DNA from: a virus
Virus record (IMG/VR): IMGVR_UViG_3300035162_002296
Coordinates: 1-25,375 of that record
Strand: one strand, 5' to 3'
Length of the DNA stretch: 25,375 bases
Notes under the pieces: generated by a model
What the model was told of the DNA's origin: nothing
Seen by the model: the letters and a program-made list of their open reading frames with translations, nothing else
Database searches by the model: none
In this document: in pieces, positions 1 through 25,375 of the stretch
How the letters are laid out: every line of letters begins with the position of its first letter
How positions within the stretch are numbered: position 1 is the stretch's first letter
Position numbers and translations under genes: made by a program

Positions 1-29
1 AAGTTCAAAAGAAGTAAAGGGGTATGTGA

Positions 30-173
30 GTGTTTAAGTTTTTATTCCAGTTATTAGAATCTGGTTTGGATGTCGCAATAGCATATGCAGAAAATAACCC
101 TACAAGTACTACACTTGTTGTGATGGGTATATTGGCGTTAGTTATAAAATATTTACTAGCGTTCATAGAATAG
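30..173 (+). CDS. Small single-pass membrane protein, 47 aa, GTG start
   Basis: A short frame begins at GTG (30-32), immediately after an in-frame TGA at 27-29, so no earlier start is possible. An AAGGGG ribosome site lies at about 17-21. The product starts FKFLFQLLESGLDVAIAYAE and ends in a hydrophobic stretch (TTLVVMGILALVIKYLLAF) that should form one membrane helix, leaving almost no C-terminal tail. I do not recognise the family. It resembles the tiny membrane proteins common in T4-like marine phages. It is too short for homology by eye, so coding status rests on the ribosome site and the amphipathic/hydrophobic composition. Confidence 0.55.
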   Translation: MFKFLFQLLESGLDVAIAYAENNPTSTTLVVMGILALVIKYLLAFIE

Positions 174-183
174 AAGAAGTTTT

Positions 184-220
184 GGAGAGTTATGCAAGTG
201 GTTAAAGCAATCGGTCTGAA
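184..220 (+). tRNA. 5' half of a split type II tRNA gene (Ser-like)
   Basis: GGAGAGT (184-190) can form the 5' strand of an acceptor stem. It is followed by TA, a 3-bp D stem TGC/GCA (193-195/207-209) with the canonical D loop AAGTGGTTAAA, and then TCGGT-CTGAA, the 5' strand and start of an anticodon arm. GGAGAGT is exactly complementary to ACTCTCC at 889-895, in the 3' half beyond the endonuclease gene. The 3-bp D stem and the GGAGAG acceptor fit tRNA-Ser. If the loop is read as it stands the anticodon would be GAA (Phe), so identity is unsettled. No matching ACCGA strand is seen near the 3' half. Confidence 0.6.
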
Positions 221-231
221 GTTTAATTTTT

Positions 232-239
232 TATAAATA
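232..239 (+). promoter_or_regulatory. T4-type late promoter TATAAATA
   Basis: An exact match to the T4 late promoter core (TATAAATA) lies 26 bp before the homing endonuclease start, inside the apparent insertion that splits the tRNA. Late promoters in front of homing endonuclease genes are known in T4 (I-TevI). Confidence 0.55.
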
Positions 240-265
240 ATACAAAAGATTAGACGGAGCCAATC

Positions 266-865
266 ATGAACTGCCCACACTGCAAAAAACTTTGCAAAAA
301 CGAAAATAGTCTCAGGCAACATAGCATAAGATGTAAAGAAAACCCGAACGCTATACAGGTTAAACCTTCATACGGTAATAAGGGAAAGAAGTGCGCTGAA
401 GGCACTAAAAAACTGATCAGCGAAAAAGTTAAACTGGCATATGCTGAAGGGAGACGGCTTCCGCCTGTTGGAGGAAACTGGAAAGATAAGCGCCACAGTG
501 AAGAAAGTAAGGCAAAAATTTCTGCTGCCATGGTCGGAAATACCAACGGTAAGGGTATGGGTAAGAGGACTGAATATAACGGAATCACATTTAGGTCTAC
601 GTGGGAAGCAAAGGTTGCTGAATATTTGGACTTGAATAATATTTCTTGGAAATACGAAGAATCGTATTTCAAATTGAACGGCAATAAGTCTTATAGACCA
701 GATTTCTTTGTGTACAAAAACGGTAACTTCACAAAATTGATTGAAGTGAAGGGGTATTTCAGAAAAGAAAACAAAGAGAAATTTGAAGAGTTTAAACAAT
801 TGTATCCCGAAATTGACATTGAGTTGTGGGATAAAAACGTTCTAAAGGAAATGAATATATTGTGA
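266..865 (+). CDS. Homing endonuclease-like protein, zinc finger + PD-(D/E)xK
   Basis: The 199-aa protein has an N-terminal C2HC finger (C3, C6, H19, C23), then a NUMOD3-like DNA-binding motif around residues 77-92 (RHSEESKAKISAAMVGN). The C-terminal part looks like a PD-(D/E)xK nuclease: helix with E114/E119, P145-D146, then E160-V-K162. This is the build of phage homing endonucleases; a PD-(D/E)xK homing enzyme, I-Ssp6803I, sits in a cyanobacterial tRNA intron. Here the gene lies between two tRNA halves, starts 45 bp after the 5' half and stops just before the 3' half. That leaves too little room for a normal group I intron core outside the gene. It has its own late promoter. Nuclease class is confident from the motif; homing target is inferred. 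Confidence 0.8.
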   Translation: MNCPHCKKLCKNENSLRQHSIRCKENPNAIQVKPSYGNKGKKCAEGTKKLISEKVKLAYAEGRRLPPVGGNWKDKRHSEESKAKISAAMVGNTNGKGMGKRTEYNGITFRSTWEAKVAEYLDLNNISWKYEESYFKLNGNKSYRPDFFVYKNGNFTKLIEVKGYFRKENKEKFEEFKQLYPEIDIELWDKNVLKEMNIL

Positions 866-899
866 GGGTTCGATGGTTCAAATCCATCACTCTCCACCA
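866..899 (+). tRNA. 3' half of a split tRNA gene with encoded CCA
   Basis: A perfect T arm (GATGG, loop TTCAAAT, CCATC; 872-888) is followed by ACTCTCC (889-895), discriminator A and encoded CCA (897-899). The 7-nt acceptor strand pairs without mismatch with GGAGAGT at 184-190. Between the endonuclease stop (863-865) and the T stem only GAGGGTTC-type sequence remains, so the 3' side of the anticodon arm is not visible. The tRNA may be dead, or need an unusual splice. Confidence 0.65.
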
Positions 900-904
900 G
901 TTAA

Positions 905-1050
905 TGTTTCTTATATTATACATTGTATATTTTATGAAACAGAACTCGAGAAGTTTTTCACCTGCTTTGAATGGTGAATGCTGAACCGCTGGCAGGCCGG
1001 ACATCAGTACACAATGCGTTCGGGTAGCTCCTGTTTAAACGAAGTCTGCC
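905..1050 (+). other. Folded intergenic RNA region of unknown role
   Basis: No gene fits here. Three potential structures follow each other: an A+T-rich hairpin (GTTTC 905-910 with GAAAC near 936-940, and TATAC/GTATA inside), a hairpin TTCACC/GGTGAA (957-962/973-978), and a branched element closed by GGCAG/CTGCC (991-995/1046-1050) containing CCGGAC/GTTCGG (997-1002/1018-1023) and the palindrome GTTTAAAC. It lies just before the AAGGA ribosome site of the 27-aa ORF at 1070. It may be a leader or a small RNA; I recognise no known riboswitch. Confidence 0.35.
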
Positions 1051-1069
1051 ACTCATTAAGGAAAAAAAT

Positions 1070-1153
1070 ATGTTCACAGCCGTAATACTGTTCTCGATGA
1101 CTATAGTAATTGCATGCTGGGTTAGCATTAAATATGAAGATCAAGATAAATAA
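1070..1153 (+). CDS. Tiny membrane peptide, 27 aa
   Basis: ATG at 1070 follows TAAGGAAAAAAAT, a good ribosome site. The peptide is one hydrophobic helix (FTAVILFSMTIVIACWVSI) followed by a charged tail KYEDQDK. It is a probable single-pass inner-membrane peptide of unknown function. It follows the folded leader region and precedes two other small frames, suggesting a co-transcribed cluster. Confidence is limited because the frame is so short. Confidence 0.45.
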   Translation: MFTAVILFSMTIVIACWVSIKYEDQDK

Positions 1154-1170
1154 GGATAAGGAATAAGTCA

Positions 1171-1305
1171 ATGACACAAACAGAACTTAATTTTGGTAAG
1201 GTCGAACTAACAGCTCCATATAATGGATTGTTTTACTGTCACATCAGAGATGCGTTTTTTCGATGGCCTGAATTTATTTCATTCTTGAAAGAAAAAAGAT
1301 TGTAA
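1171..1305 (+). CDS. Small hypothetical protein, 44 aa
   Basis: ATG at 1171 is preceded by AAGGATAAGGAATAAGTC, which supplies a ribosome site. The product (MTQTELNFGKVELTAPYNGL...) is soluble in character, rich in aromatic residues in the middle (GLFYCHIRDAFFRWPEF) and ends in a basic helix (KEKKRL-like). The family is unknown. It lies 17 bp after the 27-aa membrane peptide and 10 bp before the next small gene, so the three are probably read from one mRNA. Confidence 0.5.
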   Translation: MTQTELNFGKVELTAPYNGLFYCHIRDAFFRWPEFISFLKEKRL

Positions 1306-1315
1306 GGTATACAAG

Positions 1316-1519
1316 ATGGAAATGGCACGAATATTCGAAGTAGTCTATAGCCACTGGCAAGACGCTTCAAGGCACATTACTATTCATGGTGATATGCCAG
1401 ATGCATTAAACAATCCTTCAAGCGATAAGATTGTCGTCCAAAGGCATGATGGTTTGATGATGGATATTCGTAGAGAGTCGATAATCTCTATAGAGCAGAA
1501 GAAGCCTAAGCCTGAATGA
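1316..1519 (+). CDS. Small hypothetical protein, 67 aa
   Basis: It starts MEMARIFEVVYSHWQDASRH and ends IISIEQKKPKPE. An internal M at codon 3 could be an alternative start. The upstream GTAAGG overlaps the stop of the previous gene. The composition is that of a small soluble alpha/beta protein with no membrane segment or cysteine pair. No family is recognised. The gene stops 3 bp before tRNA-Trp. Confidence 0.55.
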   Translation: MEMARIFEVVYSHWQDASRHITIHGDMPDALNNPSSDKIVVQRHDGLMMDIRRESIISIEQKKPKPE

Positions 1520-1522
1520 TAT

Positions 1523-1598
1523 GCAGGGATGGTGTAAGTCGGTAACACGCTGGTCTCCAAAGCCGGTACTCGCGGTTCGAACCCGTAGCCCTGCGCCA
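1523..1598 (+). tRNA. tRNA-Trp (CCA anticodon)
   Basis: A complete cloverleaf can be drawn: acceptor GCAGGGA with GCCCTGC (six pairs plus an A-G at position 7), D arm GTGT/ACAC, anticodon arm CTGGT-CTCCAAA-GCCGG giving anticodon CCA, T loop TTCGAAC, discriminator G and encoded CCA. The T stem is imperfect at its base (C-A). The encoded CCA and tRNA-like context are typical of phage tRNAs. Trp identity follows from the anticodon. Confidence 0.9.
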
Positions 1599-1602
1599 AA
1601 TT

Positions 1603-1610
1603 AATAAATA
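1603..1610 (+). promoter_or_regulatory. Possible late promoter, AATAAATA
   Basis: The sequence is one base away from the T4 late core TATAAATA and lies 19 bp before the oxygenase/tail-adhesin gene cluster, just after tRNA-Trp. It is placed where a late promoter would be expected, but the first base is wrong. Confidence 0.3.
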
Positions 1611-1628
1611 ATTGGATGAATCTATATT

Positions 1629-2222
1629 ATGAAGGGTTATTATTTCTTAAATAAGTATTATAATGATCAAGGTGTGCGCTCCATTACCGATCAAGTGCCG
1701 GATGATGATCCTCGTTGGCAGAAGGCAAACATTCGAGGTGAACTGGTTGAAGATGGTAAATATGAGGGTACTATTGACACCAACATTAGAAATGTTGATT
1801 TAGTTAGGCTAGGGTCAATGAAGTCCCCTTCTTTTTCTAGAGACTTAGACTGGGTTGCTAGACAAGCCAACGCACTTTATTTTGGGTATGATATATGGAG
1901 TGTGGTTCAGATAGATATGCTTAGATATCAAGCTGACGATGAAGGTGGAAATCAGTTTTATGATTGGCATGTTGATACCGATTTTTGGAGCAAGAATCAC
2001 GCGGAACGAAAATTGACCATAATTATACAGTTATCTGATGAGAATGATTATGAGGGTGGAGATCTAGAGTTTGGAACGGCTTCCATTGATGAGGGACATA
2101 ATTTTAGAGCCAAGGGCAGTATCATTTGTTTTCCGGCACCTTGGTCTCACAGAATCACTCCTGTTACTAAAGGTGTGAGAAAATCCATCGTGGCTTGGGC
2201 AGAAGGTCCACCATGGCGATAG
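1629..2222 (+). CDS. 2OG-Fe(II) oxygenase (prolyl hydroxylase-like)
   Basis: The 197-aa protein carries the iron-binding facial triad H114-x-D116 (WHVDTD) and H174 (PWSHRITPVTKG), with R184 (GVRKSIVAW) as the 2-oxoglutarate-binding arginine. Between them is the core strand LTIIIQLSDENDYEGGDLEF. This is the full double-stranded beta-helix core of the PKHD/prolyl 4-hydroxylase type. Such genes are common in T4-like marine phages and often sit beside tail-fibre genes, as here (17 bp before the next frame). The substrate is unknown; hydroxylation of a tail or host protein is a guess from location only. Confidence 0.88.
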   Translation: MKGYYFLNKYYNDQGVRSITDQVPDDDPRWQKANIRGELVEDGKYEGTIDTNIRNVDLVRLGSMKSPSFSRDLDWVARQANALYFGYDIWSVVQIDMLRYQADDEGGNQFYDWHVDTDFWSKNHAERKLTIIIQLSDENDYEGGDLEFGTASIDEGHNFRAKGSIICFPAPWSHRITPVTKGVRKSIVAWAEGPPWR

Positions 2223-2239
2223 ACTAAAAGGACAATATC

Positions 2240-3499
2240 GTGGCATTACAAGGATCAGGCGCAATTTCACTCGCTCAAATAGCAGCAGAATTTTCTGATA
2301 CTGCACCACACAGACTCGGTGCAGATTTCTATGGTGCCGCAGATGGAGTTCCTGCTTCAGGTGCAATTTCAATGTCGGCTTTCTACGGAACATCATCTTT
2401 AGGATATTCGGCCTCAGCAACCGTTGATGTAACTCCTATTCCAGAAGACGGCACCTCAGTTTCTAAATTCGTGTGGAACACTACTGGTCTTGCCGCGGGC
2501 TCAAGTGTTTCTGTAGTTTATTCTGGAACAGTCGGCGCGCTGGGTGGTGCCCAAGAGGTCGAAATCTCCTTGAATGATGGAGCTAACTGGACCCTCCAAG
2601 GTATCACTGGTGGCAGTTCTTTGCAATTACGGGCAGGAGGTTTTTACACATTATGGGTTCGAGCCGTAGCAGATAATTTTACTGATGGCGCAACTGAAAC
2701 TTTTACAGCAACACTGAATGCTTCTGATAGCAATAGTGTAGCCACTGGCAGCGCTGCGGGTAGTGTGAATATTACTGATACCAGTCTCACTCCGGCAAGT
2801 GTCGCGACTGGAACCGATTTTGTTCGACAATTCGATGGCATATATAATTCAAAATCAGAAGATAACAGTATTGAGAACTTTGTCGCGAAATCGAATGATT
2901 ATGACCTACAAATGTCTCTTGAATTTAATAACTTCATTGAAGTTGCACGAACTCCTACTGGCTGGGAAATTAGGTATGCCACAGGTTCGAGACCAAACAA
3001 CACATCGACTGTCGGTGGAACAGCAAGCAATTTCTACTCGAAGTACTATAATCCTGCAGGTTCTCAGGTTGATTTGAATATCGACAACGGTCTGAGCGCG
3101 ACTGAACAATTTGTAATGCAAACTGGCACGACTATCCCTGATTCAGTGAAATATGTAGCCACTCCTTTGCAAGCGGGTGGTGAACCAGCTCTGGTTAATG
3201 CCGATCCGTCAGTCAGTCATGCCATTGGTGGCGATGCGTCAGCACCAAACAATGCCACCTATGCCACAAACCCTAACACATGGCAAGCACTCACAAACGG
3301 GCAATCTATAGGCATTAATCATTCTTTGACGGGTGGAACATATTTTATCGACGCCAATGACGGGTTTGTATTTGCAAACGCAACTTCAATATTTGCATTA
3401 GAAATTTGGATTAGGAAAGCCGGATTTACTGATACGATGGTTGCTAGATACTGTCTCCAAGGGTTTGCTAGAGACCAAGCCGGGGACGTCCCCTTCTAA
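2240..3499 (+). CDS. Tail-fibre/adhesin-type structural protein, 419 aa
   Basis: The start is a GTG at 2240, with AAAGGA about 10 bp upstream. The N terminus has the phage adhesin signature GSGAISLAQIAAEFSDTAP and a second copy-like GAISMSAFYGTS near residue 45. The middle (residues about 55-190) resembles an Ig/Calx-beta-like strand-rich module ending SAAGSVNITDTS. The rest is Asn/Ser/Thr/Gly-rich, as in receptor-binding proteins. It overlaps the next gene by TAATG. The same GSG-I motif opens the product at 3794, so both probably attach to the same tail structure. Exact part of the tail is not determinable. Confidence 0.75.
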   Translation: MALQGSGAISLAQIAAEFSDTAPHRLGADFYGAADGVPASGAISMSAFYGTSSLGYSASATVDVTPIPEDGTSVSKFVWNTTGLAAGSSVSVVYSGTVGALGGAQEVEISLNDGANWTLQGITGGSSLQLRAGGFYTLWVRAVADNFTDGATETFTATLNASDSNSVATGSAAGSVNITDTSLTPASVATGTDFVRQFDGIYNSKSEDNSIENFVAKSNDYDLQMSLEFNNFIEVARTPTGWEIRYATGSRPNNTSTVGGTASNFYSKYYNPAGSQVDLNIDNGLSATEQFVMQTGTTIPDSVKYVATPLQAGGEPALVNADPSVSHAIGGDASAPNNATYATNPNTWQALTNGQSIGINHSLTGGTYFIDANDGFVFANATSIFALEIWIRKAGFTDTMVARYCLQGFARDQAGDVPF

Positions 3500-3792
3500 T
3501 GACTGCTATGATTTTAACATATTCGCATTCACACACAACATACGACCCTACTCAAGTTGTAGACGACAGACCGGGAATTATATTAACTGAGGAACCACAA
3601 TTCCCGATTCCCACATATGATGAAATTGTGGTTCCTGCTGATACCGACATCACAATCAGCGGCATACCTGAAGGATCAACCGTAGGTACTGCCGGAGTAT
3701 TTGCTTTTAATTCATCTACTCTTAGTTCTTTAGTGATAGAGCATCCAGATCACGACAGTATACATATAGCTATTAGAGAGGCTTACGAATAA
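3499..3792 (+). CDS. Hypothetical protein between adhesin genes, 97 aa
   Basis: The start overlaps the adhesin stop (TAATG at 3497-3501); a second ATG at 3508 is possible. The product (MTAMILTYSHSHTTYDPTQV...) is Pro/Ile/Thr-rich and strand-forming, without membrane segments. Its coupled position and spacing (1 bp to the next gene) suggest a tail accessory or adhesin chaperone, but no family is recognised. Confidence 0.65.
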   Translation: MTAMILTYSHSHTTYDPTQVVDDRPGIILTEEPQFPIPTYDEIVVPADTDITISGIPEGSTVGTAGVFAFNSSTLSSLVIEHPDHDSIHIAIREAYE

Positions 3793-3793
3793 C

Positions 3794-4264
3794 ATGCCAA
3801 CAAGAGGATCAGGTACTATTGGATATGCTGAACTTCAGCAATACATGGGTGGCAACAATCCAGTGACCAACTCCGAATATCGGGGCAGGGATGGATCTTG
3901 GCGATGGGGAGCTATCTACAATGCAGATTCATATTATTGCAGACCCAGGCCTTACTTCTTGCCGCGGCCCGGCAGCGAACGTTTAACCTACTGGTTTCGT
4001 GCTACAGTCTCCGGTCAAAGCGGCTGGATAATGCAATTTAATCCTACGGTCACCGCCGCCGGCGGAGGTACTACTGTCTATTACAACCAATTAAACGGTT
4101 CAGCATCATCAGCATATCCTTCTCAATTTTCAAGTGTATGGCGCGCCTCGGCAAACATATTCTTTAAGCGAGATATCGACGGCAGACGCTACTTTTTTAT
4201 TCAGGCACACAATAATGTTAGTGGATACCGCGCGACCCTTGGTTACGCGTGGAATGCTTCCTAA
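3794..4264 (+). CDS. Small tail-adhesin-type protein, 156 aa
   Basis: It begins MPTRGSGTIGYAELQQYMGG, the same type of N-terminal motif as GSGAISLAQIAAEF in the gene at 2240. The remainder is rich in Gly, Ser, Tyr and Trp (SYYCRPRPYFLPRPGSERL, TVTAAGGGTTVYYNQLNGSA), the composition of a beta-structured receptor-binding or fibre-tip domain. Its stop overlaps the next start (TAATG). Structural role is inferred from composition and context. Confidence 0.65.
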   Translation: MPTRGSGTIGYAELQQYMGGNNPVTNSEYRGRDGSWRWGAIYNADSYYCRPRPYFLPRPGSERLTYWFRATVSGQSGWIMQFNPTVTAAGGGTTVYYNQLNGSASSAYPSQFSSVWRASANIFFKRDIDGRRYFFIQAHNNVSGYRATLGYAWNAS

Positions 4265-4458
4265 TGTCTGACGAACCTACCATAATTGATCTTATAGATG
4301 TCGCTAAAGAGCGCTGGCTTGAAGACAATCCCACTCAAACCGAATTCGCTTGGCAATTGATCCCGCAGCGCGAACGAGACCAATATTGCTTCACTACATT
4401 CGAGGATCACGGTTATATTAAGACATATGTTAACGGTTATCCAAGTTTTGACAAATAA
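4264..4458 (+). CDS. Small hypothetical protein, 64 aa
   Basis: ATG at 4264 overlaps the TAA of the preceding adhesin gene; this coupling makes it a better start than the in-frame ATG at 4249 inside that gene. The product MSDEPTIIDLIDVAKERWLE... is acidic and soluble. It closes the adhesin cluster, directly before an early-type promoter. No family is recognised. Confidence 0.6.
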   Translation: MSDEPTIIDLIDVAKERWLEDNPTQTEFAWQLIPQRERDQYCFTTFEDHGYIKTYVNGYPSFDK

Positions 4459-4461
4459 TGG

Positions 4462-4490
4462 TTGACATTTACCTCTGAGTGTGATATGAT
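4462..4490 (+). promoter_or_regulatory. Sigma70-type promoter TTGACA-17-TATGAT
   Basis: A consensus -35 (4462-4467) and near-consensus -10 (4485-4490) are separated by 17 bp. It lies 26 bp before the glycine-zipper gene, so it should fire early with host polymerase. Confidence 0.8.
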
Positions 4491-4516
4491 ATCTATCTGA
4501 ACAAATGGAGTTATGA

Positions 4517-4912
4517 ATGAAGAAAATGATCCCCATCCTGTGTCTTTTGCCTTTCTCTGCAATTGCAGCGGAAGTAGAAGATATCTATAGAACCGAAACC
4601 ACAGAAACCCCTTATGTTGTAGAAGTCTGCACCGATAGATTAGTCGGTGGAGATAAGACAGGCTCTACTATCACTGGTGCTGTCCTTGGAGCTGCAATCG
4701 GTAATGCTATCGGAAAAGATAGTGAAGCTACTGCAGCCGGTGCCGTCATTGGTGGTCTTGTGGGGCACAATAAATCTAATGCACGACCTCACTATAAAAG
4801 AGTATGTGACGATATTACGAGGTGGGATTCAATCACTCGTAGAGTCTATGTTCATAGCTGGATTACCTTCGAACATGAAGGACATACCTACAGAGAGAGA
4901 TTTGTAAAATGA
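4517..4912 (+). CDS. Exported glycine-zipper protein, 131 aa
   Basis: Residues 1-18 form a signal peptide (KK, hydrophobic core, AIAA cleavage region). There is no proper lipobox. The middle (about 48-85: GSTITGAVLGAAIGNAIGKD, then TAAGAVIGGLVGHN) is a glycine-zipper 2TM segment like that of the Rickettsia 17-kDa antigen/OmpA-associated families. C38 and C97 flank it and could form a periplasmic disulfide. It is driven by its own early-type promoter and is translationally coupled (ATGA) to the next gene. An envelope location is well supported; a role such as superinfection exclusion is speculation. The start at 4517 is chosen over an out-of-frame ATG at 4513. Confidence 0.8.
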   Translation: MKKMIPILCLLPFSAIAAEVEDIYRTETTETPYVVEVCTDRLVGGDKTGSTITGAVLGAAIGNAIGKDSEATAAGAVIGGLVGHNKSNARPHYKRVCDDITRWDSITRRVYVHSWITFEHEGHTYRERFVK

Positions 4913-5124
4913 CTAATGTAGTGTCTCTCTGCAAATACAGAGAAAATAGGCAAGAGTTATTAGCACAAGAGACAGCATATGCAGCGGCTCTTGATTGGTT
5001 TTCTGAAGATGTCACAGGACAGATAGATGATTTTAAATTTACGTTAACCTTAGACGATGGTACTTCATACTCCTTTGATGTGCCAATGGACGAAACAAAT
5101 AAAACAGGTGATGATGATGAATAG
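4909..5124 (+). CDS. Small acidic hypothetical protein, 71 aa
   Basis: ATGA overlap with the glycine-zipper gene. The product starts MTNVVSLCKYRENRQELLAQ and ends in a run of acidic residues (KTGDDDE). It is soluble and probably strand-rich in the second half (FKFTLTLDDGTSYSFDV). Its family is unknown; it belongs to the early unit starting at 4462. Confidence 0.6.
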   Translation: MTNVVSLCKYRENRQELLAQETAYAAALDWFSEDVTGQIDDFKFTLTLDDGTSYSFDVPMDETNKTGDDDE

Positions 5125-5428
5125 AGGCGAAGCAAACCGCAGAGCAACCCACATAGATGATCGAAACTATATTGCTGAGGCATTGGATCTTATCAAAGGA
5201 CTTCGAGAAAGTGAACTCTATAGGTTATTTAATATTGTAATCAAAGAGCGAAAGAAACCTTCTTCTGATGAAAGGACAAAAGAACTTCTAGCAGTATATA
5301 GAGTCATCAAGGCGCAGCCGCATCTAGAAGGAGGAAAATTAGACCGTATGGAAAGAGGATACGGTGAGATGGCAGAGACTGCCCGATCTAAGGACGGCCA
5401 AACAGACAAGCATAGGAAGAAAGTGTAA
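5117..5428 (+). CDS. Basic hypothetical protein, 103 aa
   Basis: Three consecutive ATGs (5111, 5114, 5117) precede NRGEANRRATHIDDRNYIAE. The AGG at 5106-5108 is best spaced for 5117, inside the end of the preceding gene. The product is helical and Lys/Arg/Glu-rich, ending in the basic tail RSKDGQTDKHRKKV, which might bind nucleic acid. Its stop overlaps the next start (TAATG). No known family is recognised. Confidence 0.6.
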   Translation: MNRGEANRRATHIDDRNYIAEALDLIKGLRESELYRLFNIVIKERKKPSSDERTKELLAVYRVIKAQPHLEGGKLDRMERGYGEMAETARSKDGQTDKHRKKV

Positions 5429-5574
5429 TGTTGATGTTCTTATTCGGAGCTGTGATCGGGGTTGGGATTGGATACTTCTTGGGGTTCGAGAATGATCTAG
5501 ACCCCAAAGAAGTTATTAAGGATGCTTACAGCGACTTGAAATTGTACATAGAAAAACTGCGAAGGAATTACTGA
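5428..5574 (+). CDS. Small membrane protein, 48 aa
   Basis: The ATG at 5428 overlaps the stop of the preceding gene. The first 20 residues (MLMFLFGAVIGVGIGYFLGF) form a Gly-rich membrane helix, followed by a charged helix ending EKLRRNY. It is the last plus-strand gene of the early unit; it converges with, and overlaps by 7 bp, the minus-strand gene ending at 5568. No terminator hairpin is obvious at this convergence. Confidence 0.6.
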   Translation: MLMFLFGAVIGVGIGYFLGFENDLDPKEVIKDAYSDLKLYIEKLRRNY

Positions 5575-5894
5575 GAAAGTTGTTGGTCTATTGCTTTCTT
5601 CATCTCAATTTCAAATTGAGACAATCTCCGTTCTATGTAATCAAGTCGAATATCGTGTCTGTGTGACAATCTTACCGCTTCCTGAACTTCAGGTGATGTT
5701 GCCCACGAGGTTCGGAACTCGTTGTTCTGTTCTACATAAGATTGTGAAAGATGTAAGTCTCGTTCGAGCATCGTGATTCTTTCAGTCAACTCAAAATAGC
5801 CCATCACAACAATCCCAGTTGCAAAGATCATTCCGACCAAATTGCGAATTGGGATTGTTATGCTAGAGTTTTCCGAGACTTCAAAGTCCGACAT
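5568..5894 (-). CDS. Membrane-anchored coiled-coil protein, 108 aa
   Basis: The N-terminal 16 residues are followed by one membrane helix (NLVGMIFATGIVVMGYF, about 18-34). A long charged coiled coil follows (TERITMLERDLHLSQ ... RLDYIERRLSQFEIEMKKAI). This build, N-in with a periplasmic coiled coil, is like an inner-membrane spanin or a tail-tape/lysis accessory. It is the last gene of a minus-strand late unit with lipase and holin-like genes. The start codon touches the stop of the gene upstream. The spanin-like role is inference only. Confidence 0.65.
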   Translation of the reverse strand: MSDFEVSENSSITIPIRNLVGMIFATGIVVMGYFELTERITMLERDLHLSQSYVEQNNEFRTSWATSPEVQEAVRLSHRHDIRLDYIERRLSQFEIEMKKAIDQQLSQ

Positions 5895-6232
5895 TACTTT
5901 TTACCTATAGCATCTGCTGCAAAGAATGCAGAAACTAATACTGCTATGGAAGCAAAATATGTTGGTGCAATATCAGCAATTAACTTTGCCGCATTTTCTA
6001 AACCAAAAAATGACGTTAAGAAAATACCAAAAGGATATAGTAACAGACCAATCAATGAGAACCATGCCATCTTACGAATAGCATCTCGTTGAGCATCTTT
6101 GTCTTCTAGTTCTTTTCGTTTGAACTCAAGATTCATATGATTTTCGAGTTCTTCCATAGAGATGTGGCCATCACCATTCTTATCGGCAGCTGCTAAATGC
6201 TCGTCTACCTCGACCTTCTTTTTACCGGCCAT
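5894..6232 (-). CDS. EF-hand membrane protein, 112 aa
   Basis: Residues 17-28 form one canonical EF-hand loop (D17-x-N19-x-D21-x-H23-x-S25-x-x-E28; ADKNGDGHISMEELE), which should bind calcium. Two membrane helices follow (AWFSLIGLLLYPFGIFLTSF and IAPTYFASIAVLVSAFFAAD). An acidic/basic helix links them to the EF-hand. It sits among late small membrane proteins. A calcium-sensing holin-like or envelope protein is possible, but I only claim the domains. Confidence 0.8.
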   Translation of the reverse strand: MAGKKKVEVDEHLAAADKNGDGHISMEELENHMNLEFKRKELEDKDAQRDAIRKMAWFSLIGLLLYPFGIFLTSFFGLENAAKLIADIAPTYFASIAVLVSAFFAADAIGKK

Positions 6233-6233
6233 C

Positions 6234-6395
6234 TTAACTCTCCGTCTTTAGCAGTGTGTATGCACCATAGAGTAAACCACCCCATGCTACCAATTTCACA
6301 ACACCACCCAATAATATAATTGCTCCACAAATTCCGATAAGTGCCATACCGTCTAATGATGTACGTTCATGCATAAGCTTAGCAATATATTTCAT
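6234..6395 (-). CDS. Holin-like small membrane protein, 53 aa
   Basis: Read on the minus strand, ATG at 6395-6393 follows AAGGGAAATGTT (ribosome site). The product MKYIAKLMHERTSLDGMALIG... has a basic/polar start and a hydrophobic region (residues about 17-49) with two short membrane spans split by K35. It ends 1 bp before the EF-hand gene start. Small size, membrane topology, late timing and company fit a holin or antiholin; there is no sequence signature to prove it. Confidence 0.55.
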   Translation of the reverse strand: MKYIAKLMHERTSLDGMALIGICGAIILLGGVVKLVAWGGLLYGAYTLLKTES

Positions 6396-6425
6396 AACAT
6401 TTCCCTTATTGTTAGATTTGTTTAG

Positions 6426-6686
6426 TTAGCCAAATTTAGCTGCAAACTTTTTAAGTGGTAAAGTATCGAATGAACCAAACTCATCCGAGACTCTATAACT
6501 CAATTTACCGCCTGATAATAGTGGCTTCGCTGAATATAATTTGCCATCTTTAGCTCTCAAACCCGTGATTTCAGCACCAGATAAAGAAAGGCCCTTCAGC
6601 TTTGGAGCTTTAGCTTCGTCTACAGGATCTTCAAGTATCAATTCGACCTCGTCGACGCCCTTTATATAATCGTTAAATGATTTCAT
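6426..6686 (-). CDS. Small late protein with MKSF N terminus, 86 aa
   Basis: It starts MKSFNDYIKGVDEVELILED, resembling in its first eight residues the T4 capsid-targeting peptide MKTYQEFIAE (aromatic at 4 and 7, acidic at 6, Ile at 8), but without Glu at 10. The C-terminal part (SGAEITGLRAKDGKLYSAKP...) looks like a small beta domain. ATGA overlap couples it to the gene upstream. Function unknown; head packaging is a weak suggestion. Confidence 0.6.
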   Translation of the reverse strand: MKSFNDYIKGVDEVELILEDPVDEAKAPKLKGLSLSGAEITGLRAKDGKLYSAKPLLSGGKLSYRVSDEFGSFDTLPLKKFAAKFG

Positions 6687-6991
6687 TTTTTATTTACCTT
6701 TTTATTCTCGAACTCTGCCCATTCTATTGTTTCAATGTTAGCAATGCGAGCCTCTAATTGATCGATTTTCTTCGTGACATGCGGGTATTTATGACGCCAT
6801 GCTTCTGGGTTATCTTGTAACCAAGTCCACCCAAATCGATCTACCAAATAATCTAGGAATAAATCAAATTTTGCATAACACCAGAGTGCAGCATGTGTGT
6901 CTTTGAACCATGCAAGGAATGCGGCTCCAAAAATAGAACCAGCGATTGCCGTGTAGATCCAAAGGGTATCATCAAACATTTCGGCGAACAT
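6683..6991 (-). CDS. Membrane protein with C-terminal helix, 102 aa
   Basis: The start chosen is ATG at 6991 (FAEMFDDTLW...), preceded by GGAGAAGAAGCTG inside the end of the lipase gene; a later ATG at 6979 is also possible. One membrane helix (IYTAIAGSIFGAAFLAWF, about residues 12-29) is followed by an aromatic-rich segment (FDLFLDYLVDRFGWTWL) and a helical C terminus ending ENKKVNKK. The gene overlaps its neighbours on both sides, so translation is coupled. No family is recognised. Confidence 0.65.
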   Translation of the reverse strand: MFAEMFDDTLWIYTAIAGSIFGAAFLAWFKDTHAALWCYAKFDLFLDYLVDRFGWTWLQDNPEAWRHKYPHVTKKIDQLEARIANIETIEWAEFENKKVNKK

Positions 6992-7754
6992 CAGCTTCTT
7001 CTCCAGTGTATTGTGCGTAGTAATTAGAACTATGATCGAAGAAGTTATCAAATGGTTGACCTTTCTTCAATGCAGCCCATCGACCTTTCATCTTATCTCG
7101 GAATCTAGCACCCCAACTCAAACCAGCATGAACATTCCCTTTGAAGTCGATGTACATAGGACCACAATGATGTCGATATCCCATAATTGCCAGAGGAACA
7201 GTAGGCACGATGTCATTGTTATTGACGAATCGGAAATGAGGGACGTGTTTGAATGCCTTAACAAAGTCACTAGTACCTGTTCGAGGTGATCCGTAAGTGA
7301 ATAATGTATCAACACCGATGTCCATAGAGAATCGAGATGCAGCAACGGTTGCCATTGCACCACCCAAAGAGTGACCACATAGTGTGAGCTTCTTGTACAG
7401 ATGCGGCGTCAATCCATCAAGAATCATCGGCCACAATTTTTCTAATTCGTTTTGAAAGCCGTTGTGAACTTTTCCATGACCAATCATAGGCTTGTCTGGC
7501 CACGCATTGAGGTCAGCTAATAGATCTGAGAATTCAGCAGGTTCGGTACCTCGGAAGGCAATAGCAACTTCATGCTTATTCGATACTATGTGGCATTGTG
7601 CGCCGTCGTGATCGAGAAATTTGTGTGTCGACCAGTTTAATGCTTTGAAATGCGGTTTGGCTTCTTTACCATCTAGGTAGGCTGCTTGGGCCATTACTGC
7701 ATGTCGGTGACACTCAAGAATATCTTCATGGCTAAAAGTTGTTACTTTGCTCAT
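6972..7754 (-). CDS. Class 3 lipase (alpha/beta hydrolase), 260 aa
   Basis: The lipase class 3 nucleophile elbow GHSLGG is at residues 127-132, making S129 the nucleophile. D181 (FVNNNDIVP) and H241 (FFDHSSNYY) complete a Ser-Asp-His triad in the normal order. EVAIAFRGTE (62-71) is the conserved strand and oxyanion region upstream. There is no signal peptide, so it would work after entering the cytoplasm or membrane, or leave at lysis. GGAG at 7760-7763 best fits ATG 7754, with 7757 as an alternative. It is the first gene after the minus-strand late promoter and leads the small membrane-protein unit, which suggests phospholipid or storage-ester breakdown late in infection. The catalytic class is confident; the substrate is not. 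Confidence 0.88.
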   Translation of the reverse strand: MSKVTTFSHEDILECHRHAVMAQAAYLDGKEAKPHFKALNWSTHKFLDHDGAQCHIVSNKHEVAIAFRGTEPAEFSDLLADLNAWPDKPMIGHGKVHNGFQNELEKLWPMILDGLTPHLYKKLTLCGHSLGGAMATVAASRFSMDIGVDTLFTYGSPRTGTSDFVKAFKHVPHFRFVNNNDIVPTVPLAIMGYRHHCGPMYIDFKGNVHAGLSWGARFRDKMKGRWAALKKGQPFDNFFDHSSNYYAQYTGEEADVRRNV

Positions 7755-7784
7755 CATTAGCTCCACAATTTAGATTCTAAAGTT

Positions 7785-7798
7785 TTATTTATAAATAA
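7785..7798. promoter_or_regulatory. Palindromic bidirectional T4-type late promoter
   Basis: TTATTTATAAATAA is a perfect 14-bp palindrome. It holds TATAAATA on the plus strand (7790-7797) and on the minus strand (7793-7786). The minus copy is 32 bp from the lipase start and should drive the unit 7754-5568. The plus copy points to the heme oxygenase gene, which also has its own early-type promoter. Confidence 0.7.
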
Positions 7799-7810
7799 CG
7801 ATGAATTGTC

Positions 7811-7839
7811 TTGACAATTACATTAAAACCTGATATAAT
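7811..7839 (+). promoter_or_regulatory. Consensus sigma70-type promoter for bilin genes
   Basis: TTGACA (7811-7816) and TATAAT (7834-7839) are exact consensus boxes with an ideal 17-bp spacer. Heme oxygenase starts 28 bp after the -10. Strong early transcription by host RNA polymerase is expected. Confidence 0.88.
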
Positions 7840-7867
7840 ACATATTATTCGATCAAAGAGGCATATT

Positions 7868-8482
7868 ATGGCGAACAATTTAAAAGAACTTACTTGGGAC
7901 CATCACCAAAACGCTGAGAGGACTGAGTTTGCTGAATTGCTGATCAGTGGTGATATCCACCCTAAACTCTATCAGAAATACTTATATGCCCAAATGATTA
8001 TTTACGGGACATTAGAAACGACAGTAAAAATTCCGTCTGAACTAGATAACATCTTTAGGTCTACAGCTATCATGGAAGATCTGCAAGAACTAGAGGATCT
8101 ACATGGTCTGCCGGAGATTGGTGAGACATACGACTCGGTGGGTGAATATATTCTACATATCTGTGATTTAGAAGACAAGAAAAATAACGATGGTCTTCTT
8201 GCGCATCTCTATGTTCGCCACTTCGGTGATCTGCATGGCGGCCAGATTATCAAAAAGCATGTGCCGGGATCTGGATCAATGTACGAATTTGAGGATCGAA
8301 AGTTATTGATCACCGGAGTTCGAGCCCTGTTACACGATGAGATGGTCGATGAAGCCAGAAAGTGTTTCGAATTTGCTGAACGGTTATTTTATGAGCTTAT
8401 GGACGATTGGAACTCTGGAAATGGTTACGAGGAATTAACAAGTTTTGTCGACCCGGAGTCAGATGATGATGAAGACTATTGA
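7868..8482 (+). CDS. ho1: Heme oxygenase (HO-1 type), 204 aa
   Basis: It cleaves heme to biliverdin IXalpha, CO and Fe2+, using reduced ferredoxin in bacterial/cyanophage systems. The N terminus has the heme-ligand motif H13-x-x-A-E (DHHQNAERTEF), and the distal helix reads FGDLHGGQ, where most members have GDLSGGQ; the Ser-to-His change is unusual. Length (204 aa) is normal, with an acidic extension (DPESDDDEDY). The start is ATG 7868, after AAAGAGG. The stop overlaps the bilin reductase start, so product can pass straight to the next enzyme of the pathway. The consensus early promoter lies upstream. The family is clear from the two motifs and the neighbour. Confidence 0.9.
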   Translation: MANNLKELTWDHHQNAERTEFAELLISGDIHPKLYQKYLYAQMIIYGTLETTVKIPSELDNIFRSTAIMEDLQELEDLHGLPEIGETYDSVGEYILHICDLEDKKNNDGLLAHLYVRHFGDLHGGQIIKKHVPGSGSMYEFEDRKLLITGVRALLHDEMVDEARKCFEFAERLFYELMDDWNSGNGYEELTSFVDPESDDDEDY

Positions 8483-9164
8483 AAACCCAATTTGGGATAG
8501 ATTGAGGCAGCTTGCTTCTGACATCGAGGAAGTATTCAACAAAAATCTTGCAAGCTACACAGACCCTCGACTGAAGGAGTTCGATGGTTGGTCCGACAAG
8601 CTTTGGAAATCGGACACGATCAGAAAAGCACACCTCAAGATCATCGAACCCGGCACAAAACATAATGGGAAACTGTGGTTGCTACATATCAATGTGTATC
8701 CACAGCCATGGATGAATCTGCCCATCTTAGGGTTTGATGTTGTATCGGGCCCTAACAAGATCAGCGGATCCTTTATGGACTTCTCTCCAGTGGCGGAAGA
8801 GAAACACCCATACGTTTCTTACTTCGAAGGTTTGACCTCAGAGGTTTCTTGGAAGAAAGAAAGAGAACTCCCACCTTGGGCACTCGAAATATTCTCACCT
8901 CACATTGTTGCTGCTGGTGGCATAACCGAAGGTGAAGAGCTAGAGAAGTTCTGTGAGATAGGTTTGGCAGCAGTGCAGTTTTATATCAGTGGTCTCAGTT
9001 CTGCAACCTATCAAGATGGCAATCACGATTATCTTCCAGCTCAGAATCTCTATTGCCACAACCAAAAGAAGAATGTTCAGTTACATAGATCCATTGCAAG
9101 CATGGGAATTGCAATGCATGATTCTTATCAATACATCAATGAAATATTATTCGAAGAAATTTAA
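8466..9164 (+). CDS. pcyX: Ferredoxin-dependent bilin reductase, PcyX-like
   Basis: The 232-aa protein has the hallmarks of ferredoxin-dependent bilin reductases: NPIWDRL at the start, LPILGFDVVSG (85-95), SGSFMDFSPV with the catalytic Asp at about 105, and the C-terminal QKKNVQLHRSIASMGIAMHD. Asn84 stands near where PcyA has its catalytic His, as in PebA/PebS-type enzymes, so phycoerythrobilin rather than phycocyanobilin is the more likely product. Heme oxygenase next to a reductase matches the PcyX cassette described from uncultured marine phages (Ledermann et al. 2016). It overlaps ho1; GGAG at 8455-8458 suits ATG 8466 (8463 and 8469 also possible). PcyX versus PebS assignment needs a tree. 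Confidence 0.85.
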   Translation: MMKTIENPIWDRLRQLASDIEEVFNKNLASYTDPRLKEFDGWSDKLWKSDTIRKAHLKIIEPGTKHNGKLWLLHINVYPQPWMNLPILGFDVVSGPNKISGSFMDFSPVAEEKHPYVSYFEGLTSEVSWKKERELPPWALEIFSPHIVAAGGITEGEELEKFCEIGLAAVQFYISGLSSATYQDGNHDYLPAQNLYCHNQKKNVQLHRSIASMGIAMHDSYQYINEILFEEI

Positions 9165-9273
9165 AAATTAACACAATCTTTACAGAAAAATTGAAATATT
9201 GAGTATATATAACAACGAGCTCACGAGGCTCTACCCCAACTTACGTGTTGAACTCATAAAAAGGAAAAATAAA

Positions 9274-9393
9274 ATGATTAATTCTAAACAATCCGAAAGG
9301 TTTTGTTTAATTTGTAGCGTCTTACAAGTCGTCGGCATTATGTTAATAGGTCCAGTTATCGCTGGTTTAGTATTAACAACAGGATTGGCATAA
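9274..9393 (+). CDS. Tiny membrane protein, 39 aa
   Basis: ATG at 9274 has AAAAGGA eight bases upstream; an upstream TTG (9199) is in frame but has no support. The product MINSKQSERFCLICSVLQVV... carries a hydrophobic stretch to its C terminus (VGIMLIGPVIAGLVLTTGLA), probably a single or re-entrant membrane helix. It ends 4 bp before the next tiny membrane protein. Function unknown. Confidence 0.5.
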   Translation: MINSKQSERFCLICSVLQVVGIMLIGPVIAGLVLTTGLA

Positions 9394-9397
9394 GTTC

Positions 9398-9541
9398 ATG
9401 TCAAGAGATATTAAAGACAAATTGCTAATTGCAGCAGTAGTATCAATATTGATATTTGGTTTATTCGCACCACTCTTTACCCCGAATTACGGTGTTGTTG
9501 TGTCAGGTGAATCACTTTACATGCCAGTACCATATCTGTAA
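9398..9541 (+). CDS. Tiny membrane protein, 47 aa
   Basis: The frame MSRDIKDKLLIAAVVSILIF... has a charged N terminus, one membrane helix (about residues 9-27) and a short polar C-terminal part (NYGVVVSGESLYMPVPYL). The ribosome site is weak, but the start lies only 4 bp after the previous stop, so coupling is likely. No family is recognised. It is the last gene before the tmRNA region. Confidence 0.5.
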   Translation: MSRDIKDKLLIAAVVSILIFGLFAPLFTPNYGVVVSGESLYMPVPYL

Positions 9542-9547
9542 AACTTT

Positions 9548-9606
9548 TTGGGTGCCTCTTAAGCGCATGACGGCATAAACTGGGGAGACGCATCTCCCCG
9601 ACCCAA
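9548..9606 (+). other. Branched RNA element before the tmRNA gene
   Basis: TTGGGT (9548-9553) can pair with ACCCAA (9601-9606), enclosing TGCC/GGCA (9553-9556/9572-9575) and a strong hairpin GGGGAGA-CGCA-TCTCCCC (9582-9599). There is no U-run, so it is not a normal intrinsic terminator. It could be the 5' part of the acceptor-piece precursor, a processing signal or an independent RNA element. Confidence 0.4.
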
Positions 9607-9619
9607 TCTTTACAAAACA

Positions 9620-9890
9620 TTAAAATTCAGTGATGTATAATGAAATAAGCTGTGCGGACGCCGGTTCAACTCCGGCCACCTCCACCAGAGAGTATTCTAA
9701 AAAGTACTCTGTGTTGGGGGTGTAAGGGATTCGACGAACAGGGAAAGATTATACTAGGATCGGTCAATGCTAAAGACCGTTAAGGACTGGGAGGTTCCTA
9801 GTTAAAGAAGCAAAAACTATAAATGCAAACGATAGCATATATGTCGAGGCACGCCTAGCAGCGTAGTACTCTTCCGAGGATTAAGTCCCT
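9620..9890 (+). ncRNA. ssrA: Permuted two-piece tmRNA (ssrA)
   Basis: The acceptor part comes first: GGACGCCGGTTCAACTCCGG leads through the T arm (9660-9676) to CACCTCC-A-CCA (9677-9687). A 28-nt intervening segment with hairpin AGAGTA/TACTCT (9689-9710) follows. The coding part starts GGGGGTG at 9716, followed by the tmRNA-specific GGATTCGACGAACAGGG. GGGGGTG pairs with CACCTCC over 7 bp with G-U at the third pair, the alanine identity element. Helix 2 can form between ATTATAC (9748-9754) and GTATAAT (9635-9641). PK1 stems CGGTC/GACCG (9761/9775) and TAGGA/TCCTA (9755/9796) precede the tag frame. This order, acceptor before coding, is that of two-piece tmRNAs. Outer ends are approximate. It rescues stalled ribosomes. 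Confidence 0.92.
9825..9866 (+). other. tmRNA tag-peptide reading frame
   Basis: After AAAAACTATAAAT the resume codon GCA (9825) opens ANDSIYVEARLAA-stop (TAG 9864-9866). With the charged Ala the tag is AANDSIYVEARLAA. It keeps AANDxxY, the SspB-binding pattern of the E. coli tag, and ends LAA, the ClpX signal. The context before GCA is like that of cellular tmRNAs. Confidence 0.9.
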
Positions 9891-9963
9891 TGTTACCAAA
9901 TTACTTCCTACACCCACTTAATTGTGGGTTTCTGGGTACTAACTTTCATGTTTTAACAAGGGA
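9886..9963 (+). repeat. Inverted repeat covering a ribosome site
   Basis: TCCCTTGTTA (9886-9895) is a perfect complement of TAACAAGGGA (9954-9963). The right arm contains AAGGGA, the ribosome site of the 47-aa gene at 9968. Between the arms is a hairpin ACCCAC-TTAATT-GTGGGT (9912-9929). The left arm lies just after the tmRNA tag stop, so tmRNA 3' processing could decide whether the ribosome site is free. Confidence 0.5.
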
Positions 9964-9967
9964 AAAA

Positions 9968-10111
9968 ATGACAATATTTTGGGTAATAATTATAACAGGG
10001 TTAATTTCAGGAGTACAAGGAATTAAAGAGTTGAATGAAGTATGCCGTAAAGAGGTGCTAGAAGGTACATCAACTACTATCTATGAATGTAAACAATTTC
10101 ACAAAGGATAA
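9968..10111 (+). CDS. Small membrane protein with paired Cys, 47 aa
   Basis: ATG 9968 follows AAGGGA-AAAA. The N terminus TIFWVIIITGLISGVQGI is a membrane helix or signal anchor, followed by a polar domain with two cysteines: NEVCRKEVLEG...YECKQFHKG. The next gene repeats the C-x-x-EVL-[DE]-G-...-EC pattern, so they look like a tandem duplication. The two cysteines could form a periplasmic disulfide. Function unknown; it is translated from a ribosome site within an inverted repeat. Confidence 0.6.
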   Translation: MTIFWVIIITGLISGVQGIKELNEVCRKEVLEGTSTTIYECKQFHKG

Positions 10112-10114
10112 GTT

Positions 10115-10264
10115 ATGCCAGGTATTGTAATTGCAATGATGTTAATAGGAACGGTACTTGTGAAAGACAGTAACCGGAAACTCGACGAGAGATGCGCCCA
10201 AGAAGTATTGGATGGTGTTGCTGAGTCTCATCAAGAATGTCGCCGGTACTATATGTCTAAATAA
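10115..10264 (+). CDS. Paralogue of the preceding small membrane protein, 49 aa
   Basis: It starts 3 bp after the preceding stop. MPGIVIAMMLIGTVLV is a membrane helix and DERCAQEVLDGVAESHQECR matches NEVCRKEVLEG...ECKQF of the preceding product in spacing of the two Cys and the EVL[DE]G core. I read them as a tandem gene duplication of an exported or membrane-anchored mini-protein. The 79 bp after the stop hold a GC-rich potential hairpin (GCCGG...CCGGGC, about 10272-10294) but no gene. Confidence 0.55.
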   Translation: MPGIVIAMMLIGTVLVKDSNRKLDERCAQEVLDGVAESHQECRRYYMSK

Positions 10265-10343
10265 AAGAATGCCGGTTTCTAGGGGTTCCGGGCCGTCGGT
10301 AAGGCTATAAAAATCTCTACTTTAAAATGATGGTGGTGATGAA

Positions 10344-11045
10344 TTGAAAGCATATTATATTTTTGGACTACAAAGAACTGGTACTTACTGGCTAGAAAAG
10401 ACATGGACAGCCAATTTCTATCAGAGTCAATGTAGCAATCGAGAATTCGGTATATGGGCTAACAAGTCTTTGCCATGGAAACATTTAGTAGAACCAGAAA
10501 ATGCCAACTTCGAACCAGATATTCCAAGTCTGGTTATCATAAAAAATCCTTACACATGGATCGAGTCTATAATCTTTCGAAATCCTGTGGACTTCTTCGA
10601 AACACAAAGTCTCTATGAGCAATATAAAACTCCCGAAGATATACTCGTACGAGGTATCAGTGTTGATGCTCTAGCAAAGATATGGAACAAATTCTATATG
10701 CACTGGGTATTCCAGAAACACGAGAATATTTGTTATGATAACATTTTCATATTCAGATTCGAGGATCTAATCAATCCGAAGGTGAATGCAGGTCTTGTTA
10801 GAATGGCATACAAGAAACTTGGGTTCGAGCCCGAACGAGAAGAAATTCTGAAGACACATTCCTGGTTGAAGCCAGACGACATATTTTTCTGGCCGCCGTT
10901 ATCCATAGATAAAGATTATGATGTAAATTCAGAACAATATTACGTCGAAGAAAGGCCAAAACAACTTACGGCAGCACAGACAGCTAGAATTACTGAAACA
11001 CTGCATACATACACTATGATTAAAATGGGCTATCAACCGCTATGA
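10344..11045 (+). CDS. Sulfotransferase-like protein, 233 aa
   Basis: The only possible start is TTG at 10344, because the in-frame upstream codons run into TAA; GGTGGTGAT lies just ahead. GLQRTGTYW (8-16) resembles the 5'-phosphosulfate-binding loop of PAPS-dependent sulfotransferases, and IIKNPYTWIESIIFRNP (near 70-86) the 3'-phosphate-binding motif. The next gene is a paralogue that shares PWKHLVEP/TWKHLIEP and KNPYTW[IL]ES. ATGA overlap links them. It would transfer sulfate from PAPS to a sugar, peptide or small molecule; the acceptor is unknown. Kinase-like P-loop function is the alternative. Confidence 0.7.
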   Translation: MKAYYIFGLQRTGTYWLEKTWTANFYQSQCSNREFGIWANKSLPWKHLVEPENANFEPDIPSLVIIKNPYTWIESIIFRNPVDFFETQSLYEQYKTPEDILVRGISVDALAKIWNKFYMHWVFQKHENICYDNIFIFRFEDLINPKVNAGLVRMAYKKLGFEPEREEILKTHSWLKPDDIFFWPPLSIDKDYDVNSEQYYVEERPKQLTAAQTARITETLHTYTMIKMGYQPL

Positions 11046-11707
11046 ATTTTTATATGTTTGGATTACAAAGAAGTGGCACAAACTTTGCTTATGATACAAT
11101 CCACGGCAATTTTGAAAACATGCTGCAACTGAACATTGAGGATTATAATGTAAGCTCTCCTACATGGAAGCACTTGATAGAACCAAGAAACGAATGGGTT
11201 CCAAATGTTCCTGTGTTGTTCGTGTACAAAAACCCATACACTTGGTTAGAATCTGTAGCATTTCGCAACTCAATGGATTTTTGGGAATCTCATGGTCAGG
11301 AAGGGAGGCAATCACCAATCGTGCCTTACTACGCCGATAAGAATAGAAAGGCCCTGGTCTACTCTTTTGAGCATGCCGTCAGAATGTGGTGCCATGCTAT
11401 TCACTCATGGGCGATAGATCCGCCATTCCCAACATTTCCCATAAAATATGAGGATTTGTTGTCCGAGGAGAGCAGGGATAAAATCTTTGCTGAACTGGGA
11501 GATAAATATAATCTAACGCCTTCATCAACTGCCGGGTTTGTTCCTGCCGCAGGGCAAGTCATAAATTCGGAGTCATACACCCTACCAAGGGGTGACTATT
11601 ACAAAGAAGGACATCCACAAAACCTCTCAAAACACTTTATTGAAATGGTGGGAGAGCTTTTAGATGAAGATATCTTGAATTTCACAAAATATGAAAAAAT
11701 AGGTTGA
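11042..11707 (+). CDS. Sulfotransferase-like paralogue, 221 aa
   Basis: MNFYMFGLQRSGTNFAYDTI opens with the same P-loop-like GLQR[TS]GT as the gene before it, and VYKNPYTWLESVAFRN is the paired phosphate-binding motif. The two genes overlap by four bases (ATGA) and are clearly a tandem duplication that has diverged in the C-terminal half (acceptor side), suggesting different acceptors or a heteromer. Its 3' end carries the -35 box of the next promoter (TTGACA 11704-11709), so the replication module is switched from inside this gene. Confidence 0.7.
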   Translation: MNFYMFGLQRSGTNFAYDTIHGNFENMLQLNIEDYNVSSPTWKHLIEPRNEWVPNVPVLFVYKNPYTWLESVAFRNSMDFWESHGQEGRQSPIVPYYADKNRKALVYSFEHAVRMWCHAIHSWAIDPPFPTFPIKYEDLLSEESRDKIFAELGDKYNLTPSSTAGFVPAAGQVINSESYTLPRGDYYKEGHPQNLSKHFIEMVGELLDEDILNFTKYEKIG

Positions 11708-11732
11708 CAAGCACTCTAAGGTATGTTATAAT
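11704..11732 (+). promoter_or_regulatory. Consensus sigma70-type promoter before gp33
   Basis: TTGACA (11704-11709) and TATAAT (11727-11732), both exact, are 17 bp apart. gp33 starts 14 bp after the -10, so the leader is very short. Confidence 0.85.
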
Positions 11733-11746
11733 AACAGGATAAAGAA

Positions 11747-12016
11747 ATGAATGACAACCAACCTGAGGATCCATTCGATATGGTAGTAGCAATGACACCC
11801 GAAAAAATCCATCACGCTATCGCTCACATGATAGCAAATGGTGTTCCCTACATCGATGCAATTGTCGAATATTCGGAGCGGAACAACTTAGAAATCGAAT
11901 CAGTGGCAGCAGTTATTAAGAAGTCCTCTATCTTAAAGGAAAAGATCAGAACAGAGGCCGTAAAACTTAGAATGGTGCAGAAAGATGAAGCAAATCTCAC
12001 AGACATATGCGAATGA
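11747..12016 (+). CDS. 33: Late-transcription co-activator gp33-like, 89 aa
   Basis: The C-terminal two thirds (GVPYIDAIVEYSERNNLEIE, then SVAAVIKKSSILKEKIRTEA) match the pattern of gp33 proteins of T4-like marine phages. gp33 bridges host RNA polymerase and the sliding clamp to activate late promoters. Position is decisive: the following genes are gp59 and gp32, the T4 order 33-59-32. It overlaps gp59 by 32 bp. The TATAAATA promoters elsewhere in this window would be its targets, together with a gp55-type sigma factor not seen here. Confidence 0.75.
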   Translation: MNDNQPEDPFDMVVAMTPEKIHHAIAHMIANGVPYIDAIVEYSERNNLEIESVAAVIKKSSILKEKIRTEAVKLRMVQKDEANLTDICE

Positions 12017-12590
12017 AGATGCATACAACGCATACATTAAATACCTTGCTTTTAAGAAGCATTTTACGACAGCTCAATACGACTATCATAAATATAGAGG
12101 TAAGGTAAAGGCATCATACGAGAAATTCCGAACTCGTAATGATACATACTACTTCCGAAAGCTCACGCAGCACTCGGACTGGGAGAATGTACTGCTAGCA
12201 AATATGCTGGCAAATAAGGACTCATGGATTAGAGATATAGTAGAAGCACAAGGACAAGAAGTCTATCTTCAATGGAAGAAGAAAATCGAATCTTTAGGCT
12301 ATATTTTCAAATCCGACCTTAAGTTATTGAAAGATGACTATAAGGAAAATTTTATATCACACAACGGACAGCACCCCTATATAATGACGCTTTTGTTGCA
12401 GAAAAAGATAACTTTGGAAACATTTACGATTTTATCTGATTTAGCAAATATATTTTCCTATTGGGAAGAGAAAGTGGTTGACAAATTCGTAGCTTGTGAT
12501 ATAATAACCAAATCTAGAAAGTATAAACCCTTTTTAGATTTTGACCCGAAGCGGTTCTCTGACACTGTCAAAGACCACTTTACATTATGA
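11985..12590 (+). CDS. 59: Helicase loader gp59
   Basis: The 201-aa protein matches T4 gp59 over its N-terminal domain: DAYNAYIKYLAFKKHFTTAQ, YDYHKYRGKVKASYEKFRTR, and DTYYFRKL; then the LLANMLANKDSWIRDI segment (T4: ISNLVANQDAWIGDI). gp59 loads the gp41 helicase onto gp32-coated forks. It lies between gp33 and gp32 as in T4. The start lies inside gp33 and has a weak ribosome site, which suggests coupled translation. The promoter for gp32 is embedded in its 3' end. Confidence 0.88.
   Translation: MKQISQTYANEDAYNAYIKYLAFKKHFTTAQYDYHKYRGKVKASYEKFRTRNDTYYFRKLTQHSDWENVLLANMLANKDSWIRDIVEAQGQEVYLQWKKKIESLGYIFKSDLKLLKDDYKENFISHNGQHPYIMTLLLQKKITLETFTILSDLANIFSYWEEKVVDKFVACDIITKSRKYKPFLDFDPKRFSDTVKDHFTL
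12478..12505 (+). promoter_or_regulatory. Sigma70-type promoter for gp32
   Basis: TTGACA (12478-12483) and TATAAT (12500-12505) with a 16-bp spacer lie within the gp59 gene, 135 bp before the gp32 start. This gives gp32 an independent high-level transcript. Confidence 0.75.
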
Positions 12591-12618
12591 TATAAATCGC
12601 AATATTAATATAAATCGC
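12590..12618 (+). repeat. Direct repeat in the gp32 leader
   Basis: Two copies of ATATAAATCGC (12590-12600 and 12608-12618), 18 bp apart, lie between gp59 and the gp32 ribosome site (AAAGGAG). T4 gp32 represses its own translation by binding an A/U-rich unstructured leader, so this is a candidate operator. Each copy also holds TATAAATC, one base from a late promoter. Confidence 0.45.
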
Positions 12619-12639
12619 TATACGAAAGGAGAAACACCT

Positions 12640-13560
12640 ATGGCACTTACAGACTTTTCTGCACTCAAGAAAAATCGAACCAAATCACTTGACAAGCTCA
12701 ATTCCGAACTTGACAAGATGAGTTCCAAATCCTACTCAGATCCAAACGAAGGTAAATTCTGGAAACCCCAACGAGATAAGTCAGGCAACGGTTTCGCTAT
12801 CGTTCGCTTCTTACCTGCGACTAAGGGTGAAGAAATGCCATTTGTACGATTGTGGGATCACGGCTTCCAAGGCCCTACCGGTCTTTGGTACATCGAGAAC
12901 TCTCTCACCACTATGAACCAGGATGATCCTGTTTCAGAATACAACTCTAAATTATGGAACTCTGGGTTAGAATCTGACAAAGAAGTTGCACGTAAACAAA
13001 AGCGGCGTCTAAAGTACATCGCCAATGTTTATATTGTAAAAGATTCTGGCAATCCAGCTAATGAAGGTAAAGTGTTCATGTATCAATTCGGTAAAAAGAT
13101 CTTCGACAAATTGAATGACTTGATGAACCCATCTTTTGAAGATGAGGCTCCGGTCAACCCATTCGATTTATGGGAAGGTGCAAACTTCCGACTGAAGATT
13201 CGTCAATTTGAGGGCTTCCCCAATTATGACAAATCAGAATTTGATGCTGCATCACCATTATCTGAAGATGATGATGAACTCGAAAGAGTCTGGGGCGAAC
13301 AACATTCCTTAGAAGATGTTGTCGGTCCTACAAACTTCAAGACTTATGCTGAATTGAAGACTAAACTCTATCGTGTTCTTGATCTTGGTAACGCTCCATC
13401 TGCTGATCCTTTTCAGGACAAGCAAGAAGAAAATGTCCTAGACTTAAGCTCTTCGATGTCATCTGCACCTGAACCTGCTATGAAAGAAGCGGTGACAACT
13501 GCAGTCGTTGACGACGACGATGATGATCTCTCAATCTTTAAAGAACTAGCTAAAGGTTAA
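12640..13560 (+). CDS. 32: Single-stranded DNA-binding protein gp32, 306 aa
   Basis: N-terminal basic region KKNRTKSLDKL, OB-fold core with PFVRLWDHGF, GLWYIENS, NEGKVFMYQFGKKIFDKLND and LWEGANFRLKIRQFEGFPNY, all aligning to T4 gp32. A C-terminal acidic tail (VDDDDDDLSIFKEL) recruits partners. The T4 zinc ligands (His plus three Cys in ETCSSTHGDYDSCPVCQY) are replaced by IENSLTTMNQDDPVSEYNS, so no Cys cluster remains and the fold must do without zinc. Start 12640 follows AAAGGAGAAACACCT; the longer upstream frame has no support. A terminator follows. It coats ssDNA in replication, recombination and repair, and may control its own translation through the repeated leader. Confidence 0.95.
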   Translation: MALTDFSALKKNRTKSLDKLNSELDKMSSKSYSDPNEGKFWKPQRDKSGNGFAIVRFLPATKGEEMPFVRLWDHGFQGPTGLWYIENSLTTMNQDDPVSEYNSKLWNSGLESDKEVARKQKRRLKYIANVYIVKDSGNPANEGKVFMYQFGKKIFDKLNDLMNPSFEDEAPVNPFDLWEGANFRLKIRQFEGFPNYDKSEFDAASPLSEDDDELERVWGEQHSLEDVVGPTNFKTYAELKTKLYRVLDLGNAPSADPFQDKQEENVLDLSSSMSSAPEPAMKEAVTTAVVDDDDDDLSIFKELAKG

Positions 13561-13571
13561 CATCCTCTACC

Positions 13572-13594
13572 GGGGCCTTCGGGCCCCCTTTTTT
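13572..13594 (+). terminator. Rho-independent terminator after gp32
   Basis: GGGGCC-TTCG-GGCCCC (13572-13587), a UUCG tetraloop hairpin, is followed by C and a T6 run. It starts 11 bp after the gp32 stop. Confidence 0.92.
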
Positions 13595-13609
13595 ATAAAG
13601 GAGTAATAT

Positions 13610-13888
13610 ATGGCAATAGTCAACGACCCATTGACTTTTGACTTTGGCTTTACTGCTGTCAATGAAGATGAGCTAGAGTCGGTCAGGATGGCGCAACAAA
13701 CAAGCGCCCAACTGTCAGAACAAATAAAAACGGTTGACAATCGCGCGAAAATGTTATATGATACCATCATGCCATTAATCAATAATTTGAAGAACAATCC
13801 TGAAAAGGACTACATTTATTGGCCAAATCGGTATGAGAAGTTAGACGCATTTGCGGACAACTTATATCACATAATGAATGGAGAATAA
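13610..13888 (+). CDS. Small conserved-looking protein between gp32 and UvsX, 92 aa
   Basis: The product starts MAIVNDPLTFDFGFTAVNED, has a helical, coiled-coil-prone centre (VRMAQQTSAQLSEQIKTVDN) and ends HIMNGE. GGAG lies just ahead of the start. Small genes of this kind stand between gp32 and uvsX in other T4-like marine phages. It probably takes part in recombination or replication, but no motif shows how. A promoter for uvsX is embedded in its middle, and the stop is 3 bp before uvsX. Confidence 0.7.
   Translation: MAIVNDPLTFDFGFTAVNEDELESVRMAQQTSAQLSEQIKTVDNRAKMLYDTIMPLINNLKNNPEKDYIYWPNRYEKLDAFADNLYHIMNGE
13734..13762 (+). promoter_or_regulatory. Sigma70-type promoter for uvsX
   Basis: TTGACA (13734-13739), 17-bp spacer, TATGAT (13757-13762), the same -10 variant as the promoter at 4462. 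It lies inside the small gene before uvsX, about 130 bp upstream of the uvsX start. Confidence 0.65.
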
Positions 13889-13891
13889 AAT

Positions 13892-14950
13892 ATGAGTATT
13901 ATGGACAAAATGCTCAAAGCAGGCAGTATTAAAGGATCTGCTGTGTTATCTAAATCAGACTTCTTTAAAGAGAAACAGCCAATCCAAACTGATCTACCTA
14001 TTCTGAACATTGCGTTCAGTGGTTCGATTGATGGTGGCTTGATTCCTGGCCTCACGGTCTTTGCTGGTGTCTCAAAGAGTTTCAAGACTCTTCTTGGACT
14101 TTATTGTTTGAAAGCATATCTAGACAAACACAAAGATGGTATTGCTTTGTTGTATGACTCAGAATACGGCATCACACCCGACTATCTAGAAAGTTATGAT
14201 ATCGATACAGACCGTGTACTGCACATACCAATTGAAGATGTCGAACAGCTTAAATTTGACATCACAAAACGGTTCGAAGATATCGGTAAAGGTGATAAGG
14301 TAATGATCCTTATTGACTCTATTGGTAATCTCGCGTCTAAGAAAGAAGTAGAAGATGCTTTGAATGAGAAATCTGTTGCAGATATGACTCGTGCAAAACA
14401 ACTCAAATCACTCTTTCGCATCATCACTCCCAAATTGACCACTAGGGATATCCCGTGTATCGCAATCAACCACATCTACATGGAACAAGGAATGTTTCCT
14501 AAAGCTATTGTGAGTGGTGGTACGGGTATCATGTATAGTGCCAATCAAGTGTTTATCATTGGTAAGGCTCAAGAAAAAGATGGGAAAGACCTTGAAGGTT
14601 TCAAATTTACTATCAACATCGAAAAATCTCGATATGTGAAAGAGAAGTCAAAACTGCCCTTTAAAGTCATGTTCGATTCTGGTATTTCCAAATGGTCGGC
14701 TCTATTCGATCTTGCAATAGAATCTGGTCACTTGGCCAAGGGTTCGACACAGGGTTGGTATAATGCGGTCAACATGGATACGGGTGAGCTCGTAGAACCT
14801 AAACGTAGGGCCAAAGACCTCGAAGCTGATGATGCATTCTTTGAAGAATTAATTAAAGATGTGAAATTCAAGGCGTTTATTGAAACCAAATTTAAACTAG
14901 GAAATGGCGATGCTGGAAACAACAATACTGTCGAATCTGATACTGAATGA
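13892..14950 (+). CDS. uvsX: UvsX RecA-like recombinase, 352 aa
   Basis: The Walker A motif is the UvsX form GVSKSFKT (59-66; T4 has GPSKSFKS). LPILNIAFSGSIDGGLIPGL before it, GIALLYDSEYGITPDYLESY and VMILIDSIGNLASKKE (Walker B) complete the ATPase core, and IPCIAINHIYMEQGMFPKAI contains the DNA-binding loop region. Length is close to T4 UvsX (about 390 aa). It catalyses strand exchange for recombination-dependent replication with gp32. The start is preceded by GGAG. The 3' end overlaps gp41 by 41 bp. Confidence 0.95.
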   Translation: MSIMDKMLKAGSIKGSAVLSKSDFFKEKQPIQTDLPILNIAFSGSIDGGLIPGLTVFAGVSKSFKTLLGLYCLKAYLDKHKDGIALLYDSEYGITPDYLESYDIDTDRVLHIPIEDVEQLKFDITKRFEDIGKGDKVMILIDSIGNLASKKEVEDALNEKSVADMTRAKQLKSLFRIITPKLTTRDIPCIAINHIYMEQGMFPKAIVSGGTGIMYSANQVFIIGKAQEKDGKDLEGFKFTINIEKSRYVKEKSKLPFKVMFDSGISKWSALFDLAIESGHLAKGSTQGWYNAVNMDTGELVEPKRRAKDLEADDAFFEELIKDVKFKAFIETKFKLGNGDAGNNNTVESDTE

Positions 14951-16328
14951 AGATTATTATCGAAAAGTTTATCCTTATTTAAAGGATGAGTATTTTGAGG
15001 ATATAAGTCATAAAAGAGTATTCGATACCATATGTGAATATGTCGACAAGTATTCGGAGCCTCCCTCTAGGGAGGCTTTATCTCTTTGTCTGGATAATAG
15101 AAAAGACTTAAACGACAACGCTTACACAGAGACTCAAAGCGTTGTCAAGATACTGTCCTTAGATCCCGACACAAGCACAGAATTCTTGATCGATGCGACC
15201 GAGAAGTTTTGTCAAGATAGAGATCTATACAATTCTGTTCGAAAAGCTATTCTAATCTTGGATGGCGCAGAGAAGGGGTTCGATAAGGGTGAGATCCCCA
15301 AGCTACTATCTGATTCTTTGGGTGTTACATTTGACTCAAGTATCGGACACGACTTCTTAGAAGAGTCCGAAGATCGATATGAGTACTACCATCGCAAAGA
15401 AGAACGCATACCGTTCGACATTGATATCCTGAATAAAATCACCAAAGGTGGTTTACCTCGTAAATCGATGACAGTATTATTGGCCACGACTGGTGGCGGC
15501 AAATCTTTGATCAAGTGCCACATGGCATCTGCCGCGTTGATGTTGGGCAAGAATGTATTGTACATCACTATGGAGATGGCCGAAGAAGAAATCGGTCGTC
15601 GGATTGATGCTAATATTATGGACGTGACACTCGATGAAGTTGCCGAGATCCCGCGTGATGTGTTCGATAAGAGGATCGGTCGATACAAGAGCAAAACACC
15701 AGGCAAGCTTGTTCTGAAAGAATACCCAACTGGTTCTGCTCATGCTGGTCACTTCCGACATTTGCTTAATGAATTGAGGATGAAAAAGAACTTTGTGCCT
15801 GATATCGTGTTTGTTGACTATCTCAACATCTGCGCTTCTTCTCGGGTGAAAGGTGCTGCGGCGGCCAATTCATACACGTTGGTAAAATCAATCGCAGAAG
15901 AAGTCCGTGGTCTGGCCATGGAATTTAACTGTGCTGTGGTTACTTCATCTCAGTTCAACCGTGATGGATATGGTAACTCTGATGTCGATCTAACCAATAC
16001 ATCTGAATCTATGGGTATCACTCACACTGCCGATTGTATTTTAGGTTTGATTACATCTGAACAACTTGACTCTATGAATCAATTGATGATCAAACAGTTA
16101 AAGAATCGATGGGGTGATCTTGGTTACTATCGCCGATTCCTTGTTGGCATTGAACGAGCCAAGATGAAGATCTACGACCTAGAAGAAAGTGTACAACAAA
16201 CTATTCACCAAGATTCCGGTGATGTAAAGAAACAAGACGATGACCGTCCAGTGTTCGATAAGTCCCAGTTTGGACAACGGCAGACTGGAGAGAAAGTTTC
16301 GAAATTCTCAATAGGAGGTTTGATATGA
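14910..16328 (+). CDS. 41: Replicative DNA helicase gp41 (DnaB family), 472 aa
   Basis: N-terminal domain ILSNLILNEDYYRKVYPYLK matches T4 gp41 (IILSHLIFDQAYFSKVWPYM). The RecA-type core has Walker A ATTGGGKSLIKC (about 193-204), VLYITMEMAEEEIGRRID, Walker B DIVFVDYLNICAS and CAVVTSSQFNRDGYGNSD. It is a hexameric 5'-3' helicase loaded by gp59. ATG 14910 is chosen as the start because AGGA at 14899-14902 is eight bases away; ATG 14904 is an alternative. It overlaps the end of uvsX and the start of the next gene. Confidence 0.95.
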   Translation: MLETTILSNLILNEDYYRKVYPYLKDEYFEDISHKRVFDTICEYVDKYSEPPSREALSLCLDNRKDLNDNAYTETQSVVKILSLDPDTSTEFLIDATEKFCQDRDLYNSVRKAILILDGAEKGFDKGEIPKLLSDSLGVTFDSSIGHDFLEESEDRYEYYHRKEERIPFDIDILNKITKGGLPRKSMTVLLATTGGGKSLIKCHMASAALMLGKNVLYITMEMAEEEIGRRIDANIMDVTLDEVAEIPRDVFDKRIGRYKSKTPGKLVLKEYPTGSAHAGHFRHLLNELRMKKNFVPDIVFVDYLNICASSRVKGAAAANSYTLVKSIAEEVRGLAMEFNCAVVTSSQFNRDGYGNSDVDLTNTSESMGITHTADCILGLITSEQLDSMNQLMIKQLKNRWGDLGYYRRFLVGIERAKMKIYDLEESVQQTIHQDSGDVKKQDDDRPVFDKSQFGQRQTGEKVSKFSIGGLI

Positions 16329-16597
16329 TGCATGAAACAGATTTTGACTCTTTGCTAGACAGCGTAGAGGAAATGGACAAGATCATTCGTGGGGAGAAAT
16401 CCCCCGGCCGGGTGACAGAGTTCGAAGATGAGGCGGAAGAAGTCATTGTACTTGGATCTGCCAAAGAAACAAGGGTCGAGAAGTCTGTCAGGGCTAGGAC
16501 TAGGAGACACCAACGTAAAGCAATTGTGTCAGAAAGGTGGTCTAATATCTTTGCAAAGTTGCACCGTATGAAAAAGAGGCTCAAGAAGCATAGGTAG
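16325..16597 (+). CDS. Small protein with basic C terminus, 90 aa
   Basis: ATGATG overlaps the gp41 stop; GGAGG lies about 8 bp before. The N-terminal half is acidic (TDFDSLLDSVEEMDKIIRGE) and the C-terminal half strongly basic (RARTRRHQRKAIVSERW, MKKRLKKHR), suggesting nucleic-acid binding or capture of a basic/acidic partner such as gp32. No family is recognised. Co-transcribed with gp41; a late promoter follows it. Confidence 0.65.
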   Translation: MMHETDFDSLLDSVEEMDKIIRGEKSPGRVTEFEDEAEEVIVLGSAKETRVEKSVRARTRRHQRKAIVSERWSNIFAKLHRMKKRLKKHR

Positions 16598-16611
16598 ATC
16601 TGCTGGGATAT

Positions 16612-16619
16612 TATAAATA
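16612..16619 (+). promoter_or_regulatory. T4-type late promoter TATAAATA
   Basis: An exact late core lies 23 bp before the 476-aa gene, between the early replication module and the late genes. Confidence 0.75.
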
Positions 16620-16642
16620 ACTTTATCACACACGGAGTTATC

Positions 16643-18073
16643 ATGAAAAGTTTCACTGTTTTTTTAGAATCATTATCCCCTGCAGATGAGAATCGCTTGG
16701 CGCTGGAGATCGTAACAGAGATTGATAACGCTATTGGTTCAATTCCCACAGAAATTTCTATCGACGACAGACCTAAGAAATCTAACAGCGCAAAGCTCGG
16801 GATTTCTCAGTTGATGGCTGATAAAGATAGAACCAAATATGCTCCGTTAGCAAATGACTTCATATCCTCTCATGCAGACTTAGAGATTGCTTCGGTACCG
16901 GCAGCTCGCCGTGAGAAAGATTATGCCTTCAAGCACAAGGACATGGATCGAATTGTCTATGTGAATGCTAGACCAGATGGCAAGCGTTCTGGTGCTGGTG
17001 ATGACCCACATGAATTGATGACTGCGTCTCTCATGCTGAAATCAAGCATCACTAATCCTACAAACTCGGATGAGATGGATGTTATGATTGAAGAGGTTCG
17101 TGGTAGCTTGAGTAAAGTCAAAGGATATAAACAAGGACAGGTTGACAGTCTCACAGGAGATTATTCAAATCTGGCCAAAGCAGTTTCTGCGGCTCAGGCA
17201 ATTCATGGTGCTGGTTATGGTGGGGCTGACATGGTCTATCTCACCGGTCAATCTTGGGATGAAGATGTGAAAAAATTCCAAATCTCTAAGTACGGCATGA
17301 ATGACTTTAATTCTTCTGATTTTATCATTAGAAAAGGCAACAAGCACTTGGGTGTCTCTCTGAAGAAGAAGATTCGTCTCACTGAAACCGATCCTACCTT
17401 AATCAACAAATCATTTTCCACACTCTTTGCAGACAAGAAGTTTGAAAAGATGATGAAGAATATCGATAAGAAAGCAGGCCTGTTCTATCTTAAAGTCATT
17501 GCAAGGGCTAAGAAGAAAGGTGAATTATCTCCTGCAATCTTAGCAGACATGAAAAAGACACGGCCCGATACAAAGAACTGGAAACAATATGTTCAACGTA
17601 TCAATAATGAGATTATCAATGCCGAATTGAGAACATCTCGATCGCTCTTTGAACCGATTGCCAAATCGATCATTGCAAATAAAGAGATGATTGGTAACCA
17701 GTTAGTACAATTGATTTTCAAAGCAGATTTAAAAGACTTGCAGAAAGTCGATTTCGATTTTACTCTTGTGACAGGTATCGGTGATTATGGCCCCAAGAAA
17801 GGTGTTGTAATCGAGAAGGGTGAATACAAAGACATCGATACTGTCTCAGAAAAAATAGAAAACCTCGCCTCCAAAGGTGGTGTCGAATTAGATTACACAC
17901 CAGGCAGTGTGCAGGCATTTGAACCTGGATCGACTGCTGCGATGCTACAATTTGACTTGAAACTAGGTGGTGTGGTATTATGTCATATTAAGTTGCGATA
18001 TAAAGGGAACTTTAGATCTGCTCCTTCATTTACTGCCGTGATGAGTGATGAGTTTAAAAACATATATAAGTAG
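16643..18073 (+). CDS. Late protein of unknown function, 476 aa
   Basis: It is the first gene after a late promoter and starts MKSFTVFLES, like the head-targeting peptides of T4 internal proteins (MKTYQEFIAE), although the Glu is one position early. The middle has helical, Lys-rich segments and a possible degenerate nuclease core: SSDFIIRKGNKHLGVSLKKK, where D226 and S239-x-K241 have the spacing of D...(E)xK. The C-terminal part (FDFTLVTGIGDYGPKKGVVI...) looks alpha/beta with a final beta sheet. No known family is recognised with confidence. Candidates are a packaged DNA-binding or nuclease-like protein, or a structural protein. Confidence 0.75.
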   Translation: MKSFTVFLESLSPADENRLALEIVTEIDNAIGSIPTEISIDDRPKKSNSAKLGISQLMADKDRTKYAPLANDFISSHADLEIASVPAARREKDYAFKHKDMDRIVYVNARPDGKRSGAGDDPHELMTASLMLKSSITNPTNSDEMDVMIEEVRGSLSKVKGYKQGQVDSLTGDYSNLAKAVSAAQAIHGAGYGGADMVYLTGQSWDEDVKKFQISKYGMNDFNSSDFIIRKGNKHLGVSLKKKIRLTETDPTLINKSFSTLFADKKFEKMMKNIDKKAGLFYLKVIARAKKKGELSPAILADMKKTRPDTKNWKQYVQRINNEIINAELRTSRSLFEPIAKSIIANKEMIGNQLVQLIFKADLKDLQKVDFDFTLVTGIGDYGPKKGVVIEKGEYKDIDTVSEKIENLASKGGVELDYTPGSVQAFEPGSTAAMLQFDLKLGGVVLCHIKLRYKGNFRSAPSFTAVMSDEFKNIYK

Positions 18074-18080
18074 GAGTTAA

Positions 18081-18806
18081 ATGAAACCTTTTAGTTATGA
18101 AATATTTCGAGATGTGAAGGGCAAAGAATTGAGGAATACCTTTCCGGGTTGGTTTGATATAGAAAAGAACTATTCGGAATGTCTGCAAGATATTTTTGTT
18201 TTGATGGCAACAAATGGTAAGAAGAATGGTTCTTATGTAGAGATTGGATGTGATCAGCCATATCATAGAAGCAATACGGCTATTCTCCAAGAACATGAAT
18301 GGGTTGGTGTGAGCTTTGATATCAACAAAGCTGCTGTAGACGATTGGAATGAGAAACGGGGCAAGTTCAATATCAAGGCTCCTGTAGGTGGTAGAAATAG
18401 AGCATATGCTTGTGATGCTACTACAATATATCTGTCAACCTTTTTGTCTCAACATTCGCTTGGCAGAGACATAGATTATTTGCAATTAGATATTGATCCG
18501 CCAGATTTGACATATCAGGCAATGCATAGAATACCTTGGGACTATCATAGGTTTGCTGTTATCACATATGAACATGATAGTTATTTTTATCCAGACAAAG
18601 ATTATAGATCTCTGTCGAGAGAATTTTTGACAAAGAAGGGTTATGTACTGGTGGCCCCGAATATATCACCAGACGAAGATCGCACGAGAGCATTTGAAGA
18701 TTGGTGGGTACACCCTGAGTTGATTGAACCAGATGTCCTCGAAAAAATAAAAAGTTTAAGTGATGAACATAAAACACCAATGGACTATTTACTAGGAAAA
18801 GTTTAA
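18081..18806 (+). CDS. FkbM-like SAM-dependent methyltransferase, 241 aa
   Basis: Motif I reads SYVEIGCDQPYHRSNTAILQ (51-70), as in FkbM proteins (VDIGAN-type loop plus SNT). The acidic end of strand 2 is GVSFDIN (76-82), and IDYLQLDIDPPDLTYQAMHR (about 131-150) is the following strand. This fits a Rossmann methyltransferase acting on a sugar or other hydroxyl. The neighbours include GT32, GT25 and a sulfotransferase, suggesting surface-glycan work. Start preceded by TAGGAG. The stop overlaps the next start (TAATG). Confidence 0.75.
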   Translation: MKPFSYEIFRDVKGKELRNTFPGWFDIEKNYSECLQDIFVLMATNGKKNGSYVEIGCDQPYHRSNTAILQEHEWVGVSFDINKAAVDDWNEKRGKFNIKAPVGGRNRAYACDATTIYLSTFLSQHSLGRDIDYLQLDIDPPDLTYQAMHRIPWDYHRFAVITYEHDSYFYPDKDYRSLSREFLTKKGYVLVAPNISPDEDRTRAFEDWWVHPELIEPDVLEKIKSLSDEHKTPMDYLLGKV

Positions 18807-20035
18807 TGATTTCTTTTAAAGATTATCTTGTCGAAGGTAAAAATCTGCATATGACTCACCTAGAAGATGCTCTTCTGGATGGTGGTGTGAAGGGAACACG
18901 TAATGTTATCCTTTATCTCCGGTCTTTGCGGGATATGCTAGCAGGCAACACAAGCGCCCCCATTAGTATTACCACCAAGTGGGATGGTGCCCCTGCTATT
19001 TTTGCTGGCACAGATCCCAGTGATGGGAAATTTTTTGTGGCCAAGAAAGGTGTCTTTAATAAAGAACCAAAAATATATAAAACAAATGCTGAAATTGATA
19101 ATGATCTGAGTGGAGATCTGGGTGCAAAGTTTAAAGTTGCGCTTGCAGAATTCTCGAAGCTTGGAATTGAAGGAGTAGTGCAAGGTGATTTCCTCTATAC
19201 GAACGACGATCTCAAGACAGATAACATTGATGGAGAACCGCATATTACTTTCCATCCTAATACCATTGTTTACGCGATACCTCTCGGCTCAGAACTCGCT
19301 AAAACGATTTCAAGATCCAAGATCGGAGTGGTCTGGCACACAGTATACAGAGGTGACTCTTTTGAAACAATGTCAGCAAGTTTTGGAAAGGCGATCACAC
19401 CAGGTCTCAAAAAAATAAATTCTGTGTGGAATGTAGATGCTATATTTAAAGACGCATCAGGAACCGCAACATTTACTGACCAAGAAACAAAAGAATTCAC
19501 TGCCCTATTATCTAAGGCAGGGAAATTATTTCAAGGTTTGAAGCGAGGTGTTCTAGACGGGTTGCACACAAATTCCGAATTAAACATGAGAGTCAATACA
19601 TATATAAACTCTAAAGTTCGAGAAGGATCTAGAATAGGTGACACTAAGTCATTCACAATGGGCTTGATCAATTTCATCGAAGATTACTATCAGAAACAAG
19701 CAGACAAGAGAAAGACTCCTGCCGGAAAGGGCAAACAAGTAGATGCTAAGAACTCTGTATTGGAATATTTCAATAAGTACAAGCAGTCAGATATCGAAAA
19801 AGTGTTCCAATTGTATGATATGTTAGTTGACGCTAAGCATGTTGTCATAGATAAACTAAATACTGTTGACGGCATGAAAACCTTTTTGAAGACTTCTAAA
19901 GGGTTTGAAGTAACCGGTCAAGAAGGATTTGTTGCCATTGACCACATGGGCAAAAATTCATTGAAGTTAGTAGATCGATTACAATTCAGTAGGGCAAACT
20001 TCTCTACCGATTATATTAAAGGCTGGCAAAAATGA
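18806..20035 (+). CDS. Ligase-like nucleotidyltransferase with KxDG motif, 409 aa
   Basis: SITTKWDGAPAIFAG carries the KxDG nucleotidyltransferase motif I (K58-W-D60-G61) of ATP-dependent ligases and capping enzymes. FFVAKKGVFN (77-86) resembles motif Ia, and GVVQGDFLYT (124-133) motif III (hydrophobic-G-[DE]-hydrophobic). IGVVWHTVYRG (173-183) could be the motif IIIa/IV region. I believe it belongs to the uncharacterised phage family DUF6267. The N terminus MISFKDYLVE|G aligns position by position with the T4 capsid-targeting peptide MKTYQEFIAE|A, with the cleavable L-x-E|G. So it may be packaged and injected. Late and translationally coupled on both sides. Confidence 0.7.
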   Translation: MISFKDYLVEGKNLHMTHLEDALLDGGVKGTRNVILYLRSLRDMLAGNTSAPISITTKWDGAPAIFAGTDPSDGKFFVAKKGVFNKEPKIYKTNAEIDNDLSGDLGAKFKVALAEFSKLGIEGVVQGDFLYTNDDLKTDNIDGEPHITFHPNTIVYAIPLGSELAKTISRSKIGVVWHTVYRGDSFETMSASFGKAITPGLKKINSVWNVDAIFKDASGTATFTDQETKEFTALLSKAGKLFQGLKRGVLDGLHTNSELNMRVNTYINSKVREGSRIGDTKSFTMGLINFIEDYYQKQADKRKTPAGKGKQVDAKNSVLEYFNKYKQSDIEKVFQLYDMLVDAKHVVIDKLNTVDGMKTFLKTSKGFEVTGQEGFVAIDHMGKNSLKLVDRLQFSRANFSTDYIKGWQK

Positions 20036-20253
20036 CGAATCGGATTCTGCTCTTAACAGATATAATAGAACAGAAGATCCGAAAAGAAAAAGAGCTTGCT
20101 TATTACCAAGACCAATTGGATGAGTTGAATTCTAAAATGTGGTGGATTCAAAAAGAAATAAATGTCACCAACCTTTGTATTGAGGTGATTCAAACCGAAA
20201 AGGCTAATATTATTTCGGGTAAATTATTGGGGAAACGTGAGGATGAACATTGA
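20032..20253 (+). CDS. Coiled-coil protein, 73 aa
   Basis: ATGA overlap with the ligase-like gene. The product (MTNRILLLTDIIEQKIRKEK, then ELAYYQDQLDELNSKMWW...) is predicted as a continuous helix with heptad-like spacing of Leu/Ile, without membrane segments. It may be a partner of the upstream protein. Its end overlaps the glycosyltransferase start. Confidence 0.6.
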   Translation: MTNRILLLTDIIEQKIRKEKELAYYQDQLDELNSKMWWIQKEINVTNLCIEVIQTEKANIISGKLLGKREDEH

Positions 20254-20887
20254 GAAAAAAATCACTCAAATATGGATAGGGCCCAAACCACCTCCTACTA
20301 AGTGGATGAACACATGGAAGGAGATGCACCCCGATTGGGAACACACTGTTTTCACAGATCAAATGCTCAAGTCTAGAACTTGGTTTAACCAACACCTCAT
20401 AGACCACTATTATAAAACAGAAAAATGGCCTGGTGTCTCTGATCTCATTCGATATGAGTTGTTATGGGAGCAAGGCGGCTTTATGCCAGAAGCAGATTCG
20501 GCTTGTTTGCGACCTGTAGATGAGTTGTTCACATCACCAAAAAATTATGCATATTCTTGCTATGAAAACGAAAAGTATGCACCAGGCTTTATCTGCCCCA
20601 TCCTTGCATGCAACCCAAAGAATGATCTTGTTGGTTATATCATCAAGACTTTAAATAAATTGAAGCCACACGAACTTAAACCCGAGCCTTTTAGATCTAC
20701 CGGCAATCTATTTCTATCTAAGATCGTGCCGAAGTTTTCGACGTGCACACTCTTCCCATCTTACTTTTTTGTGCCCCAGTGGTATTATGGTCCTCGATAT
20801 GACGGCCCCGGCAAGATCTATTCAGATCAATACTGGGGCTCTACTGGACTACATAAAAATGTAGTAACATATGATAAAGGAACTTGA
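20243..20887 (+). CDS. GT32-like glycosyltransferase, 214 aa
   Basis: The start ITQIWIGPKPPPTKWMNTWK is typical of GT32 enzymes (IPK.IHQ.W.G...P...). GVSDLIRYELLWEQGGFMPEADSACL is the conserved core, SD..RY..L...GG; where family members have YxDxD, this protein has MPEADS, so the first Asp of DXD becomes Glu. It may still bind a metal, or prefer another donor. It transfers a sugar, perhaps to host or phage surface glycans. ATG 20243 (GGGGAAA upstream) is preferred over the in-frame GTG 20237. The next gene is a sulfotransferase. Confidence 0.75.
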   Translation: MNIEKKITQIWIGPKPPPTKWMNTWKEMHPDWEHTVFTDQMLKSRTWFNQHLIDHYYKTEKWPGVSDLIRYELLWEQGGFMPEADSACLRPVDELFTSPKNYAYSCYENEKYAPGFICPILACNPKNDLVGYIIKTLNKLKPHELKPEPFRSTGNLFLSKIVPKFSTCTLFPSYFFVPQWYYGPRYDGPGKIYSDQYWGSTGLHKNVVTYDKGT

Positions 20888-20889
20888 TC

Positions 20890-21576
20890 ATGTATCTATC
20901 TCACAAATATAAATTAATCTTTCTAAGAGCGCCCAGATCTGCTGGTAGTAGTATAGTGGAATTTTTAGTTAAGAATCTTGACGATCCTGAAGCTATTCAC
21001 ACCACTGTGGAAGATGGAGACACTATACAGGGCAATGTCCCTCCAGTAATGCTTCTAAATAAAAGACATCAAAGATGCCACCTGTCTATTGAGGACCTGA
21101 TAGAATATTCACTCATATCCAAGAAACAGGCAAAAGAATATTATGTCTTTACGATATTGAGAGATCCAGTAGAAAGGCAACGAAGTTTCTACCGTTTCTT
21201 AAAACAATGGTGGTCACCAGACACCGAGCCCTCCGCAGAAGAATATATAGATTGGAACCCGGACGGTTATTCATTTCGAAAAGAATCCAGAACGGCAATC
21301 AAAACAATGGATTTGATAAAATTAAATGATTCTATCGTGGGGAAAGTTTGGCTGTATGAGTACATAGAAGGACATTTAAAGGATTTGATGGCATCCTTAA
21401 ATACAAAAGTTGTACATCCTATGCCACACTATAAGAAAACAAATAAACCTGATCTTGATATTAGTTTTTCAATTGAAATGCTCAGTATTATTAAAAAAGA
21501 CTTCCTAGAAGATTTTAACACATATTCACAACTCAGAGTACAAAGTTATGAAACCGACCCGCGCTATTATCCTTAG
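20890..21576 (+). CDS. Sulfotransferase (Sulfotransfer_2-like), 228 aa
   Basis: KLIFLRAPRSAGSSIVEFL gives the 5'-phosphosulfate loop at residues 7-20, and FTILRDPVERQRSFYRFLKQ (near 89-108) the 3'-phosphate motif (R-D-P-x-x-R-x-x-S). This is the pattern of membrane-type carbohydrate sulfotransferases and differs from the tandem pair at 10344 and 11042. It probably acts on the product of the glycosyltransferases on both sides. ATG 20890 with AAGGA upstream is preferred to TTG 20884. It overlaps the GT25 gene by 29 bp. Confidence 0.78.
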   Translation: MYLSHKYKLIFLRAPRSAGSSIVEFLVKNLDDPEAIHTTVEDGDTIQGNVPPVMLLNKRHQRCHLSIEDLIEYSLISKKQAKEYYVFTILRDPVERQRSFYRFLKQWWSPDTEPSAEEYIDWNPDGYSFRKESRTAIKTMDLIKLNDSIVGKVWLYEYIEGHLKDLMASLNTKVVHPMPHYKKTNKPDLDISFSIEMLSIIKKDFLEDFNTYSQLRVQSYETDPRYYP

Positions 21577-22276
21577 ACACCAATCGTCTGTGTCTCACCA
21601 ATATGCACTTCAAACTGCACAATCATGTGATGCTGTCGGCTTGCCGTGGCACTATTATGATGGCTATTCAAATATGACAGGGAAGGATGCTTGGGGCCAG
21701 ACTGGAATTAAAGTACAATTTGAATTTAATGATCCGCCTGTTGAGATGCGGCCTGAAGATTTGTTGCCAGATCATAAAGCCAATTGCGCAAGTGCAGGGC
21801 ATGCTGGAATCTGGTCACAGATTGCCAAGGGTAATGATGAAGCAGTTGTTGTCCTAGAACATGATGCGATGATGCTTCAACCAGTCGACATAGACATCCC
21901 TGAGCGCACAATCGGTGTCTTGGGCTATAAAGTCACAGATCCCCAAAATTATCGACACATAGAAGCAGGGCCACCAAAAACATGGATCGATATAGATGGA
22001 CACGAAGGTGCGCATGCTTATGTACTCACAAAGGATACTGCACAATACCTTGTCGATGAGATTGAAACCCAAGGTGTTAGAGGTGCTGTTGATAACATCT
22101 ATTTTATCAGAGGCCAAAGGCGAACACGAATTCCTCTGAAAATTGCATCACCGACACCTGCCATTGGTTGGATAAGAGAATCAACTATCTGGGCTGGTGG
22201 TCAATCTGCGACGAGCAACTACAAATTTATAAATTCATTTGATCGTCACTACAGTAAAGACAATAAATATAAATAA
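21548..22276 (+). CDS. GT25-like glycosyltransferase, 242 aa
   Basis: RAIILRHQSSVSHQYALQTA, then CASAGHAGIWSQIAKGNDEA and VVVLEHDAMM (E104-x-D106) match the GT25 (LPS beta-glycosyltransferase) layout: N-terminal donor strand, GH..W segment and acidic E/D-x-D motif. GAHAYVLTKDTAQYLVDEIE and GAVDNIYF are the conserved C-terminal parts. It follows a sulfotransferase and a GT32 enzyme, so together they may build or edit a sulfated sugar. The late promoter of the next gene overlaps its stop codon. Confidence 0.78.
   Translation: MKPTRAIILRHQSSVSHQYALQTAQSCDAVGLPWHYYDGYSNMTGKDAWGQTGIKVQFEFNDPPVEMRPEDLLPDHKANCASAGHAGIWSQIAKGNDEAVVVLEHDAMMLQPVDIDIPERTIGVLGYKVTDPQNYRHIEAGPPKTWIDIDGHEGAHAYVLTKDTAQYLVDEIETQGVRGAVDNIYFIRGQRRTRIPLKIASPTPAIGWIRESTIWAGGQSATSNYKFINSFDRHYSKDNKYK
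22268..22275 (+). promoter_or_regulatory. T4-type late promoter TATAAATA
   Basis: An exact late core overlaps the end of the GT25 gene and lies 30 bp before the 977-aa gene. Confidence 0.72.
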
Positions 22277-22305
22277 ACAATACTACTCAAATCAAGCAGG
22301 ATATC

Positions 22306-25239
22306 ATGCCTAAAAAGATTAAAGAAGTCGAAGATCAAGACGTTGATCAAGATGAGAAGCCCGCGAAGCAGGCCAAAAAAGAGCCTGAAAAGAAAGACAA
22401 AAAGAAGTCTAAGAAGATGGCTATTGCTTTCAAAGAATTTGATCCTGGCAAATATGTTGAGATCAATCCTGTTACCGAGGCTGTCAAGAAGAACGAGATC
22501 GTAATCTCTTTTGGTCGTATGAATCCAATTACAATTGGACATGAAAAAGTAGCAGATAAAGTCCTATCTATTGCAAAGAAGACCGGCGCTGAAGCTGGAA
22601 TCTATTTGTCTCACTCTCAAGATGCCAAGAAGAATCCTCTGTCTTATGATCAAAAGATCAAATATGGCCAGGCTGCATTCGGTAAGATTGTAAAGAAATC
22701 AAAGTCAAAGACAATTATTCAAGTAGCTCAAGAACTTCAGAATTCATTCAAGAATTTGACTATTGTTGTTGGGTCAGATCGTGTTAAAGAATTCGAAACA
22801 TTGCTCAATAAGTACAACGGTAAAGATTATACTTATGATGCTATCAATGTAGTCTCTGCTGGAGAACGAGATCCTGACGCCGAAGGAGCAGAAGGAATGT
22901 CTGCATCCAAAATGCGCAAGGCCGCAGCAGACGGTGATTTCGATTCATTCAAGAAAGGCTTGCCTAAAAAACTCCAACGAAAAGCACAAGAGGTTTGGGA
23001 TGCGGTTACTGGGGCGATGAATGAAGAAGTAGAACTTGATGAAGCAAAGTCTGCTACAGGATATGACCTGTATCACAAGACATACTCTGATGCAATGCAA
23101 CATGCTTATGCACATGCTAAGAAGAAGCATGGCGTAACTGTTAGTTCCGATGAAATTGATAGTAAAGTTGCAATGGGACCAAAGAAACCGTCTACTGGTA
23201 AAACTGTATCCCACATTCTTGGAACTAATAAGAAGAAAAATCTTCACGTTCAGGTCTACAACACTGGTAAGTCATACGAACTCAATATGTATGTTGAGGG
23301 TGTTGAAGAGTCCGAGGTCGAAGAAGCTTTGAATCCGGCACAACGCCGGGCCCGTGGCATACAGATGAAGAAGTTATCCAAAAAGATTGCTCGTAAGAAA
23401 AAGCAAACAATGAAGAAGCAGGCCTCTACCGAAAAATTGAAGGGACGTGCAGAAAAAGCGGCAAGAAACATTCTGAAGAAGAAGATTTCTGCTGGTAAAG
23501 ACACAGATGACTTGTCATATGCCCAGCGGCAAAAGATTGATGATAAAGTTAAAAAGATTGGGGGAGCTAAATTAAAGACTCTTGCCAAGAAGTTATTGCC
23601 TCAGATTAAGGCAAAAGAAAAAGAACGAATTAAAAAATTGCGTTCGAAAAAAGAAGAGTTTGTAGATGAGACAATTGATCTCAAGGAAGCTCTCGATTCT
23701 TATATGGAAGGTGGGATGCTCGACGAAGCAAGACATGCGCCAGTAAGAATCATGGCCCGCCCCCATCGCTTGTTGTCGGCAGACAATAAAGTTAAAATTG
23801 ACATGAGATTCAGTCAATATCGAAAATGGAAGCCCATTGTCGAACCCGCACCTAGTACAGATCAGGTCGACTCTCCCGAGCCGGAACTTGATGAAGAGGA
23901 TCCTTGTTGGGATGGATATCAGCAAGTAGGCATGAAGAAGAAGAACGGCAAGAAAGTTCCTAATTGTGTCCCCGAAGAATTCGAAGAGAATCTGAACCCT
24001 AGGCAGATTGCACTGCTCAAGAAAAACTATTCTACAATTGACCGGATCGACCCCAATGGCCCTGCATACAAGAAAGCAAAAGGGATGATTGCTGGATTAG
24101 AGAAGGATAACCTGATTGACTTAGCAAAATCAAAGGTCAAGTTCATATCACAGATGGCGGCTGACGAGTTACGAAAGACACATAATGTCAAGTTGAAGGC
24201 CTCTGAATACATGGAGTCAGTAGATCTCGAAGAAATCGAGGAAGGTGTCAATGATCCAGCTATATTTAAAGCCATCTTCTTGGCGGGAGGCCCAGGTTCT
24301 GGCAAGTCATTCATTGCAGGTAAGTCTGCTTTCTCTACATTTGGGATGCGTGTAGTCAATTCTGATGACGCATTCGAAAGCGCGATGAAGAAAGCTGGAT
24401 TGGATCTGGGTAAAGACATATTCACTGACAAAGGTCAAGAGATCCGTAGCAAGGCTGTGGATATAACAAAAATGAGACAAGACTTGTATATCAAGGGCCG
24501 GCTTGGTCTTGTCATCGATGGAACTGGCAAAGAATATGATAAAATCAAAAATCAAGCTACCGAGTTAAAGAAACTTGGTTATGATGTTTCTATGGTCTTT
24601 GTCAATACAAGCCTTGAAACTGCTCAGGAACGAAATCAAAATCGTGATAGGAAGTTGCCTGAAAAACAAGTAGAAAAGATGTGGAAAGAAGTTCAAAAGA
24701 ACATCGGCAAATATCAGTCTCTATTCAAGAAAGACTTCATCGTTGTTGATAACAGCGAAGGTGTTAATTGGGAAAAGGGCGTAATGAAAGCATATAAATG
24801 GGCTATGAAATGGTCTAAGAAGGAACCACAAAGCTCAACGGCTCAAAAATGGATATCCGACATGCGCGAAGAGTTGGAAGAATCTACATTCGAAGGTTCT
24901 GTTATTGATTCTGTAGTCCCTTGGTTAGGTCGATGGCTCGACACAAGGGTCAAAAAGAAAGCATACACAGCTGCTATTAGATACTTCCTTAAATTACGAA
25001 AGAAGAAGCCCGGAGAAGCAAGAAAGAATCTCGTCAAGTCTGCTCAGGTTTTTGATCTTGATGTAAGAGCATTGGATAAGATGTTCAGAGATCTTGTCGC
25101 CAAAGGAGCTATGCCTAAACATCTTATCCAATATCATCCTACCTTTAAACCTGAATCGTATGATAATGAAGCCGGGGCCGGTGAAGAGGGCTCTGATAAA
25201 TTAGTAAACAATTATAAGTCCGACACGCCTGGAGAATAA
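22306..25239 (+). CDS. 977-aa multidomain protein: nucleotidyltransferase, P-loop kinase
   Basis: After a Lys-rich tail (1-37), residues about 63-235 form a cytidylyltransferase-like domain: SFGRMNPITIGH (69-79, the HxGH-type motif), VVGSDRV (154-160) and SASKMRKA (199-206, the ISSTxxR-type motif), as in NMNAT. Residues 253-331 (YDLYHKTYSDAMQHAYAHAK...) are a module I associate with T4-like marine phages. A very basic stretch follows (340-450). Residues 656-855 are a P-loop kinase (GGPGSGKS 661-668, VVNSDDAF, GLVIDGTGKEYDK, lid NRDRKLPEKQ). A 118-aa helical C terminus ends it. Sites of the T4 prohead-protease type lie at 246|247, 461|462, 474|475, 646|647 and 859|860. Late promoter upstream. 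Domains are seen; polyprotein processing is inference. Confidence 0.8.
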   Translation: MPKKIKEVEDQDVDQDEKPAKQAKKEPEKKDKKKSKKMAIAFKEFDPGKYVEINPVTEAVKKNEIVISFGRMNPITIGHEKVADKVLSIAKKTGAEAGIYLSHSQDAKKNPLSYDQKIKYGQAAFGKIVKKSKSKTIIQVAQELQNSFKNLTIVVGSDRVKEFETLLNKYNGKDYTYDAINVVSAGERDPDAEGAEGMSASKMRKAAADGDFDSFKKGLPKKLQRKAQEVWDAVTGAMNEEVELDEAKSATGYDLYHKTYSDAMQHAYAHAKKKHGVTVSSDEIDSKVAMGPKKPSTGKTVSHILGTNKKKNLHVQVYNTGKSYELNMYVEGVEESEVEEALNPAQRRARGIQMKKLSKKIARKKKQTMKKQASTEKLKGRAEKAARNILKKKISAGKDTDDLSYAQRQKIDDKVKKIGGAKLKTLAKKLLPQIKAKEKERIKKLRSKKEEFVDETIDLKEALDSYMEGGMLDEARHAPVRIMARPHRLLSADNKVKIDMRFSQYRKWKPIVEPAPSTDQVDSPEPELDEEDPCWDGYQQVGMKKKNGKKVPNCVPEEFEENLNPRQIALLKKNYSTIDRIDPNGPAYKKAKGMIAGLEKDNLIDLAKSKVKFISQMAADELRKTHNVKLKASEYMESVDLEEIEEGVNDPAIFKAIFLAGGPGSGKSFIAGKSAFSTFGMRVVNSDDAFESAMKKAGLDLGKDIFTDKGQEIRSKAVDITKMRQDLYIKGRLGLVIDGTGKEYDKIKNQATELKKLGYDVSMVFVNTSLETAQERNQNRDRKLPEKQVEKMWKEVQKNIGKYQSLFKKDFIVVDNSEGVNWEKGVMKAYKWAMKWSKKEPQSSTAQKWISDMREELEESTFEGSVIDSVVPWLGRWLDTRVKKKAYTAAIRYFLKLRKKKPGEARKNLVKSAQVFDLDVRALDKMFRDLVAKGAMPKHLIQYHPTFKPESYDNEAGAGEEGSDKLVNNYKSDTPGE

Positions 25240-25242
25240 CTC

Positions 25243-25375
25243 GTGGCCTCTACGTTTAAGCTTGCCGTTGATAAAATGGGGGCAACAGACCCATACAACT
25301 ATATCGGCAGGAAAGGTGATGTATTCTATGATCCAGAATTCGGTGAGCTTCGTATAAGTGATGGTGACACGCCTT
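25243..25375 (+). CDS. Tail-type structural protein, N-terminal fragment
   Basis: GTG at 25243, eight bases after GGAG, opens ASTFKLAVDKMGATDPYNYI and continues YIGRKGDVFYDPEFGELRIS to the window end, where it is cut off. The pattern IGxxGDxFYDxxxGxLRISDGxTP is typical of phage tail-fibre or baseplate-associated proteins with repeated beta modules. It is probably co-transcribed with the 977-aa gene. Only 44 codons are visible. Confidence 0.65.
   Translation, partial: MASTFKLAVDKMGATDPYNYIGRKGDVFYDPEFGELRISDGDTP

Follow-up and report, generated by a model that had tools for sequence, protein, structure and literature searches.

The reductase encoded in the viral DNA analyzed here is, judging by its sequence, a member of a separate phage clade of ferredoxin-dependent bilin reductases (FDBRs) that grew out of PcyX-like (Asp) phage enzymes. 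The DNA (hereafter the window) comprises positions 1-25,375 of the 25,375-base virus record IMGVR_UViG_3300035162_002296. Genes, promoter sequences, clade, residues, fold, and synteny were computed here, and we infer activity, product, timing, host, and benefit. We regard it as reasonably probable that the window holds a working heme-to-bilin cassette, whose Lys-type FDBR would give an A-ring-reduced bilin, with early and late expression. The features concerned are as follows.

7786-7797, both strands: TATTTATAAATA, two T4-type late promoters placed back to back, immediately before the -35 box
7790-7797, + strand: TATAAATA, 78 bp before the heme oxygenase ATG
7793-7786, - strand: TATAAATA, toward the lipase gene
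7811-7839, + strand: exact TTGACA-17-TATAAT with an extended -10 TG, 12/12 match
7868-8482, + strand: heme oxygenase, 204 aa
8463-9164, + strand: ferredoxin-dependent bilin reductase, Lys type, 233 aa
8637-8639, + strand: Lys59 codon, at the position of PcyA Glu76 / PcyX Asp55
8685-8687, + strand: His75 codon, kept (PcyA His88)
8691-8693, + strand: Asn77 codon, second clade signature (Cys in the Asp type)
8736-8738, + strand: Asp92 codon, kept (PcyA Asp105)
9632-9866, + strand: permuted (two-piece) tmRNA, ARAGORN span 9595-9957, tag ANDSIYVEARLAA
11704-11732, + strand: second exact TTGACA-17-TATAAT, just upstream of gp33
11747-12016, + strand: gp33-like late transcription coactivator, first gene of the gp33-gp59-gp32-uvsX-gp41 block

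An earlier note on this DNA had described overlapping heme oxygenase and bilin reductase genes, and both assignments were borne out well above the Pfam cut-offs. The oxygenase scored 67.8 bits against Heme_oxygenase PF01126 (cut-off 23), indicating the HO-1 type family, and the reductase scored 70.6 bits against Fe_bilin_red PF05996 (cut-off 31), indicating an FDBR. In the alignments, the oxygenase showed His13, which falls on the residue that we take to be the proximal heme ligand, and GDLHGGQ, which carries the GD..GGQ presumed to be the HO-1 type distal motif. The two frames overlap on the + strand as claimed, the oxygenase running to 8482 and the reductase starting at ATG 8463 (ATG 8466 and 8469 are also possible). 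This overlap is not kept in relatives; in L002 the genes lie approximately 180 bp apart. Position 7811, previously taken as the start, is that of the -35 box and not of a gene, and the oxygenase ATG lies at 7868. One small putative membrane ORF was observed between oxygenase and reductase in L002, and the window has such ORFs at 9274-9393 and about 9400-9542, between the reductase and the tmRNA. A class 3 lipase gene (6972-7754, - strand) is divergent from the cassette, the palindromic late-promoter region being common to both, and a homologous lipase occupies the same place in L002.

The T4-like character of the genome was likewise confirmed, since gp33, gp59, gp32, UvsX, and gp41 are all present in the window, as a conserved gp33-gp59-gp32-uvsX-gp41 block downstream of the cassette, after the tmRNA. 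The sequence supports the reading of a T4-like phage in which bilin-making genes lie beside a permuted tmRNA of the alphaproteobacterial type. The nearest named relatives of these other genes were a mixture of cyanophages and non-cyanophages: Synechococcus phage BUCT-ZZ01 for UvsX (56%), methylophage Melnitz (61%) and Sinorhizobium phage phiN3 (58%) for gp32, and Stenotrophomonas phage DLP_6 together with Synechococcus phages for gp41. Elsewhere in the window, positions 22306-25239 encode a 977-aa protein with a cytidylyltransferase-like and a zeta-toxin/AAA-like domain, with TATAAATA ahead at 22268 and sulfotransferase- and glycosyltransferase-like genes upstream.

Next, we analyzed the family, fold, and active-site residues of the reductase. 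The nearest solved structure by sequence was PcyX 5owg (E 2.3e-40). The AlphaFold model (pLDDT 84.6) showed the FDBR fold, and it matched 5owg with Z 21.5 and rmsd 1.7 over 175 residues and PcyA structures with Z up to 22.7. The chain numbers of the sequence and structure alignments set Lys59 on PcyA Glu76 / PcyX Asp55. In the model, Lys59, His75/Asn77, and Asp92 sit on three successive strands (53-61, 72-80, and 88-95), Asn77 being two residues after the PcyA His88 position. Thus, at the place of the PcyX catalytic Asp55 the query has Lys59, and in place of the PcyA triad Glu76, His88, and Asp105 it has Lys59, His75, and Asp92. A standard PcyX was rejected on this residue, and PcyA was rejected both on residue and on the NCBIfam PcyA model PRK02816, against which the reductase reached 91.2 bits with a cut-off of 206.

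The distribution of this column was then counted in relatives drawn from IMG/VR (best 80 of 202, best 80 of 199, and best 80 of 257), GTDB genomes, named phages, and a few genomes searched by family, after ORFs shorter than 180 aa had been dropped. Because the sets were ranked by similarity to the query, the counts show that the classes exist and not how abundant they are. Among the matches listed, 219 distinct FDBRs carried Asp (114), Lys (58), Glu (46), or Ala (1) at the Glu76/Asp55 column, the single Ala row being PebA/PebB-like. Asn77 accompanied Lys in 58/58 and Cys accompanied Asp in 114/114 of these listed matches. The central Asp (PcyA Asp105), which is Asp92 in the query, was Asp in 219/219 distinct sequences among the matches listed, and the flanking His57 was invariant in all 218 listed rows with Lys, Asp, or Glu. 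A broader viral scan (best 80 of 592; ORFs shorter than 170 aa dropped and four control rows left out of the count) gave 69 distinct sequences among the matches listed, with 60 Asp, 7 Glu, 1 Gln, and 1 Val. The phage reductases with Glu were L311, L312, L315, L317, L318, L339, and L371, while L313 had Gln and L379 had Val; this group is possibly that of the phage CB_2 enzyme. An alphaproteobacterial-PcyA profile gave no match in viral contigs, and Glu-type phage enzymes were among the matches listed for a broader PcyA profile. A search for pmoC in 12 records gave no match, but the control was also without a match anywhere, so this negative carries no weight. We recognized no prior mention of the Lys residue or of a late-promoter cassette in the literature searched, and absence from print is not claimed.

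Phylogenetic trees placed the Lys-type enzymes together. A quick tree of 87 rows united the Lys rows in a single clade (99*) with the Asp rows as its sister, and in it the query fell within the Lys clade and PebS, a long branch, fell with PebA/PebB-like outgroup rows. In a careful tree of 80 rows, from which columns 59, 77, and 208 had been removed, the Lys clade was recovered at 97/100 and the Asp rows were not one clade. When nine further viral rows were added, the Lys clade (100/100) was nested among Asp rows, with the Asp-type L170 next to it (92/93), and five Glu rows and one Gln row, all viral, branched below PcyX (99/95). No non-Lys row fell inside the Lys clade. Because the PcyX (Asp) rows do not form one clade in the latter two trees, the exact branching order is unsure; the bootstraps had also not settled fully. 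The simplest history of the column would be Glu to Asp to Lys. The earlier note had proposed this phylogeny, naming as evidence against its reading the clustering of the reductase with cyanophage PebS/PcyA and of other genes with cyanophages. The reductase groups neither with PebS nor with cyanophage PcyA, so that half of the opposing evidence did not materialize; a PebS or cyanophage origin was rejected on the tree. Four Lys-type loci occurred in metagenome-assembled genomes (MAGs; one Bacteroidetes and three Rhodobacteraceae). A bacterial origin of the Lys-type enzymes was rejected, as the ORFs of L174-L176 mark these as T4-like phage contigs and L177 has gp33, gp59, and gp32 downstream.

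The genomic site of the cassette was compared using one locus per distinct reductase, with gp33 and gp59 tested where 3.5 kb of downstream sequence was available. By the rule applied, a heme oxygenase gene lay just upstream in 49 of the 52 listed Lys-type loci with enough upstream sequence; in L302, L306, and L307 it was 1.0-1.1 kb upstream. Both gp33 and gp59 were found downstream in 40/40 testable Lys-type loci among the matches listed, and gp59 was downstream in only 3/66 listed Asp-type loci (L076, L155, and L172). The Asp-type L155 and L172 had a permuted tmRNA together with the complete gp33-gp59-gp32 block, and L170 was identical to L172 in the stretch aligned. Because L155 and L172, Asp-type members of the sister lineage, occupy the same site, the cassette was probably upstream of gp33 before Asp became Lys. 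On this view, the cassette would already have been in place when the Lys-type FDBR arose out of PcyX-like (Asp) phage enzymes.

The hemO-pcyX cassettes of marine phages (PcyX_EBK42635, PDB 5owg; Pelagibacter phage Mosig) resemble this arrangement in that a heme oxygenase adjoins an FDBR of the same fold in a T4-like phage, and the Mosig reductase is 34% identical to that of the window. However, the Lys-type cassettes differ from them by Lys for Asp55, Asn for Cys, a separate clade, and a late promoter of their own, and they stand before gp33-gp59, whereas the Mosig cassette is beside neck protein genes. The earlier statement that the arrangement matches the PcyX cassettes was not upheld: Lys replaces the PcyX-specific Asp55, and the cassette occupies another genomic site.

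As for the chemistry, the heme oxygenase would open heme to biliverdin, releasing iron and CO, and the Lys-type reductase, with host ferredoxin, would reduce the biliverdin. Reduction of the 18-vinyl group is described as needing Glu76, which PcyX and pre-PcyA lack, and the pre-PcyA enzymes are described as reducing the A-ring (PMC10151467). As the equivalents of Asp105 and His88 are kept and Lys replaces the product-tied acid, A-ring reduction is plausible and phycocyanobilin (PCB) unlikely on sequence grounds. The predicted product would be phytochromobilin and/or phycoerythrobilin. Against this prediction, PcyX and PebS are reported to form the same product by different mechanisms (PMC6755814), so that one residue need not fix the product. 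The pre-PcyA enzymes (pre-2/pre-3) are like the Lys type in being without Glu76 and keeping Asp105, but they are without His88, which the Lys type keeps, and in bacteria they occur beside bilin-binding globins (PMC10151467). PcyA of cyanobacteria, cyanophages, and alphaproteobacteria shares His88 and Asp105 with the window reductase, which differs in having Lys for Glu76 and in scoring below the NCBIfam PcyA cut-off.

A further possibility, tentative though worth serious attention, is that these enzymes form a further catalytic FDBR class, in which the acid that sets the product in PcyA and PcyX was replaced by an obligate Lys (with a paired Cys-to-Asn change) in one T4-like lineage at one fixed site. 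Such a class would provide a new regiochemistry or a new bilin, mainly late, in non-phototrophic hosts. Alternatively, the enzyme may in effect be an ordinary PcyX, making phycoerythrobilin via 15,16-dihydrobiliverdin despite the Lys. This would suit its closest solved relative by sequence and the growth of the Lys clade out of PcyX-like enzymes. We nevertheless consider this rather unlikely, since Asp55, described as the specific catalytic residue of PcyX (PMC11480375), is Lys in every sampled clade member and the second strand residue has also changed, from Cys to Asn.

Heme breakdown with release of iron and CO could itself be the point, the reductase only removing biliverdin or having become a bilin-binding protein. 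The window encodes a 2OG-Fe(II) oxygenase at 1629-2222, several such genes lie beside the Mosig cassette, and a search of 21 records found no phytochrome above the cut-off, all of which would fit. However, the clade retains His88, Asp105, and the fold throughout, none of which would be needed by a protein that only binds bilins; we hold this reading, too, to be improbable. For the working cassette preferred here, the most likely benefit would be to turn over heme, freeing iron and disposing of biliverdin. Weighing against a working cassette, no ferredoxin was found above the cut-off among 20 Lys-type records, mostly fragments, whereas one was found in Mosig, a PcyX-carrying pelagiphage with a Fer2-type ferredoxin gene (MT647606.1, 2758-3000, - strand).

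It is quite doubtful that the enzyme makes PCB as that of phage CB_2 does. The CB_2 vPcyA, described as PCB-forming and likewise without Asp55 (PMC11480375), may itself be Lys-type. On the other hand, the 18-vinyl step is described as dependent on Glu76 (PMC10151467), and the Glu-keeping phage enzymes that branch below PcyX (99/95) would be a more natural home for CB_2. The vHemO/vPcyA of CB_2, accompanied by vAlaS (PMC11480375), is similar in being a phage cassette in a non-cyanobacterial host, and two Lys-type records also carry 5-aminolevulinate synthase. These were the only 2 of 28 records searched in which this gene was found (G014, locus L245; G028, locus L303), and one of the two matches has an internal stop. 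CB_2 differs in being a 527-kb phage (PMC7674155) and in its PCB-making enzyme.

The tmRNA matched Rfam RF04321 (102 bits) and RF01849 (57.3 bits) and is of the alphaproteobacterial type. Its position shifts: it follows the reductase in the window (9632-9866), lies between the promoter and heme oxygenase in L015, L016 (6855-7230), and L097, and lies just before the oxygenase in L002 (8893-9216). With at least 4 kb of upstream sequence, a permuted alphaproteobacterial-type tmRNA was present in 13/29 Lys-type vs 7/77 Asp-type loci among the matches listed. Methylophage Melnitz is reported to carry a two-piece tmRNA of alphaproteobacterial affinity (PMC9004378), a warning that the host now infected may differ from the one suggested by the type of tmRNA. 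Binning had grouped three Lys-type contigs with a Rhodobacteraceae MAG, and an alphaproteobacterial host is likely.

The upstream region of the cassette was then analyzed for control elements. The sequence TATAAATA is the T4-type late-promoter consensus, and the back-to-back copies in the window had been missed in the earlier note. In the 150 bp ahead of the oxygenase start, it occurred in 38/53 Lys-type loci (1.2 expected) and in 1/99 Asp-type loci (1.9 expected) among the matches listed; the 53 include near-identical loci and are not a count of independent events. The box mostly lies 31-63 bp before the oxygenase start codon, compared with 78 bp in the window. As controls, it preceded gp33 in 4/53, gp59 in 0/52, and the FDBR gene in 0/55 of the listed Lys-type loci. 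It also preceded gp32 in 17/50 of those listed; T4 gene 32 also has a late promoter. In G014, a Lys-type phage of 169,742 bases, TATAAATA precedes gp23 by 50 bp and the tail sheath gene by 67 bp, so that, as expected of a late promoter, the box stands in front of capsid and tail genes in this lineage. Four further stretches of G014 had 4 of 6 boxes with an ORF within 130 bp, and three of these four ORFs matched tail/baseplate families and one had no match. Judged by the placement of its boxes, this pattern in Lys-type phages is the T4 late-promoter pattern, and the conserved control element across the Lys clade is, on the same grounds, a T4-type late promoter, from which the cassette would be transcribed in most of the clade.

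The exact TTGACA-17-TATAAT that had been claimed before the cassette is indeed present at 7811-7839. It could be a chance match, with the cassette expressed only late, and most Lys-type loci are without it; a box matching at least 11 of 12 positions occurred in 3/53 Lys-type loci among the matches listed (0.3 expected). Yet this is the least probable of the alternatives, and we reject it on conservation: the match is 12/12, the window has two exact copies against an expectation of 0.03, and TTGACA-17-TAAGAT is kept at the cassette position in L095 and L096 and also ahead of the tmRNA in L015 and L097. L129 and L157 have an 11-of-12 sigma70-type box, and the exact sequence recurs where the gp33 frame begins in L016, L095, and L096. 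Expression from the start of infection, as had been proposed, is thus upheld as to the sigma70-type promoter but not as a general feature, because conservation of this promoter is confined to the closest relatives of the window and most Lys-type loci carry the late promoter. The early promoter is, by this pattern, real but local, and the signal common to the clade appears to be the late one. In the window's sub-branch, the strong sigma70-type promoter would add to it, giving early and late expression.

Bilin-making by phages of hosts without phycobilisomes is described as "still enigmatic" (PMC11480375). The present lineage offers a test, in that one locus has undergone a switch from Asp to Lys and a living Asp-type intermediate (L155/L170/L172) occupies the same site. 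The late promoter indicates when the bilin product is likely made, and such late timing would weigh against models in which bilins are needed for early cell takeover. Moreover, the Lys- and Asp-type enzymes of this one locus bear on whether the phage changed the product.

Follow-up and report, generated by a model that had tools for sequence, protein, structure and literature searches.

The window analysed here, a stretch of 25,375 nucleotides of viral DNA from IMG/VR, carries the T4-type replication genes gp59, gp32, uvsX and gp41 (assigned by Pfam/PHROG). As in HTVC008M and Melnitz, this replication cluster also houses, adjoining uvsX, gp41 and gp32, genes whose products begin with a short peptide, hereafter the tag. 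Its full form in the window, MISFKDYLVEG, makes up the first 11 codons of the DUF6267 gene (Table 1; in all sequences an arrow marks the would-be cut). The start at 18806 is supported by relatives, which share the methionine and follow it with a different but equivalent decapeptide, and by the frame, which is open for only 11 codons further upstream. Pfam matches the protein only from residue 13 onwards, so that the tag lies outside the described DUF6267 domain. It also lies outside the predicted fold, with residues 1-15 of the AlphaFold model disordered (pLDDT <50) and a short helix at residues 4-8. Between the DUF6267 gene and that of a 977-aa multi-module protein, positions 20237-22276 hold glycosyltransferase- and sulfotransferase-like genes, and two tandem sulfotransferase-like genes lie at 10344-11707, all assigned by eye only.

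Table 1. Coordinates of tags, genes, modules and promoter elements in the window.
Feature	Coordinates	Strand	Remarks
Small module behind long tag MKSFNDYIKGVDEVELILEDPVDE↓AKAPKLKGL	6426..6686	-	predicted cut after residue 24, codons 6615-6686
T4-type late promoter element TATAAATA	16612..16619	+	31 nt before ATG at 16643
phrog_3060 protein, first tagged gene of the cluster	16643..18073	+	phrog_3060 E 4.4e-32
MISFKDYLVEG, putative capsid-targeting sequence with first residue past the predicted gp21 cut	18806..18838	+	E10↓G11
DUF6267 (PF19782, phrog_455), likely ligase-superfamily-like nucleotidyltransferase, 409 aa	18806..20035	+	Pfam E=3.7e-108
T4-type late promoter element TATAAATA	22268..22275	+	38 nt before ATG at 22306
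977-aa multi-module protein	22306..25239	+	Pfam/PHROG; gp21-like sites between modules
NMNAT/cytidylyltransferase-like module	22480..23043	+	after VTE↓A (58/59), ends near LDE↓A (246/247)
P-loop kinase module	24244..24882	+	after EIEE↓GVNDP (646/647), ends ELEE↓S (859/860)

Mutagenesis of the T4 internal protein IPIII has established that the first ten residues are enough for targeting, that residues 4 and 7 serve targeting and residues 8 and 10 processing, and that gp21 cleaves after L/I-x-E; that such a capsid targeting sequence (CTS) lets T4-like phages pack various proteins is a known concept, already suggested as general (PMC9026906). MISFKDYLVE meets both rules, with F4 and Y7 as the aromatics of the targeting positions, and L8 and E10 as the residues of the processing site (I/L at 8, E at 10). 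We took 66 related loci from IMG/VR and chose DUF6267 homologues by the body of the protein only; the full pattern (aromatic at 4 and 7, I/L at 8, E at 10) was present in 34 of the 43 distinct N-termini. Of the nine exceptions, four or five come close to the pattern (MQSFSQFLLSE, MVRTFKQHLTE, MFSFKGFFTKE, MFSFKGFVTKE, MYNDLLVE), and the others have no tag and start at the domain itself. Across 32 distinct DUF6267 tags the residues between the key positions vary freely, position 6 being the most variable (2.95 bits), whilst position 11 is E, S, D, A, Q or G; in most of them this P1' residue is E, S or D, not A or G. The nucleotides encoding the tag are only 15-25/33 identical between relatives, yet the residue classes stay. 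The initial annotation, made from sequence alone, had aligned MISFKDYLVE↓G without gaps to MKTYQEFIAE↓A of T4, and this held at positions 4, 7, 8 and 10; its further descriptors, an acidic residue at 6 and a small one at 11, failed as defining features. The survey of tag starts in related genomes that it proposed was run, and the reach of the tag is wider than proposed.

To gauge chance, we took the non-overlapping ORFs of 12 genomes or segments and counted how often the pattern stood at their start codons, for comparison with 300 decoys, made of identical residue classes with their positions permuted. The true pattern matched 42 times; the decoys averaged 4.4 matches (sd 2.3) and never exceeded 12. 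The window alone, with its one match, is weak evidence. In a 100-kb scan of T4 (50-150 kb), the matches were IPII and IPIII only.

The tag is borne by many proteins besides DUF6267. The 123 distinct tagged ORFs fell into about 36 groups, of which two belong to T4 itself and one is probably a chance match, and about 33 unrelated non-T4 families bear the peptide; those named by Pfam are adenylate kinase, HD_4, S-AdoMet lyase, protein kinase/APH, cytidylyltransferase-like and DUF6321. Eight tags occur on a single 218-kb contig (G001), seven of them within 13-31 kb. The peptide is, moreover, separable: where a domain is found both with and without the tag, the untagged form begins where the tagged one would be cleaved. 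DUF6267 of S-SZBM1 starts M-AKNTHLEHLED where tagged forms read ..E↓xKNTHMEHLED, and amongst the phrog_13937 proteins DLP6 gp65 starts MANLSPAELRKYDWR where the protein of L052 reads MKSFRSFLSE↓GANLAPSELYKYDWR. The pelagiphage HTVC008M (NC_020484) has gp21 and the same gene order; the full tag is absent and short remnants stand in its place, MYNDLLVE↓D on DUF6267, with MIPFILKE↓G also found among the starts of kinase and other proteins.

Some of the tagged proteins deserve mention in their own right. A HAD-like protein (LTIFDIDETLF) is encoded directly upstream of tagged DUF6267 at G001:29494, L006:2460, L017:57, L038:6577 and L045:9390, and is itself tagged; searched against solved structures, it gave no match. 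A tagged HD_4 domain protein (G010/L122:2968-3594, Pfam E 2.9e-16) is possibly a head-carried nucleotide hydrolase. Directly behind the tag at L074:9257, L081:38819 and L079:12846 stands a motif of the form AKxLNLKxxGxGxYxDxxGxxTxxSxxGKL, and this AKxLNLK-type motif is common to three different virion enzymes, two NMNAT-like and one kinase. A PADLOC run on the tagged proteins returned no matches.

Virion proteomes of cyanophages bear on where tagged proteins end up. The virion list of S-CREM2 comprises 52 of its 219 proteins, and a scan of the whole genome found four tags at annotated starts: gp6 (S-AdoMet lyase, MKDFDSFLEE), gp13 (MKDLHSFLTE), gp14 (kinase, VKRFDAFLTE) and gp154 (cytidylyltransferase, MKNFSSFLTE↓A). 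All four were detected in the virion (hypergeometric p=0.0029; p=4e-4 among non-structural genes). In S-SCSM1 the NMNAT gp91 (MKSFLQFLKE↓A) was detected and the 106-aa gp30 (MKTFKQFMSE) is not in the list, giving five of six tagged proteins in the virion for the two phages pooled (p=0.0013). Sullivan et al. detected the cytidylyltransferase T4-GC190 in the virion of S-SM1 (PMC3037559); this is SSM1_190, and its N-terminus is tagged (MKKFSAFLNE↓A). The virion-detected cytidylyltransferase of S-SZBM1 starts MRFRQFIIE↓A, one residue short of the tag. DUF6267 itself is untagged in S-SCSM1 (gp257), S-CREM2 (gp87) and S-SZBM1 (141), where it starts at the would-be cleavage point, and these untagged forms are absent from all three phages' own virion lists. 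Tagged proteins in and untagged DUF6267 out is what one would predict were packaging decided by the tag, although caution is needed, as the lists differ in depth and absence from a list is weak evidence. Our search turned up no virion proteome for phages whose DUF6267 is tagged, such as Methylophilales phage Melnitz (EXVC044M), phage C48C1 or Stenotrophomonas phage DLP6; packaging of tagged DUF6267 is therefore a prediction, and evidence of virion presence comes so far from other tagged families. Mature N termini are likewise absent from the reports of the proteomes used.

Two further observations were made on these virions. The second new virion protein of S-SM1, T4-GC15, was considered as a candidate for DUF6267 and ruled out, DUF6267 being T4-GC71. 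A stretch resembling the tag, LRFASFMAE↓A, lies at about residues 17-25 of S-CREM2 gp12 (L079:7704-10313, minus strand), a virion-detected protein annotated as a CRISPR-associated Cas9/Csn1 nuclease, and is reminiscent of the long IPI-type tag.

A gene for the prohead protease (Peptidase_S77, gp21) was found in seven of ten relatives' contigs and in none of 14 control genomes, and gp21 is annotated in Melnitz, HTVC008M, S-CREM2 and S-SCSM1. It is absent from the 25-kb window, a fragment that stops short of that region. T4-type late promoter elements, of which two precede genes of the window (Table 1), accompany 9/39 tagged genes vs 99/1805 others (p=2.8e-4), and many tagged genes without one closely follow another gene. 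Elsewhere in the window, two elements of this type, at 7790 (+) and 7793 (-), overlap within TATTTATAAATA (7785-7800), which separates a lipase-3 gene on the minus strand (6972-7766) from a heme oxygenase gene on the plus strand (7811-8482).

As for the enzyme behind the tag, an alignment of 25 DUF6267 sequences shows KWDG at 58-61 with K58, D60 and G61 invariant, together with G127-D128, E373-G374-x-V376 and K387; that these later residues correspond to ligase motifs III-V is our own reading. When the AF2 model (pLDDT 82.7) was compared by VIA-align, the twelve best matches were all RNA/DNA ligases (Z 5.4-7.0; TbREL1 7.0, T4 Rnl2 6.4). Since these scores are moderate, a ligase fold is likely, not proven. 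Foldseek with the same model gave nothing significant, its top matches being spurious and helical, and the DUF6267 profile found none among the sequences of solved structures at E<=1. On the strength of motifs and predicted structure, DUF6267 is probably a covalent nucleotidyltransferase with an RNA-ligase-like fold, its activity being inferred.

The window holds two altered forms of the tag. MKSFTVFLES, at 16643, keeps F4, F7 and L8 and lacks E10; an orthologue of this protein in L131/L132 (68% identity) starts with the full tag MKKFKSHISE↓Q, and we therefore regard MKSFTVFLES as worn or differently processed. A structure model of the 16643 protein, built from 5 sequences, was unusable (pLDDT 47), and no function could be drawn from it. 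MKSFNDYIKG, on the minus strand at 6686, similarly keeps positions 4, 7 and 8 without E10, and the protein then continues ..EDPVDE↓AKAPKLKGLSLSG. In relatives its AKAPKMKGLSLYG module follows MKDLATFME↓A, MKQFTELRKEEVEE↓A or the internal VEE↓A of a longer protein, which is why the 6686 N-terminus looks like a long tag of the IPI style. Both tags appear to be real, with the cleavage site displaced or lost.

The 977-aa protein is made of NMNAT/cytidylyltransferase-like, basic, CWxGY and P-loop kinase modules, which are separate genes elsewhere. In relatives the NMNAT-like domain lies directly behind an N-terminal tag (MKKYSQFLKE or MKKFSEIIE↓A), and in the window behind an internal VTE↓A. [LIVM]xE↓G stands before the kinase module in 12/12 distinct sequences, mostly as the end of an N-terminal tag, complete or shortened (MESFKTFIAE↓GVNDP, MKNFQTFLEE↓GVNDP, MIRFKRFLEE↓GINDP), and as an internal site in the window and three others (IEE↓GVNDP, LNE↓GVNDP, LNE↓GVHDP); against solved structures this module gave weak adenylate-kinase-like matches only. 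Nine loose gp21-like sites occur in the 977-aa protein vs 4.0 expected (p=0.017). The edges of its homology blocks coincide with such sites no better than with other glutamates (p=0.33), so the case for a polyprotein rests on the conservation of module borders. Strict gp21-like sites are not enriched within tagged proteins generally (29 vs 27 expected), and internal processing is thus suggested only for specific module borders. Cutting of the gp21 type inside the 977-aa protein is conceivable, and we put it forward as a reasoned suggestion only. The small CWxGYxxVGxKxKxGKxVPNC module (window 23890-23980; also L036, L038, L045, L049 and L088) is found both alone behind tags and inside larger proteins.

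We conclude that MISFKDYLVE is, with high confidence, a T4-type capsid targeting sequence by which a DUF6267 enzyme is predicted to be packed into the head as one of a set of tagged proteins; docking, the exact cut, ejection and the reaction catalysed are all inferred. In this scheme the ligase-like enzyme would be made late in infection, and its tag, through the aromatics at 4 and 7, would dock on the scaffold core while the prohead is forming. Cleavage after E10 by the gp21-type protease would then leave the mature enzyme (GKNLHMTH...) inside the head, from which, by inference from T4, it would most likely enter the next host with the DNA. DUF6267 would be one of many unrelated proteins of related phages onto which the tag has been spliced; in the window, the set would extend to the 16643 and 6686 proteins with their altered tags, and to equivalent cut sites between the enzyme modules of the 977-aa protein. 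The earlier description of the enzyme as 'ligase-like' is thus supported by the KWDG motif and structure comparison, and MKSFTVFLES and MKSFNDYIKG, which had been proposed as weaker versions of the tag, both exist in that form, without E10. As for the suggestion of a set of ejected proteins, packaging is supported by the proteomes of four cyanophages, ejection by inference from T4 alone. Several observations tell against the CTS reading: most DUF6267 tags lack A or G at P1', HTVC008M has gp21 yet no full tag on its DUF6267, the tagged gp30 of S-SCSM1 is not in the virion list, and the window contains no gp21 gene.

Other explanations must be weighed against this one. Resemblance by chance, or through AT-rich codons favoured after start codons, draws some support from the window itself, in which 15 of the 300 decoys also find at least one match. 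As a general account it is already refuted by the decoy comparison across genomes (42 vs 4.4), and the conservation of positions 4, 7, 8 and 10 amidst freely variable neighbours, with the peptide class kept as nucleotides diverge, leaves it virtually no room. Nor is there much left of the idea that the N-terminus is the first helix of the DUF6267 fold, kept for folding. The peptide is indeed present on most DUF6267 proteins, and the model has its helix at 4-8; however, the cyanophage homologues and that of L067 do without it and start at the domain, which already contradicts this reading, whilst the N-terminus is the least confident part of the model and the same peptide occurs on unrelated proteins.

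Perhaps the decapeptide is instead a docking peptide for a cytoplasmic partner of phage or host, such as the replisome, and virion detection mere carry-over. The position of tagged genes within the replication cluster, in the window, HTVC008M and Melnitz, would fit. Yet polymerase, primase/helicase and recombinase are absent from the S-CREM2 virion list in which all four tagged proteins appear, the gp21 rule (E10, hydrophobic 8) is kept where docking would not need it, and late promoter elements are enriched at tagged genes; we consider this reading highly improbable. Less remote, though still not favoured, is the possibility that the tag sends proteins to the head for a role in assembly or DNA packaging, without delivery into the host. 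T4 IPIII affects head morphogenesis (PMC9026906), and ejection is only inferred here. However, the varied enzymatic cargo (SAM lyase, kinase, adenylate kinase, HD domain, NMNAT-like, ligase-like) is better suited to delivered effectors, and in cyanophages with an untagged DUF6267 the assembly of the head does not depend on DUF6267 within it.

Beyond the CTS reading that we prefer, a bolder one could be entertained, which we think unlikely: that heads are loaded with a modular end-repair and nucleotide kit of RNA-ligase-like DUF6267, HAD-type phosphatase, P-loop kinase and NMNAT-like enzyme, partly as a polyprotein cut by gp21 at internal targeting-type sites. Were this doubtful proposal true, RNA or DNA broken by host defences (cut tRNAs, for example) could be mended as soon as infection begins, and repair of the kind that T4 draws from Pnkp/Rnl1 would be supplied by the particle and not by early genes.

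Marine T4-like phages rank among the most abundant of viruses, and their virions contain many proteins still without an assignment. With the ten-residue rule, candidate delivered proteins can be drawn from any such genome or metagenome contig by its sequence alone, including enzymes that would act before any phage gene is expressed, and the tag offers a reason for the repeated presence of NMNAT-like enzymes and kinases in cyanophage virions. Our search of the open literature (subscription papers lay outside it) found no paper applying the capsid targeting sequence to cyanophages or pelagiphages. Within that literature, the spread of the tag across marine T4-like phages with its enzyme cargo, the agreement with virion proteomes, and the exchange with internal sites of multi-module proteins all appear to be new. 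The tagged NMNAT/cytidylyltransferases detected in the virions of S-SM1, S-SCSM1, S-CREM2 and S-SZBM1, whose gene adjoins DUF6267 in most, are close precedents; the relevant passages of the cyanophage virion papers report their presence and name no targeting tag (PMC3037559, PMC9602691, PMC10665884, PMC9146016).

Amongst known enzymes, T4 RNA ligase 2, trypanosome RNA editing ligase 1 and archaeal Rnl share with DUF6267 the KxDG motif and the (here predicted) fold of the adenylation core. Unlike these solved ligases, with which it has no detectable sequence kinship, DUF6267 has a large helical insert (225-351) and a head tag, and its activity is untested. T4 Alt, the head-packaged ADP-ribosyltransferase, is likewise an enzyme that bears a propeptide and passes from the head into the host, although it is unrelated as an enzyme and its propeptide reads MELITELFDE. 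Polyvalent proteins (PMC5512222) are similarly multi-domain and inferred to be packaged and delivered into hosts; their processing, where present, is attributed to peptidase domains of their own, whereas the module borders of the 977-aa protein match gp21-type sites. A close likeness is that to T4 IPI, IPII and IPIII, whose CTS agrees with the marine tags in length, position, aromatics at 4 and 7, I/L at 8 and E10, and which share with them late promoter elements, a gp21-type protease (in relatives of the window) and the use of one tag on unrelated proteins. Even the longer tag of IPI (MKTFKEFTSTTTPVSTITE↓A) has its counterparts, in the 6686 protein and in FKEF...PVTE↓A of the 977-aa protein. 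The marine tags differ from those of the T4 internal proteins in that their cargo is often enzymatic and drawn from many more families, that P1' is often E, S or D, and that equivalent cut sites occur within multi-module proteins.

Follow-up and report, generated by a model that had tools for sequence, protein, structure and literature searches.

Can a phage load a chain of several enzymes into its head and cut it apart there? This question is raised by an open reading frame of 977 codons for amino acids (22306..25239, plus strand, ATG to stop) in viral DNA from the IMG/VR virus record IMGVR_UViG_3300035162_002296. The window, i.e., the whole stretch of DNA analyzed, comprises positions 1-25,375 of this record (25,375 nt). 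A preliminary description had read the frame as a late polyprotein that is cut in the prohead into a nucleotidyltransferase, a basic part, a kinase and a C-terminal piece. As far as computation reaches, this reading is supported, and sequence comparisons make it probable that the protein is packaged in the head and cut by a gp21-type prohead protease.

The surrounding fragment encodes homologues of gp32, UvsX and gp41. Its closest isolates, among them Pelagibacter phage HTVC008M and Methylophilales phage Melnitz, belong to the Kyanoviridae; gp21, gp22 and gp23 are all absent from the 25 kb window fragment. The late promoter proposed for the gene is in place: a T4-type late core, TATAAATA, occupies 22268..22275 on the plus strand, ~30 nt upstream of the ATG. 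All five late promoter cores in the window lie ~15-40 nt upstream of a same-strand ORF start, and the same core precedes 44 of 51 homologous nucleotidyltransferase genes at a distance of up to 70 nt, vs 77 of 520 background ORFs.

Domain layout and predicted enzymes

An AlphaFold model of the protein, based on 34 homologues, contains confident domains at aa ~61-240, 341-450, 650-860 and 866-940. Low-confidence segments (pLDDT <50) cover residues 1-26, 28-47, 51-60, 242-255, 288-323, 325-339, 450-488, 508-560, 627-646, 861-865 and 944-947. All features of the frame lie on the plus strand. A disordered, putative propeptide (aa 1-58, 22306..22479) with pLDDT <50 almost throughout precedes a nucleotidyltransferase of the HIGH superfamily (aa 61-241, 22486..23028), which has GRMNPITIGH at residue 70 and MSASKMR at residue 198. 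This assignment of the preliminary description is borne out by a match to Pfam CTP_transf_like (69-205) above the curated cut-off. The model has a phosphopantetheine adenylyltransferase (PPAT) fold (VIA Z 14.5, rmsd 2.9, 153 aligned), and the motifs are kept in 77-102 of 102 copies, depending on the motif. A recurrent GYDLYHKTYSDAMQHAY module (aa 248-335, 23047..23310), bounded by the weaker sites VEE|S335 and VEE|A340, is shared by other proteins of homologous loci. The basic part that had been described is a helical segment (aa 341-461, 23326..23688; pLDDT 79-96 over aa 351-450) ending in LKE|A. Its net charge of +26 fits DNA-contacting internal proteins, and the segment probably contacts DNA; HTVC008M encodes a stand-alone 123-aa homologue of it. 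A DPCWDGYQQVGMKKKNGKKVPNCVPEE module (aa 520-560, 23863..23985) recurs in other loci, where it also forms small separate genes with the start MLSFQQYLDEKCWDGY.

The P-loop kinase (aa 647-850, 24244..24855), likewise identified correctly beforehand, matches Pfam Zeta_toxin/AAA_33 at 655-817 above the curated cut-offs. The P-loop, NSD and IDGTG-type motifs are present in all 33 copies. The top structural match of the model is the Clostridium thermocellum polynucleotide kinase (VIA Z 17.1, rmsd 2.7, 165 aligned), followed by tRNA(Sec) kinase (Z 16.7), zeta toxin (14.5), T4 polynucleotide kinase (14.2) and adenylate kinases (~14). The P-loop kinase fold, base Asp and lid Arg of polynucleotide 5'-kinases are all present, features that PSTK, zeta and adenylate kinases match too. 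By structural modeling the enzyme is closest to polynucleotide 5'-kinases, and phosphorylation of nucleic acid 5'-OH ends is a candidate activity. A sequence search of solved structures gave a weak match for the kinase and none usable for the nucleotidyltransferase. Among isolates, the kinase has matches only in the HTVC008M, Melnitz and Atu_ph07 records. The helical C-terminal piece (aa 866-977, 24901..25236; pLDDT ~90 for 880-930) also occurs in L003 and L004/L005, relatives with two genes, again downstream of the kinase. The residues directly following E646 are GVNDPAIFK, and those directly following E859 are STFEGSVIDSVVPWLGR. The corresponding mature kinase N termini would be GVYDPNIFK in Melnitz and GLYDPGIFK in HTVC008M.

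Two neighboring genes are of interest here. The plus-strand gene at 18806..20035 encodes a DUF6267 protein (Pfam PF19782) that begins with the tag MISFKDYLVE|G. Its invariant residues K58-W-D-G, E373-G374 and K387 correspond to ligase-type motifs, and RNA ligases lead its VIA list (Z 9.0-7; best rmsd 3.8, 187 aligned), while Foldseek alone returned no significant match. With a KxDG motif and a modeled ligase fold, it would qualify as an ATP-grasp RNA ligase. The tag is found in many non-cyanophage homologues, whereas cyanophage DUF6267 proteins lack a leader entirely; a search of open-licence PubMed Central papers found no mention of DUF6267. Kinase and ligase genes stand close together in most kinase loci, and kinase, ligase and nucleotidyltransferase genes co-occur in varying order, fused or separate. 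The second neighbor, a plus-strand late gene at 16643..18073 (late promoter core at 16612; PHROG 3060), starts with MKSFTVFLES, which is tag-like and not a strict site; judged by eye, its product is possibly a PD-(D/E)xK nuclease.

The same domains could be read as a NadR-like NAD+ salvage enzyme (NMN adenylyltransferase plus nicotinamide riboside kinase) directed against NAD+-depleting defences, whether packaged or made in the cell. A HIGH-family nucleotidyltransferase and a P-loop kinase are indeed the domain pair of NadR, phages use NadR and NadM (PMC9503650), and the authors of virion studies describe the cytidylyltransferase as NMNAT-like (PMC10665884, PMC9602691). However, the kinase matches Zeta_toxin/AAA_33 in Pfam and polynucleotide kinases in structure, with no hit to a NadR model from NCBIfam; cut sites lie in the ~410 residues that separate the two domains, which are often encoded by separate genes; and the usual neighbor of the kinase is an RNA-ligase-like gene. 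The nucleotidyltransferase fold matches listed are PPATs, a result compatible with NMNAT too. We consider NAD+ salvage unlikely and favor RNA-end repair with modest confidence because of the kinase fold, the RNA-ligase-like neighbor and the recurrent association of the genes.

Cleavage motifs at the domain joints

As strict site we used the cut motif of the T4 prohead protease (gp21), [LI]-x-E|[AGS]. Homologues of gp21 are present in all four relatives scanned, and the motif appears at the T4 place in gp23 as FLTE|A65 in T4, FLAE|A in S-SCSM1 and FLSE|A in Melnitz, with a deviating P1' in HTVC008M (FLGE|I) and S-SM1 (ILTE|T). The polyprotein contains exactly the five strict sites that had been listed for it: LDE|A after residue 246 (23035..23046), LKE|A461 and LDE|A474, both in one disordered linker and separated by 13 aa (23680..23730), IEE|G after residue 646, exactly at the kinase start (24235..24246), and LEE|S after residue 859 (24874..24885). 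As a list of predicted cuts it was incomplete, having overlooked VTE|A58, which has Val at P3 and marks the spot just before the nucleotidyltransferase where most homologues carry L/I-x-E|A, as well as the two weaker VEE sites at 335 and 340.

Taken alone, the count in this protein is weak to marginal evidence for cut sites: five strict sites stand against 1.9 expected (p=0.04), or against 1.2 when only the linkers are considered (p=0.007), and the mirror motif is absent. The claimed position of the sites at domain limits agrees with the AlphaFold model, where 58, 246, 461, 474 and 646 lie within low-pLDDT joints and 859 lies two residues away from one; none of the confident domains would be cut.

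At the level of the family, the excess of sites is overwhelming. The 38 homologues compared, with <70% mutual identity, contain 125 strict sites vs 42.9 (sd 6.1) in a composition-preserving shuffle, a difference whose z-score overstates independence as the homologues are related; a local 30-aa shuffle gives 40.4. The mirror motif occurs 38 times, and Asp in place of Glu at P1 only 13 times vs 43 expected. The conservation that the preliminary description had proposed as a check is therefore present. Because whole genomes have only a slight excess of the motif (e.g., 77 vs 72 in HTVC008M, 119 vs 95 in T4), the enrichment is specific to the polyprotein family. The strongest single result is the kinase boundary, where each of the 33 distinct kinase copies has Glu at P1 and Gly at P1'. 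At redundancy thresholds of 80, 70 and 60%, the Glu persists in 19/19, 16/16 and 5/5 copies. This E|G falls at residues 8-18 in separate genes and at an internal joint in fusions. Up to 45 aa past the nucleotidyltransferase, 14 of 25 homologues have a strict site.

Repeated cutting would also befit an expendable component of the core or scaffold, like gp22, gp67 and gp68, that is packaged and cut with its enzyme domains undelivered. Core proteins of T4 carry several LxE sites that are cleaved, and for the most part they exit the head (PMC9026906), and gp22, the known multi-cut core protein that served as positive control, has a site count at or near the top in each genome scanned. Yet in the same phages the sites of gp22 are spread along its whole length, whereas the polyprotein has them only at joints: across the family, the two enzyme domains (7,735 aa) hold 2 strict sites and the 17,900 aa outside hold 123. 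Preservation of the catalytic motifs in both enzymes (P-loop in 33/33 kinases, nucleotidyltransferase motifs in 77-102/102) also argues against an expendable core, which we regard as very unlikely. A polyprotein cut into separate enzymes remains the preferred reading.

N-terminal leaders and virion proteins

Leaders on related genes bear on whether such proteins enter the head. Separate kinase genes begin with MKTFNQFISE|G, MKDFKTFVDE|G or MKTFAELQE|G, the first of which, 10 residues long, closely resembles MKTYQEFIAE|A, the capsid-targeting sequence of T4 IPII/IPIII. Our scan of T4 recovered this known leader in two genes, together with ITE|A19 in a 95-aa protein fitting IPI. All 80 copies of the cyanophage nucleotidyltransferase gene start with M-K-x-F-[SN]-A-F-L-x-E|A. 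Across 472 non-redundant ORFs of homologous loci, strict sites peak at residues 9-17 (58 vs ~11 per bin; mirror motif 11), and many unrelated families in these loci are headed by strict-site leaders; in some N-terminal leaders P1' is D, E or another residue. The informative leader positions are 4 and 7 (F/Y), 8 (I/L) and 10 (E), of which 8 and 10 were fixed by the selection of sites, a selection that has no bearing on 4 and 7. According to genetic work on T4 IPIII, residues 4 and 7 serve targeting and residues 8 and 10 serve processing (PMC9026906), i.e., the positions conserved in the marine genes are exactly those with known roles in T4.

Leaders with this targeting pattern are found in the separate-gene relatives of the polyprotein and in the neighbor at 18806..20035. 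The polyprotein itself has no N-terminal leader with aromatics at 4/7, I/L at 8 and E at 10; its leader is the 58-aa segment ending in VTE|A. We rejected the idea that a full targeting sequence is hidden at the internal sites, as random positions score as well as the hexamers upstream of them (p=0.84). A clear exception is L067, with FKSFKQYIEE|G. In fusions the targeting residues are usually lost and the processing residues preserved, and internal joints that keep the processing pair without the targeting pair are as expected if the sites were retained for cutting.

Virion studies provide data on homologues of the first domain. Purified S-SM1 particles contain the cytidylyltransferase T4-GC190 (PMC3037559), and an NMNAT-like homologue was detected in S-SCSM1 virions (PMC9602691). 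The virion papers also cite S-CBWM1 and S-SZBM1, with PMC9602691 referring to S-CBWM1 and a further estuarine phage. A cytidylyltransferase was also detected in S-CREM2 virions, with a caution by the authors on possible co-purification (PMC10665884). The virion-detected homologues are mostly single-domain proteins, and the cytidylyltransferase genes of both S-SM1 and S-SCSM1 carry a targeting-type leader. The S-SCSM1 protein starts with MKSFLQFLKE|AAESGASVQAK, which predicts the peptides AAESGASVQAK if processed and EAAESGASVQAK if unprocessed. Open-licence PubMed Central papers yielded no study that searched virions for the kinase or the fused form. The least probable reading is that of an ordinary unprocessed multidomain enzyme with LxE[AGS] motifs as a by-product of acidic, alanine-rich linkers: the modest count in the polyprotein itself (p=0.04) and its E-rich linkers are in keeping with it, yet shuffles yield 43 and 40 sites rather than 125, the mirror motif 38 and P1 Asp drops to 13, and neither the strict E|G junction, shared by kinases in fusions and in genes of their own, nor the T4-like leader is explained.

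Proposed course and comparison with known systems

We propose that the frame is expressed late, in a marine T4-like phage of the Kyanoviridae type, as a polyprotein. To judge from the leaders of its relatives and the virion data, it would be drawn into the prohead core. Motif, conservation and placement suggest that gp21 would then cut the joints behind [LIV]-x-E, at residues 58, 246, 461/474, 646 and 859 and perhaps also at 335/340, to release in the head a HIGH-family nucleotidyltransferase, the basic segment, a polynucleotide-kinase-like enzyme and small pieces. The polyprotein probably originated from fusion of neighboring genes, at least some of which, clearly so for the kinase, bore a T4-style capsid-targeting leader. 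After fusion, the leader would usually have kept no more than its processing residues (P3 and P1), so that cutting would give the same mature kinase as the separate gene of relatives. The mature enzymes would presumably stay with the DNA and enter the host together with it, where the kinase and the tagged DUF6267 protein might mend broken RNA ends, e.g., of cut tRNAs, at the start of infection.

Of the functions considered, virion-delivered RNA-end repair is the most likely, though possible rather than probable. Somewhat more speculatively, marine T4-like virions could carry an RNA-end repair kit of polynucleotide kinase, DUF6267 RNA ligase and HIGH nucleotidyltransferase, made in some lineages partly as a gp21-cut polyprotein, that reseals tRNAs cut by abortive-infection nucleases of the host before phage gene expression. 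If this holds, capsid maturation proteases would mature multi-enzyme cargo in addition to trimming shells and scaffolds. Among the genes of unknown function in these marine phages, those carried in the head could be recognized by two sequence patterns, M-[KR]-x-F-x-x-[FY]-[IL]-x-E|[AGS] for leaders and [LIV]-x-E|[AGS] for joints, and the recurring cytidylyltransferase in cyanophage virions would be accounted for.

The tRNA repair enzymes of T4, polynucleotide kinase and the RNA ligases, share with this locus the kinase fold with its P-loop and, in the neighboring gene, an RNA ligase fold with KxDG. They are synthesized in the infected cell, and we know of no packaging of them. Unlike in T4 polynucleotide kinase, no phosphatase domain was found in the polyprotein. 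The cyanophage cytidylyltransferase T4-GC190 (NMNAT-like) has a homologous nucleotidyltransferase, occurs in purified virions and carries the leader MKKFSAFLNE|A; the cyanophage proteins differ in being short, separate proteins of ~390 aa with no fused kinase.

Polyvalent proteins (Iyer et al. 2017, PMC5512222) also combine many domains per chain with modular shuffling and predicted co-delivery with DNA, and some of them hold zeta-like kinases. The polyprotein shares with them several different effector-like domains in one chain, but a Pfam scan (E up to 1) found no MuF, metallopeptidase or similar domain in it, and the prohead protease is predicted to process it in trans. PMC5512222 does not contain the word cyanophage. 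The giant-phage head proteins phiKZ gp175 and SPN3US gp245 (PMC10052503) are likewise packaged in the head and matured by a gp21-like protease, some with multiple cuts. In SPN3US, however, the cuts strip propeptides (13 of 14 sites are N-terminal) instead of separating enzymes, and the motif is A-x-E (PMC10052503).

Closest are the T4 proteins IPI, IPII, IPIII and Alt, which share the [LI]-x-E|[AGS] motif, late expression and a basic cargo segment with the polyprotein, and with its separate-gene relatives the 10-residue leader with F/Y at 4 and 7, I/L at 8 and E at 10. The polyprotein differs from them in that its internal sites mostly lack the leader hexamer and its cargo is unrelated to the IPs or Alt, with several enzyme domains per chain and predicted internal cuts. 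What would be new relative to the T4 internal-protein system is the multi-enzyme, internally processed cargo.

Capsid-targeting leaders on unrelated proteins

Inspection of ORF N termini in marine T4-like loci (L001-L080 and L215-L231) revealed dozens of unrelated proteins headed by a T4-like capsid-targeting leader, such as MLRFKTYLDE/G (L006:10053; slash, predicted gp21 cut), MKRFKTHLVE/A (L061:7974) and MKRFKTFKSLSE/A (L220:2547). This breadth suggests, at the sequence level, that the virion cargo set of these phages is large and so far unrecognised. In the window, an 86-aa protein (6426-6686, minus strand) starts with MKSFNDYIKGVDEVELILEDPVDE/A and is, by this N terminus, possibly a further tagged head protein.

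A recurrent module of the polyprotein

Residues 520-560 of the polyprotein (23863-23985) form a DPCWxGYxxxGMKKKxGKxVPNCVP module. Further proteins of marine phages contain this module, and it also occurs as small stand-alone genes with leader-like starts (MLSFQQYLDEKCWDGY, L053:6058; MLSYNQFVTEKCWDGY, L065:5786).

Neighbouring genes and DUF6267

The late-promoted gene at 16643-18073 (promoter core at 16612) encodes a protein that begins MKSFTVFLES and has no Pfam match; by eye, its stretch SSDFIIRKGNKHLGVSLKKK resembles a PD-(D/E)xK nuclease core. Four leaderless genes (18081-18806, 20237-20887, 20884-21576 and 21548-22276), interspersed among the tagged ones, are perhaps a cassette modifying surface or DNA. 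One is a candidate methyltransferase (by eye), two are a sugar transferase and a sulfotransferase, and the fourth matches glycosyltransferase-25 weakly. With an invariant KWDG and a structural match list led by RNA ligases, DUF6267 (18806-20035) looks like an RNA ligase. Its N-terminal leader is MISFKDYLVE/G; cyanophage DUF6267 copies (T4-GC71 in S-SM1) carry no leader.
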